From: Anaerolineales bacterium
GTDB lineage: Bacteria > Chloroflexota > Anaerolineae > Anaerolineales > Villigracilaceae
Direction: 5' to 3'
DNA: 55,332 nucleotides
NCBI GenBank assembly: GCA_014860745.1
Contig: JACZJC010000036.1
Coordinates: 1 to 55,332, forward strand
Part shown: piece after piece, positions 1 through 55,332 of the stretch
Numbering within the stretch: the stretch's first letter is position 1
Layout: each line of letters opens with the position of its first letter
Notes under the pieces: model-generated
Told to the model about the DNA's origin: nothing
What the model saw: the letters and a program-made list of their open reading frames with translations, nothing else
Database searches by the model: none
Translations under genes and position numbers: made by a program

Positions 1-36
1 GTGCTGCCCAGCCCCACCTTCACGCCAATCAACTAA
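1..36 (+). CDS. Possible 3' end of an upstream gene (partial)
   Basis: The first frame is open from the window edge to a TAA at 34-36 and would give the tail VLPSPTFTPIN. A Pro/Thr-rich tail is compatible with the end of a secreted protein like others in this window. Other frames are also open here, so the assignment is weak. It ends just before a promoter-like sequence, which fits a gene boundary. Confidence 0.3.
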   Translation: MLPSPTFTPIN

Positions 37-42
37 ACGTAC

Positions 43-71
43 TGGACAAATCCACACCGCTCATGTAAAAT
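43..71 (+). promoter_or_regulatory. Sigma-70-type promoter of rpsT
   Basis: TGGACA (43-48) and TAAAAT (66-71) are separated by exactly 17 nt. Each matches the sigma-70 consensus at five of six positions. The predicted transcript starts near position 78 and has a leader of about 43 nt before rpsT. Confidence 0.6.
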
Positions 72-120
72 ACAGCGCTGTCTAAAAGTAGAGTAAGGAA
101 AGAATTTTTGGAGGAAGACC

Positions 121-435
121 TTGGCTAACATTCAGTCACAAATCAAACGCAATCGTCAGAACGAAAAGCGTCGCGTTCGCAACCGCACTTTCCGCGGCGC
201 TGCCCGCACGGCAATTACCCAGGCACGCGCTGCTTTCGCAGAAGGCGCTCCCGAAACAAAGGAAGCCGTCTTGAAAGCCATTAGCATGCTGGATAAAGCC
301 GCGGAAAGAGGCGTCATCCATAAGAACAACGCCTCACGCCGCAAGGGACGCCTGATGAAAAAGCTGGCCTCTTTTACTCCCGGTGAAAAAACCGGCACGG
401 AAAAGAAAAAGGCTTCGAAAAAATCCGCAAAATAG
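121..435 (+). CDS. rpsT: 30S ribosomal protein S20
   Basis: Primary 16S rRNA-binding protein of the small subunit. The N-terminus MANIQSQIKRNRQNEKRR, the helical basic body and the segment HKNNASRRKGRLMKKL are typical of bS20. The protein has 104 residues, longer than the usual 85-90, because of a Lys-rich tail from about residue 90. The start is TTG at 121, preceded by GGAGG (110-114) at 6 nt spacing. S20 genes often use a non-ATG start, which in some bacteria takes part in autoregulation; here only the TTG itself is seen. The gene stands alone behind its own promoter. Confidence 0.96.
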   Translation: MANIQSQIKRNRQNEKRRVRNRTFRGAARTAITQARAAFAEGAPETKEAVLKAISMLDKAAERGVIHKNNASRRKGRLMKKLASFTPGEKTGTEKKKASKKSAK

Positions 436-494
436 CATCCGGCATGGTTTGATTTCGCACAAGCGCGGGAGTCGAAAGGCTCCCGCTTTTGGTT

Positions 495-1049
495 ATGTCC
501 ACGATCATTTTTCTCAACGGCACATCCTCCTCGGGAAAAACCACCCTGCTCAAAACTCTGCAAAAGAAATTGTGCGAGCCATATTTGGATATGGGGATCG
601 ACAAATTCATCTGGATGCTGCCCAGCCGATACCTGAATCGTCCGCTTTGGGATGAAGTGCTCGGAACAGCGCTTCAATCCGGACCTGTAGGCCTGACTCT
701 GTTTTCCGGCATGCATCACGCCATAGCCGCAGCCGCCCAACGCGGAAACAATATCCTCGCTGACCATGTCTTCGTAGAAAAAGCCTGGGTGGCCGAATGC
801 GCAAGTCTCTTTGCAGAGATGAACGCCTACTTGATTGGCGTGACGTGCCCGCTCGAAGTCCTCGAACAGCGCGAGGCTGACCGCAAAGATCGAACGCTTG
901 GACAGGCCCGCCTGCAATTCGATATCATCCACAAATTTGTTAGCTATGATCTTGAAGTGGACACATCGATATTAACCGTTGATGAATGTGTAGAAAAAGT
1001 GATCGACCGGTTGGAGACTCCACCAACCGCATTCAAACGCCTGCGCTGA
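495..1049 (+). CDS. Chloramphenicol phosphotransferase-like P-loop kinase
   Basis: A 184-residue protein of the CPT-like family (PF07931). A Walker A motif GTSSSGKT lies at residues 9-16. The C-terminal half holds the family pattern READRKDRTLGQARLQ followed by VHxxxxYDLEVDTS-like sequence (IIHKFVSYDLEVDTS). Members are ATP-dependent small-molecule kinases. The founding enzyme phosphorylates chloramphenicol in a producer, but most homologues have no known substrate and are not resistance genes. The ATG at 495 is chosen over an in-frame TTG at 489 because the family starts close to the first beta strand (STIIFLNG). It begins 60 nt after rpsT and may be co-transcribed with it. Confidence 0.85.
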   Translation: MSTIIFLNGTSSSGKTTLLKTLQKKLCEPYLDMGIDKFIWMLPSRYLNRPLWDEVLGTALQSGPVGLTLFSGMHHAIAAAAQRGNNILADHVFVEKAWVAECASLFAEMNAYLIGVTCPLEVLEQREADRKDRTLGQARLQFDIIHKFVSYDLEVDTSILTVDECVEKVIDRLETPPTAFKRLR

Positions 1050-1074
1050 TATATCATGCCCGAAAGGGTATAAT
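1046..1074 (+). promoter_or_regulatory. Putative argS promoter
   Basis: A perfect TATAAT (1069-1074) sits 31 nt before the argS start. CTGATA (1046-1051), at 17 nt spacing, is a four-of-six match to the -35 box and overlaps the end of the preceding gene. Confidence 0.45.
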
Positions 1075-1104
1075 CCGAAAACCATCCACAGGATTGCTTC
1101 GCTT

Positions 1105-2928
1105 ATGTTTCAAAAAGAACAGCAGTTCATCGAAGAGAAAATAAAGACTTTCTGCAAGGCGAACAACATTGCGCTGGCAGAATTGAAATGGCAGCCCATC
1201 CCATTTGCCGGGGAGTGGGGCTTTGCCACGTCGTTTTTTCAGACAGCGGCAAACGAGGCAAAGCTGAGCAAAGGGAACAAGGTCCCAGTTCCGCAAAAAG
1301 CCCAGGAAATCGCCGAGCAGGTCAAAGGTCAATTGGGAAGCGTGGAGGGAATCAGTCACATTGAGGCGGTCAAAGGCTATCTTAACATCTACTTCAAGAC
1401 ATCCGACTATGCCCGCCGCGTTGTGGATGAAGTGCTCTCCAATGGTGCGAATTTTGGCCGCGGCGCAAAAAAATCCGAAACCGTGATGGTGGAATATGCC
1501 CAGCCGAATGTCATGCACTCGTTCCACATTGGCCATGCGCGCAATACGATTTTGGGGGAAGTGCTGGCGCGACTGGTTGAGTTTGCGGGCTTTGAAACCA
1601 TCCGTGCCTCATACCCCGGCGACCTTGGGCTTGGCGTCATCACCATTGTTTGGGCGTACGATAAATTTTATAAAGGCCAGGAACCCATAGGGGTACATGA
1701 GCGCGGACAATGGCTGTTAAAACTGTACGTAGAAGCCACCTCCCTGCTTGAAAAAAAGGATAACGAGAGCCCCAATGAAACTGCCCAGCGCGAAGCCTAT
1801 GAAGCCGAGCGGCGTGAAATGTACCGCAAGTGGGATGTGGGTGACCCCTACGTGCGCGATCTTTGGAAAACCCTGCGTGAATGGAGCCTGGAGGAACTGC
1901 GCGAAGTGCTGCGCATGCTTGATGTGAAAATGGATGTTTGGTTCTACGAAAGCGATGTGGACGAACCTTCGAAGGTCATTGTGGACGAATTGATTGCGCG
2001 CGGCATCGCCGATGACGAGCGGCCTCAGGGTGGTGCGGTAATTGTGAAGATCGATGAAAAGCTTGGTCTCACAAAGGAAAAGTATCGCACAAACGTCATT
2101 TTGCGGAGCGATGGCACAACGCTGTATTTGACAAAAGACCTCGCCCTGGCAAAAGTAAAGTTCGAGCAATACCATGTGGACCGTTCGATCTATGTGGTGG
2201 ATGTGCGTCAGTCACTCCATTTGCAGCAGGCGTTCGCGATTCTCAAATTATGGGGATTCCCTCAGGCGGAAAAGTGTTATCACCTCGGATACGGTTTTGT
2301 GAGTTTGCCCGAAGGGGCCATGTCTGCAAGGCGCGGACGGGTGGTGCTGTTCAAGGATGTGGCCGATGAGGCCGTCAAGCGCGTACTTTCGGTGGAGGCC
2401 GAGAAAAGCGCAGACATTCCCGCCGAAGAACGCGAGGCGATAGCGTATCAGATCGGCATGGGCGCATTGACCTATTCCATGCTTTCCGTGGACAACAACA
2501 AAGATATTGTCTTCGATATCAACGAAGCTTTGTCATTTGATGGGCGAACCGGCCCTTATATCCAAAATGCATACGTGAGAGCAAACTCAATTTTGAAGAA
2601 GTCGAAGGTCGAAGGTCAAAAGTCGGATAACCTTGGACCTTCGACCTTCGACTATGAACTTACCAAACATGAGATCGAATTGATCGAGCTTGTCTCCCAG
2701 TTCCCGATGAAGGTACAGCAGGCGGCGGAGGAATATCGTCCGTTGGTGATGGCATCGTATGCCTACGACCTCGCCAATACCTTTCATTCTTTTTATCATG
2801 CTGTGAATGTATTACAAACCGAGGAAGAAACCACAAAGAATGCCAGGCTGCGATTGGTGGCGGCTTCGAAGCAGGTTATCGCGAACGCGCTTCGTCTGCT
2901 CGATATACAGGCACCCGATGTGATGTAA
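1105..2928 (+). CDS. argS: Arginyl-tRNA synthetase
   Basis: Class I aminoacyl-tRNA synthetase that charges tRNA-Arg. The protein has 607 residues. The N-terminal additional domain is followed by the HIGH signature H141-I-G-H144 in a context (SFHIGHARN) specific to ArgRS. The KMSKS-like loop is MSARRG from residue 406, a degenerate form common in ArgRS. The C-terminal helical domain ends RLVAASKQVIANALRLL.DI..P..M, the usual tRNA-contacting end. Residues 499-516, between catalytic and anticodon-binding parts, are encoded by a perfect palindrome (separate entry) and have no counterpart expected in the family. The gene is followed after 39 nt by an arginine-deiminase-family gene. Confidence 0.96.
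   Translation: MFQKEQQFIEEKIKTFCKANNIALAELKWQPIPFAGEWGFATSFFQTAANEAKLSKGNKVPVPQKAQEIAEQVKGQLGSVEGISHIEAVKGYLNIYFKTSDYARRVVDEVLSNGANFGRGAKKSETVMVEYAQPNVMHSFHIGHARNTILGEVLARLVEFAGFETIRASYPGDLGLGVITIVWAYDKFYKGQEPIGVHERGQWLLKLYVEATSLLEKKDNESPNETAQREAYEAERREMYRKWDVGDPYVRDLWKTLREWSLEELREVLRMLDVKMDVWFYESDVDEPSKVIVDELIARGIADDERPQGGAVIVKIDEKLGLTKEKYRTNVILRSDGTTLYLTKDLALAKVKFEQYHVDRSIYVVDVRQSLHLQQAFAILKLWGFPQAEKCYHLGYGFVSLPEGAMSARRGRVVLFKDVADEAVKRVLSVEAEKSADIPAEEREAIAYQIGMGALTYSMLSVDNNKDIVFDINEALSFDGRTGPYIQNAYVRANSILKKSKVEGQKSDNLGPSTFDYELTKHEIELIELVSQFPMKVQQAAEEYRPLVMASYAYDLANTFHSFYHAVNVLQTEEETTKNARLRLVAASKQVIANALRLLDIQAPDVM
2601..2652. repeat. In-frame palindromic insertion inside argS
   Basis: Two perfect 17-nt arms, GTCGAAGGTCGAAGGTC (2601-2617) and its exact reverse complement (2636-2652), enclose an 18-nt loop. 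Each arm is built from a repeated GTCGAAG unit. The reading frame of argS runs through it as KVEGQKSDNLGPSTFD. The position is a linker between two ArgRS domains, where an insertion should be tolerated. Confidence 0.8.
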
Positions 2929-2967
2929 CGATCCGGTTGGCCAATAAATCCCTTTAGAGGTATGTGG

Positions 2968-4242
2968 ATGCGAAAAAAGCCCGAACCACAGGCCCGGGTA
3001 TTCAGCGAAATTGCTCCTTTACAGGAAGTCCTTGTCTGGGGAGAACCCGGCATCGAGGCCCTGCTTGGACAACTGCTCCCAAAAACCAAAAGCCTGTTCT
3101 TTAGTTATTACGAAGTTTCCAAAGCGCGCGAAGAATTCCGCGGTCTCCAAAATTTAATCGAAAAAGAGGGGGTAACCGTCGTCCGCGCGAAGGATGCGGC
3201 AGCACGCCTGCTCGAGAGTCACCTATTCCCTTCCCATCCCGATTCCATCAAGGAACTCAGAAGCCGGTTAATGCAGCGCGCTGCCGAGTATTATGAAATA
3301 TACAAGCTGGTCAAAGCGGAAGAACTTGTACGGGCGGGAATTGACCTCTCTTTCGACCAGATTTATCTCCAAACCAAGAAAGACATCGACCAGATCCTCG
3401 AGGAGGATATTGAAACGCTTGGCGAAACCGCCACCATCCGCATCAATTATGTGCTCAGCCTGGCAAAGGAACTTCCGCTTGCCAATATCTTCTATGGGAG
3501 AGACCAATCCCAGACCCTTGCAGACAAAATCATTCTTTCGGAATTAAAATGGGAAATCCGCAAACCGGAAGTAGGTGTTTACAAGGAAGCCCTGATCGAA
3601 CTCGGGTATCGAAATTCAATGGTGGAAATCGGGTCGGGCACGCTGGAAGGGGGCGATATGGCCATACTAGGAGAGACCTGCTACATCGGTGTCGGCGCGC
3701 GGACTGAATTAAATGCAGTCCGGGAGCTTTGCGAAAAACTCGGGAAGACATTGGAAGAAAATAATGTTCAACTGGTGGCGGTGGTCAATCAACAACACGT
3801 GGAAGAGGCTGCCCACTTTGAGGCTCCCAATGAAGACCATATGAGCGTAATGCATCTGGATATGTTCTGGATTCCCCTGCGGGACAATCTGGTGATGGCA
3901 AATAACGAGGAAATGGATCGCCGCACCGTCCTTCGCCTTTCGAGGGAGAATGGGCAGGTTGTGACCGAAGACCTGGGGAGCTTCAGAAGTTTTCTGAACA
4001 GTAAAGATATCGAGATCATGGAGGTCACTCAGCAGGAACAGCGGAACTTCGCCACCAACCTGCTCAACCTCGGCAATGACACGGTCATTGTGGCGCTTTC
4101 CAAAAATGAACGCGTGAACAACGAACTGCGACAGCGCGGCTTCCGCGTGATGAGCGCGGAATTGAACAAGCTGGTCAACGGCTACGGGGCCACCCACTGT
4201 CTGACGGCGCCCATCAAAAGAAAAAAACAGGTCATGCTTTGA
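2968..4242 (+). CDS. Arginine deiminase / amidinotransferase family protein
   Basis: Guanidino-group-modifying enzyme superfamily (PF02274-like). Counting from ATG 2968, the protein has 424 residues and carries the family hallmarks: FYGRDQ, E227-G-G-D230, H296-L-D298 and the nucleophilic Cys411 in GATHCLTAP. These match the Asp, His and Cys positions of arginine deiminases, which convert arginine to citrulline and ammonia. The exact substrate cannot be read from sequence. ATG 2968 is preferred over ATG 2962 because AGAGG (2956-2960) is 7 nt from 2968 but only 1 nt from 2962. It follows argS closely and ends in a strong terminator. No carbamate kinase or ornithine carbamoyltransferase gene is in the window. 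Confidence 0.8.
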   Translation: MRKKPEPQARVFSEIAPLQEVLVWGEPGIEALLGQLLPKTKSLFFSYYEVSKAREEFRGLQNLIEKEGVTVVRAKDAAARLLESHLFPSHPDSIKELRSRLMQRAAEYYEIYKLVKAEELVRAGIDLSFDQIYLQTKKDIDQILEEDIETLGETATIRINYVLSLAKELPLANIFYGRDQSQTLADKIILSELKWEIRKPEVGVYKEALIELGYRNSMVEIGSGTLEGGDMAILGETCYIGVGARTELNAVRELCEKLGKTLEENNVQLVAVVNQQHVEEAAHFEAPNEDHMSVMHLDMFWIPLRDNLVMANNEEMDRRTVLRLSRENGQVVTEDLGSFRSFLNSKDIEIMEVTQQEQRNFATNLLNLGNDTVIVALSKNERVNNELRQRGFRVMSAELNKLVNGYGATHCLTAPIKRKKQVML

Positions 4243-4253
4243 GCATGACCTGT
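4227..4253. terminator. Bidirectional terminator
   Basis: Perfect 12-bp stem ACAGGTCATGCT / AGCATGACCTGT with a 3-nt loop. It has an A-run before and a T-run after, and lies between convergent genes. It overlaps the stop codon of the deiminase-family gene. Confidence 0.85.
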
Positions 4254-4258
4254 TTTTA

Positions 4259-5764
4259 TTACGGCTTCCACACTACTTGCAAATCTTCCTCCAAAGTTAC
4301 AGACATCTCGCGAATGGTGACGGTGACAATTCCCTTGGGGTACTCGTCCCTGCACATTTGGGTATAAAGCAGAGGCGAAGGTTCGATCTTCTTCACATCT
4401 GAAAGCCAGCACTTATCTGCTCGAATGTCCATTTCCACGCTCAAGCCGAGAGATGGGTCTGACTCAACAATAAATTGATAGCCATAGTCATAGCCTTGCG
4501 AACCATCAATATAAGCAGGAGTTTCAATGTCAGAGAATGTCACAGCTTGAACAGTGGCAATCTCAAATTCATAGCCAGCGATAGTAAAGGTCTCATTCAA
4601 ATCCCAAATCTGACCGTGCTGTGGATTCTCACCTGCATCAAAAGTGAAGGACAACTGCTCAGGTGTTGCCTGCGGCGGGTCGGTGTAGAGCGGCATGTAA
4701 TACGCGATTGTCTGTTCGACCACCACGGTCAGCGGCCCATCAGCAGGTTTCGCCTCGGTGGCAAATTCAAACGAACTCCCCACCTGATGTTCGAACGGCT
4801 GCCAGACAAAAGCTCCACGCAAAGGTATTTGTTGGCCGAGCGAGTCGATCACGTAGGCGCGAACAGGCATGATGGAGATCAATGACGGGTCTGCGTTCTC
4901 CATGTTGAAGTGCAGGTAAAGAATCGTCGTCGAGTCCGTGGGGACGATTCTTTCAAGGGTCATCGTCACTTTGGGAGCAGGAACAGTTTCGGTTGAGGGC
5001 GAAGCGGGTTCTTCATCCACTGGCGGCACATCGATGACAGGCTCACCAACCACGGTTCCAGCAGGGATCGCAATCAAGTCAAACGGCACTTCCCAATTTT
5101 CAGGCGCTGCCCCAAGCCTTGCCTGCGGAATACATTTGAGCAGCAGGGTCATGTGCATCACATCGGCGGGGATGGCGGCTTCATATACAGGCTGCATCGC
5201 AAAAACATTCTGCGGATACTTGCCCGTGTAATCGCGTTCCAAAACCATTCCATCAGGCTGGCGCAAACGTGCATCGCCATCTGTGCTCATCAGCTCGCCT
5301 GGGTTCACGCCGCCGCAGAACGCGGTTGGGGTCTGCATGGCATCTTCTGCCTGCCAGCCATCGTTCTCGGGCGCAATACCATTCACTTCATATTTCAATT
5401 CCACGCGGTCTGCATACACCAACACATTCTTAATAGTAAGAGTTACACCATCACGCGTTACAGAAACAGGCTCGGCAAGCATGCGCAAGTTACCAGTATT
5501 TTCCACAAGCCCCACGCCAGGCATGTAACCAAATAATCTTTTCAATGCATTCACTGCGCTGGGCGCGCTTGCGATCAATGCAAGTGCAGCAATTGCAAAA
5601 GCAAAAGCCCATGCGGGCTTCATCATAAAACGAGGTTTCATTGTCACTGGCCTCCCTGCCAGTTGATTGCGTAAATTACTTACAAACTCAGCATCCGCAT
5701 TCGGCACATCCAGCGCCTTGCGGATCTTCTCTTCAAATTCAGGGGAAGGTTTCAAATCACTCAT
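4259..5764 (-). CDS. Membrane-anchored partner of an ECF sigma factor (DUF4179-like)
   Basis: 501 residues. A short cytoplasmic N-terminus of about 45 residues (SDLKPSPEFEEKIRKAL) is followed by one hydrophobic segment (about 47-67, AWAFAFAIAALALIASAP). A large extracytoplasmic beta-rich part follows, starting with TRDGVTLTIKNVLVYADRVELKYEV, as in DUF4179-type anti-sigma proteins. An Asp/Pro/Thr-rich linker lies near residues 245-270. The start is 2 nt after the stop of the sigma gene, with GGAG inside the sigma gene's 3' end, so the two are translationally linked. The role as anti-sigma factor is inferred from position and topology; no zinc-type anti-sigma motif is seen. Confidence 0.65.
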   Translation of the reverse strand: MSDLKPSPEFEEKIRKALDVPNADAEFVSNLRNQLAGRPVTMKPRFMMKPAWAFAFAIAALALIASAPSAVNALKRLFGYMPGVGLVENTGNLRMLAEPVSVTRDGVTLTIKNVLVYADRVELKYEVNGIAPENDGWQAEDAMQTPTAFCGGVNPGELMSTDGDARLRQPDGMVLERDYTGKYPQNVFAMQPVYEAAIPADVMHMTLLLKCIPQARLGAAPENWEVPFDLIAIPAGTVVGEPVIDVPPVDEEPASPSTETVPAPKVTMTLERIVPTDSTTILYLHFNMENADPSLISIMPVRAYVIDSLGQQIPLRGAFVWQPFEHQVGSSFEFATEAKPADGPLTVVVEQTIAYYMPLYTDPPQATPEQLSFTFDAGENPQHGQIWDLNETFTIAGYEFEIATVQAVTFSDIETPAYIDGSQGYDYGYQFIVESDPSLGLSVEMDIRADKCWLSDVKKIEPSPLLYTQMCRDEYPKGIVTVTIREMSVTLEEDLQVVWKP

Positions 5765-5766
5765 GC

Positions 5767-6324
5767 TTACTCCATCTGGCTCTTCAAACGCGCCAGCAAT
5801 CGATACACGGTTTTCTTCACGGCATCTTCACGCCTGCCCAATAGATCCGCCATCTCGGCAAAAGACAGGTCAGCCACGTAACGCAAGCGGATGAGATCCT
5901 GTTCTTCGGGGTTCAAATTTTTGATGACGGATCGAAGCCGGACCAGCTCTTCGTCATGGACCAATTCGCCGAGCACGTCCTCCCCTGCAGAGATGCGCTC
6001 CGCCGCATCCAACTCGACCTCATAGCGGTTCCTGCGAAAATGATCGTTCATCTTGCTGCGGGCGATCCGAAACAACCAGGCCATAAACTGACCCTGCTCC
6101 CGATATTTGGGCAGCGCTTCGTATGCAGCAATAAACGTCTGCGAAGTGACATCTTCGGCTTCGTGCACATTCCCAAGGCGGCTGTACAGGTAACGATAGA
6201 CGGGCTGGAGATAGCGGTCATACAGCCTGCCGAATGTGGCGGGATCGCCTTTGGCGGCGGTGATCAGGTCTGGAAGGTCGTCGTGAGTCATGGGTGTCGT
6301 TATTGCTGCCTTGTATCCTATCAT
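5767..6324 (-). CDS. RNA polymerase ECF-type sigma-70 factor
   Basis: 185 residues with region 2 (FGRLYDRYLQPVYRYLYSRL, DVTSQTFIAAYEAL and AWLFRIARSKMNDHFRR) and region 4 (LNPEEQDLIRLRYVADLSFAEMADLLG, a helix-turn-helix that would read the -35 box). The spacing and size are those of extracytoplasmic-function sigma factors. The ATG at 6324 has AAGG 6-7 nt upstream. An internal ATG at 6291 would remove 11 residues and has no obvious ribosome binding site. The adjacent membrane protein is its likely regulator. Confidence 0.9.
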   Translation of the reverse strand: MIGYKAAITTPMTHDDLPDLITAAKGDPATFGRLYDRYLQPVYRYLYSRLGNVHEAEDVTSQTFIAAYEALPKYREQGQFMAWLFRIARSKMNDHFRRNRYEVELDAAERISAGEDVLGELVHDEELVRLRSVIKNLNPEEQDLIRLRYVADLSFAEMADLLGRREDAVKKTVYRLLARLKSQME

Positions 6325-6490
6325 GCAGTGCCTTTCTCTCGCGAGGTTCGTTCTTGTAAATGCATTTCATGGGAATAACGGGGAATTTCGCGAAAAGGGA
6401 CAAAACTCGTCGTACCTAAAACAAGCTAATAGTTACCCCATCCTTTTGCCGGTTCTACTTACTTACGAAGAAGTAAAGTAGTAAACTTGG

Positions 6491-6528
6491 CAAAGTACAT
6501 TGACAGACATAGTACTTTGCTGTATATT
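6491..6528 (+). promoter_or_regulatory. padR promoter overlapped by palindromic operator
   Basis: TTGACA (6500-6505) and TATATT (6523-6528) are spaced 17 nt apart, close to ideal for sigma-70. A perfect inverted repeat, CAAAGTAC (6491-6498) and GTACTTTG (6512-6519), flanks and covers the -35 box. This is the form expected for a PadR dimer site. The predicted start is only about 13 nt before the padR ATG. Autorepression of the four-gene cassette is inferred. Confidence 0.75.
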
Positions 6529-6547
6529 ACACTTATGGAGACAACTT

Positions 6548-6877
6548 ATGACCGATAACAAGATCTCTGCAGACCTGCTCAGAGGCCACACCGATACCAT
6601 CATCTTGAAGCTGCTGCTGGATGGCGATAAATATGGATATGAAATATCAAAATTGATCCATTCAAATTCCTCGGGTGAATATGAACTCAAGGAAGCTACC
6701 ATGTACTCGAGCCTAAAGAGGCTGGAGGGTGACGGCTGTATCACTTCATATTGGGGTGATGAGTCCCAGGGCGGCAGAAGACGGTATTACCAGATCACCG
6801 CCAGAGGTAAAAAGATCTATTCTGAAAATAAAGATAACTGGGAGTATGCAAAGCGCATACTCGACAACTTATTATAA
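6548..6877 (+). CDS. PadR family transcriptional regulator
   Basis: 109 residues from ATG 6548, which has GGAG (6537-6540) 7 nt upstream; a longer upstream reading would start inside the promoter. The winged helix shows the PadR pattern LLDGDKYGYEISKLI, then ELKEATMYSSLKRLEGDGCITSYW and GRRRYYQITARGKKI. It is the small, PadR-s2-like type without a long C-terminal coiled coil. It heads a cassette with a HAAS/pentapeptide protein and an ABC exporter. PadR proteins of this kind commonly repress linked transporters until a toxic ligand binds; the ligand here is unknown. Confidence 0.92.
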   Translation: MTDNKISADLLRGHTDTIILKLLLDGDKYGYEISKLIHSNSSGEYELKEATMYSSLKRLEGDGCITSYWGDESQGGRRRYYQITARGKKIYSENKDNWEYAKRILDNLL

Positions 6878-6891
6878 GGAGATGTGATGTT

Positions 6892-7758
6892 ATGAACGAG
6901 AAATTAAACCAATATTTGAACGGCGTTTTTGCGCCTTACGATGGAGTAAAAAGCGTCGCCGAACTAAAGGCTGACCTGCTCTCCGATTTGCAGGAGCGCT
7001 TCCGTGAACTCAAAGCCGAAGGCAAGGACGATGAAACGGCTTTCCAGATGACCATTGACAGCATTGGCGATATCGAACAAACGGTCCAGGAGGTCGCCAA
7101 TCTCTCGCGCTCGCTGGAACGGCAGTTGTTGATCAACTTCAGCGGGAGCAACTTGGTGAAAAGTGACTTTGCAGGTGTTACCGTGCATAAAGGGAAATAT
7201 ATAGGGAGCGATTTGCGCGGCTCTGACTTTATGCGCGCGGACTTGACCGGTAGTTCATTTATGGGCAGCGATGTACGTGAAGCCAATTTCGATGGAACGA
7301 ATCTAACAGACTGCACCCTGTCTGCCAGTGACCTTACGGATGCGAGCTTCAACAAAACCATTCTTGTACGCACCGAATTCAGCACGTCAGACTTGACACG
7401 GGCAAAATTCACCGATGTAAAACTGATCGACGTAAAGCTGTCCATGATCGAGCTTAGAGAAACGATCTTTGAAAACTGTATCTTTAACGGCGTGGACTTT
7501 AAGCATTGCGATTTGCAGGGGTATTGCCTTGACGGGCAGACCTTTATTGGAGTCAAGTTTGACAAGACAGCACTGAACGAAGCAACGTTTAAGGGGGCGA
7601 CACTTAAAAATGTGTCCTTCCTCGCACCGATCATCTTGTCTAAGAAATACTACCGCGCCATAAAAACCATTTGCTTTGACGGCGCGACGATGGACAAGCT
7701 GACCTATGCCACACTCAAAGGCATGGAAGCCGATTTGTCAAAGGTTACTGTTATATAA
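6892..7758 (+). CDS. HAAS-domain pentapeptide-repeat protein
   Basis: 288 residues, starting 14 nt after padR. Residues 1 to about 75 form a HAAS (DUF1700-like) helical domain (LNQYLNGVFAPYDG, LQERFRELKAEGKDDETAF, SIGDIEQTV). From about residue 80 to 260 the protein consists of pentapeptide repeats of the A(D/N)LXX type, such as SDLRGSDFMRADLTGSSF, which fold as a right-handed quadrilateral beta helix. HAAS domains are typically encoded beside PadR regulators, and the fusion to pentapeptide repeats is mostly known from Bacillota. A sensory or adaptor role for the linked ABC exporter is inference. Confidence 0.8.
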   Translation: MNEKLNQYLNGVFAPYDGVKSVAELKADLLSDLQERFRELKAEGKDDETAFQMTIDSIGDIEQTVQEVANLSRSLERQLLINFSGSNLVKSDFAGVTVHKGKYIGSDLRGSDFMRADLTGSSFMGSDVREANFDGTNLTDCTLSASDLTDASFNKTILVRTEFSTSDLTRAKFTDVKLIDVKLSMIELRETIFENCIFNGVDFKHCDLQGYCLDGQTFIGVKFDKTALNEATFKGATLKNVSFLAPIILSKKYYRAIKTICFDGATMDKLTYATLKGMEADLSKVTVI

Positions 7759-7770
7759 GGAGTGAAGAAT

Positions 7771-8532
7771 ATGCACAACCAAGCAATCCAAGTGAAAGGG
7801 CTGCAAAAGTCCTACAAGGAACTTCATGTTCTAAAGGGCGTGGATTTTGAGGTGGAAAAAGGCAGTATTTTCGCTCTGCTCGGCTCCAACGGTGCGGGCA
7901 AAACAACGATTGTCAAAATCCTCACCACGCTGCTCAAACAGGATGGCGGAACCGCCGCCGTCAACGGCTTCGACGTTGCGGCAAAGCCCGACGATGTGCG
8001 GCAGTCGATCAGTCTGACCGGGCAGTTTGCCGCCGTGGACGAGATATTAACCGGGCGGGAAAATTTGATCATGATCGCCAAACTGCGACATCTCGAAAAT
8101 CCACGTCAGGTCGCGGATGATCTGCTGAACCACTTCGGTCTGACCGACGCCGCCGATCGCGGAGTTTCCACCTATTCGGGCGGTATGCGCCGCAGGCTCG
8201 ACATCGCCATGAGCCTGGTAGGGAAACCGCAGCTCATTTTCCTCGACGAACCGACTGCCGGCCTCGACCCCGAGGTACGCATCGAGTTTTGGCAGATTGT
8301 CAAGGAGCTTGCCGACGGCGGCACGACAGTATTCCTGACCACACAGTATTTGGACGAGGCTGAACAGCTTGCCGACAGAATTGCCATTCTGCATGAGGGT
8401 AGGATTATCGCCAACGGCACACTCGCAGACCTGAAAAAGCTGTTCCCACCCGCAAAGGTGGAATATATTGAAAAACAGCCGAGCTTGGAGGAAATATTCC
8501 TCGCAATCGTCGGCAAGAAAGAGGAAAACTAA
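7771..8532 (+). CDS. ABC transporter ATP-binding protein (DrrA-like)
   Basis: 253 residues. Walker A is GSNGAGKTT from residue 38, the signature is YSGGMRRRLDIAMSL, and Walker B is LIFLDEPTAGLD. The H-loop region TTQYLDEAEQLADRIAILHEGRI is characteristic of the daunorubicin-resistance-type (DrrA) exporter ATPases. ATG 7771 is chosen over GTG 7762 because AAGGAG (7757-7762) lies 8 nt upstream of it and overlaps the GTG. It would energise the permease encoded directly downstream. The substrate may be a drug, peptide or lipid and is not predictable. Confidence 0.93.
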   Translation: MHNQAIQVKGLQKSYKELHVLKGVDFEVEKGSIFALLGSNGAGKTTIVKILTTLLKQDGGTAAVNGFDVAAKPDDVRQSISLTGQFAAVDEILTGRENLIMIAKLRHLENPRQVADDLLNHFGLTDAADRGVSTYSGGMRRRLDIAMSLVGKPQLIFLDEPTAGLDPEVRIEFWQIVKELADGGTTVFLTTQYLDEAEQLADRIAILHEGRIIANGTLADLKKLFPPAKVEYIEKQPSLEEIFLAIVGKKEEN

Positions 8533-9300
8533 ATGGAAACGATAAAGAACTATTTTTTCAGTGACATGGGCGTCATGCTTGGACGTTCCATACGCCATAT
8601 TTTCCGCAGCATGGATACCATCATCACGGTTACCATCATGCCGATTGCGATTATGCTGTTGTTCGTCTATGTGTTAGGCGGTGCCATTCAAACCGGCACG
8701 GATAACTATCTGAATTACTTATTACCTGGAATACTGCTGATTACCATTGCAAACGGTATAGGCTACGTATCTTACCGCATGTTTATGGATAAGCAACGGG
8801 GCATCTTCGAGCGGTTTCACTCCATGCCGATTGCGCATTCGGCTCCGCTGTGGGGACATGTGCTGACCTCGCTGGTATCCAATGCCATTTCGGTTGTCGT
8901 AATCATTCTCGTAGCGCTCCTTATGGGTTTCCGCTCGTCGGCAGGAGTATTGTCATGGCTTGCCGTGGCCGGTATGCTCGCGCTGTTTACGCTGGCATTG
9001 ACATGGATCGCGATCATTCCGGGTCTCACAGCAAAAACGTTTGATGGCGCAAGTGTAATTGCCTATCCGATTCACCTCTTGCCGTTTGTCAGCTCGGCGT
9101 TTGTGCCGACCGAAACGATGCCGTTGGGCGTTCGCGCCTTTGCCGAAAATCAGCCTGTGACATTGATACTGGAGACCATTCGCGCGTTGCTGTATGGTCA
9201 GCCGGTGGGCAATGATATATGGGTTGCTCTTGCGTGGTGTGTCGGGGTTATGCTCGTGGCCTATGTCTTTGCGATGAGGGCGTATAAAAAGCGGGTGTGA
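8533..9300 (+). CDS. ABC-2 type transporter permease (DrrB-like)
   Basis: 255 residues with about six membrane segments. The first lies near residues 30-50 (IITVTIMPIAIMLLFVYVLGG); the rest include LLPGILLITIANGIGYVSY, AISVVVIILVALLMGF, WLAVAGMLALFTLALTWIAII and a C-terminal WVALAWCVGVMLVAYVFAM. The FVSSAFVPTETMP motif before the last segment is typical of ABC-2 exporters. The ATG directly follows the TAA of the ATPase gene, so the two are coupled. It closes the PadR cassette and is followed by a terminator. Confidence 0.92.
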   Translation: METIKNYFFSDMGVMLGRSIRHIFRSMDTIITVTIMPIAIMLLFVYVLGGAIQTGTDNYLNYLLPGILLITIANGIGYVSYRMFMDKQRGIFERFHSMPIAHSAPLWGHVLTSLVSNAISVVVIILVALLMGFRSSAGVLSWLAVAGMLALFTLALTWIAIIPGLTAKTFDGASVIAYPIHLLPFVSSAFVPTETMPLGVRAFAENQPVTLILETIRALLYGQPVGNDIWVALAWCVGVMLVAYVFAMRAYKKRV

Positions 9301-9390
9301 AAAGAAAAAAAGTGGGAGTGTCCACCTAGGTTTATTATCCTCGATTGAAGTATTACGGCGCAACACACGCTGCGTATGTCACATCAAAAA

Positions 9391-9421
9391 CAGGCTGAAA
9401 GTTATCTAGGCTTTCAGCCTG
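9391..9421 (+). terminator. Rho-independent terminator of the PadR-ABC cassette
   Basis: Perfect 11-bp stem CAGGCTGAAAG / CTTTCAGCCTG with a 9-nt loop, followed by TTTTCTTGTTT. It lies 90 nt after the permease stop; no other gene was found in 9301-9558. Confidence 0.8.
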
Positions 9422-9558
9422 TTTTCTTGTTTAATACCTATTAATAAGACCGTATTGGGTAAAAACGATAAGACTCAAAACCAAAGCGGAGTTGCATCGG
9501 ACACTGCCCCGCAGAGCGGGACGCGTCCCCAGTTCGGTGAGTAAGATAGGAGATCCCT

Positions 9559-10881
9559 ATGCCGATCAAAACCATTATCATGGGCGCCGCCGGGCGCGAC
9601 TTTCACAACTTCAACACCTTCTTCCGCGGGAACAAGGATTATGAAGTGGTCGCATTTACTGCGACTCAAATTCCCGACATTGAAGGACGCCTCTATCCGA
9701 CCGAGTTGGCTGGTTCGCTGTACCCGAGCGGAATCCCAATCCGGGCAGAGGAGGAACTGCTCGACCTCATCAAGAAGCATGGCGTGGAGCAGGTTGTCTT
9801 TTCGTACAGCGACGTGCCGCATGAATATGTGATGCACAAGGCTGCGATGGTTAATGCCGCGGGTGCAGACTTCCGCATGATGGGTACGAAGTATACGCAG
9901 ATCAAATCGACCAAACCCGTTGTGTCGATCAGCGCCGTTCGGACGGGATCAGGCAAAAGTCAGACCACGAGGCGCGTGGCTTTAATCCTCAAAGAAATGG
10001 GATACAAAGTCGCGGCTATTCGTCACCCGATGCCGTACGGAAATCTAGTCGCTCAGGAAGTGCAACGCTACGCAAGTTATGACGATCTCGATGAATTTGA
10101 TTGCACGATTGAAGAGCGCGAGGAATACGAACCTCACATCGACAGCGGCGTGATCATTTATGCAGGTGTCGATTACGAAAAGATCATCCGCAAGGCCGAG
10201 GCGGAAGCCGATATTATTTTGTGGGACGGCGGCAATAATGATTTCCCGTTCTATGTGCCTGACTTACAAATCGTAGTCGCAGACCCGCACCGCACGGGAC
10301 ATGAGTCAACGTATTATCCCGGCGAGACCAACGTGCGCATGGCGGATGTGTTCGTCATCAATAAAGTGGATACTGCGGATGCGGAGAATGTCATCAAATT
10401 GCGCGAAAATCTTCGCAAGCTAAATCCGAATGCAACTCATATCGAAGCCGCCTCTCCCCTCTTCGTGGATGATCCCGATGCGATTCGCGGCAAACGCGTT
10501 TTGGTCATCGAGGACGGCCCGACGCTCACGCATGGCGAGATGGCCTATGGCGCCGGCTATGTTGCCGCTCGCAGATTCGGCGCGAAAGAAATTGTTGACC
10601 CGCGTCCATTTGCTGTGGGTTCGATCGCGAAGACCTTTGAGAAATACCCGAAGACAGGACCCATCCTCCCTGCAATGGGATACGGTGATAAGCAGACCAA
10701 GGAACTCGAAGAGACCATCAACAAGTCTGATGTGGATTTGGTGGTCATCGGCACGCCAATCGACCTTTCGAGAGTTATCAAGATCAATAAGCCGAGTCAG
10801 CGGGTGCGCTATGAATTACAGGAGATCGGCCAGCCAACCCTGACGGATGTGTTGATGAAGAAGTTCGGGAAGAAGAAATAG
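9559..10881 (+). CDS. COG2403-type GTPase, cyclic 2,3-diphosphoglycerate synthetase-like
   Basis: 440 residues. The N-terminus KTIIMGAAGRDFHNFNTFFRG is a Rossmann-like nucleotide-binding start. A P-loop GSGK lies at 130-133, followed by SQTTRRVALILKEMGYKVAAIRHPMPYG. Further on are LWDGGNNDFPF and FVINKVD. The sequence is co-linear with proteins annotated as cyclic 2,3-diphosphoglycerate synthetase, an enzyme proven only in methanogenic archaea. The bacterial homologues have no established function. ATG 9559 follows AGGAG at 5 nt. It stands alone between two terminators. Confidence 0.75.
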   Translation: MPIKTIIMGAAGRDFHNFNTFFRGNKDYEVVAFTATQIPDIEGRLYPTELAGSLYPSGIPIRAEEELLDLIKKHGVEQVVFSYSDVPHEYVMHKAAMVNAAGADFRMMGTKYTQIKSTKPVVSISAVRTGSGKSQTTRRVALILKEMGYKVAAIRHPMPYGNLVAQEVQRYASYDDLDEFDCTIEEREEYEPHIDSGVIIYAGVDYEKIIRKAEAEADIILWDGGNNDFPFYVPDLQIVVADPHRTGHESTYYPGETNVRMADVFVINKVDTADAENVIKLRENLRKLNPNATHIEAASPLFVDDPDAIRGKRVLVIEDGPTLTHGEMAYGAGYVAARRFGAKEIVDPRPFAVGSIAKTFEKYPKTGPILPAMGYGDKQTKELEETINKSDVDLVVIGTPIDLSRVIKINKPSQRVRYELQEIGQPTLTDVLMKKFGKKK

Positions 10882-10906
10882 CAAGAATCGAAATTCGATA
10901 TTCGAG

Positions 10907-10932
10907 AGTCGGATGATAAAATTCGTCCGACT
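10907..10932 (+). terminator. Rho-independent terminator
   Basis: Stem AGTCGGA / TCCGACT with a 12-nt loop, followed by TCTTTATTTTT. It lies 25 nt after the COG2403 gene. Confidence 0.7.
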
Positions 10933-10958
10933 TCTTTATTTTTAACGAAAGGACATGC

Positions 10959-11558
10959 ATGAAAACACGCTGGATTCAACCCGTTACTCTTGCTGGTACT
11001 CACTCCATTTTAGAACCGCTCTCTCTCGATCACCTGGATGGAATTAAGGAAGCCGTAAAGGATGGGGAACTTTGGAACTTATGGTTCACATCCATTCCTT
11101 CGCCGGAGAAAGCGGAAGCGTACATCAAAACCGCATTGGACATGCGTGAGAATGCGGGAGCGATGCCGTTCATTGTCCGCGAGAAAGGGACGGGAAAAAT
11201 CATCGGCTGTACGCGCTATTTCAATATGGATGAAGCCAATCAGCGGTTGGAGATCGGTTATACCTGGTATGCGGAGAGTTACCAGCGCACGGCGGTCAAC
11301 ACCGAGTGCAAGTATCTTTTGCTGTCTCACGCCTTCGAAAAATTGGAGGCGATTGCCGTGGAATTCCGTACTCACTGGCATAATCTTAAATCACGCGCTG
11401 CCATCGCAAGGCTGGGCGCAAAACAGGATGGCGTGCTGCGGAATCACACCAAATCTGCGGACGGGGTGTATCGCGATACGGTTGTGTTCTCCATTATCAA
11501 TTTGGAATGGCCTGTGGTGAAGCAATCGTTGGAGTACAAACTGAAAAGAGAAGTCTAA
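10959..11558 (+). CDS. GNAT family N-acetyltransferase (RimJ/RimL-like)
   Basis: 199 residues. It has the acetyl-CoA-binding core of the RimJ/RimL group: FIVREKGTGKIIGCTRYFNMDEANQRLEIGYTW, followed by LLSHAFEKLEAIAVEFRTHWHNLKSRAAIARLGAKQDGVLRNH, where the N-x-x-S-R-x-x-x-x-x-x-L-G segment is diagnostic. Acceptors of this subgroup range from ribosomal protein N-termini to small amines; the one used here is not predictable. The start is ATG 10959 with AAAGGA 5 nt upstream. It is transcribed alone, after a terminator. Confidence 0.88.
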   Translation: MKTRWIQPVTLAGTHSILEPLSLDHLDGIKEAVKDGELWNLWFTSIPSPEKAEAYIKTALDMRENAGAMPFIVREKGTGKIIGCTRYFNMDEANQRLEIGYTWYAESYQRTAVNTECKYLLLSHAFEKLEAIAVEFRTHWHNLKSRAAIARLGAKQDGVLRNHTKSADGVYRDTVVFSIINLEWPVVKQSLEYKLKREV

Positions 11559-11610
11559 AACTATTTTCCACTTCACGTATTTATAAAATAAATAAAAAGG
11601 ATAACTAATC

Positions 11611-12176
11611 ATGGCTTCATTAGCACCCACCCTGTCAAACCGTTATTTTCGCAGCACTTCAACCTTGTTGAAAGACATCATCCTCATTCTCGCAGGGTCA
11701 TGGCTGGTGGCGCTCTTCGCGCAGATCGAGATCCCCATGCAGCCTGTGCCCGTCACCGGCCAGACCTTCGCGGTGCTGCTCGTCGGCGCAATGCTCGGGT
11801 CAAAACGCGGAGCAGCAGCGATGATCGCATATATTGCCCAAGGCGGGCTGGGACTCCCCTTCTTCGCAGGCGGCGCATCCGGAATTGGAATCCTCACCGG
11901 GGCAACGGCTGGCTACCTTGTGGGATTCTTCGGGGCGGCTATGTTGTAGGCTGGCTGGCAGAACGAGGTTTGGAGCGAAACGTCCGCACTTCGATCCTTC
12001 CGTTTTTGGTCGGTACGGTCATCATTTATGTTTTTGGGGTTACATGGCTGTCGATTGTGCTCGGAAGTTTGAGTAAAGCCGTTCAGTTTGGCGTGCTCCC
12101 GTTTTTGGCCGGCGACCTCATCAAGTTGATTGCAGCGGCCATTGCAATGCCGGGTGCGTGGAAGTTCGTGAAATAG
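11611..12176 (+). pseudogene. bioY: BioY biotin transporter S component, frameshifted
   Basis: The first frame (11611-11949) encodes the N-terminal 112 residues of BioY, including IEIPMQPVPVTGQTFAVLL and MIAYIAQGGLGLPFF. It then meets TAG. The next frame continues seamlessly as GYVVGWLAERGL and further to PFLAGDLIKLIAAAIA at 12176. Adding one base in the G-run at 11932-11935 restores a single BioY of 188 residues, the normal length. BioY is the substrate-binding membrane component of ECF-type biotin transporters. Either a one-base deletion inactivated the gene or the assembly lost a G. No ecfA/ecfT genes are nearby; solitary BioY proteins are known. Confidence 0.85.
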
Positions 12177-12194
12177 ACCAACCGTAACAAATTT

Positions 12195-12239
12195 CGTAAA
12201 AAGTGACAGCCACCTTTAAGGTGGCTGTCACTTTTTACG
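12195..12239. repeat. 22-bp palindrome between bioY and obg
   Basis: Two 22-nt arms (12195-12216 and 12218-12239), cgtaaaaagtgacagccacctt and its perfect reverse complement, flank one central base. The end TTTTTACG could also serve as a terminator for bioY. The core AAGTGACAGYCACC recurs at 14605-14639. Confidence 0.8.
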
Positions 12240-12278
12240 CCAGGACTAGCTTATAATACAGGCCGATTGGAAAAGAGA

Positions 12279-13544
12279 ATGTTTATAGATCAAGTTAACA
12301 TCCACGTAAAATCAGGCAAAGGCGGCGATGGCATGGTGCATTTCCGCCGCGAAAAATTTGTTCCGCTCGGCGGACCCGATGGCGGCGACGGCGGCAAAGG
12401 CGGCGATGTCATTTTTGAAGTGAAGGCCACGCTCAATACCCTTTCGGCTTTTCGACAAAATGAAAAGTTCGCAGCGCAGCCGGGGAAAGGCGGCGGCGGT
12501 TCTCAAATGACAGGACGCGGCGGTGAAGATCTTATTATTCCCGTGCCGCCCGGCACGGTCATTTATGATGCCGAAACAGGCGCACTGCTTGGCGACCTGA
12601 CCGACCCCGGTCAACGCCTCATGGTTTGCAAAGGCGGGCGCGGCGGAAAAGGCAACCAGCACTATGCCACATCACGCAACCAGGCTCCGCGCATGGCGGA
12701 ACGCGGCGAACCACATGAGGAAAAACTGCTGCGCCTCGAACTTAAGCTGATTGCGGATATCGGCATCATCGGCCTGCCCAACGCCGGGAAATCCACGCTG
12801 CTCTCCGTACTGACGAACGCCAAGCCAAAGATTGGCGATTATCCCTTCACGACCCTGGAGCCAAACCTCGGCGTGGCAAATATTGACGATGTCACCACCG
12901 TTGTGATGGCCGACATTCCCGGCCTCATCGAAGGCGCGCACGAAGGCGCGGGGCTGGGACATGATTTCCTGCGTCACATCCAGCGCACGCGCGTCCTGAT
13001 CCACATGATTGACGGATTATCCGAAGACCCGCTGGCCGATTTCAGCCAGATCAACAGCGAACTATCGTTATTCGATACAAAACTCGGTAATAAACCGCAG
13101 ATCGTTGTGCTGAACAAGATCGACCAGCCTGAAGTGCAGGAACGACTCAAGGAAATCAAAGCCAGCTTCAAAAAGAAAAAAGTGGACCTGATTACCGCCT
13201 CCGCCATGGCGCGCACAAATACCCGCGACATCCTGGTTTCCGCGTACAAACTTTTACAGGAAATTCCCGCCGAAGAATTGAAAGAGGAATCCCTCCCGGT
13301 ATACAAACCAGATGTAGACCCAAACCTGTTCGAGATCCATCGCGAAGACGGCGACAAATGGCGGGTCAGTGGTGTGGCGATCGAACGCGCCGCAAAAATG
13401 ACCTATTGGGAACATGACGGCTCCGTCCGCCGCTTCCAAAAATTAATGACAAAACTCGGCGTTGATAAAGCTCTCATCCAGGCGGGCGTGAAGGAAGGCG
13501 ATACCGTTTTCGTCGGCGACTTTGAACTCGAATGGCAGGAGTAA
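12279..13544 (+). CDS. obg: GTPase Obg/CgtA
   Basis: Essential ribosome-associated GTPase of 50S assembly and stress control. 421 residues from ATG 12279 (MFIDQVNIHVKSGKGGDG), where the family starts; an upstream TTG at 12267 is not needed. The glycine-rich Obg fold spans about 1-158, the G domain begins with GLPNAGKST at 165 and continues with DIPGLIEGAHEG and NKID, and the C-terminal OCT domain runs from about 335. A TATAAT at 12252-12257 gives a likely -10 box with a short leader. The next gene starts immediately after its stop. Confidence 0.97.
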   Translation: MFIDQVNIHVKSGKGGDGMVHFRREKFVPLGGPDGGDGGKGGDVIFEVKATLNTLSAFRQNEKFAAQPGKGGGGSQMTGRGGEDLIIPVPPGTVIYDAETGALLGDLTDPGQRLMVCKGGRGGKGNQHYATSRNQAPRMAERGEPHEEKLLRLELKLIADIGIIGLPNAGKSTLLSVLTNAKPKIGDYPFTTLEPNLGVANIDDVTTVVMADIPGLIEGAHEGAGLGHDFLRHIQRTRVLIHMIDGLSEDPLADFSQINSELSLFDTKLGNKPQIVVLNKIDQPEVQERLKEIKASFKKKKVDLITASAMARTNTRDILVSAYKLLQEIPAEELKEESLPVYKPDVDPNLFEIHREDGDKWRVSGVAIERAAKMTYWEHDGSVRRFQKLMTKLGVDKALIQAGVKEGDTVFVGDFELEWQE

Positions 13545-13979
13545 ATGTCAACGACTGGAAGCTCAAAGCAACGCAGCCTTATCATCATATTAATCATCCT
13601 GGGTTGCTTGTTGGTCACATTCTTTGGCTTGCGTGCCTTCCATGCCTTCAAAAAATTCAACGGCCATCGTCCACCCCCGCCCGCATCCGCGGAGATCGAA
13701 ACTGATGTTGAACTCATCCGCGATTGGATGACCATCCCCTTCATCGCCCGCACCTATTGGGTACCGGAAAAAGAAATCTTCGATGCGCTGGGAATATCCC
13801 CCAAAGACAATCGCGAAAAAAGCCTGAAGGAAATAAACGAAGAATATTTCCCCAAACAGGATGGGCTTGCGATAGAGCTTGTCAAAACGGCAGTCCTCGC
13901 GCATCAGCCTCCGCTGACAGTTGTCCCACCTCAAACGGCAGTCCCCCCGCTGACGCCGGTTCCGCCCGCATCTCCGTAA
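13545..13979 (+). CDS. Small single-span membrane protein, function unknown
   Basis: 144 residues. One N-terminal transmembrane segment (about 11-31, SLIIILIILGCLLVTFFGLRAF) is followed by a Pro-rich stretch, a compact helical part (ETDVELIRDWMTIPFIARTYWVPEKEIFDALGI) and a Pro-rich tail with PPLTVVPPQTAVPPLTPVPP. The segment IRDWMTIPFIARTYWVPEKEIFDALGISP resembles the short helix-hairpin-like modules of Chloroflexota proteins encoded next to DedA, but I cannot name a family. The ATG abuts the obg stop codon and the DedA gene follows after 9 nt, so the three appear to form one operon. Confidence 0.75.
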   Translation: MSTTGSSKQRSLIIILIILGCLLVTFFGLRAFHAFKKFNGHRPPPPASAEIETDVELIRDWMTIPFIARTYWVPEKEIFDALGISPKDNREKSLKEINEEYFPKQDGLAIELVKTAVLAHQPPLTVVPPQTAVPPLTPVPPASP

Positions 13980-13988
13980 GGTTGGTCC

Positions 13989-14582
13989 GTGTCCGATTTT
14001 TTGCTAACACAGGTCATCAATTACGGCGCGCCGCTGCTTGGAATTATCGTCTTCATCGGCGGACTCGGCATTCCCTTGCCCTGCACGGTATTGGTCATTG
14101 CCGCAGGCGCATTTGCGCGTCAGGGAATCCTGTCCTGGCAGACCACCGCCCTCATCAGCATCGTAAGTGTGGTGATCGGCGACAGCATCAGTTATTCGTT
14201 TGGGTATTTTTCCCGCGAAAAAGTGCTGCGCCGTTTCAGCGGTTCGCCGCGCTGGGCGCAGGCGGAAGAGTCGTTTCAAAAATGGGGGCCGCTGTCCATT
14301 TTCTTCTCACGCTTTTTAGTCACTGCCATCGCCCTGCCCGTCAACCTGCTATCAGGGACAACCGCCTATCCATTCAGGAAATTTATTATCTACGACCTTC
14401 TCGGTGAAATCGTGTGGATCTTCGGTTATGGCGGGCTGGGATATTTATTTGGCAGCCAATGGGAACTGGTCAGTGATTTTCTCAGCAACTTCGGCGGTGT
14501 GGTCCTGGGGGTGTTAATAATCATTGTTAGTTTTAAACAAGCCTGGAACTGGCAATTAAAAAAGCAGCAACCCTCGATGTGA
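13989..14582 (+). CDS. DedA family membrane protein
   Basis: 197 residues with four to five membrane segments and the DedA/VTT core: GGLGIPLPCTVLVIAAGAFA near the N-terminus, then SRFLVTAIALPVNLLSGTTAYPFRKFIIYDLLGEIVWIFGYGGLGYLFG. DedA proteins are inner-membrane transporters or scramblases that help recycle lipid carriers such as undecaprenyl phosphate. The start is GTG 13989 with AAGG 7 nt upstream. The stop codon lies inside the following terminator hairpin. Confidence 0.9.
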   Translation: MSDFLLTQVINYGAPLLGIIVFIGGLGIPLPCTVLVIAAGAFARQGILSWQTTALISIVSVVIGDSISYSFGYFSREKVLRRFSGSPRWAQAEESFQKWGPLSIFFSRFLVTAIALPVNLLSGTTAYPFRKFIIYDLLGEIVWIFGYGGLGYLFGSQWELVSDFLSNFGGVVLGVLIIIVSFKQAWNWQLKKQQPSM

Positions 14583-14592
14583 GGGTTGCTGC
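14564..14592 (+). terminator. Terminator overlapping the DedA stop codon
   Basis: Perfect 12-bp stem GCAGCAACCCTC / GAGGGTTGCTGC with a 5-nt loop, then ATCCTTTC. The 5' arm is coding sequence. Confidence 0.65.
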
Positions 14593-14604
14593 ATCCTTTC
14601 TGTC

Positions 14605-14639
14605 AAAGTGATAGTCGCTTGTGAGGTGACTGTCACTTT
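14605..14639. repeat. Second copy of the AGTGACAGTCACC palindrome
   Basis: Arms 14605-14620 and 14624-14639 pair over 16 bp if three G-U pairs are allowed in RNA. The right arm AGGTGACTGTCACTTT matches the palindrome at 12195-12239. It lies between the convergent DedA and SlyD genes. Confidence 0.65.
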
Positions 14640-14641
14640 AA

Positions 14642-15130
14642 TTAATGATGATGCCCCTCTTCATGCACATGCCCGTGATCCAATTCCTCTTCGGTGGGAT
14701 CGCGCAGGGAAACCACCTTGACGGAGAAGCGCAATTCCGCGCCTGCCAGCGGATGATTGAAATCCAACTGGACGGTTTTATCGTCATACTTCGCAACGTA
14801 GGCCGCCTGGTGCTGGCCGTCCTCGTCCGTGACGTGCAATTCCATGCCTTCTTCCAATTTCAAATCCGCGGGAAACTCGCCGCGCGGCACATCCATGAAA
14901 GCGTCGTCGTCGAATTCACCGTACCCGTCTTCGGGTTTTACGGTCACATCCTTGCTATCGCCGATCTTCATCCCCATCATCTCGCGCTCCAAACCAGGGA
15001 TGATATTTCCATAGCCCGCCAGGAATTGCAAAGGTCCCCCCTGGTCGGAGGAATCCAGCACCTCGCCATCCACGGTTAATTTGTAGTCCATCGAAACTAC
15101 CACTCCGTCCTGCACTGTGTCTTTACTCAT
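14642..15130 (-). CDS. slyD: FKBP-type peptidyl-prolyl isomerase, SlyD-like
   Basis: 162 residues. The FKBP half-domains (VSMDYKLTVDGEVLDSS, PLQFLAGYGNIIPGLEREMMGMKIGD) flank an inserted IF chaperone flap (about 75-125, EFPADLKLEEGMELHVTDEDGQ) and rejoin at DFNHPLAGAELRFSVKVVSLR. The His-rich tail HGHVHEEGHHH is a metal-binding tail shared with SlyD, a nickel-linked folding helper. AAGGA precedes ATG 15130 at a normal distance. Confidence 0.93.
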   Translation of the reverse strand: MSKDTVQDGVVVSMDYKLTVDGEVLDSSDQGGPLQFLAGYGNIIPGLEREMMGMKIGDSKDVTVKPEDGYGEFDDDAFMDVPRGEFPADLKLEEGMELHVTDEDGQHQAAYVAKYDDKTVQLDFNHPLAGAELRFSVKVVSLRDPTEEELDHGHVHEEGHHH

Positions 15131-15268
15131 GATTTTTCCTTTTCTGAAATTAATGCGCCCATTGTACCAGCGATTACCAAAGATTCGGTCTGAAGGGCTT
15201 GTGTAAAAAAACTGAACGCAGATACATGCCCGCTTATTTTATCTGTAATCTAAATAATAACCTTCGAC

Positions 15269-15281
15269 TATAATACTTTTA
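15269..15281 (+). promoter_or_regulatory. TATAAT box placed for a leaderless transcript
   Basis: A perfect TATAAT (15269-15274) lies only 6 nt before ATG 15281. No ribosome binding site is visible. Transcription from this box should start at or next to the ATG. No good -35 box is seen. Confidence 0.5.
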
Positions 15282-16162
15282 TGCGTTACGATTTATGCCT
15301 GCCGTGGTATTGGGAATATGACAATGTCTTCGTGGGAATGGTGGAACGGGCCTGCATCGAGGAGGGAATATCACTTTGGCAGATCAAACCCGACAACCTG
15401 CTCGAATCCATCACCGCGCTTTACAAGGGAGTAACCACTTTCAAAACCCTGCTCCACCGCGGGCAGGGAGAACCCATTTTCGACCCAATCCCGCGCTGGG
15501 CACAGGAATTTAACGTACAGCGCATCAACCCTGCCGAGCTCTCTGCCTGGTCTGAAGACAAAGCCACCATGCATCTTGAATTTATCAGCGCCGGGCTGTT
15601 CACCCCGTATACGATTCTGCTTCCACCTTTTCTAGTAGAACCCGTCATCCCGCACATCGACCTCGGGATGCTCGGCGAAAACTTTGTCATCAAACCCTCG
15701 AACGGAGGCGGGGGTGAAGGCGTCATCCTTGGCGCAAACACCATGGCAGAAATTTTGGATGCACGCATGGAATTCCCCGAACAAAAATATCTGGTTCAAG
15801 CGCACATCCTGCCGCGCATCATCGATGAGGCTCCCGCCTGGTTTCGGGTCTTCTATGCAAATGGCGAGACCTACCCCAGCTGGTGGGATCCGGGCACACA
15901 CATATATGCTCCGGTCACAGCGGAGGAAGAGTCTCAGCATCACCTGGGCAATTTGCGGGAAGTGACGAAGCGCATCGCTTCCATCTGCAAACTGGATTGG
16001 TTTTCTACTGAGATCGCCCTTGCTGACGAATTCGTCGTCGTGGATTATGTGAACGATGAAATCGATACACGCGTGCAAAGCCAGGCCATGGACGGAGTGC
16101 CCGATGAAATCATGGAAAATATCGCAAAACAACTTGTAATAATCGCCAAGGAGAATGTATGA
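15281..16162 (+). CDS. ATP-grasp family ligase, substrate unknown
   Basis: 293 residues. The central glycine-rich loop ENFVIKPSNGGGGEGVIL (about 131-148) is the ATP-grasp lysine/glycine-rich segment. FVVVDYVNDEIDTR near residue 254 supplies the acidic and Asn Mg-ATP ligands. The N-terminal part (DLCLPWYWEYDNVFVGMVERACIEEGISLWQI) is the preATP-grasp domain. ATP-grasp enzymes join a carboxylate to an amine, thiol or other nucleophile via an acyl phosphate. The downstream P1 peptidase gene overlaps by 4 nt (ATGA), so the two are coupled. It may belong to the cyclase/methyltransferase cluster that follows, but a separate promoter lies between. Confidence 0.75.
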   Translation: MRYDLCLPWYWEYDNVFVGMVERACIEEGISLWQIKPDNLLESITALYKGVTTFKTLLHRGQGEPIFDPIPRWAQEFNVQRINPAELSAWSEDKATMHLEFISAGLFTPYTILLPPFLVEPVIPHIDLGMLGENFVIKPSNGGGGEGVILGANTMAEILDARMEFPEQKYLVQAHILPRIIDEAPAWFRVFYANGETYPSWWDPGTHIYAPVTAEEESQHHLGNLREVTKRIASICKLDWFSTEIALADEFVVVDYVNDEIDTRVQSQAMDGVPDEIMENIAKQLVIIAKENV

Positions 16163-17235
16163 AGAAGAAGCGCGCCAGGGACCTCGGAATTCCCTTCGAG
16201 GGAGCCCCGGGAAAATTCAATGCAATTACAGATGTGGAGGGCCTGACGGTTGGGTACTCGACCATCATCGCAGGCGAAACGGCGCGGACGGGCGTAACCA
16301 TTATTCACCCGCGCGGGAGTTCGAATAAAACACCTGTTTTTGCAGGGGTTCATTCCTTTAACGGTAACGGCGAAATGACAGGCGCAGCGTGGATCGAGGA
16401 AGGCGGCCTGCTTGAAGGTCCCATCGGTCTGACGAACACCCACAGCGTCGGCATCGTGCGCGACACGATCATCGCCTGGCAGGTGCAACATGATTTTCTG
16501 TACCAACCCTGGTCATGCCCCGTCGTTGCAGAGACAGCCGATGCCTGGCTGAATGACATGAACGGTTTTTTTGTAAAGGCAGAACATGTTATCGAAGCGC
16601 TGGATTCCGCGGCCCCGGGAGAGATCGAGGAGGGCAATGTAGGCGGCGGTACCGGGATGATGTGCTATGAATTCAAGGGCGGGACGGGAACCGCCTCGCG
16701 CAAGCTGCCGGATAAATTCGGAGGCTGGACGGTGGGCGCATTGGCTCAAACCAATTTTGGGAGGCGTCATCAATTGACAATTGCGGGAGTGCCTGTTGGA
16801 CATCATTTAGTTGCCGATACCCCGGTGATAAATGGAGAAAATCCGTACCTACAGGATGACGGTTCGTTGATCGTCATAGTTGCCACGGATGCGCCGCTTC
16901 TCCCCCACCAATTAAAGCGTGTTGCCAAACGGATTTCACTCGGCATGGCACGGACTGGTTCGATTGGGGGGAACGGCTCGGGCGATATTTTCCTGGCATT
17001 CTCCACGGCGAATCCCCAGGCGGCGTACGGCGACGAAAAAGGTTTATCAACCATCCAGGCACTTAACAACGATCACATCGACCCGGTCTTCGCCGCCACC
17101 GCATACGCCACGGAGGAGGCCATCATCAATTCCATGGTCGCAGCAGAGGATATGAAAGGGCATGAACTCAGTGTGAAATCCCTGCCGCACGAAGAGGTTA
17201 GAAACCTGTTGAAGGTCTACAACCGGCTGGGTTAA
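16159..17235 (+). CDS. P1 family peptidase (DmpA/BapA-type aminopeptidase)
   Basis: 358 residues, family S58. Members are self-processing N-terminal nucleophile hydrolases that remove N-terminal D- or beta-amino acids from short peptides. Visible hallmarks are ITDVEGLTVGYSTI, HSFNGNGEMTGAAWIEEGG, TNTHSVGIVRD and GNVGGGTGMMCYEFKGGTGTASR. The processing site is D-D-G235 / S236-LIVIVATDAPL, where Ser236 would become the N-terminal nucleophile of the beta chain. The domain end RTGSIGGNGSGDIFLAF is also conserved. It overlaps the ATP-grasp gene by 4 nt; one enzyme making and one breaking amide bonds is a suggestive pair. Confidence 0.9.
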   Translation: MKKKRARDLGIPFEGAPGKFNAITDVEGLTVGYSTIIAGETARTGVTIIHPRGSSNKTPVFAGVHSFNGNGEMTGAAWIEEGGLLEGPIGLTNTHSVGIVRDTIIAWQVQHDFLYQPWSCPVVAETADAWLNDMNGFFVKAEHVIEALDSAAPGEIEEGNVGGGTGMMCYEFKGGTGTASRKLPDKFGGWTVGALAQTNFGRRHQLTIAGVPVGHHLVADTPVINGENPYLQDDGSLIVIVATDAPLLPHQLKRVAKRISLGMARTGSIGGNGSGDIFLAFSTANPQAAYGDEKGLSTIQALNNDHIDPVFAATAYATEEAIINSMVAAEDMKGHELSVKSLPHEEVRNLLKVYNRLG

Positions 17236-17285
17236 TGGTTAACCTCCCGAGTCTTTAAACCTTGAACTGCCCGGCACCATCACCC

Positions 17286-17314
17286 TTGACCCAAATCTGT
17301 CATGTAACTAGAAT
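17286..17314 (+). promoter_or_regulatory. Promoter of the cyclase/LuxS/UbiA cluster
   Basis: TTGACC (17286-17291) and TAGAAT (17309-17314) are spaced exactly 17 nt apart. They lie 33 nt before the GTG start of the TIM-barrel gene. This sets the likely 5' end of the cluster. Confidence 0.65.
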
Positions 17315-17346
17315 AGCCGTATTAAGATTTTTCTGGAGCGAAGAAA

Positions 17347-18597
17347 GTGATCAAATTAAGTTACAGCACATTCGGTTTAACAAATTTGGATTTTTTGGAT
17401 GCAATTGACGCAGTGAATATGGCGGGGTACCCAGGAGTGGAGATTTCCTTCCACCGTGACCAATTCAACCCATTCGAAATCACCGATGATTACCTTGCTA
17501 AAATCAAAAAACGGTTTGAGACAACCCGGGTAAAACCTGCCTGTGTTGCAACCGCCTCGCATTTTTTTACACCCTCCCGTCCGCATGAACCCTCCCTCAT
17601 GTGCCTCGAGACAGCCGGCAGGAAGCGTCGCATCAACCTGGTCAAAAGGGGAATCGAAGTTGCCAGAAAACTGGATGTTTCGCTGGTCACATTTGGAAGC
17701 GGATTTATCCGCGACGAGCATGTGGCCAATCCGTCGGTAAATCCACGCGAATTATTGATCGACAGCATCCACCAATGCCTGCGGGAACTGCGCAGCGATG
17801 ATGACATCACCCTGTTGATCGAACCCGAGCCGGGCATGTTCATTGAAACCCTCGATCAAGGCATCGACCTTGTTAACGAGGTGGATTCGCCCAAGTTCAA
17901 GCTGCATTTGGATTTATGCCATAATTATTGTTCAGAAAACGACTATATTTCCGCTCTGAAAAAAGCGGCTCCTCATGCACGCTACCTGCACGTTTCCGAT
18001 GCCCAGGAAGGCTATAACTTAAAAATCGTCAAAAGATCCGAAACGATGTCCATCGACCTGGATTTCGCGGCTTATCTGGTGTACTTCCCTGAAAACGCTG
18101 ATTTCCTTTTGCTTGACCGCAACAACCTCATCTATTTTTACGACGAGCAACCCACCATGAAACAGAAGAAATGGATCGAAGAAATAATGGGCCGGGCGGG
18201 CATCCTGAAATCGGTGACGTACGTCGATTACAACGGCCTGTACGCCGGAACGACTCGATTCGATAATGAGATCTTTGTTTATTTGATTTCGGTCCCGGGA
18301 TTAAGCTTCGATATTTTGGAACGGGCAAGACCCATCATTGCTTATTTAAGAGGAACGAGGGATTCGGAAGGCAGGCCATTGATGGATAAGATGGTCGCCA
18401 ATACGCTTACCGGCATCGTGCATTTCCATGAAATTCCGGGCGAGGGAACCCTCGACTTCGAAGCGAGCTTCAGGGCATTGAACGAAAACGGATTCTCGGG
18501 GTATGCCTCCGTTGAGTTGTATCACCATGTCGCCTCATGGGAAAAAGCCCTGGCAGATAGCTATAAACACCTGTCTCAATACGTTATAGGGAATTAA
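17347..18597 (+). CDS. Sugar phosphate isomerase/epimerase-like TIM barrel with inserted domain
   Basis: 416 residues, starting at GTG 17347 with GGAG 8 nt upstream. The N-terminal part (IKLSYSTFGLTNLDFLDAIDAVNMAGYPGVEIS), E-P-E-P-G-M, DLCHNYC and the metal-site H215 in YLHVSDA follow the xylose-isomerase-like (AP endonuclease 2) barrel. The barrel resumes only at about residue 357 with VHFHEIPGEGTLDFEASFRALNENGFSGYASVELY, the usual last strands. The roughly 135 residues between have no recognised relation; they contain VYFPENADFLLLDRNNLIYFY and GLSFDILERARPIIAYL. Barrels of this type isomerise or epimerise sugars and cyclitols. It is the first gene behind the cluster promoter; a 158-nt gap precedes luxS. 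Confidence 0.75.
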   Translation: MIKLSYSTFGLTNLDFLDAIDAVNMAGYPGVEISFHRDQFNPFEITDDYLAKIKKRFETTRVKPACVATASHFFTPSRPHEPSLMCLETAGRKRRINLVKRGIEVARKLDVSLVTFGSGFIRDEHVANPSVNPRELLIDSIHQCLRELRSDDDITLLIEPEPGMFIETLDQGIDLVNEVDSPKFKLHLDLCHNYCSENDYISALKKAAPHARYLHVSDAQEGYNLKIVKRSETMSIDLDFAAYLVYFPENADFLLLDRNNLIYFYDEQPTMKQKKWIEEIMGRAGILKSVTYVDYNGLYAGTTRFDNEIFVYLISVPGLSFDILERARPIIAYLRGTRDSEGRPLMDKMVANTLTGIVHFHEIPGEGTLDFEASFRALNENGFSGYASVELYHHVASWEKALADSYKHLSQYVIGN

Positions 18598-18755
18598 AAC
18601 CCGAAGCGGAAGAATTCCGATAATGACCGGCCGCACAAACGGGTTTAGAATCGGCATTCTCGAAAAAAATACCCAACGCGCTTATAAAAACCTGCGCTAA
18701 AACCATCACGGCAGGGTATTCCATCAAATCAATAAATCCAATTTAGGAGTTGACC

Positions 18756-19235
18756 ATGTTTCGTCTTGAACAACTTGGCTGGGAGGCCCAAACAATCGGG
18801 GAAATCGACCATCGAAAATTAAAAGCACCTCACGTAAAACTGCGGGCCCTCATTGAAGGCAACAGCGGGGACGCTGTTTATTCTGTCGACCTGCGCATCA
18901 ACCAGCCGAACACCAACTATTTATCGACGACGGAGATGCATTCGTTCGAGCATTTTTTACTTTGGGGGTTTCGAAAATACATGCCGGAGAACTTCATCAG
19001 CGTTGCGCCCATGGGCTGCCAGACGGGTTTCTACCTTATCCTGCTGAACGAAGGCGATGCCCAAAAGATTTGCGATATTTACGAGGCCATCTTAAATGAC
19101 ATCTTAATCGCAAAAGAGGTCCCCTACGCCAATATCAGGGAGTGTGGTCACTTCGAAAATCACAGTTTGGAACTTGCCCAGGGCCTTGCCAGGAAACTCC
19201 TGGATTCCAAATCGAGCTGGCGACAGGTCTTATGA
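18756..19235 (+). CDS. luxS: S-ribosylhomocysteine lyase LuxS
   Basis: 159 residues. All catalytic features of LuxS are in register: DH followed by APHVKLR near the N-terminus, DLRINQPN, metal ligands H62-S-F-E65-H66, catalytic Cys88 in PMGCQTGFYL, and metal ligand Cys130 in ECGHFENHSL. The enzyme splits S-ribosylhomocysteine into homocysteine and DPD, the autoinducer-2 precursor. ATG 18756 has AGGAG (18745-18749) 6 nt upstream. Its stop overlaps the start of the cyclase gene (ATGA, 4 nt). In this setting it may recycle the S-adenosylhomocysteine made by the linked methyltransferase, but the required nucleosidase is not in the window. LuxS is unusual for Chloroflexota, as far as I know. Confidence 0.9.
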   Translation: MFRLEQLGWEAQTIGEIDHRKLKAPHVKLRALIEGNSGDAVYSVDLRINQPNTNYLSTTEMHSFEHFLLWGFRKYMPENFISVAPMGCQTGFYLILLNEGDAQKICDIYEAILNDILIAKEVPYANIRECGHFENHSLELAQGLARKLLDSKSSWRQVL

Positions 19236-20383
19236 CAAGCGGAATGCGCAAATGGCATGTCTCATATCAACGGACCATAGGATACGAAGTTGAGAACTGC
19301 CCTAACATTTTTCATCCACAAAATACCGCGTTATTATCTGTGGGTAAAAGGGAAAACACCCGCAGGTTTGTCGTTGTTGACGGCAATGTGGAAAAGTATT
19401 TTTCGGCCGAGATCAGGAATTATTTTAACGCCCACAAGGTCGATGCAAAGATCGTCACCTTCCGCAGCGGGGAGGAGAACAAGTCTGTAGATAACTATCT
19501 CTGGATCCTGCGTGAATTGGATGCGTTTCCCATCAACCGCAGGGATGAACCCATCATCGCCATCGGCGGCGGCGTTCTCACCGATGTGGTGGGGTTTGTC
19601 GCCAGCAGTTACCGCCGCGGCGTGCCGCATATTAAAATCCCGACAACTTTGATGGGGTATATCGATGCCTCTGTGGGGATCAAGACCGGGGTCAATTTCA
19701 ACGAGAACAAGAATCGGTTGGGCTCGTTCGAGCCTCCCAAAAAAGTCTTTTTGGACAGAGTATTCCTGAAAACTCTGCCAAAGCGCCAGATCCTGAATGG
19801 CGTCTGCGAAATTCTAAAACTTGCCATCATAAAAGACCCGATGCTGTTCGAACTGCTGGAATCCCATGGGGCTGCCTGTGTCGACTCGAAATTTCAGGAT
19901 GAAATTGGCGGATCAATCCTGAACCTTTCCATCGAAGGCATGATCGAGGAATTGGAACCCAATCTATTCGAAGAAAATCTGGCCCGCAAGGTGGACTTCG
20001 GGCACACCTTTAGTTACGGGCTGGAGACGCATCACGACGCTCAATTGCTGCATGGCGAGGCAGTCTTAATTGATATGATCGTTTCTTCGATCCTGGCCAA
20101 GGCGCGGAATCTATTGTCCTGCGAGGAATTAAACCGCATCTTTGATCTGGTCGCCGGACTGGGAATCGTTATCCGCAACGATTTGGTAAGCCCCGAGTTA
20201 TTATGGAATTCCCTGGAGGAGCGCACTTACCACAGAAACGGATTGCAAAGAGTCCCGCTGCCCGCTGGGATCGGGAATTGCACCTTTGTAAACGATATAA
20301 ATTTCGAGGAAATTCAATCTGCATGCAAAATTCTGGAAAATCGGATGGTAATTGATGACACAGTTTACGAATACAGATCATGA
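19232..20383 (+). CDS. Sugar phosphate cyclase (valiolone/dehydroquinate synthase superfamily)
   Basis: 383 residues from ATG 19232. NAD-binding GGGVLTDVVGFVASSYRRGVPHIKIPTTL is followed by VGIKTGVNFNENKNRLGSFEPP, which is closer to 2-epi-5-epi-valiolone synthases than to AroB (SVGGKTGVNH..GKNLIG). Zinc ligands fall at E193, H258 and H274, the DHQS positions. Such enzymes cyclise sugar phosphates; sedoheptulose 7-phosphate is the likely substrate by resemblance, DAHP the alternative. It overlaps luxS by 4 nt and the methyltransferase gene by 29 nt, so tight co-expression is certain in design. A related cyclase-like protein, EboD, occurs in ebo clusters. Confidence 0.85.
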   Translation: MTSGMRKWHVSYQRTIGYEVENCPNIFHPQNTALLSVGKRENTRRFVVVDGNVEKYFSAEIRNYFNAHKVDAKIVTFRSGEENKSVDNYLWILRELDAFPINRRDEPIIAIGGGVLTDVVGFVASSYRRGVPHIKIPTTLMGYIDASVGIKTGVNFNENKNRLGSFEPPKKVFLDRVFLKTLPKRQILNGVCEILKLAIIKDPMLFELLESHGAACVDSKFQDEIGGSILNLSIEGMIEELEPNLFEENLARKVDFGHTFSYGLETHHDAQLLHGEAVLIDMIVSSILAKARNLLSCEELNRIFDLVAGLGIVIRNDLVSPELLWNSLEERTYHRNGLQRVPLPAGIGNCTFVNDINFEEIQSACKILENRMVIDDTVYEYRS

Positions 20384-21062
20384 AGAAATAAAGAAGTTCG
20401 ATAATGTTGCCGATATTTGGTGGGACCCAAAAGGTTCCATGGGCACGCTGCATACCATCAATCCTTTGCGCACGAAATTCATTACAGATAAAGTGAATAT
20501 TCACGAACGCGCGGTCCTCGACGTGGGCTGCGGCGGCGGGATCTTAACGGAAGCCCTGGCAAAAGCTGGGGCAAGGGTCGTTGGGATCGATCTTTCCGAA
20601 GCGTCACTGGAGGCGGCAAGACTGCATGCCAGTCAGCAGGGCCTGCAAAACATCGAATATCGATACGAAAGCATCGAAAATGTCGCCGAAAAACATGCGG
20701 GCGAATTCGATGTTGTCACCTGCATGGAAATGCTGGAACATGTCCCAGAGCCGGATAAAACCATCGCTATCTGCGCACAGTTGCTGAAGCCGGGCGGCCA
20801 TGCTTTTTTTTCCACCATCAACCGCACTCCCAAGGCATTTTTATTCGCGATCATCGGCGGCGAATACATTCTGCATCTCCTGCCGAAGGGCACGCACACA
20901 TATAAAAAATTGATCCGCCCCAGCGAATTGAAAAAGTGGACCCGCGAAAGCGGGCTTGAATTCCAGCATCTTGCCAGCCTCATGTACAACCCTTTCAACA
21001 GGAAATTCAAGGTGGAAGAAAAAGAAGACGTAAATTACATGGCGCATTTTGTCAAAAAATAA
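20355..21062 (+). CDS. UbiG-like SAM-dependent O-methyltransferase
   Basis: 235 residues. Motif I is VLDVGCGGGILTEALAKAGARVVGIDLS and motif II is FDVVTCMEMLEHVPEPD; FFSTINRTPKAFLFAIIGGEYILHLLPKGTH is the membrane-associating UbiG insertion. The ends also match: DHEEIKKFDNVADIWWDPKG and DVNYMAHFVKK. The resemblance to proteobacterial UbiG is unusually close, yet Chloroflexota do not make ubiquinone and no other ubi gene except a UbiA homologue is present. The methyl acceptor is probably the cyclic product of the neighbouring cyclase or its prenylated form. ATG 20355 is chosen over TTG 20352. Confidence 0.9.
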   Translation: MTQFTNTDHEEIKKFDNVADIWWDPKGSMGTLHTINPLRTKFITDKVNIHERAVLDVGCGGGILTEALAKAGARVVGIDLSEASLEAARLHASQQGLQNIEYRYESIENVAEKHAGEFDVVTCMEMLEHVPEPDKTIAICAQLLKPGGHAFFSTINRTPKAFLFAIIGGEYILHLLPKGTHTYKKLIRPSELKKWTRESGLEFQHLASLMYNPFNRKFKVEEKEDVNYMAHFVKK

Positions 21063-21083
21063 TTTTCGAATAAGGCGTACCCC

Positions 21084-21989
21084 ATGAAACGATTTTTTGC
21101 ATTATCGAGAACCACGCACGGCGTATTGGACCTGGCTACTCCCGCCTTTTGCGCGCTGCTATGGTCGGGTAGTTTTCCTCACTGGACGGTCATCCTGCTT
21201 TCGATATTTACAGCCTTCGCTGCATACACCGCCATCTATGCCCTTAATGACCTGGTCGGTGTAACGGTGGACCGGGAAAAATTTACCGGCGGCGAACGAA
21301 ACCCAGGATATTCCGTGGAAGCTTCCGAACAGAGATACCCGCTCGCGCAAAATATATTAAGTTACAAAAGCGGCCTGCTCTGGATGGGAACCTGGTTCAT
21401 ATTGGCGATGATCGGGTCCTATTTATTGAATCCAGTCATTGTATTCATCCTTCTCGCTGCCGCTGTATTGGAAGTTGTATACTGCCTTTTGCTCAAGGTC
21501 ACCTACCTGCGGACTTTTGTAAGCGGCCTCGTCAAAGCGAGTGGTCCCATTGCAGCTGTATTTGTTGTGGACGCGAATCCATTTCCATATCATTTATTGC
21601 TGCTTTTCGGCTGGATATTCTTCTGGGAAATCGGCGGCCAAAACATACCGGCAGACTGGAACGACACCGCGGAAGACAGGCGCGTCCATGCGAAAACAAT
21701 ACCCATTCGATTCGGCGTAGAGAAAGCGGGGCTTATCGTAATCGCAACCCTCGCAGTGACGGTGATCATCAGCAGCTTCCTGCCCCTGGTTTCACCAGCC
21801 AACCTTGGCCTGCCTTATATACTTGCGAGTTTGACCGCTGGATTCATTTTTCTTCTTCAGCCGGGCTATCAACTTTACAAGCAAAAGGATGGCCCCCACG
21901 CCGCCAAATTGTTCGATAGGGCAAGTTTTTATCCGATGGCACAGTTCGTGATCGTTTCTTTTTTTATTGCAGCCAATATGCTTGCATAA
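21084..21989 (+). CDS. UbiA family prenyltransferase
   Basis: 301 residues with eight to nine hydrophobic segments. The two Mg-diphosphate motifs are NDLVGVTVD (about 54-62, with Gly replacing the usual middle Asp) and DWNDTAEDRRVHAKTIPIRFG (about 192-212). The enzyme transfers an isoprenoid chain from its diphosphate to an acceptor in the membrane. It follows the UbiG-like gene by 21 nt. A UbiA homologue (EboC) with a cyclase-like protein (EboD) is also the core of ebo clusters. The acceptor is unknown; a cyclitol derivative is inferred from context. Confidence 0.9.
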   Translation: MKRFFALSRTTHGVLDLATPAFCALLWSGSFPHWTVILLSIFTAFAAYTAIYALNDLVGVTVDREKFTGGERNPGYSVEASEQRYPLAQNILSYKSGLLWMGTWFILAMIGSYLLNPVIVFILLAAAVLEVVYCLLLKVTYLRTFVSGLVKASGPIAAVFVVDANPFPYHLLLLFGWIFFWEIGGQNIPADWNDTAEDRRVHAKTIPIRFGVEKAGLIVIATLAVTVIISSFLPLVSPANLGLPYILASLTAGFIFLLQPGYQLYKQKDGPHAAKLFDRASFYPMAQFVIVSFFIAANMLA

Positions 21990-21997
21990 TCGAAATC

Positions 21998-22153
21998 GTG
22001 AAGATTCTCCCCACCACCTGGGCCATGCAGGGACTGTTGGATTTGGTATTACGAAATGGCGGCCTGGTGCAAATCGTCCCCGAAGCAGGGGTATTGCTTG
22101 GTTTCGCGGCTGTTTTCTTTACAATTGGCGTGATAAGGTTTCGGTACGATTAA
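21998..22153 (+). pseudogene. 3' remnant of an ABC-2 permease gene
   Basis: This frame encodes about 51 residues: KILPTTWAMQGLLDLVLRNG, then IVPEAGVLLGFAAVFFTIGV and IRFRYD to TAA. That is the C-terminal end of DrrB/YhhJ-like ABC-2 permeases: the PxxWAxxG motif, a short loop, the last membrane helix and a basic-aromatic tail. No upstream part of such a gene is present, since the frame runs back into ubiA. A GTG at 21998 exists but no ribosome binding site is seen. It is likely a scar of the event that placed the cluster here. Confidence 0.65.
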
Positions 22154-22188
22154 TGAAAATAAGTAACGAGGAATAAGTGACAAAAATA

Positions 22189-22219
22189 GGCGGAGGCAGT
22201 TGTTTCACTGCCTTCCGCC
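22189..22219. terminator. Terminator between the cluster and the ABC-F gene
   Basis: GGCGGAGGCAGT pairs with ACTGCCTTCCGCC with one bulged base and a 6-nt loop. The T-run (CTATTTTTG) is on the minus strand, so it mainly ends the ABC-F gene transcript. Confidence 0.65.
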
Positions 22220-22231
22220 ACCAGTCATCGG

Positions 22232-23869
22232 CTACATTAGACTGCCCTTCTTCTCCAAATAATCAGTATAGCCGCCCAGATATTCCGCGAGTTGGCTATC
22301 TTCAATCACCAGCAAACGCTCCACGGTTCGATCCAGAAAATAACGGTCATGTGAAATGACAAGAACTGTGCCGACAAAATCTTCCAAGGCCTGCTCGAGG
22401 ACTTCAGCGGAGGCGATGTCTAGATTATTGGTCGGTTCATCCAACAGCAGGAAATTCGCACCGGAGAGAACCACCAAAGCCAGTTGAAGCCTGCTCCGCT
22501 CGCCGCCGGAAAGTTCACCGATCTTTTGTGAAACCTGTTTATAGGTAAATAAATACCGCAGCAGAAATGCCGTCGCCCGTGATTCATTCATCTCACCCGC
22601 ATAACGGACCGCGTCCAAAACGGTTTGATCGAAGTCAAGGGTCTCATGTTCCTGCGCATAATGCCCGATGGAAACACTCGGGCCGATTTTTATCTCGCCA
22701 GCGTCGGGTTTTTCCTGTCCAAGGACCATCCGCAGCAGGACGGATTTCCCCGCACCGTTAGCGCCGATCAACCCCACCCGCTCGCCATGCCAGATGGTTT
22801 CATTGATATTCGAGAGAACCTTTTTAACGCCGAAGGATTTTGAAACATCGACCAATTCCAAGACCTTGTTCGAACCGCGCCAGCCGTTGAGCCGAAGGTC
22901 CATGCGCTTGCGTTCGGTGACAGGTTTCTCGACCTTCTCCATTTTGTCCAGCCGCTTTTGCATGGACTTGGATTTTCGCGCCAGGTCTTCGTTGTCATAC
23001 ACCTTGCCCCAAATGGCCAAACGCTTTATGGCAGCTTCAAGGCGGTCGATGGTATGCCGCTGCGCGCGGAACAATTCCTCCTGGCGCGCAAGGCGCATTT
23101 CCTTGTCGGCCATGAAAGAAGTGTAATCCCCTTCAAATAAAGCCAGCTTGCCATCTTCAAGTTCGGCAATGTGTGTGACAGCGGCATCCAGCAGATAGCG
23201 GTCATGCGAAATGATGACCACTGTCCCATCATATTCACGGATGAGTTTTTCGAGATACATTTTCCCGGGCAGGTCAAGATGATTATCGGGCTCGTCGAGA
23301 AGTAAAACATCGGGATGGACAAGCAGCAGGCGCGCCAACCCGATCAGTTTCTTCTGTCCGCCGCTCAACACCGACAGAGTCTTGGTCAATTCACTTTCAG
23401 CGAGTCCCAGCCCAAGCAGAAGTCCACGAACCCGCGCGGGATACGAGTCGCCGCCGAAGGCATTGTATTCCTCGATGAATTTATGCTGCAATTCAAGCGC
23501 GCACTGCAATTTCTTCTCGTCACCATAAACATTGGGGTCGCTTAAGCTGGCTTCCACCTGCTCCAATTTAGCATGGACTTCCGCCACACGAGGATTGCCC
23601 GCAAGCGCGGCATTAAACGCCGTCAGCGAAGAATCAAGCTCGGGTTGTTGAGGCAGGTAGCCCGTTGTGATGAGGCGGGCGCGGGTGATGGCTCCGCCCA
23701 TTTCGGGCGAATGTTCACCTTCGATCAATTTGAAAAGGGAAGACTTCCCCGCGCCATTTGCTCCAATGAGCCCGATCTTTTGTCCGCGCTGGATTTCCCA
23801 ACTGAGGTTTTCAAAGATGCGTCTTGCACCGAGGACGAGGGTGATGTTTGAGAGTTGAATTTGTATCAT
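22232..23869 (-). CDS. ABC-F family ATPase
   Basis: 545 residues, two fused ABC domains with no membrane part. Domain 1 has GANGAGKSS, LSGGQKKLIGLARLL and VLLLDEPDNHLDLPG; domain 2 has GANGAGKSV, LSGGERSRLQLALVVL and FLLLDEPTNNLD. The linker (MADKEMRLARQEELFRAQRHTIDRLEAAIKRLAIWG) carries the P-site tRNA-interaction region of ABC-F factors. These proteins act at the ribosomal E site to rescue stalled translation, and some protect against antibiotics; which type this is cannot be told. ATG 23869 has AAGG 6-7 nt upstream; an upstream ATG at 23896 reaches into a repeat and lacks a binding site. Confidence 0.9.
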   Translation of the reverse strand: MIQIQLSNITLVLGARRIFENLSWEIQRGQKIGLIGANGAGKSSLFKLIEGEHSPEMGGAITRARLITTGYLPQQPELDSSLTAFNAALAGNPRVAEVHAKLEQVEASLSDPNVYGDEKKLQCALELQHKFIEEYNAFGGDSYPARVRGLLLGLGLAESELTKTLSVLSGGQKKLIGLARLLLVHPDVLLLDEPDNHLDLPGKMYLEKLIREYDGTVVIISHDRYLLDAAVTHIAELEDGKLALFEGDYTSFMADKEMRLARQEELFRAQRHTIDRLEAAIKRLAIWGKVYDNEDLARKSKSMQKRLDKMEKVEKPVTERKRMDLRLNGWRGSNKVLELVDVSKSFGVKKVLSNINETIWHGERVGLIGANGAGKSVLLRMVLGQEKPDAGEIKIGPSVSIGHYAQEHETLDFDQTVLDAVRYAGEMNESRATAFLLRYLFTYKQVSQKIGELSGGERSRLQLALVVLSGANFLLLDEPTNNLDIASAEVLEQALEDFVGTVLVISHDRYFLDRTVERLLVIEDSQLAEYLGGYTDYLEKKGSLM

Positions 23870-23884
23870 GTTGACCTTTGTGTG

Positions 23885-23975
23885 AGTGCGTCGCACCAGA
23901 CGGATGAGGCTTTCTGATTTAACAAGAAAAATCTATTCGATGAGATTCTCCTGATTAATTCTGGTGCGACGCACT
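23885..23975. repeat. GTGCGTCGCACC element, copy A
   Basis: A 91-bp element with perfect 16-bp terminal inverted repeats (23885-23900 and 23960-23975), core GTGCGTCGCACCAGA. The interior is AT-rich and resembles copies B (31900-31987) and C (54267-54352) in the same orientation. It covers the region upstream of the ABC-F gene. Confidence 0.8.
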
Positions 23976-23989
23976 GCGAGCTTGCTTAA

Positions 23990-24017
23990 ATAAAAACGCC
24001 GCAGGGCGGCCTGCGGC
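23990..24017 (-). terminator. Terminator of the NYN-domain gene
   Basis: 8-bp stem GCCGCAGG / CCTGCGGC with a 4-nt loop. On the minus strand the hairpin is followed by GTTTTTATTTAAG. It lies about 130 nt beyond the NYN stop codon. Confidence 0.7.
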
Positions 24018-24144
24018 ATGTGAAAGTTGACGTGCTGCTTTCAGCATACAGGCGCGATTCCATAAGGTTGAGCGTTGATGAAGCCGCGCACACCGATGAC
24101 CAATGGGGATTTGCCTGCACGAAATTCGTAAATCATAGCCGCGA

Positions 24145-25233
24145 TTATACCTGAGTTTCAGCGTCGATCAGGTCTTGCAGGTGATCGAGAACTTTGGGAT
24201 TTGGCACGCCGCCGTATAAAAGTTGAGCGGCAATTTCCCTATCCAGTTTTTCGGATGCACCGAGATCGCCGGCCAGCATTTGCAGAATTTTCTGGTCGCA
24301 TTTATCGAGCAGGTCGGAGGCGTTTTGCACATCTTCGGGAAACCACATTTTGCGGTTGAGAATGCGTTCGCTGGTGTCGCCGTCGAACTCAAAGCAGAAG
24401 GTATGGAAGAGTTGATGGGCGGTATCCAGCACGATCTGTGATTCGATCTTCGGCGTGGCGTTGGAGAAAAAGACCTCGGCGAAATCCTTCAATTGATTGA
24501 AAGTGAAATCGGGATTGGCGTTGAAAATATCGTAAAGCTTGTAGATGACCAGCGGGCGGTAAGGCGAAGGAGCCATGCGGATTTTGTGGGACGAGAGTAT
24601 ATTGAGATAACGTTCCAGTTTCTTCTCGGGTGAAATCGGCGCAGGAGTATTTTGTCTGGCTGGTTGAGGGCCATTTTGCTTTTGAGCAGGCTGGCTGTCA
24701 TTTTGTTTTGGCGCGGACTGGTTTTGCCCCCCGTTGTTTTGGCCGCCTTTTTTAAACTTGTTCACGCCCTGCCACTTGTCGTAAAAGACAAATTTATCAC
24801 AGGCATTGACGAGATAATCGGCGCTCGTCCCGCTGATGCCCATGCCAATGACGGTCTTGCCGTGGGCGCGCAGGCGATGAACCAATTCTGTGAAATCACC
24901 ATCACCCGAAACAAGCAGGACATGGGTAAAAGCATTCTTTTCGTCGTAGAACAATTCCAGCGCGTCGATCACAATGCGAATATCGGCGGCATTCTTCCCG
25001 CGCTTGCTGTTGACGTGGACCAACTCCACGCCGAGGCTGAGCAACTGGCGCTGTTTGCTTGCGGCCTCCGCCCAATCGGCATAGGCACGGCGCAGCACCA
25101 CGCGGCCCATCTGTCCCGCATATTGAAAGATGCGGCCCCAGTCCACATCGGCGCTTTTGCCGAAGGCTTCCTCCACGCTTATTTCAATGTTGTCATAGTC
25201 AATGAAAACGGCTACCTGTGTATCCTGTCCCAT
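24145..25233 (-). CDS. NYN domain protein (LabA/DUF88-like putative ribonuclease)
   Basis: 362 residues. The N-terminal NYN/PIN-like domain holds VAVFIDYDNIEIS (first Asp near residue 11), NSKRGKNAADIRIVIDALELFY and LLVSGDGDFTELVHRLRAHGKTVIGMG, giving the acidic triad of this nuclease fold. A Gln/Asn/Pro-rich linker (about 175-215) leads to a helical C-terminal domain of about 140 residues that I do not recognise. NYN proteins are predicted RNases. ATG 25233 has GGAG 6 nt upstream and replaces an ATG at 25305 that would overlap the divergent gene. The divergent nuclease gene begins 64 nt away. Confidence 0.85.
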   Translation of the reverse strand: MGQDTQVAVFIDYDNIEISVEEAFGKSADVDWGRIFQYAGQMGRVVLRRAYADWAEAASKQRQLLSLGVELVHVNSKRGKNAADIRIVIDALELFYDEKNAFTHVLLVSGDGDFTELVHRLRAHGKTVIGMGISGTSADYLVNACDKFVFYDKWQGVNKFKKGGQNNGGQNQSAPKQNDSQPAQKQNGPQPARQNTPAPISPEKKLERYLNILSSHKIRMAPSPYRPLVIYKLYDIFNANPDFTFNQLKDFAEVFFSNATPKIESQIVLDTAHQLFHTFCFEFDGDTSERILNRKMWFPEDVQNASDLLDKCDQKILQMLAGDLGASEKLDREIAAQLLYGGVPNPKVLDHLQDLIDAETQV

Positions 25234-25297
25234 TCGAAACTCCAAAAATTTTTCCAAAGTATAGCATAGGCGCAACATTCTGTGGCAAAATAAGGCC

Positions 25298-26137
25298 ATG
25301 TCCATTCAATTGAACACCCTCAGCCAATCGTCCCTGCAGGATTACAACGACTGTCCGCGCAGGTTCGAGCTGCGCTATCTTCAACAATTGGCCTACCCGG
25401 CCATCGAAACCGAGCCCGCACTCGAAAACGAAAAACACTTAAAAGAAGGCGAATATTTTCACCGTCTCGCCCAGCAGCATTTCATCGGAATTCCAGCGGA
25501 GCAGGTTTCCAAACTCGCCAACACCGACAACCTGCAACGGTGGTGGGACAACTTCACAAACGCCACAGACCTGTCAAGTCTTACATCGTCCCCGAAAGGG
25601 AAAGACCTCCCAGGTCTAAAAACCGAAATCACACTCTCCGCGCCGCTCGGCAAATTCCGTCTCGTCGCAAAATACGACCTCATCGCATTCGGCGGCGAAA
25701 AAATTTACATCTACGATTGGAAGACCTATCGCAAACGCCCAAAAAATGAATGGCTTGCCGTCCGCTGGCAGACGCGGGTGTATCGCGCACTGCTCGTGCA
25801 GGCGGGCGCACATCTCAACGGCGGCAAATCCATCCAGCCCGAACAAATCGAAATGATTTACTGGTTTCCAGATTTTCCCAACGACCCCGCGCGATTCGAT
25901 TACAAAGCGGACCAGTTCAAGCGGGATTGGGATGCCCTTACAAAACTTGCAGATGAAATTACAACCGCTTCTTCCTTCCCGAAAACGGATGAAGTCTCGA
26001 AGTGCAGTTACTGTCCCTATAGATCGTACTGCAATCGCGGAATCCGAGCCGGGGACGCGCTGGATGCCGAACTCGAAACCGAAGCCGAGGAATTGTTCGA
26101 TATCAACTTCGAGCAGATCGGGGAGATCGAGTTTTAG
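25298..26137 (+). CDS. RecB/Cas4-like PD-(D/E)XK nuclease with Cys cluster
   Basis: 279 residues. Active-site pattern: H55 in EYFHRLAQQ, D127 in KYDLIAF, and D140-W-K142 in IYIYDWKTYRKRP. Q158 in the WQTRVYRALL helix is typical of the RecB family. Cys19 near the N-terminus plus C236, C239 and C245 (CSYCPYRSYC) form the four-cysteine iron-sulfur clasp seen in AddB and Cas4 nucleases. No CRISPR array or helicase gene is nearby, so a role in DNA repair is only a guess. Residues about 90-107 are encoded by a palindrome (separate entry). It is divergent from the NYN gene. Confidence 0.85.
   Translation: MSIQLNTLSQSSLQDYNDCPRRFELRYLQQLAYPAIETEPALENEKHLKEGEYFHRLAQQHFIGIPAEQVSKLANTDNLQRWWDNFTNATDLSSLTSSPKGKDLPGLKTEITLSAPLGKFRLVAKYDLIAFGGEKIYIYDWKTYRKRPKNEWLAVRWQTRVYRALLVQAGAHLNGGKSIQPEQIEMIYWFPDFPNDPARFDYKADQFKRDWDALTKLADEITTASSFPKTDEVSKCSYCPYRSYCNRGIRAGDALDAELETEAEELFDINFEQIGEIEF
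25567..25617. repeat. In-frame palindrome inside the RecB-like nuclease gene
   Basis: AGACCTGTCAAGTCTT (25567-25582) pairs with AAGACCTCCCAGGTCT (25602-25617) at 13 of 16 positions. It encodes TDLSSLTSSPKGKDLPGLK, lying between an N-terminal helix and the first core strand. Confidence 0.6.
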
Positions 26138-26149
26138 CCATCCATATAA

Positions 26150-26177
26150 AAAGAGACAGGCGATTACCTGTCTCTTT
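26150..26177. terminator. Bidirectional terminator
   Basis: 11-bp perfect stem AAAGAGACAGG / CCTGTCTCTTT with a 6-nt loop, between the convergent nuclease and DUF1385 genes. Confidence 0.8.
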
Positions 26178-26194
26178 GGGTGGGATTCTCCCGG

Positions 26195-27082
26195 TTACAC
26201 GATCTCCGCTTCCGCCAGCCGCATGGACTTGAACGACTCAATTGCCACTTCCAGCATGGCATGATCGGGGTCGCGGGTGGTGAGATGCTGGAGAGCCAGG
26301 TTGGGCTTGATCATAAATTGAACAATTGGGTTATTCAAATGATTCGCCGTCCAGCGGATGTATTCGACAGCAATGCCCGCCAGGATGGGAATGAAAAGGA
26401 TGCGAGTGGCCAAACGCCACAAAATCGGCATGGGACCCAATGCTGTGAACACCAAAATGGACAGTAATACCAGGGTGAGTAAAAAGGCCGTCCCGCAGCG
26501 CGGGTGTTCAATGGGATATTTCGCCACGTTTTCAGGAGTTAATTCCGCGCCAGCTTCATAGGCGTTGATGGTCTTATGCTCCGCGCCGTGATACATGAAA
26601 ACGCGCTTCACGTCGGGCATGAAACCGATCCCCCAGATGTAACCGACCAGGAGCAACAAGCGGAGCAGACCTTCCAGCAAATTTCCTGCCCACAAAGCGC
26701 TTGTAGTTTGCGAAAGCAAATGCTCAACCCATCCGCCGATGCCGGCAGGGAGCAAAAAGAAGAGTCCAATGCCAAAGGCCAGAGACAGGCCCAACGTTAA
26801 ATAAAGAGCCGGTCCTTCCAGTTTTTCATCCTCGCCGGTTTGAGTATTCGCCGAAAGGGTGAGGGCGCGCATGCCCAACCCCAGCGCATCCCAAAGCAAA
26901 ATGCCGCCGCGCAAAAATGGAATCTTCGTGATCCCCGAACGGTAGACATTGGCGAGTTTTTCGGTGTGGACGGCAATGCCGCCATCGGGTGCGCGCATGG
27001 CAACGGCAAATGCTTTTTGCCCGCGCATCATGACGCCTTCGATCACGGCTTGTCCGCCATAAGTAATAATTCGATCTTCCAT
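26195..27082 (-). CDS. DUF1385 family membrane protein (YqhQ-like)
   Basis: 295 residues. The start YGGQAVIEGVMMRGQKAFAVAMR is the family signature, and YHGAEHKTINAYEAGAELT followed by HPRCGTAFLL is the second conserved block. Three to four membrane segments lie at about 95-115, 130-155 and 205-245. The biochemical role is unknown; homologues are widespread in Gram-positive-type bacteria and Chloroflexota. No strong ribosome binding site is visible before ATG 27082. Confidence 0.88.
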   Translation of the reverse strand: MEDRIITYGGQAVIEGVMMRGQKAFAVAMRAPDGGIAVHTEKLANVYRSGITKIPFLRGGILLWDALGLGMRALTLSANTQTGEDEKLEGPALYLTLGLSLAFGIGLFFLLPAGIGGWVEHLLSQTTSALWAGNLLEGLLRLLLLVGYIWGIGFMPDVKRVFMYHGAEHKTINAYEAGAELTPENVAKYPIEHPRCGTAFLLTLVLLSILVFTALGPMPILWRLATRILFIPILAGIAVEYIRWTANHLNNPIVQFMIKPNLALQHLTTRDPDHAMLEVAIESFKSMRLAEAEIV

Positions 27083-27098
27083 TTATTGATATTTTCCT

Positions 27099-27175
27099 GT
27101 AGGGGCAGGGATAAACCCTGCCCTCTTTGAAATAAATTCGCAAAAGGGCGACCGCCAGGGTCGCCCCTGCGAATT
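27099..27175. repeat. Paired GGGGC/GCCCC palindromes
   Basis: Two adjacent stem-loops. The first is GGGCAGGG / CCCTGCCC (27103-27123). The second is AATTCGCA...GGGCGACC / GGTCGCCC...TGCGAATT (27136-27175). The second overlaps the dipeptidase stop codon and may end its transcript. The phrase TGTAGGGGCAGGG resembles a dispersed repeat; a related CACCCCTAC occurs near 28585. Confidence 0.6.
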
Positions 27176-28541
27176 AAAAATTATAGAAAAAGTGTGTGAA
27201 GGCTTCGATGCCTTTGTACCAGGTGGGCAAATGCATGCGTTCATTCGGTGAGTGGACGTTGTCATCGGGCAAGCCAAAGCCAGTCAACAGAGAATCCGCA
27301 CCGACGTATTTTTGCAGAAGCACCACCGAGCCGATCGAGCCGCCTTCGCGCTTAAAGTAAGGACGCTTGCCCCACACTGTTTCGAGAGCCTTCGCAAGAG
27401 CCTGTACACCGGCGGAATCAGTTTCCACCAAAGCTGCGCCCGCGTTGTGCAAATTGATCAATTCCCATTTGATGGTCTTGGGCGCGTTCTTCTTGAGATA
27501 CGCTTTTATTTGTTTGGTTACTTCTTCAGGAGTCTGATCTGGCACAAGGCGGCATGAAATTTTCGCCATGGCCCATGCAGGCAGAACGGTCTTCGAACCC
27601 TGCCCAGTGAAACCGGAAAGCAAACCGTTCACTTCCAATGTTGGGCGCGCGCCCACCCGCTCGGATGGAATAAATTGCGGCTCGCCCCACAAAGCAGGCA
27701 CACCCGTCATCGCGATCAATTCCTTATTGCTGACAGGTAATCGTTTAAAGTCTTCGCGTTCACTCTTGCTCAGTTTGCGGACCTTGTCATAATAACCGGG
27801 CAGGGTGACCTTCCCATTTTTGTCGTGCATACCCGCCACCAATTCGATCAAGGCCTGCGCCGGGTTATGGATTGTTCCGCCAAAGAGGCCGGAGTGCAAA
27901 TCTTTATCCGGGCCGTAGACCTTCAATTCAAAATAGGCCAGTCCGCGCAAACCCGTGGTGATGGTCGGCTTGTCGGGTCCCATCATGCCGGCATCGGGGT
28001 TCAAACAAAAATCACAGGCAAGCAGTTCCTTATTCTTTTTGATGAATTCACCGAGATGTTCCGAGCCGATTTCCTCCTCGCCCTCGACCAGCCACTTGAG
28101 GTTGACGGGCGATCCTGTCGTGCGGACAATTGCTTCGACCGCTTTGAGAGACGCCATCACCTGGCCTTTCATGTCCGAAGAGCCGCGCGCGAAAAGGTAA
28201 TCACCGCGCACTTCCGCCTTGAACGGATCGGAAGTCCACAATTCCAACGGGTCAACAGGCTGCACGTCGTAATGCCCGTAGATCATCACCGTCGGTGCAG
28301 ATTTGCCCGCCCCCAGCCACTCACCATAGACAACGGGATGTCCGCCGGTCGGCATGATCTGCACATTGTCCATATTCATGGAATTTAGCTGAGCAGCCAC
28401 CCACTCGGCAGCGCGTTGGACATCATCCTTGTTTTCATCTAGTGTGGAAATGGAGGGAATGGAAAGGAAGTCCTTCAATTCGCTCAAATATCGTTCGCTG
28501 TTTCCGCGGACGTAATCCAATGCTTTCTGAACATCTGACAT
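27174..28541 (-). CDS. M20 family dipeptidase
   Basis: 455 residues, a zinc peptidase of the CNDP/PepV-like group. The metal and catalytic pattern is visible: GHYDVQPVD (His and catalytic Asp), ARGSSDMKGQ (bridging Asp), EGEEEIGSEHL (catalytic Glu-Glu), NPDAGMM and the C-terminal DDNVHSPNERM (His). The dimerisation lid lies at about 205-365. It cleaves short peptides in the cytoplasm and would fit downstream of the peptide-binding protein encoded next to it. AAGGAG lies 8-9 nt before ATG 28541. Confidence 0.92.
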   Translation of the reverse strand: MSDVQKALDYVRGNSERYLSELKDFLSIPSISTLDENKDDVQRAAEWVAAQLNSMNMDNVQIMPTGGHPVVYGEWLGAGKSAPTVMIYGHYDVQPVDPLELWTSDPFKAEVRGDYLFARGSSDMKGQVMASLKAVEAIVRTTGSPVNLKWLVEGEEEIGSEHLGEFIKKNKELLACDFCLNPDAGMMGPDKPTITTGLRGLAYFELKVYGPDKDLHSGLFGGTIHNPAQALIELVAGMHDKNGKVTLPGYYDKVRKLSKSEREDFKRLPVSNKELIAMTGVPALWGEPQFIPSERVGARPTLEVNGLLSGFTGQGSKTVLPAWAMAKISCRLVPDQTPEEVTKQIKAYLKKNAPKTIKWELINLHNAGAALVETDSAGVQALAKALETVWGKRPYFKREGGSIGSVVLLQKYVGADSLLTGFGLPDDNVHSPNERMHLPTWYKGIEAFTHFFYNF

Positions 28542-28608
28542 GTTTGTTTCTCCTTTTCAGTTTTATGATGAACCCATTGCAGGTTCACCCCTACGATATA
28601 AATGACGA

Positions 28609-30300
28609 TTACGGCAAAGTCGTTGGCACCGGCGTTTGTTCTTCCAAAGTACGGCGGGTGACGAGATACCACTCGGTAATTAAAGCCAGACGGTCGCTGA
28701 CATCATACAACGGGGCAACCTGCACGCCCTGTACCTGCACATCCACACCATAGGAATAGACCGGGTAATACAGAGGCAGGGATGGCATTTCTTTTGTGAA
28801 AATCACCTGAAAATTACGATACAAACGCGCGCGTTCGGAAAAATCTGCGGCGGTGCGTGCGGTTTCGAGGAACTCACTCGCTGTGCGGTTGTCCCATTGC
28901 GAGTAGTTCTGTCCGCCGGTGGCTTCGGACTGATGCCAGAATAAATATGGGTCCGGGTCTGGTGTGCGGGACGTGTTCAAGTCGGCCAAAGCGGCCTGAT
29001 AATTGCGCGTGGTGAGAAAATCATTCACGAGTGAGTCGTAGCCCACGGCTTGCAGGTCAATCCGCACGCCGATCAAAGCCCAATCCGATTGGATTGCTTG
29101 AGCGATCTGAGTGTGGATCGCGTCATCGGGATGTACCAGCGTAAAGGTCAGGAATTGACCGTCTTTGGCGCGCACATCCCCGCCGCCTGCCGGAATCACA
29201 TATCCCTCTCCTTTTAGCAGAGCGGTGGCGGCATCCGGGTCATACTCGAATGTTTCGATCTCTTCGTAATACGCCCATGAGCCGGGCAGGATGGGGCCGC
29301 TCGCGATCACTGCCTGTCCCTTCAAAATATGAGAGACGATGATATTGCGATTGAGACCAAGCAAGAGCGCGCGGCGGACGCTGGCATTTTGCAAGAAGGG
29401 AGCGCTTGGATTATTGTGGTTTAGGAATACCAGCCCCATTTGAGGAAGGCGGCTGGTGTAAACAGACAGGGTCGGCTCCATCAATGCCTGCCCGAGGACA
29501 TCGTTCGTCAACTGGCTGACGCCCAATACTTCGCCTTGTTGGTAAGCAGAAAAAGCAGATGCAGAATTCGGGTAATACCGGAAAACAACCTGCTCGATAA
29601 ACGGCGGCGGAATAAAATAGTCCGCGTTGGCAACAAGCACAACGCCGGTGATTTGACCCCCGCTCGTCAGCAAGTGATCGAATTTATACGGGCCGGTACC
29701 GACAGGTTTTAAATTAAATTCCGCCGTGGCAAGCTGATCGGCAGGGATGGATTCCAAAAGATGTTTCGGCAGGACACCAAAGGTGGCGTAGTCTAAAAAC
29801 GGGGCGAACGGTTCGGGAAGTTTAATCTGGAAGGTTTTGTCATCCAGTCGTTTAAGCTCCACCTGAGACCACAAGTCTTTCACATCCTGTGGGAAAAGCG
29901 ATCCAGCGCTCTTGATCACCTCGATGGTGAAAATGACGTCATCGCTTGTTACAGGCTGGCCGTCGTGCCAGACTGCGTTCGGGCGGATGGAGAAATTGTA
30001 GATGGTGCCGTCCGCTGAAGCTCCCCATGAATCCGCCAGGTCGGGCTCGGGCAGTCCGCGTGAATCGAAGCGAATCAACCCGCTGAAGATGAGGCGGTCC
30101 ACATCACGGTCGGCGGAGTTGTTCCAATCCAGCATGGGGTTTAGCCGTCCCATCGACCCCACCAACGCCTCGGTATAAATGCCGCCAGGCGCGGCCTCGG
30201 GCAGGGTGATCACACTTACAGGCTGTTGACTGAGCAGGAGCAAAGCCACAATCACGATTGTGACTGTAACAACCAGAATTTGCCAGCGTAATTTTTTCAT
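28609..30300 (-). CDS. ABC transporter substrate-binding protein, peptide/nickel type
   Basis: 563 residues, SBP family 5. An uncleaved signal anchor or signal peptide lies at about 5-25 (WQILVVTVTIVIVALLLLS); no lipobox Cys is present. Family features include PGGIYTEALVGSMGRLNPML, LADSWGASADGTIYNFSIRPNAVWHDGQPVTSDDVIFTI and NASVRRALLLGLNRNIIV. It captures oligopeptides or similar ligands outside the membrane. No permease or ATPase genes are adjacent, so partners must be elsewhere. It is followed by the dipeptidase gene on the same strand. Confidence 0.9.
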   Translation of the reverse strand: MKKLRWQILVVTVTIVIVALLLLSQQPVSVITLPEAAPGGIYTEALVGSMGRLNPMLDWNNSADRDVDRLIFSGLIRFDSRGLPEPDLADSWGASADGTIYNFSIRPNAVWHDGQPVTSDDVIFTIEVIKSAGSLFPQDVKDLWSQVELKRLDDKTFQIKLPEPFAPFLDYATFGVLPKHLLESIPADQLATAEFNLKPVGTGPYKFDHLLTSGGQITGVVLVANADYFIPPPFIEQVVFRYYPNSASAFSAYQQGEVLGVSQLTNDVLGQALMEPTLSVYTSRLPQMGLVFLNHNNPSAPFLQNASVRRALLLGLNRNIIVSHILKGQAVIASGPILPGSWAYYEEIETFEYDPDAATALLKGEGYVIPAGGGDVRAKDGQFLTFTLVHPDDAIHTQIAQAIQSDWALIGVRIDLQAVGYDSLVNDFLTTRNYQAALADLNTSRTPDPDPYLFWHQSEATGGQNYSQWDNRTASEFLETARTAADFSERARLYRNFQVIFTKEMPSLPLYYPVYSYGVDVQVQGVQVAPLYDVSDRLALITEWYLVTRRTLEEQTPVPTTLP

Positions 30301-30405
30301 AGGTTATCTAAATATACCGTAGGGGAGCCCGTCCAGCGAATGGAAAATATCCTGATTAACCTTGAAGGGTTGCCCTTGCAGTAGAGAGTTACACAAATAA
30401 AGAAA

Positions 30406-30445
30406 GGCCGCCGCCACCCCAATTCAGGGCAATGGAACGGCGGCC
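30406..30445 (-). terminator. Terminator of secG
   Basis: Stem GGCCGCCG (30406-30413) / CGGCGGCC (30438-30445) with a GC-containing 24-nt loop. On the minus strand it is followed by TTTCTTTATTTG. It lies 20 nt beyond the secG stop. Confidence 0.65.
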
Positions 30446-30464
30446 CGTCAGGGGCTTGTGAAAA

Positions 30465-30689
30465 TTAGCGTCCGAGGATGATAATGGTGATCACAAGGCC
30501 GAAAAAAACCACGGCAAGTACGATTGTCACCCAGAAGAGGATGCGTTCGATCCCGCGGCGGGCGGTGAAAACGCCACCAGTGTCCGCGCCAGTCAGACCG
30601 CCCAGCCCCGCGCCCTTGCTTTGCAGGATGACGCTAAGGATCAAACCAACCGAGGTTATAATCAGCGAAATATCCAAAAAATTTTTCAT
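30465..30689 (-). CDS. secG: Protein translocase subunit SecG
   Basis: 74 residues. Two membrane helices (about 5-20 and 50-72) flank the conserved cytoplasmic loop QSKGAGLGGLTGADTGGVF. SecG joins SecY and SecE in the Sec translocon. ATG 30689 is preceded by AAGGAGG at 8 nt; the longer upstream reading from 30752 is not supported. Confidence 0.93.
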   Translation of the reverse strand: MKNFLDISLIITSVGLILSVILQSKGAGLGGLTGADTGGVFTARRGIERILFWVTIVLAVVFFGLVITIIILGR

Positions 30690-30838
30690 GCAATGTGCCT
30701 CCTTGAAATTAGCGGACAAATTATACCTGTTCGCGAAGTGAATCGTCAACAAGCGGTTTGGCAGGTCATTAAATCGAAATAAGTCGCTCCGAGGGTGTTT
30801 TCCACACTGGCGCGGTCTCCATTCTTCAAAAGGATTTT

Positions 30839-31900
30839 ATGCACGAAGTCATCATCAACCTGCACATGCACACCCGATATTCCGATGGAAGCGGTTTGCA
30901 TAATGATATCGCCGCCGCTGCCCTCAAAACGGATGTGGATGTGGTCATCGTCACCGACCATAATATTCTCGTCCACGGGTTCGAGGGATATTATAAGAAA
31001 AGAAATAAAAAAATCCTGATGCTGGTCGGCGAGGAAGTTCACGATCAGGCGCGCGACCCGCAGAAGAATCATTTGCTTGTCTTCGGCGCAAACCGTGAAG
31101 TAGCAACCTTTGCAGAAAATCCACAGAACCTCATCAATCAAGTACGCGATTCGGGCGGGTTGGCTTTCCTTGCTCACCCAGACGATCCTGAAGCAAAGGC
31201 TTTCAAAGAAACTGACATCTCGTGGGAGGATTGGTCAGTGCAGAATTACACGGGCATTGAGTTATGGAATGCCCTGAGCGAATTGAAAACGATTGTTCCC
31301 ACCAAACTTCACGGCGCGTTCTATGCTTACTTTCCCGCCCTCGTTGCCCATAAACCCATTCCAAATACGCTCGCAAAATGGGATGAACTACTTGCCAGCG
31401 GTCAAAAAGTGGTTGCGATTGGCGGCTCGGATGCACACGCACTGGACATGCACATGGGACCCATCCATCGCGTGATCTTTCCTTATGACTTTCATTTTCG
31501 CACTGTCAATACCCACGCGCTTCTCTCTGAACCGTTGAGCGGGGATGTGAACGAGGACAGGAATCTCATCTACAAAGCCCTCGCCGCGGGACATTGTTTC
31601 GTCGGCTACGATATGCCAGCCCCCACGCGCGGATTCCGCTTCACGGCTCAGGGACGGGATGCTTCTGCTTCGATGGGCGATGAGATTCCAGCGAAAGGCG
31701 GAGTTACCTTACAGGCGAAAATACCATCTCATGCGGAGGTTTTGCTTTTGAAAGATAGAAAGGTCATCCAAACCTGGAAAAACCAAACCGCCTGCACACA
31801 CATCACCACCGAGCCTGGCGTGTACCGCATTGAAGCCTACTGCCGATATTTGGGCAAACGGCGCGGGTGGATTTACAGCAATCCGATTTACCTGCGTTAG
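30839..31900 (+). CDS. PHP domain metal-dependent phosphoesterase
   Basis: 353 residues. Metal motifs of the PHP fold are HMHTRYSDG (9-17), VIVTDHN, GEEVHD, FLAHPDD and GGSDAHAL. Residues beyond about 270 form a beta-rich C-terminal domain (GVTLQAKIPSHAEVLLLKDRKVI.TW), as in secreted or trehalase-like PHP proteins, but no signal peptide is present. The substrate is unknown; relatives hydrolyse phosphate esters or histidinol phosphate. The TAG stop uses the first base of repeat copy B. Confidence 0.88.
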   Translation: MHEVIINLHMHTRYSDGSGLHNDIAAAALKTDVDVVIVTDHNILVHGFEGYYKKRNKKILMLVGEEVHDQARDPQKNHLLVFGANREVATFAENPQNLINQVRDSGGLAFLAHPDDPEAKAFKETDISWEDWSVQNYTGIELWNALSELKTIVPTKLHGAFYAYFPALVAHKPIPNTLAKWDELLASGQKVVAIGGSDAHALDMHMGPIHRVIFPYDFHFRTVNTHALLSEPLSGDVNEDRNLIYKALAAGHCFVGYDMPAPTRGFRFTAQGRDASASMGDEIPAKGGVTLQAKIPSHAEVLLLKDRKVIQTWKNQTACTHITTEPGVYRIEAYCRYLGKRRGWIYSNPIYLR

Positions 31901-31987
31901 TGCGTCGCACCAAACAGGTCGAATTTTCCTATTAATCAGCAGAGTCCAATCGATTTGAATTATCTCAACAAGTGAGGTGCGACGCAC
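31900..31987. repeat. GTGCGTCGCACC element, copy B
   Basis: 88 bp with perfect 12-bp terminal inverted repeats (31900-31911 and 31976-31987). The interior follows the same pattern as copies A and C (CACCAAACAGGT, TTTTC, ATTAA, AGCAGA, ATCGATTTGAATTATC). The left end supplies the last base of the PHP gene's stop codon. Confidence 0.8.
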
Positions 31988-32164
31988 CCTCTTTCAGCAA
32001 GAAAAATGCCCTTCGGGCGGGAGCAGTTGTCGGTTAAGAATGAGGCGGGGTTTCGTCCGCAGGAAAAGATTCTGTGGTAAACTTTCGCCCGCTAACAGGT
32101 ACGTCTTAATACACGTGCCTTTCCGTTCCCGACGGGCCCACGGCCTGGACAGGATCAAACCCAT

Positions 32165-32180
32165 GGAAAGGAGGATTTCC
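32165..32180 (+). promoter_or_regulatory. rpsF Shine-Dalgarno in a small hairpin
   Basis: GGAAA (32165-32169) can pair with TTTCC (32176-32180), placing the ribosome binding site GGAGG in or near the loop, right before ATG 32183. The whole leader (about 32080-32182) is GC-rich and could fold further. Control by S6:S18 is known for rpsF leaders in other bacteria but is not shown here. Confidence 0.4.
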
Positions 32181-32182
32181 CA

Positions 32183-32467
32183 ATGCGTAATTATGAATTG
32201 ATGTGCATCATCCAGCCCGACCTGGACGAGACTGCTTTTAACGGCGTGCTCGACAAGGTGAAGGGGTGGATCAGCGAATCAGGCGGCAGTGTGGATAAAG
32301 CCGAGGTGTGGGGACGCCGCAAGCTGGCTTACATTATCCAAAAGCACCGCGAAGGCCAGTACGTTCTTTTGAACGTAACCATGGAACCCGCCGCCACCTT
32401 CGACCTCGAACGCAACCTGCGTTACCAAGAGTCGATCATACGTCATATGCTTTCTGTTGTTGGTTAA
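32183..32467 (+). CDS. rpsF: 30S ribosomal protein S6
   Basis: 94 residues. MRNYELMCIIQPDLDE and the WGRRKLAYIIQKHREGQYVLLNV core are diagnostic of bS6, which binds 16S rRNA as a heterodimer with S18. First gene of the classic rpsF-ssb-rpsR operon. Confidence 0.97.
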   Translation: MRNYELMCIIQPDLDETAFNGVLDKVKGWISESGGSVDKAEVWGRRKLAYIIQKHREGQYVLLNVTMEPAATFDLERNLRYQESIIRHMLSVVG

Positions 32468-32507
32468 TTTTATTGTGATTGCGCGGTAATTTACCAAGGA
32501 GATTGAG

Positions 32508-32927
32508 ATGAGCCGAGGCCTTAATAAAGTTCAGATCATTGGGCATCTTGGGAAAGACCCGGAGATGCGGTACACCCCTTCCGGCAAACCTGTCACCACG
32601 TTTTCGGTGGCGGTCAGCCGTTCGTGGAACAGCGCGGACGGTGAACGTCACAGCGAAACCGAGTGGTTCAATGTGGTAGCCTGGGGAAACCTTGCTGAAA
32701 TTTGCAAACAATATCTCGTAAAGGGACAGCAGGTTTACATTGAAGGACGCCTGCAAACCCGCCGTTGGGATGACAAGGAAGGCGTTAAGCATACCAGCGT
32801 GGAGATTGTTGCCAGCGAGATGATGATGCTGGGCGACCGACGCGATTCAAACAACCATACACAGGAAGTGGACAACGCCTCCGCCGACCCGACAACTGGT
32901 GCGGTGGAAGATGAATTTCCGTTCTAA
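32508..32927 (+). CDS. ssb: Single-stranded DNA-binding protein
   Basis: 139 residues. The OB fold carries LNKVQIIGHLGKDPEMRYTPSGKPVTTFSVAVSRSW and WFNVVAWGNLAEICKQYLVKGQQVYIEGRLQTR. The acidic C-terminal tail ends DEFPF, a variant of the DDDIPF tip that recruits replication and repair partners. AGGAG lies before ATG 32508. It sits between rpsF and rpsR as in many bacteria. Confidence 0.97.
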   Translation: MSRGLNKVQIIGHLGKDPEMRYTPSGKPVTTFSVAVSRSWNSADGERHSETEWFNVVAWGNLAEICKQYLVKGQQVYIEGRLQTRRWDDKEGVKHTSVEIVASEMMMLGDRRDSNNHTQEVDNASADPTTGAVEDEFPF

Positions 32928-32988
32928 ATTCGCAGTTTTCTCGCAGGAAAGAATATTGCTGCGGCATAAGTAAGATTTGGAGTAACCC

Positions 32989-33282
32989 ATGAGTGACGAA
33001 CGCAATGAGAGAAATTTTTCGGGCGGCGAAGGCGGCGGGGACCGCAAGTTTTTCGCAAAGCCCAAGTTTTGTCAGTTTTGTGCGGACAAGCAACTGGTCA
33101 TTGACTATAAAAAAGTTGACCTGCTTCGCAAATATATTACTGAAGATGGCAAGATCCGCCCGCGCCGCCAGACGGGCGCCTGCGCCAAGCACCAGCGTGG
33201 GGTGGCAGCGGCTGTAAAACAGTCCCGCCATGTGGCACTGCTGCCCTTCAGCGGCAGGGCTCTGGACGATAACCGTTCCTGA
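32989..33282 (+). CDS. rpsR: 30S ribosomal protein S18
   Basis: 97 residues. A Gly/Arg-rich N-terminal extension leads to [45 protein letters not shown], the bS18 core. C-x-x-C plus the later Cys and His of ACAKH suggest the zinc-binding form of S18. GGAG precedes ATG 32989. Last gene of the rpsF operon, followed by a hairpin. Confidence 0.97.
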
Positions 33283-33299
33283 TCGCCAATTGATCTTCA

Positions 33300-33329
33300 C
33301 GGGGCATGGGACACAAATTCCATGCCCCG
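33300..33329 (+). terminator. Hairpin after rpsR
   Basis: Perfect 10-bp stem CGGGGCATGG / CCATGCCCCG with a 10-nt loop, followed by AAATTATATT. The T-run is poor, so termination may be partial. Confidence 0.6.
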
Positions 33330-33351
33330 AAATTATATTAATGATTACGAA

Positions 33352-33467
33352 TATCTTTGCGAGAAGTTGATCGTCTGTTGAAGTAATCTCCCAAATAACA
33401 GGAAATTACTCACCGCATGGGTGCACGGCGCAAGTGCGGCAAGAACAAGAGCGCCCTCGCAATGACA
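33352..33467. repeat. Degenerate copy of the CATTGCGAG-type palindrome
   Basis: TATCTTTGCGAG (33352-33363) and CTCGCAATGACA (33456-33467) pair at 10 of 12 positions. Inside, GAAGTAATCTCCC is followed by GGAAATTACTC. The pattern matches the element at 48420-48498. It fills the space before the parvulin gene. Confidence 0.5.
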
Positions 33468-33491
33468 GATCCGTTTTGAAGGAGTATGAAC

Positions 33492-34946
33492 ATGCCTAAT
33501 GAACAGGGCAAGAAGCCTGTTTTGCACAAGAAACATGTCGCCCGCCTGCAGCGCGAGCAGCAGCAGAGTCGCGTCATCCTGTATATATTCTTCGGCATTC
33601 TGGCCGCCGTTGTGCTTTTGCTGATCTACGGCTGGCTGGATATTAAGTACTTCCAGGCTATGCGCCCGGTCGCAAAGGTCGGCGATACAGAAATCCTCAT
33701 GAAGGATTTTGAGCCGCGCGTCCGCCTGCAGCGCCAGCAATTATTGAGCCAATTCAACCTTTTCTCACAATATGCCCAGTTCGGCATGAACGTGGATGCT
33801 CAGTTGCAGGAAATCCAGGCACAATTAGACCAACCTGTTACCGTCGGCCAGACAGTACTCGACCAGATGGTCAATGAAGAATTGATTCGCCAGGAAGCAA
33901 AAAAACGCGGCATCGCATTAAGTGAGGAAGAGATCCAGGAGGCGGTTGAGGCTGCATTTGAATACTTCCCGAATGGCACACCGACCCCAACCACTACCCC
34001 AACGGAAGTAACCCTGCCGGAAGTTCCCGCAGAAGCATTCAGCATTGTGACGATAACCCCGACACCCAGCGCCACGCCTGAAATCACATCTACTCCCGAA
34101 TTGACTCCAACAAGTGAAGTCGTCGCGACGGCCCAAACCGTTGAAGGAACTCCCGCTGCGGATGTAGCAACATTGGAACCATCACCCACCTCCACAGCCA
34201 CTGCCACCGTCACTGCTGCCCCCAGCACTACCCCAACCGTAGGGCCAACTTCCACGCCTTCGCCGACAGCCACAGCCTACACCCTCGAAGGTTATGAAGG
34301 CCAGTTATCAGACGCAACCGAAAGATTGATAAAGCTTGGTTTTGACGAGAAGGTTATCCGTAAATTCTTTGAGTCGCAGATCCTCGAAAGAAAACTCCGC
34401 GAAGCGATAGCCGCAGATGTTGAGTCCGTTCAAACGCAGGTTTGGGCGCGTCATATTTTGGTAGCCGACGAACAGGCCGCAAAAGACATCATCGTCCGTC
34501 TGCAGAACGGGGAAGACTTTGCCACCCTGGCTAAAGAACTTTCCACCGACACCGGTTCTGGAGCCAACGGCGGAAACCTCGGCTGGTTTGGAAGCGGTGC
34601 CATGGTTGCCCCATTTGAAACCGCCGCATTTGCCCTTGAAAACCCCGGCGACATCACCACCGAACCCGTCCAGAGCGACTTTGGGTATCACATCATCCAA
34701 TTGATCGCAAAGCAGGAACGTCCGTTGACTGCAGAGCAATATGACGCCGCCAAGCAAAAGGCATTCGCGGATTGGTTGACTGCCGCGAAAGAAGAATATG
34801 GTGTGGAAACCTTTGACATCTGGCAGAGCCGTGTTCCAAACGAACCAAACTTCATTACCGTGGCGACGGAAGCCGCCAACTCCCAGTTGACCGCGCAAGC
34901 GGAAGCTCTGGAAGCTCTCGAAGGAACGTCAACGCCGAAGCCGTAA
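33492..34946 (+). CDS. Membrane-anchored peptidyl-prolyl isomerase (SurA/PpiC type)
   Basis: 484 residues. One N-terminal membrane span (about 29-48, VILYIFFGILAAVVLLLIYG), a SurA-N-like chaperone part (VAKVGDTEILMKDFEPRVRLQ), a Thr/Pro/Ser-rich linker (about 160-260, many TPT and TPS units), then a parvulin domain (VWARHILVADEQAAKDIIVRLQNGEDFATLAKELS, GGNLGWFGSGAMV, PVQSDFGYHIIQL). It folds proteins outside the membrane. ATG 33492 has AAGGAG 7 nt upstream; ATG 33486 is too close to it. Thr-Pro linkers of this kind recur in the lipoprotein at 51403-52203. Confidence 0.9.
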   Translation: MPNEQGKKPVLHKKHVARLQREQQQSRVILYIFFGILAAVVLLLIYGWLDIKYFQAMRPVAKVGDTEILMKDFEPRVRLQRQQLLSQFNLFSQYAQFGMNVDAQLQEIQAQLDQPVTVGQTVLDQMVNEELIRQEAKKRGIALSEEEIQEAVEAAFEYFPNGTPTPTTTPTEVTLPEVPAEAFSIVTITPTPSATPEITSTPELTPTSEVVATAQTVEGTPAADVATLEPSPTSTATATVTAAPSTTPTVGPTSTPSPTATAYTLEGYEGQLSDATERLIKLGFDEKVIRKFFESQILERKLREAIAADVESVQTQVWARHILVADEQAAKDIIVRLQNGEDFATLAKELSTDTGSGANGGNLGWFGSGAMVAPFETAAFALENPGDITTEPVQSDFGYHIIQLIAKQERPLTAEQYDAAKQKAFADWLTAAKEEYGVETFDIWQSRVPNEPNFITVATEAANSQLTAQAEALEALEGTSTPKP

Positions 34947-34974
34947 GTTCGAGTAACGAGAAATGAGTAACAAG

Positions 34975-35004
34975 AAACCCGCCCCAAAAATTTGGAGCGG
35001 GTTT
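34975..35004 (+). terminator. Terminator of the parvulin gene
   Basis: Stem AAACCCGC (34975-34982) / GCGGGTTT (34997-35004) with an inner CCAAA/TTTGG pair, ending in TTTTTC. Confidence 0.8.
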
Positions 35005-35076
35005 TTCTATCGTCCTACGCTGGGTGAATCAGCGTCACAACGCCCGGTGAGGCAAAGGCCGTTACGTAAAGCTTGC

Positions 35077-35697
35077 CTACTCCTTCACATCTCCCACTTC
35101 AAATCTACAATATTCATCTCCTTTGGCAATGCAATGTGTCTCGGTAATTTCATGATCTTTTCCAGTTGCCCATTTCACAGCTTCGGAAATAGAACCGATG
35201 TAAAGGTAGCAAATGGGATGGTCGCTGTGGCGGGAGTTACAAACGGCGCAGGTGGATTCGATATAAGCGAGTCTGTCGCCGCTTTCGTCCAGCCATGCAT
35301 TGACCTGCGGGTTGCTTTTCTTAAGCGCGTCCGCCATCCCGTTCAGAATGAATTTGATGCGTTGTTTTTCCGGCAACAACTTGAGCGCAACCCCTGCAAC
35401 GCCCAGTAACGCGGACTGTTCGCGCACACCATATTGGAAGGAAGCACGACCGATGCGGAGCAACATACCCCTGCCGCCGCGCCCATAAAAGTCCTCGATT
35501 GCCTGGTTCAACTGGGCATATTGCGAAGCCTTGATGGATGGTTCAAGGTCATTCGGAGGGAGATTCCCCGCGAACCGTTCCAGCCCACAGGACTTCAACA
35601 CAGCATTCAAACCGTTATCCCCCATCACTTCCTGCATCGAGATCAATGCCTGTCGAACGAGAGAGTTGATGATGACTGCTTCTTCCCGGGTTGTCAT
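35077..35697 (-). CDS. V4R (4-vinyl reductase) domain protein
   Basis: 206 residues from ATG 35697, which has AGGAG 5 nt upstream; a longer reading from 35862 has no support. The C-terminal part (about 115-205) carries the V4R pattern with CAVCNSRHSDHPICYLYIG and ETHCIAKGDEYCRFEVG, whose cysteines may bind metal. V4R domains bind small hydrophobic ligands and occur in regulators and in bacteriochlorophyll enzymes. No photosynthesis gene is nearby, so a sensory role is more likely, but this is inference. Confidence 0.8.
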   Translation of the reverse strand: MTTREEAVIINSLVRQALISMQEVMGDNGLNAVLKSCGLERFAGNLPPNDLEPSIKASQYAQLNQAIEDFYGRGGRGMLLRIGRASFQYGVREQSALLGVAGVALKLLPEKQRIKFILNGMADALKKSNPQVNAWLDESGDRLAYIESTCAVCNSRHSDHPICYLYIGSISEAVKWATGKDHEITETHCIAKGDEYCRFEVGDVKE

Positions 35698-35820
35698 TTT
35701 GGCTCCTATCACTAAGAACGGACCGTCACAGCAAAGTATACACTGGATGGTTCTCAGCCAAAGAATTGAAGCAGATCGAAGGAATTGAACGTCGTAATCG
35801 TAGCGCAAGAAAGAGGAAAG

Positions 35821-35843
35821 CTTGCCCTGAGCTGGCCGAAGGG
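35821..35843. repeat. CTTGCCCTGAGC-type short repeat
   Basis: CTTGCCCTGAGCTGGCCGAAGGG lies in the spacer upstream of the V4R gene. It has the form of a dispersed intergenic repeat in environmental genomes; only one copy is seen in this window. Confidence 0.3.
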
Positions 35844-35879
35844 AAGAAAGAATTATCCTCAAGCTTTTTGGAACAAGGA

Positions 35880-35912
35880 CGCCCGCCTCAATTTTGAGGC
35901 GGGCGGTTTTTT
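35880..35912 (+). terminator. Strong hairpin with T-run between V4R and smc
   Basis: Perfect 11-bp stem CGCCCGCCTCA / TGAGGCGGGCG with a 4-nt loop, followed by GTTTTTT on the plus strand. Both flanking genes are on the minus strand, so it most likely ends smc transcription weakly or blocks antisense transcription into smc. Confidence 0.6.
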
Positions 35913-35938
35913 ATCCTTCACATTTCCATATTTCCGTT

Positions 35939-38900
35939 TTACCTCCGTTTCAACATATCATCTGTAACCTGGTCCAGCCTCAAGCTAATGATCTGACTGG
36001 CTGAGTCGCGCCCCATCGTCACACCGTAGATGATATCCGCAGCTTGGACGGTGTTACGGTTGTGGGTGATGATGATGAACTGCGTATCCTTGCTCAAGTC
36101 CACCAGCAGGTCGCGGAAGCGGCCCACGTTGGCTTCGTCGAGCATCGCATCCACTTCATCCATCACACAGACGGGGGTGGGCGAAACTTTGAGCAGAGCA
36201 AAGACCAGCGCAATGGCCGTCAAACTTCTTTCGCCGCCGGAAAGCATGGCCAATCCCTGCTCACGCCTGCCGGGCAGGCGGGCTTCGATTTCGATACCAG
36301 TATCCACCAAATTTTCAGGATCGGTCAACGCAAGGCGAGCCGAACCGCCGCCAAACAAACGGACGAAGGTCTCGCGGAATTGCTTGTCCACCGCGTCAAA
36401 GGTGCGGACAAATTCGCGCTTGGTCACTTCGTCCAACTCGGCGACCACCTGCTTCAAATCCACTTCGGCTTTGTGCAGGTCATCCACCTGATCCTTCATG
36501 AATTCATAACGTTCTTTTTCCTGATCGTATTCCACTTTTGCGTCGGGGTTGATCGGCCCCATGCGGCGCAACTGCGCGCGGAAATGTGTCAACTGCTCTT
36601 CGATCTCAGGTGCGAGTTCGGTCACAACAGGCAGTTGCTCCACCATGCCATCCAAAGGCAAAGGCACGGGTCCTGAAACATCCGCCGCGTAATCGAACAT
36701 CACCAGACCAAAATCATCGGTGATCTTCTGCTGCAGATTATCGAGGGCTTCCATTTTGCGGGTCTGCTCCAACTGCACCTGTCCAAACGAACGCTCGGCG
36801 TTGGCAAAAATCTTTTGCGCGTTATTTTCCGCTTCCTGCAAACGCACCTCTTCCTGCTGGGCCATTTCCAGATCTTTTTCAGCAGGCTCGATCAGGATTC
36901 GCATTTCTTCGATTTGTCCGTGCAAACCGCTTTCACGCTCGCGCAGGTTTTTCTTTTCATGATCCAGCACGTTCAGGGAATTTTCCGCTTCCTGCAAACG
37001 GGATGCTAAATCAACACGGCGTACATCCAGGCGCGTGATTTCCTTTTCACGTTCTTCCTTCTTCGCGCGCGCGCCTGCCACCGACTGCTCGGCAACCGCC
37101 ACGCGCGTGCTCCAGTACGAAGCCTGCTCCTGCAACTCATCCGCAGAAACTTCCTTCAACTTCGCGCTGACATCCTTCAATTCCACTTGCGCTTCCGTAG
37201 AACGCGCTTCCACCTCAGTTTGAGATTGATTCAATTTTTGTTGGATCGAAGCAGATTCACCCGCCTCAGCTTCCAACTGAACTAATTGATTTTTCTGCCA
37301 CTCGAGCTGACGTGACAACGATTCAGACTCCAGCTCGGCCTGCTGCTCGGTCTCCTGGCATTCGCCCAATCTGACGCGGGCTTCGCGCGCATCCGTCTCG
37401 GCTTGCGCCAGTTCACGCTGCGCCGCCGCCAGTTGATTGGACAGCCGTTCCACGGAGTCGTTTGATTCTGCAAGGCGCACGAGGAGTCCACTCAGCGTGG
37501 ATTCAAATTCCCGTTTTTTACGTCCCCTGCCAAGGGTCGAGGAAGAGGCGGTCCTACCAGCGATGACCAAACCGTCACCGCGGAAGACTTCTCCGCGCAG
37601 AGTCACAATGCGCGCGTGAGTCGGCAAATCCTTAATAAGATTGCGAGCGGTGGAACGATCCCGCACGATAAGAGTTTGGCCCAGCATCAACCGCACCGCA
37701 CCGCGAAGTTCATCAGGCGCGTTGACAAGTTCGGAAGCAACACCAAGGAAGTCGCTGGAAACCTCCGAGGTCTTTAAGACCTCGGAGGTTTTATCTATCG
37801 GAAGCAAAGCGGCGCGTCCAGCCTCATCCGATTCAAGCAGGCCCAAGGCATCTTCGAGTTGATTTGAATCCAGCAAAACCGCATCGAGGGTATCACCGAG
37901 CGCGGCGGCAATTGCAACCTCAAGTTCAGCGGGGACATCCAACGCGGCGCTGAGCGCGCCTCGGGCACCAGATAATTTTGATTGACGCGCGGCATCGAGC
38001 AAATAACGCGCACCTTCGGCGTAACCCGTCAGCGATTGCTCGGATTGTTCGAGAACTTCAAGCTGAGCCTTCAAGCGCGAATGATCGGATTCTTCTTTCG
38101 TGCGGCGTTCGAGCGCTTCGCGGCGTGTTTGTTCGATGGAATCAACTTCGCTTCTTTTTGCAATGACTTTATCTTCGGCTTCCTGCAAAGCAAGCACAGC
38201 CCGCTCGCGAGATTCTTTCGCGGTTTCAAATTGTGCCTTCGCTTTTGCAGTGAGATTCTCTGCATTGGCAATGGAGGTTTTGGTCTGTTCTATCTTCTGG
38301 GTTTGCGATTCAATGCGTGATTTCAACTCATCGAGCCGCGCATTATGTTCAGCACGCTGCTGGCTGAGAGATTCGATCTGGTTTCTTGCAGCAGACAGTT
38401 CTTCTTCGAGACTGGTGCGTTCTCCCACTTTTGTTTGCAGGGCATTTTGGGCGTTCGTGAATTGAGACTTGGCTTCTTCGTAATCGGCTTGAATGCGGGC
38501 AAGTTCCTGCTCGGTTTCGGCAAATCGTTCATTGGCGAGATGCAGTTCATCCATCGCATGTTCCTGATCGGAAAGGATGGAAGCCTGCGTGGCGGTCAAT
38601 GCGCGGCGGCGTTCTTCGAGAACGGCCAGTTCGCGGCTGATCGACTCGCGTTGGTTATGCAATTCCGCCGACTGGCGATGCCAGCCATTCAATTGGGCGC
38701 GCAGGCCGGAAAGTCTCTCGCGGAAGGAGGTGTAGGCTGCCTGGGTTTTTTCGTGCGCTTCGCGGGCCTCACGGACGCGGTTTTCCTGCGCCTTCGTTGT
38801 CTCGCGCACATCGGTCAGGTCGCGCTGGGCACGGTGCCAGTGGAATCCATACCACTCGCGCAGGATCAGTTTCAAGTCTGCTTGAGCGCGGGTGAAATCA

Positions 38901-39544
38901 ATGGCGCGCTTGGCCTGACGTTCCAAACTTTTGATGCGCGGCTCGAGTTCGGCCATGATATCCAAAACACGTTCGAGATTTCGCTTGGTATTGTCGAGGC
39001 GTTTCAAGGCATCATCACGACGGGCACGATACAGACCAACACCTGCTGCTTCTTCAAACAAGCGGCGGCGATCATCGGCTTTCAATGCGAGGGAGGCATC
39101 CACAAGCCCCTGCCCGAGGATGGTATAGGTCCGTTCGCTCAGGCCAGCCTGCGCCAGCAGTTCGTTCATTTCGCGCAGGCGGACGTGCTGTCCATTAATT
39201 ATGTATTCGTTGCGGCCGTCACGATGGGCATGACGGGCCATCGCCACTTCCGAAAAATCAAGAGGCAGCCACTGCTCGGTATTGTCAAATGTGATGGTGG
39301 CTTGGGCCATGCCTGCGCGCGCGCGATGCTCGGAACCGGAGAAGATCATATCTTCGGTTTTTTTGCCGCGCAATAACAGATAGGATTGTTCGCCCAATAC
39401 CCAGCGCAGGGAATCGGCGATGTTCGATTTACCGGAACCGTTCGGTCCGACGATTGCTGTAATTCCTCCCGCAAATTCAAACACGGTGCGGGATGCGAAG
39501 GTTTTATATCCTTGAAGTTCGAGGGATTTCAGGCGAAGGGGCAT
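35939..39544 (-). CDS. smc: Chromosome segregation protein SMC
   Basis: 1201 residues, full length. The N-terminal ATPase half holds Walker A GPNGSGKSN (33-41). Long coiled coils run at about 170-500 and 680-1000. The hinge is at about 520-665 (LDVPAELEVAIAAALGDTLDAVLL through RGEVFRGDGLVIAG). The C-terminal half carries LSGGERSLTAIALVFALL and Walker B VCVMDEVDAMLDEANVGRF. SMC with ScpA and ScpB compacts and separates chromosomes. The hinge contains a palindrome-encoded segment KTSEVLKTSEVS at about 584-595 (separate entry). It starts 15 nt after the rnc stop without a clear ribosome binding site, so translation is probably coupled to rnc. Confidence 0.97.
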   Translation of the reverse strand: MPLRLKSLELQGYKTFASRTVFEFAGGITAIVGPNGSGKSNIADSLRWVLGEQSYLLLRGKKTEDMIFSGSEHRARAGMAQATITFDNTEQWLPLDFSEVAMARHAHRDGRNEYIINGQHVRLREMNELLAQAGLSERTYTILGQGLVDASLALKADDRRRLFEEAAGVGLYRARRDDALKRLDNTKRNLERVLDIMAELEPRIKSLERQAKRAIDFTRAQADLKLILREWYGFHWHRAQRDLTDVRETTKAQENRVREAREAHEKTQAAYTSFRERLSGLRAQLNGWHRQSAELHNQRESISRELAVLEERRRALTATQASILSDQEHAMDELHLANERFAETEQELARIQADYEEAKSQFTNAQNALQTKVGERTSLEEELSAARNQIESLSQQRAEHNARLDELKSRIESQTQKIEQTKTSIANAENLTAKAKAQFETAKESRERAVLALQEAEDKVIAKRSEVDSIEQTRREALERRTKEESDHSRLKAQLEVLEQSEQSLTGYAEGARYLLDAARQSKLSGARGALSAALDVPAELEVAIAAALGDTLDAVLLDSNQLEDALGLLESDEAGRAALLPIDKTSEVLKTSEVSSDFLGVASELVNAPDELRGAVRLMLGQTLIVRDRSTARNLIKDLPTHARIVTLRGEVFRGDGLVIAGRTASSSTLGRGRKKREFESTLSGLLVRLAESNDSVERLSNQLAAAQRELAQAETDAREARVRLGECQETEQQAELESESLSRQLEWQKNQLVQLEAEAGESASIQQKLNQSQTEVEARSTEAQVELKDVSAKLKEVSADELQEQASYWSTRVAVAEQSVAGARAKKEEREKEITRLDVRRVDLASRLQEAENSLNVLDHEKKNLRERESGLHGQIEEMRILIEPAEKDLEMAQQEEVRLQEAENNAQKIFANAERSFGQVQLEQTRKMEALDNLQQKITDDFGLVMFDYAADVSGPVPLPLDGMVEQLPVVTELAPEIEEQLTHFRAQLRRMGPINPDAKVEYDQEKERYEFMKDQVDDLHKAEVDLKQVVAELDEVTKREFVRTFDAVDKQFRETFVRLFGGGSARLALTDPENLVDTGIEIEARLPGRREQGLAMLSGGERSLTAIALVFALLKVSPTPVCVMDEVDAMLDEANVGRFRDLLVDLSKDTQFIIITHNRNTVQAADIIYGVTMGRDSASQIISLRLDQVTDDMLKRR
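37759..37791. repeat. In-frame perfect palindrome inside the smc hinge
   Basis: AAACCTCCGAGGTCTT (37759-37774), one central base, then the exact reverse complement (37776-37791). It is read as the tandem peptide KTSEV-L-KTSEV in SMC. The 33-bp size and perfection exclude chance in practice. Confidence 0.85.
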
Positions 39545-39559
39545 GAGGTGATTTACGAT

Positions 39560-40366
39560 CTATGGTTTTTGATTTTTGGATTGCGGTTTCGGTATGAATT
39601 TTTCCAGCGCATCCTTGGCGGCGGCGCGTTCGGCATTGCTTTTGCTTGATCCGCTGCCCCGGCCTTTGGCCTCGCCCGCAATTTCCACTTCCACTTCGAA
39701 GATGCGGGCATGGTCGGGTCCGCTGGTGTGGATCACGCGGTAATGCGGGGTTCCCAGCTTCAGGGATTGGGTAAGTTCCTGCAGGTCGCTCTTTGGGTCG
39801 TGCAATTCTTCCAGGATGGATGTGTAAGCCCATTCCAAAAATGGTTTGAGGAAACGCTTCACTTCCTCCAGGCTCTGCTTGTCGAGATACAACGCGCCCA
39901 CGAGCGCTTCAAACGCCGACCCAAGCAGATTATCTTTTTGATGGCCGCCCGATGTTTTTTCGCCGCGTCCCAGGCGGAGGGCAGGGGCAATCTCCAGCTT
40001 ACGGGCAAATTCCGCCAGCCGTTCATTCCGCACCAGTGAGGAGCGGACTTTGGTCAGGTCGCCTTCAGGCATTTCGGGGAATCGATGGTAGGCCCATTCG
40101 CCGACGATGAAATCCAGCACGGCATCACCGAGGAATTCGAGGCGTTCGTTATCCTCCACCTCGCCGCTTTGTTCGTTGGCATAGGATCGATGCGTGAGGG
40201 CACGCGTCAGCAGGGATAAATTTGAAAAGGACAGAGCCAGCCTCTGGTCAAGGCTGGAAGCGGGTTCCATATCCCGCTTTTGATTGTTCGGTGTCACGGG
40301 AACCTCCCGGAACTCAGGGAGCGCCAGACCCATCCCCCGCAGAGGCTCGCGTTCACGTAGTTCCAT
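39560..40366 (-). CDS. rnc: Ribonuclease III
   Basis: Double-strand-specific RNase for rRNA and mRNA processing. About 268 residues from ATG 40366. The signature NERLEFLGDAVLDFIVGEW and second acidic site GSAFEALVGALYLD give the catalytic Glu/Asp residues. A dsRNA-binding domain follows (DPKSDLQELTQSLKLGTPHYRVI, KGRGSGSSKSNAERAAAKDALEKF). The start is uncertain: ATG 40270 (MEPASSLDQRLA) is also possible, and readings up to 40498 would overlap the divergent aldo/keto reductase gene. It is followed by smc, a common pair. Confidence 0.93.
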   Translation of the reverse strand: MELREREPLRGMGLALPEFREVPVTPNNQKRDMEPASSLDQRLALSFSNLSLLTRALTHRSYANEQSGEVEDNERLEFLGDAVLDFIVGEWAYHRFPEMPEGDLTKVRSSLVRNERLAEFARKLEIAPALRLGRGEKTSGGHQKDNLLGSAFEALVGALYLDKQSLEEVKRFLKPFLEWAYTSILEELHDPKSDLQELTQSLKLGTPHYRVIHTSGPDHARIFEVEVEIAGEAKGRGSGSSKSNAERAAAKDALEKFIPKPQSKNQKP

Positions 40367-40457
40367 TAATTTTTTGAGCGGGCTGATTGTAACCTGAAAT
40401 TTTAACGGGAACGATTTTTTAAGATAGAATCGGGCAATTCCATCGAAGGAGCCGTCC

Positions 40458-41408
40458 ATGGCGGAAGCAAGCATTGAAACAAGGTTTTTACACGCCATTC
40501 AAATAGGGTTGGGAGCATGGCAATGGGGTGACCGGGTTATTTGGGGCTATGGGCAGACGCACACGTATAAGGATGTCCGCGAGGCATTCAATGTTTCGCT
40601 CAATCTTGGTGTTCGATTTGTGGACACCGCTGAAATTTACGGTTCCGGAACATCGGAGCGATTGCTGGGACAGTTCATCAAAGAAACAGACCAGCCCGTG
40701 CTGGTTGCCACCAAATTCTTTCCCTGGCTGTGGAAGTTGACCAAAGGGTTTCTCCCACGCGCCTTGAAGGGAAGCCTGGAGCGCATGGGGCTTGAGTCGG
40801 TGGACTTGTATCAAATTCACTGGCCTTCGCCCCTTATAAGCCCGGAAACGATGATGGAAGGCATGGTGGAATGTGTAAAGCAAGGCCTGACCCGCACGGT
40901 GGGTGTTTCCAATTTTGGGCAGAAGCGCATGCTGCGTGCTTATTCGACACTGGCACAGCATGGCATTCCGCTGGCATCCAACCAGGTGCATTACAGCCTG
41001 CTCAGCCGTGAAGTGGAAAAGAACGGCACGCTGGCGCGCTGCAAGGAACTTGGTATTCGGTTGATCGCTTATTCGCCGCTCGAAAAAGGCCTGCTGACGG
41101 GAAAATATTCAGTGGAGAATCCGCCGCCCGGCGTGCGCGCATCCCGATATGCCGAAATGCTGATAAAGATACCGCCTGTGATTAAGCTGCTGCAAGCGAT
41201 CGGTCAAAACCACGGAGGGAAAACCGCCTCTCAAGTGGCTTTGAATTGGGTGATCTGCAAGGGAGCTCTTCCAATTCCCGGCGCAAAAAATCCACAGCAG
41301 GCAGAAGTCAATGCCGGCGGCGCCGGATGGCAGATGACTGCGGACGAGGTTGCAAAATTGGATGAAGCAACAGATGGCTTCCGTGATTATTCATCTGGAG
41401 AAAAATAA
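40458..41408 (+). CDS. Aldo/keto reductase
   Basis: 316 residues, (beta/alpha)8 NADPH-dependent oxidoreductase. The catalytic tetrad is visible: Asp in FVDTAEIYGSG with its Tyr, Lys in VLVATKFFP and His in DLYQIHWP. The cofactor end is GALPIPGAKNPQQAEVNAGGAGW. It reduces aldehydes or ketones; the substrate is unknown. A TAGAAT box near 40425 and GAAGGAG before ATG 40458 support the start. It is divergent from rnc, with the interrupted zinc-ribbon gene directly downstream. Confidence 0.92.
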   Translation: MAEASIETRFLHAIQIGLGAWQWGDRVIWGYGQTHTYKDVREAFNVSLNLGVRFVDTAEIYGSGTSERLLGQFIKETDQPVLVATKFFPWLWKLTKGFLPRALKGSLERMGLESVDLYQIHWPSPLISPETMMEGMVECVKQGLTRTVGVSNFGQKRMLRAYSTLAQHGIPLASNQVHYSLLSREVEKNGTLARCKELGIRLIAYSPLEKGLLTGKYSVENPPPGVRASRYAEMLIKIPPVIKLLQAIGQNHGGKTASQVALNWVICKGALPIPGAKNPQQAEVNAGGAGWQMTADEVAKLDEATDGFRDYSSGEK

Positions 41409-41410
41409 GA

Positions 41411-41650
41411 ATGAAATCTTCCCTTTCATTCTTGCAAAAATTCTTCAAAGCCATTCTGCCGGCAGATTCATTCGATGAAATGAAAAAGGAATCAAACTCC
41501 TGGATGCTGCAATGTCCCAACTGCAAACACGAACGTTCCATTTGGGAAATGGGCGGCATCCGCTAGAAGGCTGCCGGCAACCCAAAAATGTTTCGTCGCT
41601 GCCCAAAATGCCGCAAGGGGAATTGGCAGCGGGTCTACCAAAAAATATGA
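41411..41650 (+). pseudogene. Small zinc-ribbon protein gene with in-frame amber codon
   Basis: One frame of 80 codons runs from ATG 41411 to TGA 41648-41650 and is broken only by TAG at 41564-41566 (codon 52). The first part includes MLQCPNCKHERSIWEMGGIR; after the TAG come KAAGNPKMFRRCPKCRKGNW and QRVYQKI. The two C-P-x-C pairs would form one zinc ribbon only if the whole frame is translated. A one-base change of a Tyr codon (TAT or TAC) to TAG explains the break. Possible causes are a young nonsense mutation, a sequencing error, or readthrough. It begins 2 nt after the aldo/keto reductase stop. Confidence 0.7.
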
Positions 41651-41687
41651 AAAAGAAGCTCGCCAAAAAATTAGGCGAGCTTCTTTT
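41651..41687. terminator. Bidirectional terminator
   Basis: Perfect 14-bp stem AAAAGAAGCTCGCC / GGCGAGCTTCTTTT with a 9-nt loop. It separates the zinc-ribbon gene from the convergent HD gene. Confidence 0.85.
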
Positions 41688-41700
41688 TCGGGATGATTTT

Positions 41701-42549
41701 TTATCCTGCCTCATGTTCTGCGTCAAACACGTGCGAATACATGTTGGCGACCCATTGTTTGCCGTCTTCGGTCAGCCGCAAATATTGAATAGCATCCTTA
41801 ATGTACGGGCTGACCCTTTCCCAATAAAAACTGGCATAGCTCTTGCGCAGGTCGTTGGGAAATTTATAGCCGAACTTCTCGTTCAGTCCCAATTCCTGGA
41901 ATTCGTAGAATAAAGCCGGGGTCTTTCTGAAATAATCCGGGTCGCCCAATTGACCGACAAAATCCGCCGCGCGCACAAGGCCGCCAAGCCCTTTCGTATC
42001 CTTATATTTTTCCTCATCCGGGGATGGAAAGCGCGTCATCTCAATATACGAAGCGACCAGTTCCGCATCGAGGTGTTTCGTCATATCCTCCAGCAGCCCG
42101 GAGCCAAACCGCTCGCGGACGAACAACTTGCTGCGGTTGACGTGATACGGTGTGAGGGCCACATCCGTCCCATTGGGAGAAATGGCGACCAATTCATCCC
42201 CCACCCCGGTTGCGAACCTGTCCCCGCCGTCGTTCCTGCACACCCCTTTGACATATCCAATGTCGTGGCAGAGAGTAGCCATCATATAGTGCATCCAATC
42301 GCGGGGTGTCACCCCGCCTTCGCGCAAGTGTTTTCCCTCAATAATGGCCTGTCCTGCAAGGGATACCATGATCGTGTGGTCGATGTCATGATAAAGCGCA
42401 TCGGAGTTGGCAATGTTTTCGAGCACCAGCCTTCCACACCAGGCTACGATCCGTCCATAGTCGCTATTAATATCCCCATACGTGCGTTGAAATACGGTCC
42501 TTAATTGCTGAACGAACATGTCGATGGTCAGTTCCTGCCAATTGATCAT
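41701..42549 (-). CDS. HD-domain metal-dependent phosphohydrolase (Npun_R2479-like)
   Basis: 282 residues. Metal-binding HD pattern: H in DALYHDIDHTI, HD in MATLCHDIGYVKG, and a later Asp in LVRAADFVGQLGDPDYF. The pattern YHDIDHT...MMATLCHDIGY matches HD proteins known from cyanobacteria and Chloroflexota, related to cyclic-nucleotide phosphodiesterases. Its substrate is unknown. GGAG lies 5 nt before ATG 42549. Confidence 0.8.
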   Translation of the reverse strand: MINWQELTIDMFVQQLRTVFQRTYGDINSDYGRIVAWCGRLVLENIANSDALYHDIDHTIMVSLAGQAIIEGKHLREGGVTPRDWMHYMMATLCHDIGYVKGVCRNDGGDRFATGVGDELVAISPNGTDVALTPYHVNRSKLFVRERFGSGLLEDMTKHLDAELVASYIEMTRFPSPDEEKYKDTKGLGGLVRAADFVGQLGDPDYFRKTPALFYEFQELGLNEKFGYKFPNDLRKSYASFYWERVSPYIKDAIQYLRLTEDGKQWVANMYSHVFDAEHEAG

Positions 42550-42778
42550 ACCTGCTCCCGCGGTGTAAAATGGATGCGCAAATCAAATTTGAGAGAGTTT
42601 ACCAGAAAGACAATAAAGTGATGCGCACGGAAATCGTTTTGTCATGCGCCTCATCAGTGCTTCGATACGCTGTTTCGACATGTCAGTCACAAAAAAATAT
42701 TGACGGGATTTTGACAAAGGAAGAAATAAACCTTATGGGCAATTTGGAATGGTCCCCCACCGGTATGGCAGCCACACT

Positions 42779-43708
42779 ATGACTCTGCCATCGAAACCAC
42801 CCCTTGTCCTCATCGTTGGGCCGACCGCGGTGGGGAAAACGGAACTTGCCATCCGTCTCGCAGAAGATTTGAATGGCGAGATCGTCTCTGCAGATTCGCG
42901 CCTCTTTTATCAAGGCATGGATATTGGCACGGCGAAACCATCCCGCGAGGAACAGGCACGTGTGCCTCATCACTTGATCGATATCGTCAATCCCGATGAG
43001 ACGTTGAGTCTGGCTGTGTTTCAACAAAAAGCCAGGGATGCAATTGCCGGTATTTATACACGCAATCATTTGCCATTTCTTGTTGGGGGCACCGGACAAT
43101 ACATCCGCGCGGTGGCCGAGGGATGGAGTCCGCCAGAAGTAAAAGCTGATGAACGATTACGCGGCATTCTTGAAGGGATGAAAAAGGATAGAGGGTTAGT
43201 TTGGCTACACGACAGATTGAAATCACTTGACCCGAAAGCGGCCGAGAAAATTGACGCCCGCAACTTTCGGAGAACGATTCGCGCGTTGGAAGTGATCTTC
43301 ACAACGGGAAGAAAATTCTCGGAGCAGCGCATACAGGGAGATACGCCGTATCATTTAATTACAGTTGGGTTAATTCGTCCGCGCACAGAATTATATCGAC
43401 GCGTGGATGAACGTATTGACCTGATGTTTATGAATGGGTTTATCGAAGAGGTAAAAGGCCTTTTCAACAAAGGCTATTCCCCCGCTCTGCCGGGCATGTC
43501 CGCCATCGGATATCGGGAATGTGTCAGAGTGATTAATGGTGAGTTGACGATTGACCAGGCAAAGGCGGAGATGAAGCGCATCACCCGCATGTTCGTGCGC
43601 AGGCAGGCGAACTGGTTCAAGGAATCCGATCCGCGAATTCAGTGGTTCAATCCCAATGACGAGAATGCGCTCGGGGAAATCAGGCAATTCATCCGTAACT
43701 CGTTATGA
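42779..43708 (+). CDS. miaA: tRNA dimethylallyltransferase MiaA
   Basis: 309 residues. Adds a dimethylallyl group to A37 of tRNAs that read UNN codons. The P-loop is GPTAVGKTELA near the N-terminus. SADSRLFYQGMDIGTAKP and VPHHLIDIVNPDE are the substrate-binding blocks. GGTGQYIRAV and the C-terminal RQANWFKE..IQWF are also conserved. ATG 42779 starts where the family does; a longer in-frame reading from 42749 is not needed. No ribosome binding site is visible. Confidence 0.95.
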   Translation: MTLPSKPPLVLIVGPTAVGKTELAIRLAEDLNGEIVSADSRLFYQGMDIGTAKPSREEQARVPHHLIDIVNPDETLSLAVFQQKARDAIAGIYTRNHLPFLVGGTGQYIRAVAEGWSPPEVKADERLRGILEGMKKDRGLVWLHDRLKSLDPKAAEKIDARNFRRTIRALEVIFTTGRKFSEQRIQGDTPYHLITVGLIRPRTELYRRVDERIDLMFMNGFIEEVKGLFNKGYSPALPGMSAIGYRECVRVINGELTIDQAKAEMKRITRMFVRRQANWFKESDPRIQWFNPNDENALGEIRQFIRNSL

Positions 43709-43722
43709 TGCCGGGTGTTTAA

Positions 43723-43751
43723 TTGACTTTTGATATTTTTAAGTATATACT
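43723..43751 (+). promoter_or_regulatory. Promoter of the acyl-CoA ligase gene
   Basis: TTGACT (43723-43728) and TATACT (43746-43751) with 17-nt spacing. A leader of about 43 nt ends in GGAGGA before ATG 43801. Confidence 0.7.
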
Positions 43752-43800
43752 TGCGTCAGATCATCTTCACTCGATAACCAATACCAATGGAGGAGGAAGT

Positions 43801-45507
43801 ATGGACCGCAAGTTATGGCAAAAGAATTACGACAAGGGGGTGCCAACCACAATCGAATATCCGAAAGCGCCGCTATTTCATTTTCTTGAAGATGCCGCGC
43901 GCAAGTATCCCGACCGCGCCTGTACGATCTTCAAAGGCGCGGTTATTACTTATAAGGAGATGGATGAGATTACCAATCGGGTTGCCGCTGCGCTTGCCGA
44001 TATGGGCGTGAAGAAGGGGGACCGGGTGGGCATCTTCATGCCAAACACGCCGCAATTCGTGATGGTATATTACGGCATTCTCAAAGCAGGCGGCGCCGTG
44101 GTTGCCACAAACCCGCTTTACACCCCTCCTGAAATTGAGCATCAAGCCAGTGACGCGGGCATCGAGTATATGTTCGTGATGACGAACTTTTACGAGACCA
44201 TCAAAAAAGCCCAACCGAATACCAAGATCAAGAAATTGATCGTGACCAACCTCAAGGAAACCCTGCCCCCCGTTCTACGCGTGCTGTTTACGCTGGCCAA
44301 GGAAAAGAAAGGCGGGTTTAGGATCGAAGGAGGCTTGCGCGACGGCGACATCTGGCTTCAGGATCTACTCGGCAAGTACAAAGACGCCTCAAAGCCCAAC
44401 GTGGAAGTTGGTCCTGACGATACGGCCTTATTCCAATACTCGGGTGGTACCACGGGCGTCTCGAAGGGTGCGGTTGCCATGCATCGGAATGTGGTTGCAA
44501 ACACACTCCAGATCAAATCGTGGATGACCAGTCTAGAAGAGGGCAGGGAAGTCGTATTAATGGCCATTCCGCTCTTCCATGTGTACGGCATGGTGGCAGG
44601 AATGAACTTTGCAATGACCTGCGGCGCGAGCATGGTGATGGTTCCCAACCCGCGTGATTTGAAGGATGTGCTCGACAATATCGCGAAGTTCAAAGCGACC
44701 ATCTTCCCGGGTGTGCCAGCTTTATATAACGGCATCAACAACCACAAGGATGTGAAGGCTGGCAAGTACAACCTTTCCTCCATTAAAGCTTGCATCTCCG
44801 GCTCTGCTCCCCTGCTGCGGGAGACGAAGGAACAATTTGAAAAACTGACCGGGGGGAAGGTATTCGAGGGATACGGCCTTTCCGAAGCGCCGACAGCCAC
44901 TCACTGCAACCCATTTAATGGCGAGAACAAGACCGGCTCCATTGGCATGCCCCTGCCCGATGTGGAAGTGAAGATCATCAGCCTGGACGATGGCGAAACT
45001 GAACTTCAGCAGGGCGAGATCGGTGAGATCGTGATCCACGGCCCCCAGGTGATGAAGGGTTATCACAACATGCCCACCGAAACGGTCAACACGCTGCGGC
45101 AAATGGCGGATGGCAAAACATGGCTTTTTACAGGCGACATTGCCCGCGTGGACGAAGACGGTTATTTCTATATTGTGGACCGCAAGAAGGAACTGATCAA
45201 GCCCGGTGGTTACCAAGTCTGGCCGCGCGAAGTGGAAGAAGTGGTTGCCGCTCATCCCAAAGTGATGGATGTGGGTGTGGCCGGCATCCCGGACCCGTAT
45301 CGCGGTGAGACCGTGAAAGCCTGGATAGTAGTAAAGCCCGGCGAATCTGTGACAGAAGAGGAACTCAAAGCCTTCTGCAAGGAAAGACTGGCGGCATACA
45401 AAGTCCCCACCCACTATGAATTCAGGGATGAACTGCCCAAGACCACTGTGGGCAAGATTTTGCGAAGAGAATTAGTGAGGCAGCATAAGGAAGCCAATCC
45501 TTCATAG
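43801..45507 (+). CDS. Long-chain fatty acid--CoA ligase
   Basis: 568 residues. Activates fatty acids to acyl-CoA through an acyl-adenylate. Visible adenylation motifs: A3-type YSGGTTGVSKGAV, IPLFHVYGM, GYGLSEAPTATHCNP, WLFTGDIARVDEDGYFYIVDRKKELIKPGGYQVWPREVE and the C-terminal Lys in PKTTVGKILRREL. ATG 43801 has GGAGGA at 4-6 nt; the longer reading from 43723 starts inside the promoter. Likely transcribed alone, ending at the terminator 45531-45563. Confidence 0.93.
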   Translation: MDRKLWQKNYDKGVPTTIEYPKAPLFHFLEDAARKYPDRACTIFKGAVITYKEMDEITNRVAAALADMGVKKGDRVGIFMPNTPQFVMVYYGILKAGGAVVATNPLYTPPEIEHQASDAGIEYMFVMTNFYETIKKAQPNTKIKKLIVTNLKETLPPVLRVLFTLAKEKKGGFRIEGGLRDGDIWLQDLLGKYKDASKPNVEVGPDDTALFQYSGGTTGVSKGAVAMHRNVVANTLQIKSWMTSLEEGREVVLMAIPLFHVYGMVAGMNFAMTCGASMVMVPNPRDLKDVLDNIAKFKATIFPGVPALYNGINNHKDVKAGKYNLSSIKACISGSAPLLRETKEQFEKLTGGKVFEGYGLSEAPTATHCNPFNGENKTGSIGMPLPDVEVKIISLDDGETELQQGEIGEIVIHGPQVMKGYHNMPTETVNTLRQMADGKTWLFTGDIARVDEDGYFYIVDRKKELIKPGGYQVWPREVEEVVAAHPKVMDVGVAGIPDPYRGETVKAWIVVKPGESVTEEELKAFCKERLAAYKVPTHYEFRDELPKTTVGKILRRELVRQHKEANPS

Positions 45508-45530
45508 AACCAGATAATTTCTGGATATCA

Positions 45531-45563
45531 AAAGAGCCTCCCGATTTGATCGGGAGGCTCTTT
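45531..45563. terminator. Bidirectional terminator
   Basis: Perfect 15-bp stem AAAGAGCCTCCCGAT / ATCGGGAGGCTCTTT with a 3-nt loop, between the convergent acyl-CoA ligase and ftsH genes. Confidence 0.9.
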
Positions 45564-45582
45564 ACGTTTTACACCTTACGAA

Positions 45583-47442
45583 TTATGCAACCTGCGGCGT
45601 GCCGCTCTTCTTGCCAAACGGCGAGGGGAAGAGCTGTTCGAACTCCTCACGGTTGAGGGATTCAACTTCGAGAAGTTTCTTTGCAATCAAGTCCAACTGC
45701 TTGCGATATTTCTTGACCAAAGACTTGGCAAGTTTATATGAATCTTCCACGATTTTGCGGACTTCACGGTCGATCTGCTCGGCAACGGCTTCGGAGTAAT
45801 CGCGCTGTTCGGATATCTCCCGTCCGAGGAAGATCATCTCTTCCTTTTGGCCGTAGGTCATGGTGCCAAGCTCAACGCTCATGCCCAGGCGGGTAACCAT
45901 GGCACGCGCCATACGGGTGACCTGCTCGATATCGTTGGAAGCGCCGGAGGTGATGTCGTCGAAGATCAACTCTTCGGCGGCGCGTCCGCCAAGGGCCATG
46001 GCGAGGGTGGCATACATCTTCTTGCGGGACATGAGAATGCGGTCTTCATCGGGGCGGAACCAGGTGACGCCGCCAGCTTGTCCACGGCCAACAATGGTCA
46101 CCTTTTGGACGGGGTCTGCTTCAGCGATGGCATTTGCCACAATGGCATGACCAGCCTCATGGTAGGCAATGATGCGCTTTTCTTCTTCGGAAATAAGACG
46201 GGACTTGCGCTCCGGTCCCATAACCACGCGCTCGATGGCTTCTTCCAATTCAGGCTGGCCGATGGCTTTCTTGTTGCGGCGGGCGGAAAGGATGGCGCTT
46301 TCGTTGACGAGATTTTCCAAATCGGCACCGGCGAAACCAGGCGTGCCGCGCGCGATCGTGGCTAGATCAGCCTGCGGATCCAACGGCTTGCCTTTGACGT
46401 GCACTCTGAGAATGGCCTCGCGTCCTTTAACATCGGGACGGTCCAGGGTCACGCGGCGGTCGAAACGGCCAGGGCGCATGAGCGCAGGGTCGAGAATGTC
46501 GGGGCGGTTGGTTGCGGCAATGATGATGACGTTGGTGTCTGTATCGAAGCCGTCCATTTCAACGAGCATTTGATTAAGCGTCTGCTCGCGTTCGTCGTGC
46601 GAACCACCGAGGCCGGCGCCGCGCTGACGACCGACAGCATCAATTTCATCTACAAAAACTATACAGGGGGAATGTCTCTTGGCCTGGTCAAAAAGATCGC
46701 GCACGCGGCTCGCGCCCACGCCCACGAACATTTCAACGAATTCGGAACCAGAGATCGAGAAGAACGGCACACCCGCTTCGCCTGAAACGGCTTTGGCAAG
46801 CAGAGTCTTACCCGTTCCGGGGGGACCCACCAATAAAACGCCCTTTGGAATACGCGCGCCGAGCTGAATGAACTTCTGCGGTTCTTTCAGGAACTCGACC
46901 ACTTCGGCCAATTCCTGCTTTGATTCTTCCGCACCGGCCACATCCGCAAATGTCACGGTGGGATGCTCGCCGCTGAACATGCGCGCGCGGCTCTTCCCAA
47001 AGGACATGGCGGCATTGTTGCTGCCCTGTGCCTGACGGAAAATAAACCAAAGCAGACCACCCATGAACAAAATAGGCAGGAGATAGACCGCACCGCTCAA
47101 CACCGCACCCCACGGCGAAGGCGCGCTGACTTCCACATCCACCTTGGAAAGTTGTTCAGAAGTCACACCCAAACTCAGGAGCTGCTCCACCAGGGTGGTA
47201 CCTGATTCGATGCGGGATTCAATGGCGTCTTCTTCAGTGCCATTGGCTCGCACCACGCGAATGGTGTCATCGCCGGTGATGATGATTCGGGCAATTTCTC
47301 CATTTTGAACCTGCTGCGCCACTTTACTCAGGGTAAGCGGTTCTGCCGTATTGGCATTTTGATTAAAACCCATGTAAAGCATTGCCCCAATGGCAATGAG
47401 CAGAAGGAAATACACAAAAAACGATTGACTACGGGAATTCAC
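45583..47442 (-). CDS. ftsH: ATP-dependent zinc metalloprotease FtsH
   Basis: 619 residues from GTG 47442. Two membrane spans (about 8-26 and 114-136) flank a small extracytoplasmic domain. The AAA module has Walker A GPPGTGKT (206-213), [16 protein letters not shown] and the SRH arginines in RPGRFDRR. The protease domain has HEAGH. It degrades membrane and regulatory proteins. GTG 47442 has GGAGG 5 nt upstream, while the upstream TTG at 47454 overlaps that site. It is divergent from the glycine-cleavage operon. Confidence 0.96.
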
Positions 47443-47616
47443 GGAATCCTCCAAATTTGACTTGCGACTGGATTATACCAAGTCCACTCCCTAGACGACA
47501 TGGGCAGGTGGAATTTTATATGATTCTCTAATATGGTCTTTTTGGAGGCCAAATCCATCCCGCTTCGCTCCCGCCCTGGCCTGCCTGCAAAAACTATCAA
47601 TATGACATTCTCCCTC

Positions 47617-47645
47617 TTGACTCTCCCCCCTCCCAACCATAAAAT
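47617..47645 (+). promoter_or_regulatory. Promoter of the glycine-cleavage operon
   Basis: TTGACT (47617-47622) and TAAAAT (47640-47645) with 17-nt spacing. The predicted start near 47652 puts the whole riboswitch in the transcript. Confidence 0.65.
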
Positions 47646-47685
47646 GGAAGCACAAATCAACGGATGGCAGGGAAGAGACTCTAAA

Positions 47686-47746
47686 TGTAGTGACGACTAA
47701 GCCCTGTGGGCCAGTCGTCCAAAAAGCGACTAAAGTCGCTACTACA
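47686..47746. repeat. TGTAGT palindrome within riboswitch aptamer 1
   Basis: TGTAGTGACGACT (47686-47698) opposes AGTCGCTACTACA (47734-47746). Two inner hairpins lie between: GACGACT / AGTCGTC and AGCGAC / GTCGCT. It occupies the place of stem P2 in aptamer 1, with CTC..AAA / TTTGAG closing it. Confidence 0.65.
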
Positions 47747-47871
47747 ATTTGAGCGCCGAAGGTGCAAATCTGGAACAGGCGAACCCAGATGAATCTCTCA
47801 GGCAAAAGGACCCTCCAGCCGTGTTCACACTCTGGAAAACTCCCGATAAAAGGGATACCGACGGTGTAAAG

Positions 47872-47953
47872 TTAGTTAGTTTAGTAGTTTGGTTAGTTTG
47901 GTAGTTTGATAGTTGAAACTACACAACTACATAACTATACAACTATCGAACTA
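47872..47953 (+). repeat. TAGTT-rich long hairpin within riboswitch aptamer 2
   Basis: The left half repeats units such as TTAGTTTAGTAGTTTGG; the right half holds matching CAACTA/AACTAT units, so that TTAGTT..TAGTT..TAG pairs with CTA..AACTA..AACTAA. It sits at stem P3 of aptamer 2 and extends it to about 80 nt. Confidence 0.65.
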
Positions 47954-47975
47954 ATCTCTCAGGTGCCATTACAGA

Positions 47976-48009
47976 GGACGCGCGATTCTAAAACCGCGTG
48001 TCCTTTTTT
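47976..48009 (+). terminator. Riboswitch expression-platform terminator
   Basis: Stem GGACGCGCG (47976-47984) / CGCGTGTCC (47995-48003) with one G-U pair, followed by TTTTTT (48004-48009). It abuts the P1 strand of aptamer 2, so P1 formation can compete with it. gcvH starts 31 nt downstream. Confidence 0.85.
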
Positions 48010-48040
48010 GATTCGCCAAAACCCAAACAGGAGAAAAAAT

Positions 48041-48418
48041 ATGAACGCCCCTTCCAATCTTAAATACACCAAATCCGATGAATGGTTCGACCCCGCAACC
48101 GGCGCGGCAGGCATTTCCGATTATGCCCAAGGCCAGCTCTCCGACATCGTCTTCGTTGAACTTCTCGTGGACGAAGGCGAGGAAGTGACCATCGGCAAGG
48201 CCATTGCCTCCGTCGAATCGGTGAAAGCCTCGGCCGAAATTTACGCTCCCGCTGCCGGCAAAGTCAGCGCCGTGAACAAGGGATTATCCGACAAGCCCGA
48301 AACCCTCAACTCCGATCCGTACGGCGAAGGCTGGATGATCAAGATCGCAGGCGGCTCCGCAGGCGATGCGATGGATTCCGCTGCATACGAAAAGTATTGT
48401 GAGGAAAGAACACACTAA
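48041..48418 (+). CDS. gcvH: Glycine cleavage system H protein
   Basis: 125 residues. Lipoyl carrier that shuttles the aminomethyl group between P, T and L proteins. The lipoylation site is Lys62 in SVESVKASAEIYAPAAG; the fold ends DPYGEGWMIKI. ATG 48041 has AGGAG 7 nt upstream; a longer frame from 47906 runs through the riboswitch and is not translated. First gene after the glycine riboswitch. No gcvT is present in the operon. Confidence 0.96.
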   Translation: MNAPSNLKYTKSDEWFDPATGAAGISDYAQGQLSDIVFVELLVDEGEEVTIGKAIASVESVKASAEIYAPAAGKVSAVNKGLSDKPETLNSDPYGEGWMIKIAGGSAGDAMDSAAYEKYCEERTH

Positions 48419-48419
48419 T

Positions 48420-48498
48420 CGTCATTGCGACCAAAGTGAAGAAATCCCCAACCATTGGGAGATCGCTTCGCCGGACTAAAGTCCTCCTCGCAATGACG
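48420..48498. repeat. CGTCATTGCGA palindromic element between gcvH and gcvPA
   Basis: CGTCATTGCGA (48420-48430) and TCGCAATGACG (48488-48498) are perfect 11-bp inverted ends of a 79-bp element. It begins 2 nt after the gcvH stop, and its last base is the first base of the gcvPA ribosome binding site. Similar elements are widespread in environmental bacteria; a decayed copy lies at 33352-33467. Confidence 0.75.
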
Positions 48499-48509
48499 GG
48501 AGAAATAAT

Positions 48510-49856
48510 ATGACCTATATCCCGATTTCCCCCGCAGAAAGGGATGCGATGCTAAAGACCGTCGGAGTCAAATCGCTGGACGATCTCTTCGACGCGATCC
48601 CAAAGAAACATCGCTTTCCTGAATTGGATCTTCCCCCCGCTCTCACCGAAATGGAAGCCGCCGCGCATCTCGCGGAGATGGCTTCCAGCAACGAGCATGT
48701 GCGCGGAGATCTGATCTCCTTCCTCGGCGCGGGCGCATACAACCATTATGTCCCTTCGGTTGTCGATCACATGCTGCGCCGCGGAGAATTCTACACAGCC
48801 TACACGCCGTATCAACCCGAAATTTCGCAAGGCACACTGCAAGCCATCTTCGAATACCAATCGCTGATGTGCACCCTGACTGGGATGGACGTCTCCAACG
48901 CCTCGCACTACGACGGCGCGACCGCCACCGCTGAAGCCGTGAATCTCGCATATGCCCAATTCCGCGGCAAACGCAAGAAGATCGTCATCTCCCCCACCGT
49001 GCATCCTCAATACCGCGAAGTCATCCGCACGTATTCACAAGGCATGGGACTGGAAGAAGCCGGGGATGATCCCACCGCAGACCTCGAGGCGGGGCCCGAA
49101 GCGCTCACCTCCCTCATCGACGACAACACCATGCTCGTCATCGTGCAATATCCCGATTTCTTCGGCCGCATCCACGATTACACCAAACTCATCGAAGACG
49201 CGCATGCAAAAGGTTCGCTTGTCTGCATTGTTGCAAACCCGACTGCAATGCTCATGCTCAAGACCCCCGGCGATATGGGTGCGGATATTGTCGTGGGCGA
49301 AGCGCAACCCTTTGGCATCCCGCTCTGGTATGGCGGACCGTATCTCGGTTTCTTCACCACCAAAAAACCCTATGTGCATAAAATGGCGGGACGCCTCGTC
49401 GGCGAAACCATTGATAATCGCGGACAACGATGCTATGTGCTGACCCTTACCTCGCGCGAACAACACATCAAACGCGAACGCGCCACATCCAACATCTGCA
49501 CCAATCAAGGATTGCTAGCGCTTGCCGCCGCTGTGTACATGTCCACGCTTGGCAAGACGGGTTTACAACAAGTCGCAAACCTTTGTTATCAAAAAGCGCA
49601 TTACGCCGCAGGCGAACTTAGCAAGATCGACGGCTTTGGCCTGTGCTTCATGGAACCGTTCTTCCATGAATTTGTTTTGTGCTGCCCCAAGCCTGCGAGT
49701 GAAGTCAACCAATACCTGCTCGATAACGGCATCCTCGGCGGATACGATCTCAGCAAGGATTACCCCGCGCTGCAAAATCACATCCTCGTTGCCGTCACCG
49801 AAATGAACAGCAAGGATGAGATCGACTCTCTCGTCGAAGCATTGAAGGAGATGTAG
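48510..49856 (+). CDS. gcvPA: Glycine dehydrogenase (decarboxylating) subunit 1
   Basis: 448 residues, the N-terminal half of a split P protein. FLGAGAYNHYVPSVVDHMLRRGEFYTAYTPYQPEISQGTLQ, SHYDGATATAEAV and QGLLALAAAVYMS are family blocks. With GcvPB it decarboxylates glycine and loads the aminomethyl group on lipoyl-GcvH. GGGAG lies 7 nt before ATG 48510, at the edge of the repeat. It ends 2 nt before gcvPB. Confidence 0.96.
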   Translation: MTYIPISPAERDAMLKTVGVKSLDDLFDAIPKKHRFPELDLPPALTEMEAAAHLAEMASSNEHVRGDLISFLGAGAYNHYVPSVVDHMLRRGEFYTAYTPYQPEISQGTLQAIFEYQSLMCTLTGMDVSNASHYDGATATAEAVNLAYAQFRGKRKKIVISPTVHPQYREVIRTYSQGMGLEEAGDDPTADLEAGPEALTSLIDDNTMLVIVQYPDFFGRIHDYTKLIEDAHAKGSLVCIVANPTAMLMLKTPGDMGADIVVGEAQPFGIPLWYGGPYLGFFTTKKPYVHKMAGRLVGETIDNRGQRCYVLTLTSREQHIKRERATSNICTNQGLLALAAAVYMSTLGKTGLQQVANLCYQKAHYAAGELSKIDGFGLCFMEPFFHEFVLCCPKPASEVNQYLLDNGILGGYDLSKDYPALQNHILVAVTEMNSKDEIDSLVEALKEM

Positions 49857-49858
49857 AT

Positions 49859-51343
49859 ATGGCCACCATCCTTGAACCCACCATTTTTGAACTCTCATCT
49901 CCCGGGCGGCGCGGCGTAACCATGCCCGCCTCAGACGTGCCGAAAGCTGCCCTGCCTCCCAAAAATCTGCTCCGCTCAGACCTGCCCCTGCCCGAGCTCG
50001 CCGAAGTGGATGTTGTCCGCCATTACATGAAGCTTAGCAAATTCAACTACAGCGTGGACGATGGCTTCTATCCCCTCGGTTCCTGCACCATGAAATACAA
50101 CCCGAAGATCAACGAAGACACCTGCCGCCTGCCGGGTTATCTTTTCACCCATCCATTACAGCCCATTGAAACCGTGCAAGGCAACCTCGCGTTGATGTTC
50201 GAAATGCAGGAATGGCTCAAGGAAATCAGCGGCTTTGCCGATGTGACCTTGCAGCCTGCCGCCGGCGCGCACGGCGAATTTACCGGCGTGCTAATGATGG
50301 CGGCGTATCACAAGTCACGCGGCGATACCAAACGAACGAAAATGCTCATTCCCGATGCCGCGCATGGGACCAACCCCGCATCCGTCGGCATGTTGGGCTT
50401 CTCCGTCATCACCATCCCATCTGACTCACGGGGCAACGTTGACCTGAAAGCCCTCGAAGCCGCCTGCGACGATACCGTCGTCGGTATGATGCTCACCAAC
50501 CCGAACACGCTCGGCATGTTCGACGAGAACATCGAAAAGGTCATCGAACTAGTTCACAAATGCGGCGGCTTGATGTACGGCGACGGCGCGAACTTGAACG
50601 CCCTACTCGGCATCGTCCGCCCCGGTGACCTCGGCTTCGATGTGATGCACTTCAACCTGCACAAGACCTTCTCCGTGCCGCACGGCGGCGGCGGACCAGG
50701 TTCCGGTCCCGTCGGAGTCGGTCCTGTCCTTGTGGACTTCCTACCTGCCCCGCTCGTCGGCATCATCGAAGAGGGCGACGAGGAGATGGCTCCGCTGTAC
50801 GGCTTCGTTACTCCCAAGAAAACCATCGGACGCATGAAAGCCTTCCACGGTCACTTCGGCGGCGGACTTGTCCGCGCCTATACCTATATCGCCATGCACG
50901 GACCAGACGGCTTGAAGGATATTTCTCAATACGCGGTGCTCAATGCCAACTATCTGCAAGCCCGCCTGCGAAGTACCTACAAGATTCCGTACGACCGCAT
51001 CTGCATGCACGAGTTTGTGATGGAAGGCCAGTTCGAAGGCAGTGACATCCGCGCACTCGACATCTCCAAGCGTTTGATGGATTACAACTTCCACCCGCCC
51101 ACAAATTACTTCCCGCTCATCGTTCACGAAGCATTGATGATCGAGCCGACCGAAACCGAGAACAAAGACACCCTGGATCGTTTTGCCGACGCGCTGATCA
51201 AGATCGCGGAAGAAGCCAAGACCCAGCCTGAGCTGCTCCACAATGCACCGCACATCACTCCCTTTGGCAGAATGGACGAGGTCAAGGCGGCGAGGGAGTT
51301 GGTCCTCTGCTGCTGGCTGCCTGAGAATTATGTAAACGAGTAA
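49859..51343 (+). CDS. gcvPB: Glycine dehydrogenase (decarboxylating) subunit 2
   Basis: 494 residues, the PLP-binding half of the split P protein. GFYPLGSCTMKYNPKINE and AAHGTNPASVGMLGF are conserved. Lys269 in FNLHKTFSVPHGGGGPG forms the Schiff base with PLP. GGAG at the end of gcvPA precedes ATG 49859. Last gene of the operon, followed by a strong terminator. Confidence 0.96.
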   Translation: MATILEPTIFELSSPGRRGVTMPASDVPKAALPPKNLLRSDLPLPELAEVDVVRHYMKLSKFNYSVDDGFYPLGSCTMKYNPKINEDTCRLPGYLFTHPLQPIETVQGNLALMFEMQEWLKEISGFADVTLQPAAGAHGEFTGVLMMAAYHKSRGDTKRTKMLIPDAAHGTNPASVGMLGFSVITIPSDSRGNVDLKALEAACDDTVVGMMLTNPNTLGMFDENIEKVIELVHKCGGLMYGDGANLNALLGIVRPGDLGFDVMHFNLHKTFSVPHGGGGPGSGPVGVGPVLVDFLPAPLVGIIEEGDEEMAPLYGFVTPKKTIGRMKAFHGHFGGGLVRAYTYIAMHGPDGLKDISQYAVLNANYLQARLRSTYKIPYDRICMHEFVMEGQFEGSDIRALDISKRLMDYNFHPPTNYFPLIVHEALMIEPTETENKDTLDRFADALIKIAEEAKTQPELLHNAPHITPFGRMDEVKAARELVLCCWLPENYVNE

Positions 51344-51351
51344 AAGATTAA

Positions 51352-51390
51352 AATAATCCCTTCAGACCGGACGGGTCTGAAGGGATTATT
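51352..51390. terminator. Bidirectional terminator of the gcv operon
   Basis: Perfect 17-bp stem AATAATCCCTTCAGACC / GGTCTGAAGGGATTATT with a 5-nt loop, T-rich on both strands, between convergent gcvPB and the lipoprotein gene. Confidence 0.9.
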
Positions 51391-51402
51391 TATTTAAATC
51401 CG

Positions 51403-52203
51403 TTAAGGTGAAATTATCCATGCCTCGGCATTTGTGATTTTACAGCGAGTGCCATAATCCGTAGCGGAGCCTGTCAATACTAAATTTGAAAGCGGGCCAG
51501 ATTCGGTCAGCCAATCACCTTTCAACCTGTGTTCCGTAAAAAGATCTCCATTAACATACGTATAAGCTGCAGCACCGTTCACAACCAGCATAAATTCTGC
51601 ATGGTATGGATTGGATCCCATGTCTGGTTTCTTATTTTTCTTCACAAGTGGAACCGTGTAGTTTGCTGTCGTAGAATAAGGCTCTGTTCCTGTGTAAGAG
51701 AATAAAACCCCATTCAATCCGTCCAATGCAACTATGTAATAATATCCATTGAAAATATTCTTGGTTAGGTCTTGCCTAAATAAGTATCCACAACCAGAAT
51801 AATTCTTCTGATTGGCAACCTCCCAGTCGAAGTCTGCCCGAATTATGAAATCCTTTGCCTCAAGTCCGGTAGGAGCCCATTGATAGCCAAATGACATTGC
51901 CAATTGGTCGGAATAATCATCCAGCTTTTTATAGGTACCCTCCGTAGTGGACATCTGACCGGCGTCATAAATTTCTTGAACCAAGGCAAGGAAGTCATCA
52001 TACTGTTGGGTGGCGGCAAGGTTGGGCGTTGCAGTGGGGATTGGGGTTTGGGTCGGAGTCAGTGTAATGGTCGGTGTGAGGGTGGGCGCGGATGTGTTCG
52101 TGACAGTCGGAGCTGATCCCTGCGCGATTGCGCCGCATGCGTTTAGGATCAGGGAGAACATAAGGAAAATTACGAAGGCTGGCCTGGGCAATTGGGTTTT
52201 CAT
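51403..52203 (-). CDS. Lipoprotein, function unknown
   Basis: 266 residues. The signal peptide MKTQLPRPAFVIFLMFSLI ends in the lipobox LNAC with Cys23 as the lipidated residue. A Thr/Pro-rich spacer (about 30-60, TLTPTITLTPTQTPIPTATP) leads to a globular domain with GYQWAPTGLEAKDFIIRADFDWE, SGCGYLFR and a concanavalin-like end (YTYVNGDLFTEHRL..SDYGTRCKITNAEAWII). The latter pattern recalls beta-sandwich 'DUF1080/laminin-G-like' domains, but I cannot name the family with confidence. AAGGAG precedes ATG 52203. Confidence 0.75.
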   Translation of the reverse strand: MKTQLPRPAFVIFLMFSLILNACGAIAQGSAPTVTNTSAPTLTPTITLTPTQTPIPTATPNLAATQQYDDFLALVQEIYDAGQMSTTEGTYKKLDDYSDQLAMSFGYQWAPTGLEAKDFIIRADFDWEVANQKNYSGCGYLFRQDLTKNIFNGYYYIVALDGLNGVLFSYTGTEPYSTTANYTVPLVKKNKKPDMGSNPYHAEFMLVVNGAAAYTYVNGDLFTEHRLKGDWLTESGPLSNLVLTGSATDYGTRCKITNAEAWIISP

Positions 52204-52480
52204 TTTCTACTCCTTTTCAGTAATTCGCATTAAAAGATAATTTTTACTTTACCTCAAAGTCAAAAGGATTAACTGCCAAAAACCGCCGTTTTTGATTATT
52301 CCTACGGGAAAACTAAACCTCCTTGCAGTAATAGATTTCACCATTTATCACAAACTAGTCAATTCCTGCTTACAAAAGCGTACGCCACTTCTCCAGTTCA
52401 GGGGGGTTATAATACGCGGCATTCAAAATATGAAGGGCGGCAAAGCTCTTTATCACCAAGATCATCAAGAGGAGAGAACC

Positions 52481-53287
52481 ATGCTTAATAAGCTATTATT
52501 CCATCAATTCCCAAACATCAAGAGTCTGTTGACCCGCCTGCAATACGAATTCATCTCCACCCTGAACCTGAAAAAAGACGTCCTGTTTATGAACTTTGGA
52601 TATACCGCTCATCACCAGGGAACCGACCCCATTCTCCTCGATGAGGAGGAGGAGATCCACCGCTACCCGATGCAGCTCTATCATCACGTGGCAAAACATA
52701 TCGATTGGAAAAATGCCGATGCGCTCGAGGTCAGTTCCGGGCGGGGTGGAGGCGCGCACTTCATCGTCAGGCAGTTCAAGCCAAAATCCTATACCGGGGT
52801 GGACTTTTCCTCCCGCGCCGTCGAATTCTGCCGCCAGCAGTACAGCCATCTCAACGAACTTAAATTTCAGCACGGCAATGCGGAAGCCCTGGCCTTCCCC
52901 GATAATTCCTTCGATGTGGTTGTGAATGTCGAGGCGTCGCTCTATTATCCCAACATCACAAAATTTTTCGAACATGTCAAACGGGTACTCAAACCCAATG
53001 GATATTTCCTTTATACCGACCTGCGTTACGAAGAAAAAGTGGCAATCTGGCATGCACAGTTAAAAAGCATGGGGTTGAAGCTCATTAAAGAAGAGGACAT
53101 TACCGAAAATGTTCTGAAAGCCATGGAACTGGACCGCGAGCGGCGCATCGAACTGGTAAATACTTACATCCCCCGCCTCCTGCGTAAACAGTTTCTGCAT
53201 TTTGCAGGGCTGGCATCCGACTCGTCAAACGCCCTGCCCCATTTGGATAACCGCAGGTATTGGTATTTTGTACTGCAAAAGGCATAA
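52481..53287 (+). CDS. SAM methyltransferase, phthiotriol methyltransferase-like
   Basis: 268 residues. Motif I is ALEVSSGRGGGAHFIVRQFKPKSYTGVDFS; FPDNSFDVVVNVEASLYYPNITKFFEHVKRVLKPNGYFLYTDLR completes the SAM fold. MNFGY, YPMQLYHHVAKH and the EVSSGRGGGA variant match the mycobacterial Rv2952 group, which methylates long-chain lipid diols. The acceptor here is unknown but a lipid hydroxyl is plausible. ATG 52481 follows GGAGAG; a longer frame from 52292 lacks support. A TATAAT at 52408-52413 may be its -10 box. I see nothing else in 52204-52480. Confidence 0.85.
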   Translation: MLNKLLFHQFPNIKSLLTRLQYEFISTLNLKKDVLFMNFGYTAHHQGTDPILLDEEEEIHRYPMQLYHHVAKHIDWKNADALEVSSGRGGGAHFIVRQFKPKSYTGVDFSSRAVEFCRQQYSHLNELKFQHGNAEALAFPDNSFDVVVNVEASLYYPNITKFFEHVKRVLKPNGYFLYTDLRYEEKVAIWHAQLKSMGLKLIKEEDITENVLKAMELDRERRIELVNTYIPRLLRKQFLHFAGLASDSSNALPHLDNRRYWYFVLQKA

Positions 53288-53301
53288 CGGAAATCGCCAA
53301 C

Positions 53302-53330
53302 AAAAGGATGTGCTCACGGCGCATCCTTTT
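53302..53330 (+). terminator. Rho-independent terminator
   Basis: Stem AAAAGGATG / CATCCTTTT with an 11-nt loop, followed by GTTTTATT. It ends the methyltransferase gene. Confidence 0.8.
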
Positions 53331-53382
53331 GTTTTATTAAATCGCTTACAATTGAAGGGATATTTTTCGCAAGGAGTTCATC

Positions 53383-54258
53383 ATGCAGCAGATCAGCGAA
53401 GACATACGCAAAAAAATAATCCTCTTTCAGGCGACGGAGATCACCGAATACCACATCTACAAGCGCCTCGCAAATCGAATCAAGTTCGGGGAAAATGCCA
53501 GGATCCTTAACCAGATCGCCGAGGATGAACTGCGTCATTACAATGGGTGGAAAAAATATACAAACGAAGAAGTACAACCGCGCTGGTCCCATGTTTGGTT
53601 CTACTACCTCGTCAGCATGTTGTTTGGGTTCACCTTCGGCGTCAAGCTCATGGAACAGGGCGAGGAGAAGGCGCAGGCCAATTACGCCGCAGTGGCAAAG
53701 GTGATTCCCGAAGCAACCCTATATCAGGAAGAAGAAGACAATCACGAACAGCAGCTCATCGAAATGCTGGATGAGGAGCGGCTGCAATACGCAGGCTCTG
53801 TTGTGCTCGGGCTCAACGACGCTCTTGTGGAACTCACAGGCGCTCTGGCCGGGCTGACACTTGCGCTGCAAAACACAAAGCTAATCGCCCTTTCAGGACT
53901 CATCACAGGCATTGCCGCGTCCATGTCGATGGCGGCGAGCGAATATCTATCGACACGTTCAGAAAAAACAAGCAAGCATCCCGTGCGGGCCGCAATTTAT
54001 ACGGGCATCGCCTACATTACCACAGTGACCCTGCTCATTCTGCCTTATTTGCTTTTCGAAAATTATTACCTGGATCTTGCCATCGCCCTTACCACTGCCG
54101 TTATCATCATCGCAGTCTTCAATTATTATATCTCCGTCGCCAAAGGTGAATCTTTCCGCGAACGATTTTTGGAAATGGCGGGTTTGAGTCTCAGTGTGGC
54201 GGCGTTCTCCTTTGTGATTGGATACTTCATCCGCATATGGTTGGGGATTGAAGTTTAA
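53383..54258 (+). CDS. Ferritin-like / VIT1 fusion iron transporter
   Basis: 291 residues. Residues about 1-125 are a rubrerythrin-type four-helix domain with di-iron ligands in FQATEITEYHIY, QIAEDELRHYNGW, and EEEEDNHEQQLIEML. Residues about 130-291 are a VIT1/CCC1 transporter with GLNDALVELTGALAGLTLAL, ASMSMAASEYLSTRSE and three to four further helices. The layout matches MbfA-type proteins, which oxidise and export or sequester iron. AAGGAG lies before ATG 53383. Regulation by iron is likely but no Fur box is identified. Confidence 0.9.
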   Translation: MQQISEDIRKKIILFQATEITEYHIYKRLANRIKFGENARILNQIAEDELRHYNGWKKYTNEEVQPRWSHVWFYYLVSMLFGFTFGVKLMEQGEEKAQANYAAVAKVIPEATLYQEEEDNHEQQLIEMLDEERLQYAGSVVLGLNDALVELTGALAGLTLALQNTKLIALSGLITGIAASMSMAASEYLSTRSEKTSKHPVRAAIYTGIAYITTVTLLILPYLLFENYYLDLAIALTTAVIIIAVFNYYISVAKGESFRERFLEMAGLSLSVAAFSFVIGYFIRIWLGIEV

Positions 54259-54266
54259 TCATGAGG

Positions 54267-54352
54267 GTGCGTCGCACCAAACGGGTAGGTTTTCCCGTTA
54301 AGAAGCAGAATCCTATCGTTTGGATTATCCAATTAATTTAGGTGCGACGCAT
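54267..54352. repeat. GTGCGTCGCACC element, copy C
   Basis: 86 bp. GTGCGTCGCACC (54267-54278) opposes GGTGCGACGCAT (54341-54352), perfect except for the outermost pair. The interior (AAACGGGTAGGTTTTCCC, TTAAGAAGCAGAATCC, ATCGTTTGGATTATCC) closely follows copies A and B. It fills the gap between the iron transporter and the DUF1786 gene. Confidence 0.8.
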
Positions 54353-54361
54353 ACAGGTAAT

Positions 54362-55332
54362 ATGAAAATCTTAACAGTAGACATCGGCACAGGCACGCAG
54401 GATATTTATCTTTACGATTCGAATCTCGACATCGAAAACGGATTCAAACTCGTTTTGCCTTCGCCGACCATGATGGTTCATCGCCGTCTCAAGCAGGCGC
54501 TTCACACGCGGACCCCGATCCTGCTCACTGGACATCAGATGGGCGGTGGTCCCTCAGCCTGGGCCATCGAAGAATATGCCCGCGCGGGAATCCCTGTGTA
54601 CATGACACCATCCGCTGCAACGACGCTCAATGATGAGTTGGATAAGGTGGAGGCGTTGGGGATTCGCATCGTCTCCGACGATGAGGTTAAAGGTATCAGG
54701 TTGAAGGTTGAAAGCTTCGAATTGAAGGATTTTGATTTTGAACTGATCTCAAAAACATTTGCGGATTACGGCGTTTCGCTAAAAGATTTAGGCTCGATTG
54801 CCGTGGCGGTGTTTGACCATGGCAATGCACCTGCGGGGATTTCGGACAGACAATTTCGTTTTGATTATCTTGACAAACGCATCCGCGCCAAAAACTCTCT
54901 TTCTTCTTTCATCTTTCCTTCAGATGAAATTCCGAAGATTATGACACGACTTCAAGCCGTTGCTGATTCGGCAGGCAATCTCGATTGTCCCTTATTGGTG
55001 ATGGATACTGCGCCTGCCGCGGTGTTGGGCGCGAATTTTGACCCAACAGTTATGAAGCGTAAACGCAAGATCATTGTCAATGTGGGGAATTTTCATACAC
55101 TGGCATTTCTTTTAGGTGACGGAATCGAAGGTGTCTTTGAACACCACACAGGCGAGATAGACTTACCGAAACTGGAAAGATATATCCGCGCACTGGCGGA
55201 TGGTTCGTTGAAACATCAGGACATTTTCGATGACATGGGTCACGGCGCGTTGGTGTACGGAACAAATCCATTTGAGTTTGGGAAGGATGAATTTGATATC
55301 GTGGTGACGGGTCCGAGGAGGAGTATGTTTTC
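54362..55332 (+). CDS. DUF1786 family protein (partial, runs off the window)
   Basis: At least 323 residues from ATG 54362; the 3' end is beyond the window. The start MKILTVDIGTGTQDIYLYDS is an ASKHA-like phosphate loop and matches DUF1786. Later blocks are TGHQMGGGPSAWAIEEYARAG, VFDHGNAPAGISDRQFRFDYL, VMDTAPAAVLGA and IIVNVGNFHTLAFLL. The function of the family is unknown; some members are annotated as pyruvate formate-lyase activating-like. Residues about 118-128 (GIRLKVESFELKD) are encoded by a GGTTGAAGGTTGAAAGC stretch that resembles repeat sequence. Confidence 0.8.
   Translation, partial: MKILTVDIGTGTQDIYLYDSNLDIENGFKLVLPSPTMMVHRRLKQALHTRTPILLTGHQMGGGPSAWAIEEYARAGIPVYMTPSAATTLNDELDKVEALGIRIVSDDEVKGIRLKVESFELKDFDFELISKTFADYGVSLKDLGSIAVAVFDHGNAPAGISDRQFRFDYLDKRIRAKNSLSSFIFPSDEIPKIMTRLQAVADSAGNLDCPLLVMDTAPAAVLGANFDPTVMKRKRKIIVNVGNFHTLAFLLGDGIEGVFEHHTGEIDLPKLERYIRALADGSLKHQDIFDDMGHGALVYGTNPFEFGKDEFDIVVTGPRRSMF

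Follow-up and report, generated by a model that had tools for sequence, protein, structure and literature searches.

What could a bacterium make with a TIM-barrel sugar isomerase, a LuxS relative, a sugar phosphate cyclase, a UbiG-like methyltransferase and a UbiA-like prenyltransferase encoded side by side? This question is raised by a locus of an Anaerolineales bacterium, located in a stretch of 55,332 nucleotides to which we refer as the window. All five genes are present on one strand and in the order given by the preliminary description of this DNA. The features of the locus are as follows.

17286..17314, + strand: promoter-like match TTGACC-17-TAGAAT (10/12; best of the region)
17347..18597, + strand: TIM barrel, xylose-isomerase-like, 416 aa; GTG start; E-D-H-E metal-ligand set
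18016..18417, + strand: inserted domain of the TIM-barrel protein, approximately residues 224 to 357; 23 aligned rows
18756..19235, + strand: LuxS-family protein, 159 aa; ATG start; HxxEH, both catalytic/metal Cys, H11 and R39 equivalents
19232..20383, + strand: sedoheptulose-7-phosphate-cyclase-family protein, 383 aa; ATG start; own clade beside EEVS/DDGS
20355..21062, + strand: UbiG-family O-methyltransferase, 235 aa; ATG start; over the TIGR01983 cut-off
21084..21989, + strand: UbiA-family membrane prenyltransferase, 301 aa; ATG start; two Asp motifs

The overlaps described between the LuxS and cyclase genes (4 nt) and between the cyclase and UbiG genes (29 nt) proved exact. The good promoter that had been claimed upstream of the cluster lacks statistical support, as -35/-10 sites are no more common here than in shuffled sequence (6 promoter-like sites in the region versus 8.6 +/- 2.4). 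As to the idea of one promoter serving all five genes, a shared transcript is made less certain by the 158-nt gap between the TIM-barrel and LuxS genes and by a second, weak promoter-like match inside this gap, at 18623. In the part of the window from 15 to 24 kb, no Rfam element reached its gathering score.

The preliminary description had made its proposal depend on two points: conservation of these genes together in other genomes and a cyclase lying outside true AroB. The genes are in fact conserved together in many genomes. Among 80 loci retrieved with the TIM-barrel protein (a set that is hence blind to clusters without it), 74 carry all five genes in one order and on one strand, a grouping far beyond chance. 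Five of the six exceptions end at contig borders, and the remaining one (L074) is devoid of UbiG, a UbiG-family gene (40% identical) being located elsewhere in the same genome. When loci of the same genus were collected independently by means of the cyclase, 17 of 18 proved to have the five genes complete. Anaerolineales, Xanthomonadales, Burkholderiales and three Mycobacterium are among the hosts, most of which are known from draft or metagenome genomes. When 400 Chloroflexota genomes were drawn, 12 members of one family (the genome studied here included) gave cyclase matches of at least 62% identity, and one further match had 33%; of 398 Pseudomonadota genomes drawn likewise, none but the centre genome matched at E 1e-50.

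Pairwise distances correlate for all ten gene pairs (r 0.80-0.87, 66 loci), and no conserved sixth gene was found when the open reading frames of the 80 loci were clustered (40 families, the largest re-inspected). Families 0-4 are the five cassette genes themselves, and families 5-8 and 10 (21, 14, 11, 10 and 6 loci) are, in the members inspected, minus-strand frames over cassette genes. The next most frequent family, an ABC-transporter ATPase, occurs in 8 of the 80 loci; as its position varies and these loci belong to three phyla, we take it for a common superfamily. Other flanking families reach at most 5 loci. Correlated distances in all ten pairs, together with the lack of a conserved sixth gene, thus point to a horizontally moved cassette. 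No plasmid record matched the TIM-barrel protein at E 1e-20.

A literature search, to which subscription papers contributed little, found no description of the cluster as such and only one listing of its genes: Table A1 for SURF MAG 42 gives xylose isomerase-like, LuxS, EEVS, UbiG and UbiA beside nirS, with annotations and gene order identical to those of the cassette (PMC8756737). In the cited part of that paper this is a neighbourhood listing, in which the genes are not treated as a unit, nor with respect to conservation, spread or function. As a separate observation, within the genus, full-length NirS is encoded by 7 of 19 cassette carriers and by 1 of the 18 genomes that lack the cassette (Fisher p 0.042, with no correction for multiple testing or kinship). 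We dropped a link between the cassette and denitrification, as this association is too weak.

The cyclase had been described as closer to valiolone synthases than to AroB, and this was borne out by both PDB match scores and phylogeny. Its closest matches among solved structures were 4p53 (ValA) with 316 bits and 5tpr with 235 bits, followed by AroB chains with at most 154 bits. In the tree, all 24 cassette cyclases are monophyletic (100/99), and their clade lies inside a 31-row sedoheptulose-7-phosphate cyclase group (99/93) together with EEVS and DDGS. EboD (100/100) and AroB (100/97) each form separate clades, and the cassette cyclase falls outside both. In alignment columns of our own choice, D255 and E276 are as in ValA, K135 replaces Arg of ValA, and Y262 stands where ValA, like the other EEVS and DDGS references, has Pro. 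Because of this Tyr262, the cyclase product may not be 2-epi-5-epi-valiolone. Asp255 is common to EEVS, but to EboD too.

In the TIM-barrel protein, E159, D189, H215 and E390, which in this family would serve as the metal ligands, are invariant in 40 rows. The best structural matches of its fold are ketose 3-epimerases (5h1w, Z 30.2, 255 residues, rmsd 2.3), and since epimerases come first, a dehydratase role is only one option. For the inserted domain a fold was predicted (pLDDT 86.5), to which nothing in the PDB corresponded at E 0.001; the best hit at a second look was a ubiquitin-like-protease fold (Z 6.8, 104 residues, rmsd 5.1), a likeness which is within the range of common arrangements. 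UbiG scored 283.4 bits with the equivalog model TIGR01983 (cut-off 102.95), a match that does not imply a role in ubiquinone synthesis. UbiA scored 102.2 bits with PF01040 (gathering score 34.2); its N55, D56, D63 and D191, D194, D198 are invariant in 32 rows, and no PDB sequence matched it at E 0.01.

The reading that we favor, and regard as fairly probable, is that the five genes constitute a self-contained, phylum-crossing cassette for a prenylated, O-methylated ring lipid, with sedoheptulose 7-phosphate, a prenyl diphosphate and S-adenosylmethionine as its precursors. The cyclase, as its family placement suggests, would convert sedoheptulose 7-phosphate to a C7 keto-cyclitol, e.g. 2-epi-5-epi-valiolone. 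The TIM-barrel protein, whose superfamily comprises ketose 3-epimerases, isomerases and dehydratases, and the LuxS-family metal enzyme would then remodel the ring by isomerisation and water elimination, possibly ending at an aromatic or enediol ring. UbiA, acting as expected of its family, would attach the prenyl chain to this presumed acceptor, and the membrane-bound product would finally be O-methylated by UbiG, a methyltransferase by family and a candidate for this substrate. We infer the substrate of LuxS as well as the final product. The methylated, prenylated cyclitol proposed in the preliminary description agrees with the enzyme families, and an aromatised, quinone-like ring is a possible alternative product.

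Known systems offer partial parallels. BE-40644 biosynthesis in Actinoplanes employs EEVS plus a UbiA-family farnesyltransferase (PMC5133447 section 3.7), so that here too a sedoheptulose-7-phosphate cyclase and a UbiA-superfamily prenyltransferase yield a cyclitol-isoprenoid hybrid. Unlike for the cassette, neither LuxS nor UbiG is named in that section (PMC5133447); as described there, BE-40644 is a precedent for the prenylated-cyclitol logic. The vertebrate gadusol pathway (EEVS plus MT-Ox), as outlined in the cited part of PMC4426668, resembles the cassette in that an EEVS product is followed by a SAM-dependent methyltransferase; it differs in having neither prenylation nor LuxS, and in the fusion of its methyltransferase to an oxidoreductase domain.

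The LuxS-family protein is the unexpected member of the cassette. One rival explanation accepts a prenylated, methylated cyclitol but keeps LuxS canonical: it would cleave S-ribosylhomocysteine derived from the SAH left by UbiG and in this way relieve product inhibition locally, perhaps with AI-2 as a by-product. On one hand, the protein belongs to the fold family of canonical LuxS (PF02664, 119.1 bits versus a gathering score of 27), its metal and catalytic residues, with HxxEH and the equivalents of C84 and C126, are retained in 32 of 32 cassette proteins, equivalents of H11 and R39 are present as well, and a SAM-dependent methyltransferase is encoded in the same putative operon. Among the substrate-binding residues Glu57, Arg65 and Asp78 named, along with a conserved Phe7, in the cited part of PMC2656534, Glu57 is kept in all 32, and position 65 is R in 22, K in 8 (thus R/K in 30/32) and another residue in 2. 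On the other hand, Asp78, found in 6 of 7 reference LuxS, occurs in 0 of 32 cassette proteins (the Monoglobus reference likewise lacks it, as well as Ser80), and Phe7 is found in 7/7 references versus 0/32, a loss that is less sure as the N-terminal alignment is gapped. Curated NCBIfam LuxS cut-offs were also missed, with a best score of 130.7 versus 208 (PRK02260.2-4) and 0 of 10 listed models reached.

Genomic context, too, argues mostly against this canonical role. SahH is already present in 49 of 50 carriers, a further difference from canonical LuxS. The cassette contains no gene for SAH nucleosidase, and 40 of 50 carriers have no such enzyme above the cut-off. In favor of the canonical role, the other 10, the three Mycobacterium among them, do have one; it also needs to be mentioned that the model may miss divergent enzymes, as 37 of 50 carriers (these 10 included) match at E 1e-3 or better. 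Nor does nucleosidase track the cassette within the genus (7/19 carriers versus 4/18 non-carriers, no association). LuxS itself follows the cassette strictly: in all 50 carriers examined, the copy in the cassette is the sole LuxS, and among 61 relatives it was found in every one of the 19 carriers and in none of the 42 genomes without the cassette. We thus consider the canonical role unlikely, though it deserves to be kept in mind. In our reading, the cassette LuxS is dedicated to the cassette, probably does not serve SAH recycling, and is possibly a relative put to a use other than the known signal-making one.

What might that use be? Canonical LuxS chemistry consists of carbonyl migration plus beta-elimination. 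In a bolder form of our favored pathway, LuxS would have left S-ribosylhomocysteine and the methyl cycle and would shift a carbonyl and eliminate water on a C7 cyclitol, aromatising the ring, together with the TIM-barrel protein, to a catechol or enediol acceptor for prenylation. UbiA and UbiG would then finish a ubiquinone-like methoxy-quinol whose ring is not derived from chorismate. We put this forward tentatively, as a rather doubtful proposal.

Alternatively, the canonical LuxS product, 4,5-dihydroxy-2,3-pentanedione (DPD), could be a building block of the final molecule, either linked to the cyclitol or converted further by the TIM-barrel isomerase. The LuxS gene adjoins that of a ketose-epimerase-like enzyme and is lost only where a contig ends (L046), which would fit such a role. 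However, DPD formation requires S-ribosylhomocysteine, the maker of which is not over its cut-off in 40 of 50 carriers, and the five genes include neither a ligase nor a kinase; this makes the DPD scenario quite improbable.

Still less likely is a divergent ebo operon (eboABCDEF; PMC5133447, PMC9235831), with the cyclase as EboD, the TIM-barrel protein as EboE and UbiA as EboC. These three superfamilies are indeed shared with ebo, as listed in the cited part of PMC5133447. Moreover, the TIM-barrel protein and EboE have an IEPEP stretch in common (hhalign probability 46, 48 columns), the cyclase Asp255 occurs in EboD, and UbiA Tyr52 and Arg143 are placed, by eye, much as are Tyr56 and Arg145 in published accounts of EboC-type enzymes. 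Nevertheless, the subfamilies differ: the cyclase groups with EEVS/DDGS apart from the EboD clade, and the TIM-barrel protein scores 15.6 bits with the EboE model NF035939 (cut-off 250), so we rejected ebo membership for these two proteins. For UbiA and EboC, hhalign gave a probability of 0.2 with a shallow profile of three EboC-type rows. Since there is no conserved sixth gene, there is also no constant EboA, EboB or EboF, and the cassette adds LuxS and UbiG, in line with the distinction from ebo drawn beforehand. Finally, an accidental grouping of ordinary shikimate and quinone genes (AroB, UbiG, UbiA), suggested by automatic labels and a 224.1-bit score with the AroB model TIGR01357, was rejected as having practically no chance of being true, because that score is below the cut-off of 305, AroB is encoded separately in this genome, on contig C74, the cyclase tree excludes AroB, and the cassette is conserved across phyla.

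LuxS is widely taken as a marker of the Pfs/LuxS methyl cycle and AI-2 signalling. The bacteria searched here, however, have it only as part of the cassette, although SahH is already present, and in most of them no nucleosidase exceeds the cut-off; having luxS would therefore not mean making AI-2. If the chemistry of our favored reading is true, the cassette would be a compact, horizontally spread route to a new prenylated, methylated ring lipid, available to environmental bacteria and three mycobacteria. Should LuxS indeed aromatise the ring, these five genes would provide bacteria with a portable means of making a new membrane redox lipid.

The cassette belongs to a draft genome of 4.3 Mb, in which the window is contig C58; its genes and their surroundings are listed below.

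Genes of the cassette and its neighbours
15281-16162: weak ATP-grasp-like ORF, overlapping the S58 gene
16159-17235: peptidase family S58 gene (380 bits), immediately 5' of the cassette, overlapping the ATP-grasp-like ORF
17347-18597, + strand: xylose-isomerase-like TIM barrel
18756-19235, + strand: LuxS-family protein
19232-20383, + strand: sugar phosphate cyclase
20355-21062, + strand: UbiG-family O-methyltransferase
21084-21989, + strand: UbiA-family prenyltransferase
Downstream of the cassette, opposite strand: ABC-F gene

The overlaps of 4 nt (LuxS/cyclase) and 29 nt (cyclase/UbiG) claimed in the preliminary description are correct. The good promoter claimed there lacks statistical support: no promoter-like match in the region is better than the one at 17286, yet their number does not exceed that in shuffled sequence. 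The nearest neighbours, the upstream S58 peptidase and the downstream ABC-F gene, look unrelated to the cassette. The S58 gene and the ATP-grasp-like ORF are both present in one further locus (L023), and neither was found at E 1e-5 in the remaining 18 loci of the comparison, which include short contigs.

Named genomes were scanned with two TIM-protein peptides, which yielded 121 candidate stretches and 82 relatives; 80 loci were kept. All five genes occur in the same order and on the same strand in 74 of these 80; five of the six exceptions are truncated by contig ends, and the sixth (L074) lacks UbiG within a long contig. At loci anchored on the cyclase instead, the five genes were complete in 17 of 18 from the same genus. 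The five genes are one unit, as proposed from the window. Pairwise distances of the five proteins correlate across 66 loci (r 0.80-0.87 for the ten gene pairs), and none of 500 permutations reached any of the ten values. The gene overlaps recur in part of the 74 collinear loci (LuxS/cyclase in 28, cyclase/UbiG in 20). A search for a conserved sixth gene in the flanks of the 80 loci found none besides the five genes and minus-strand frames over them; the family most often seen in the flanks, of ABC-transporter ATPases, occurs at eight loci in three phyla (L042, L043, L049, L064, L070, L112, L113 and L117), at varying distance and strand, and is probably merely a common superfamily.

Some cassettes depart from this pattern. 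L074 (G009:C75) is the sole cassette on an intact contig among the 80 without UbiG, and its carrier encodes a UbiG-family gene on another contig (G009:C95:43376-43987, 175.7 bits, 40% identical to that of the window). In isolate CFX11 (L040/L054) the cyclase is split into three frame pieces and a stop lies within the UbiA stretch of L040, which is either an assembly error or decay. In Mycobacterium simulans (L113, 8001-9355) the TIM protein match falls into two pieces about 107 bases apart.

The nearest solved structures of the cyclase are ValA (4p53, 316 bits) and 5tpr (235 bits), while AroB chains reach at most 154 bits. We take 5tpr to be demethyl-deoxygadusol synthase (DDGS), its PDB label reading 3-dehydroquinate synthase. 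A tree of 42 rows included 24 cassette cyclases, six AroB proteins (that of the window's own genome among them) and four EboD-type proteins, three from eboE-annotated loci and one adjoining a TatD gene. The cassette cyclases form a single clade (100/99) that falls within the sedoheptulose-7-phosphate cyclase group (99/93), and the EboD-type and AroB proteins each form clades apart from them. The proposed closeness to valiolone synthases rather than AroB holds, both in the top structure and in the tree. Where AroB has Asn and DDGS has Ala, the cassette has Asp, as do EEVS and EboD. A second position, Pro in EEVS and DDGS and His in AroB and EboD, is Tyr in the cassette. Judged by tree placement, these proteins are a new subfamily of putative sedoheptulose-7-phosphate cyclases.

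The AlphaFold model of the TIM protein (pLDDT 93) best matches ketose 3-epimerases (5h1w: Z 30.2, 255 residues, rmsd 2.3), and its E-D-H-E residues do not vary across 40 rows. AsbF, a dehydratase of the same superfamily, is a weak sequence match; because the superfamily includes such enzymes, epimerisation, isomerisation and dehydration are all candidate activities. A domain inserted at 18016-18417 of the window aligns in 23 rows and is predicted at pLDDT 86.5, and no significant PDB match to it was found. It shows middling resemblance (Z 6.8) to ubiquitin-like-protease folds.

Each of 50 carriers, i.e., genomes with the cassette, has exactly one LuxS match, the cassette gene itself, and among 61 relatives LuxS is present in precisely the 19 cassette genomes. 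SahH is found in 49 of the 50 carriers, and SAH nucleosidase, which is required to form S-ribosylhomocysteine, is above cut-off in 10 and matched at E 1e-3 or better in 37, those 10 included; within the genus it is above cut-off in 7/19 carriers vs 4/18 non-carriers. The record of strain HdN1, which bears the title of a complete genome, has LuxS and SahH, and no SAH nucleosidase match at E 1e-3. For canonical SAH clearance, a possible role of the cassette LuxS, there is little need. All 32 cassette LuxS proteins keep HxxEH, both Cys and the H11 and R39 equivalents. Phe7, present in all seven reference LuxS proteins, is found in none of the 32, with the caveat of an alignment gap there, and Asp78 and Ser80, each present in six of seven references, are likewise absent from all 32. 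The Phe is described as conserved in all LuxS families, and Glu57, Arg65 and Asp78 as substrate-binding, in the available part of PMC2656534. Counting against a changed substrate side, Glu57 is kept in 32/32 and position 65 carries Arg in 22 and Lys in 8 of the 32; moreover, the Monoglobus reference also lacks Asp78 and Ser80. Taken together, the distribution and the residue pattern point to a LuxS linked to the cassette, with a working metal site and a substrate side that has changed in part.

The cassette UbiG lies far above the UbiG equivalog cut-off, which no protein reached in two same-genus non-carriers searched, and its residues 6-232 of 235 align to the solved 3-demethylubiquinone-9 3-methyltransferase 4kdc. 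Both Asp-rich motifs of UbiA are invariant. At E 1e-3 the window's own genome gave 10 UbiA-family matches in total, so the cassette UbiA comes in addition to others.

Going by record titles, the Chloroflexota hosts among the loci are Anaerolineales; others include Gammaproteobacteria (Rhodanobacter, Thermomonas, Luteimonas, Lysobacter, Dokdonella, strain HdN1), Betaproteobacteria (Comamonas, Castellaniella and others) and three Mycobacterium species. Outside Mycobacterium, the nearest relatives of the two Mycobacterium cassettes in the 66-locus set are from Chloroflexota (70-71% mean identity), which points to transfer between phyla. Among 60 relatives searched, a cyclase orthologue was found in 18 same-genus genomes besides the window's own and in none of the 24 genomes from other genera. 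Of 400 Chloroflexota genomes drawn, 12 have the cyclase, all from one family and the window's own among them; of 398 Pseudomonadota drawn, the centre genome alone has it at E 1e-50. This scarcity indicates that the cassette is rare and patchy, a distribution that fits a mobile trait. Within the genus (G000-G036), full-length NirS (E < 1e-80) occurs in 7/19 carriers vs 1/18 non-carriers (Fisher p 0.042, uncorrected), and the NirS of G032 (G032:C74:18889-20061) is separated from the cassette UbiA by about 1.9 kb. Several further carriers are Rhodanobacter, Thermomonas, Comamonas and Castellaniella, genera with denitrifiers among them.

No description of the cluster was found in the literature searched; nearest is a listing in the available part of PMC8756737, where the five ORFs of SURF MAG 42 stand beside nirS and are not treated as a unit. 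The closest published idea, in the portions of PMC5133447 and PMC9235831 available, is the ebo operon. Tested against ebo criteria, the cyclase and the TIM protein did not qualify as members, so that for these two the contrast with ebo drawn earlier holds. Different sedoheptulose-7-phosphate cyclase clusters located on plasmids (L136, pC6.5b of Rhizobium rhizogenes; L135, an Agrobacterium vitis plasmid) carry ROK-family and TIM-barrel or sugar-phosphate-isomerase genes, with LuxS not annotated within the stretches displayed.

With the protein families, their conservation and co-occurrence, the cyclase placement and the LuxS residue pattern as firm ground, we infer a pathway from sedoheptulose 7-phosphate to a prenylated and O-methylated product. 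Sedoheptulose 7-phosphate would be converted to a keto-cyclitol, which the TIM protein and LuxS might remodel; prenylation of the remodelled ring and O-methylation would follow. BE-40644, as presented in the available part of PMC5133447, offers a precedent for a prenylated product built on an EEVS ring. In a bolder version, the product may be an aromatised, ubiquinone-like lipid made independently of chorismate, which would be consistent with UbiG and UbiA and with two possibly water-eliminating enzymes. We file the cassette with the prenylated-cyclitol systems, as a variant; if it is true that its LuxS runs a new reaction, it would be a new kind.
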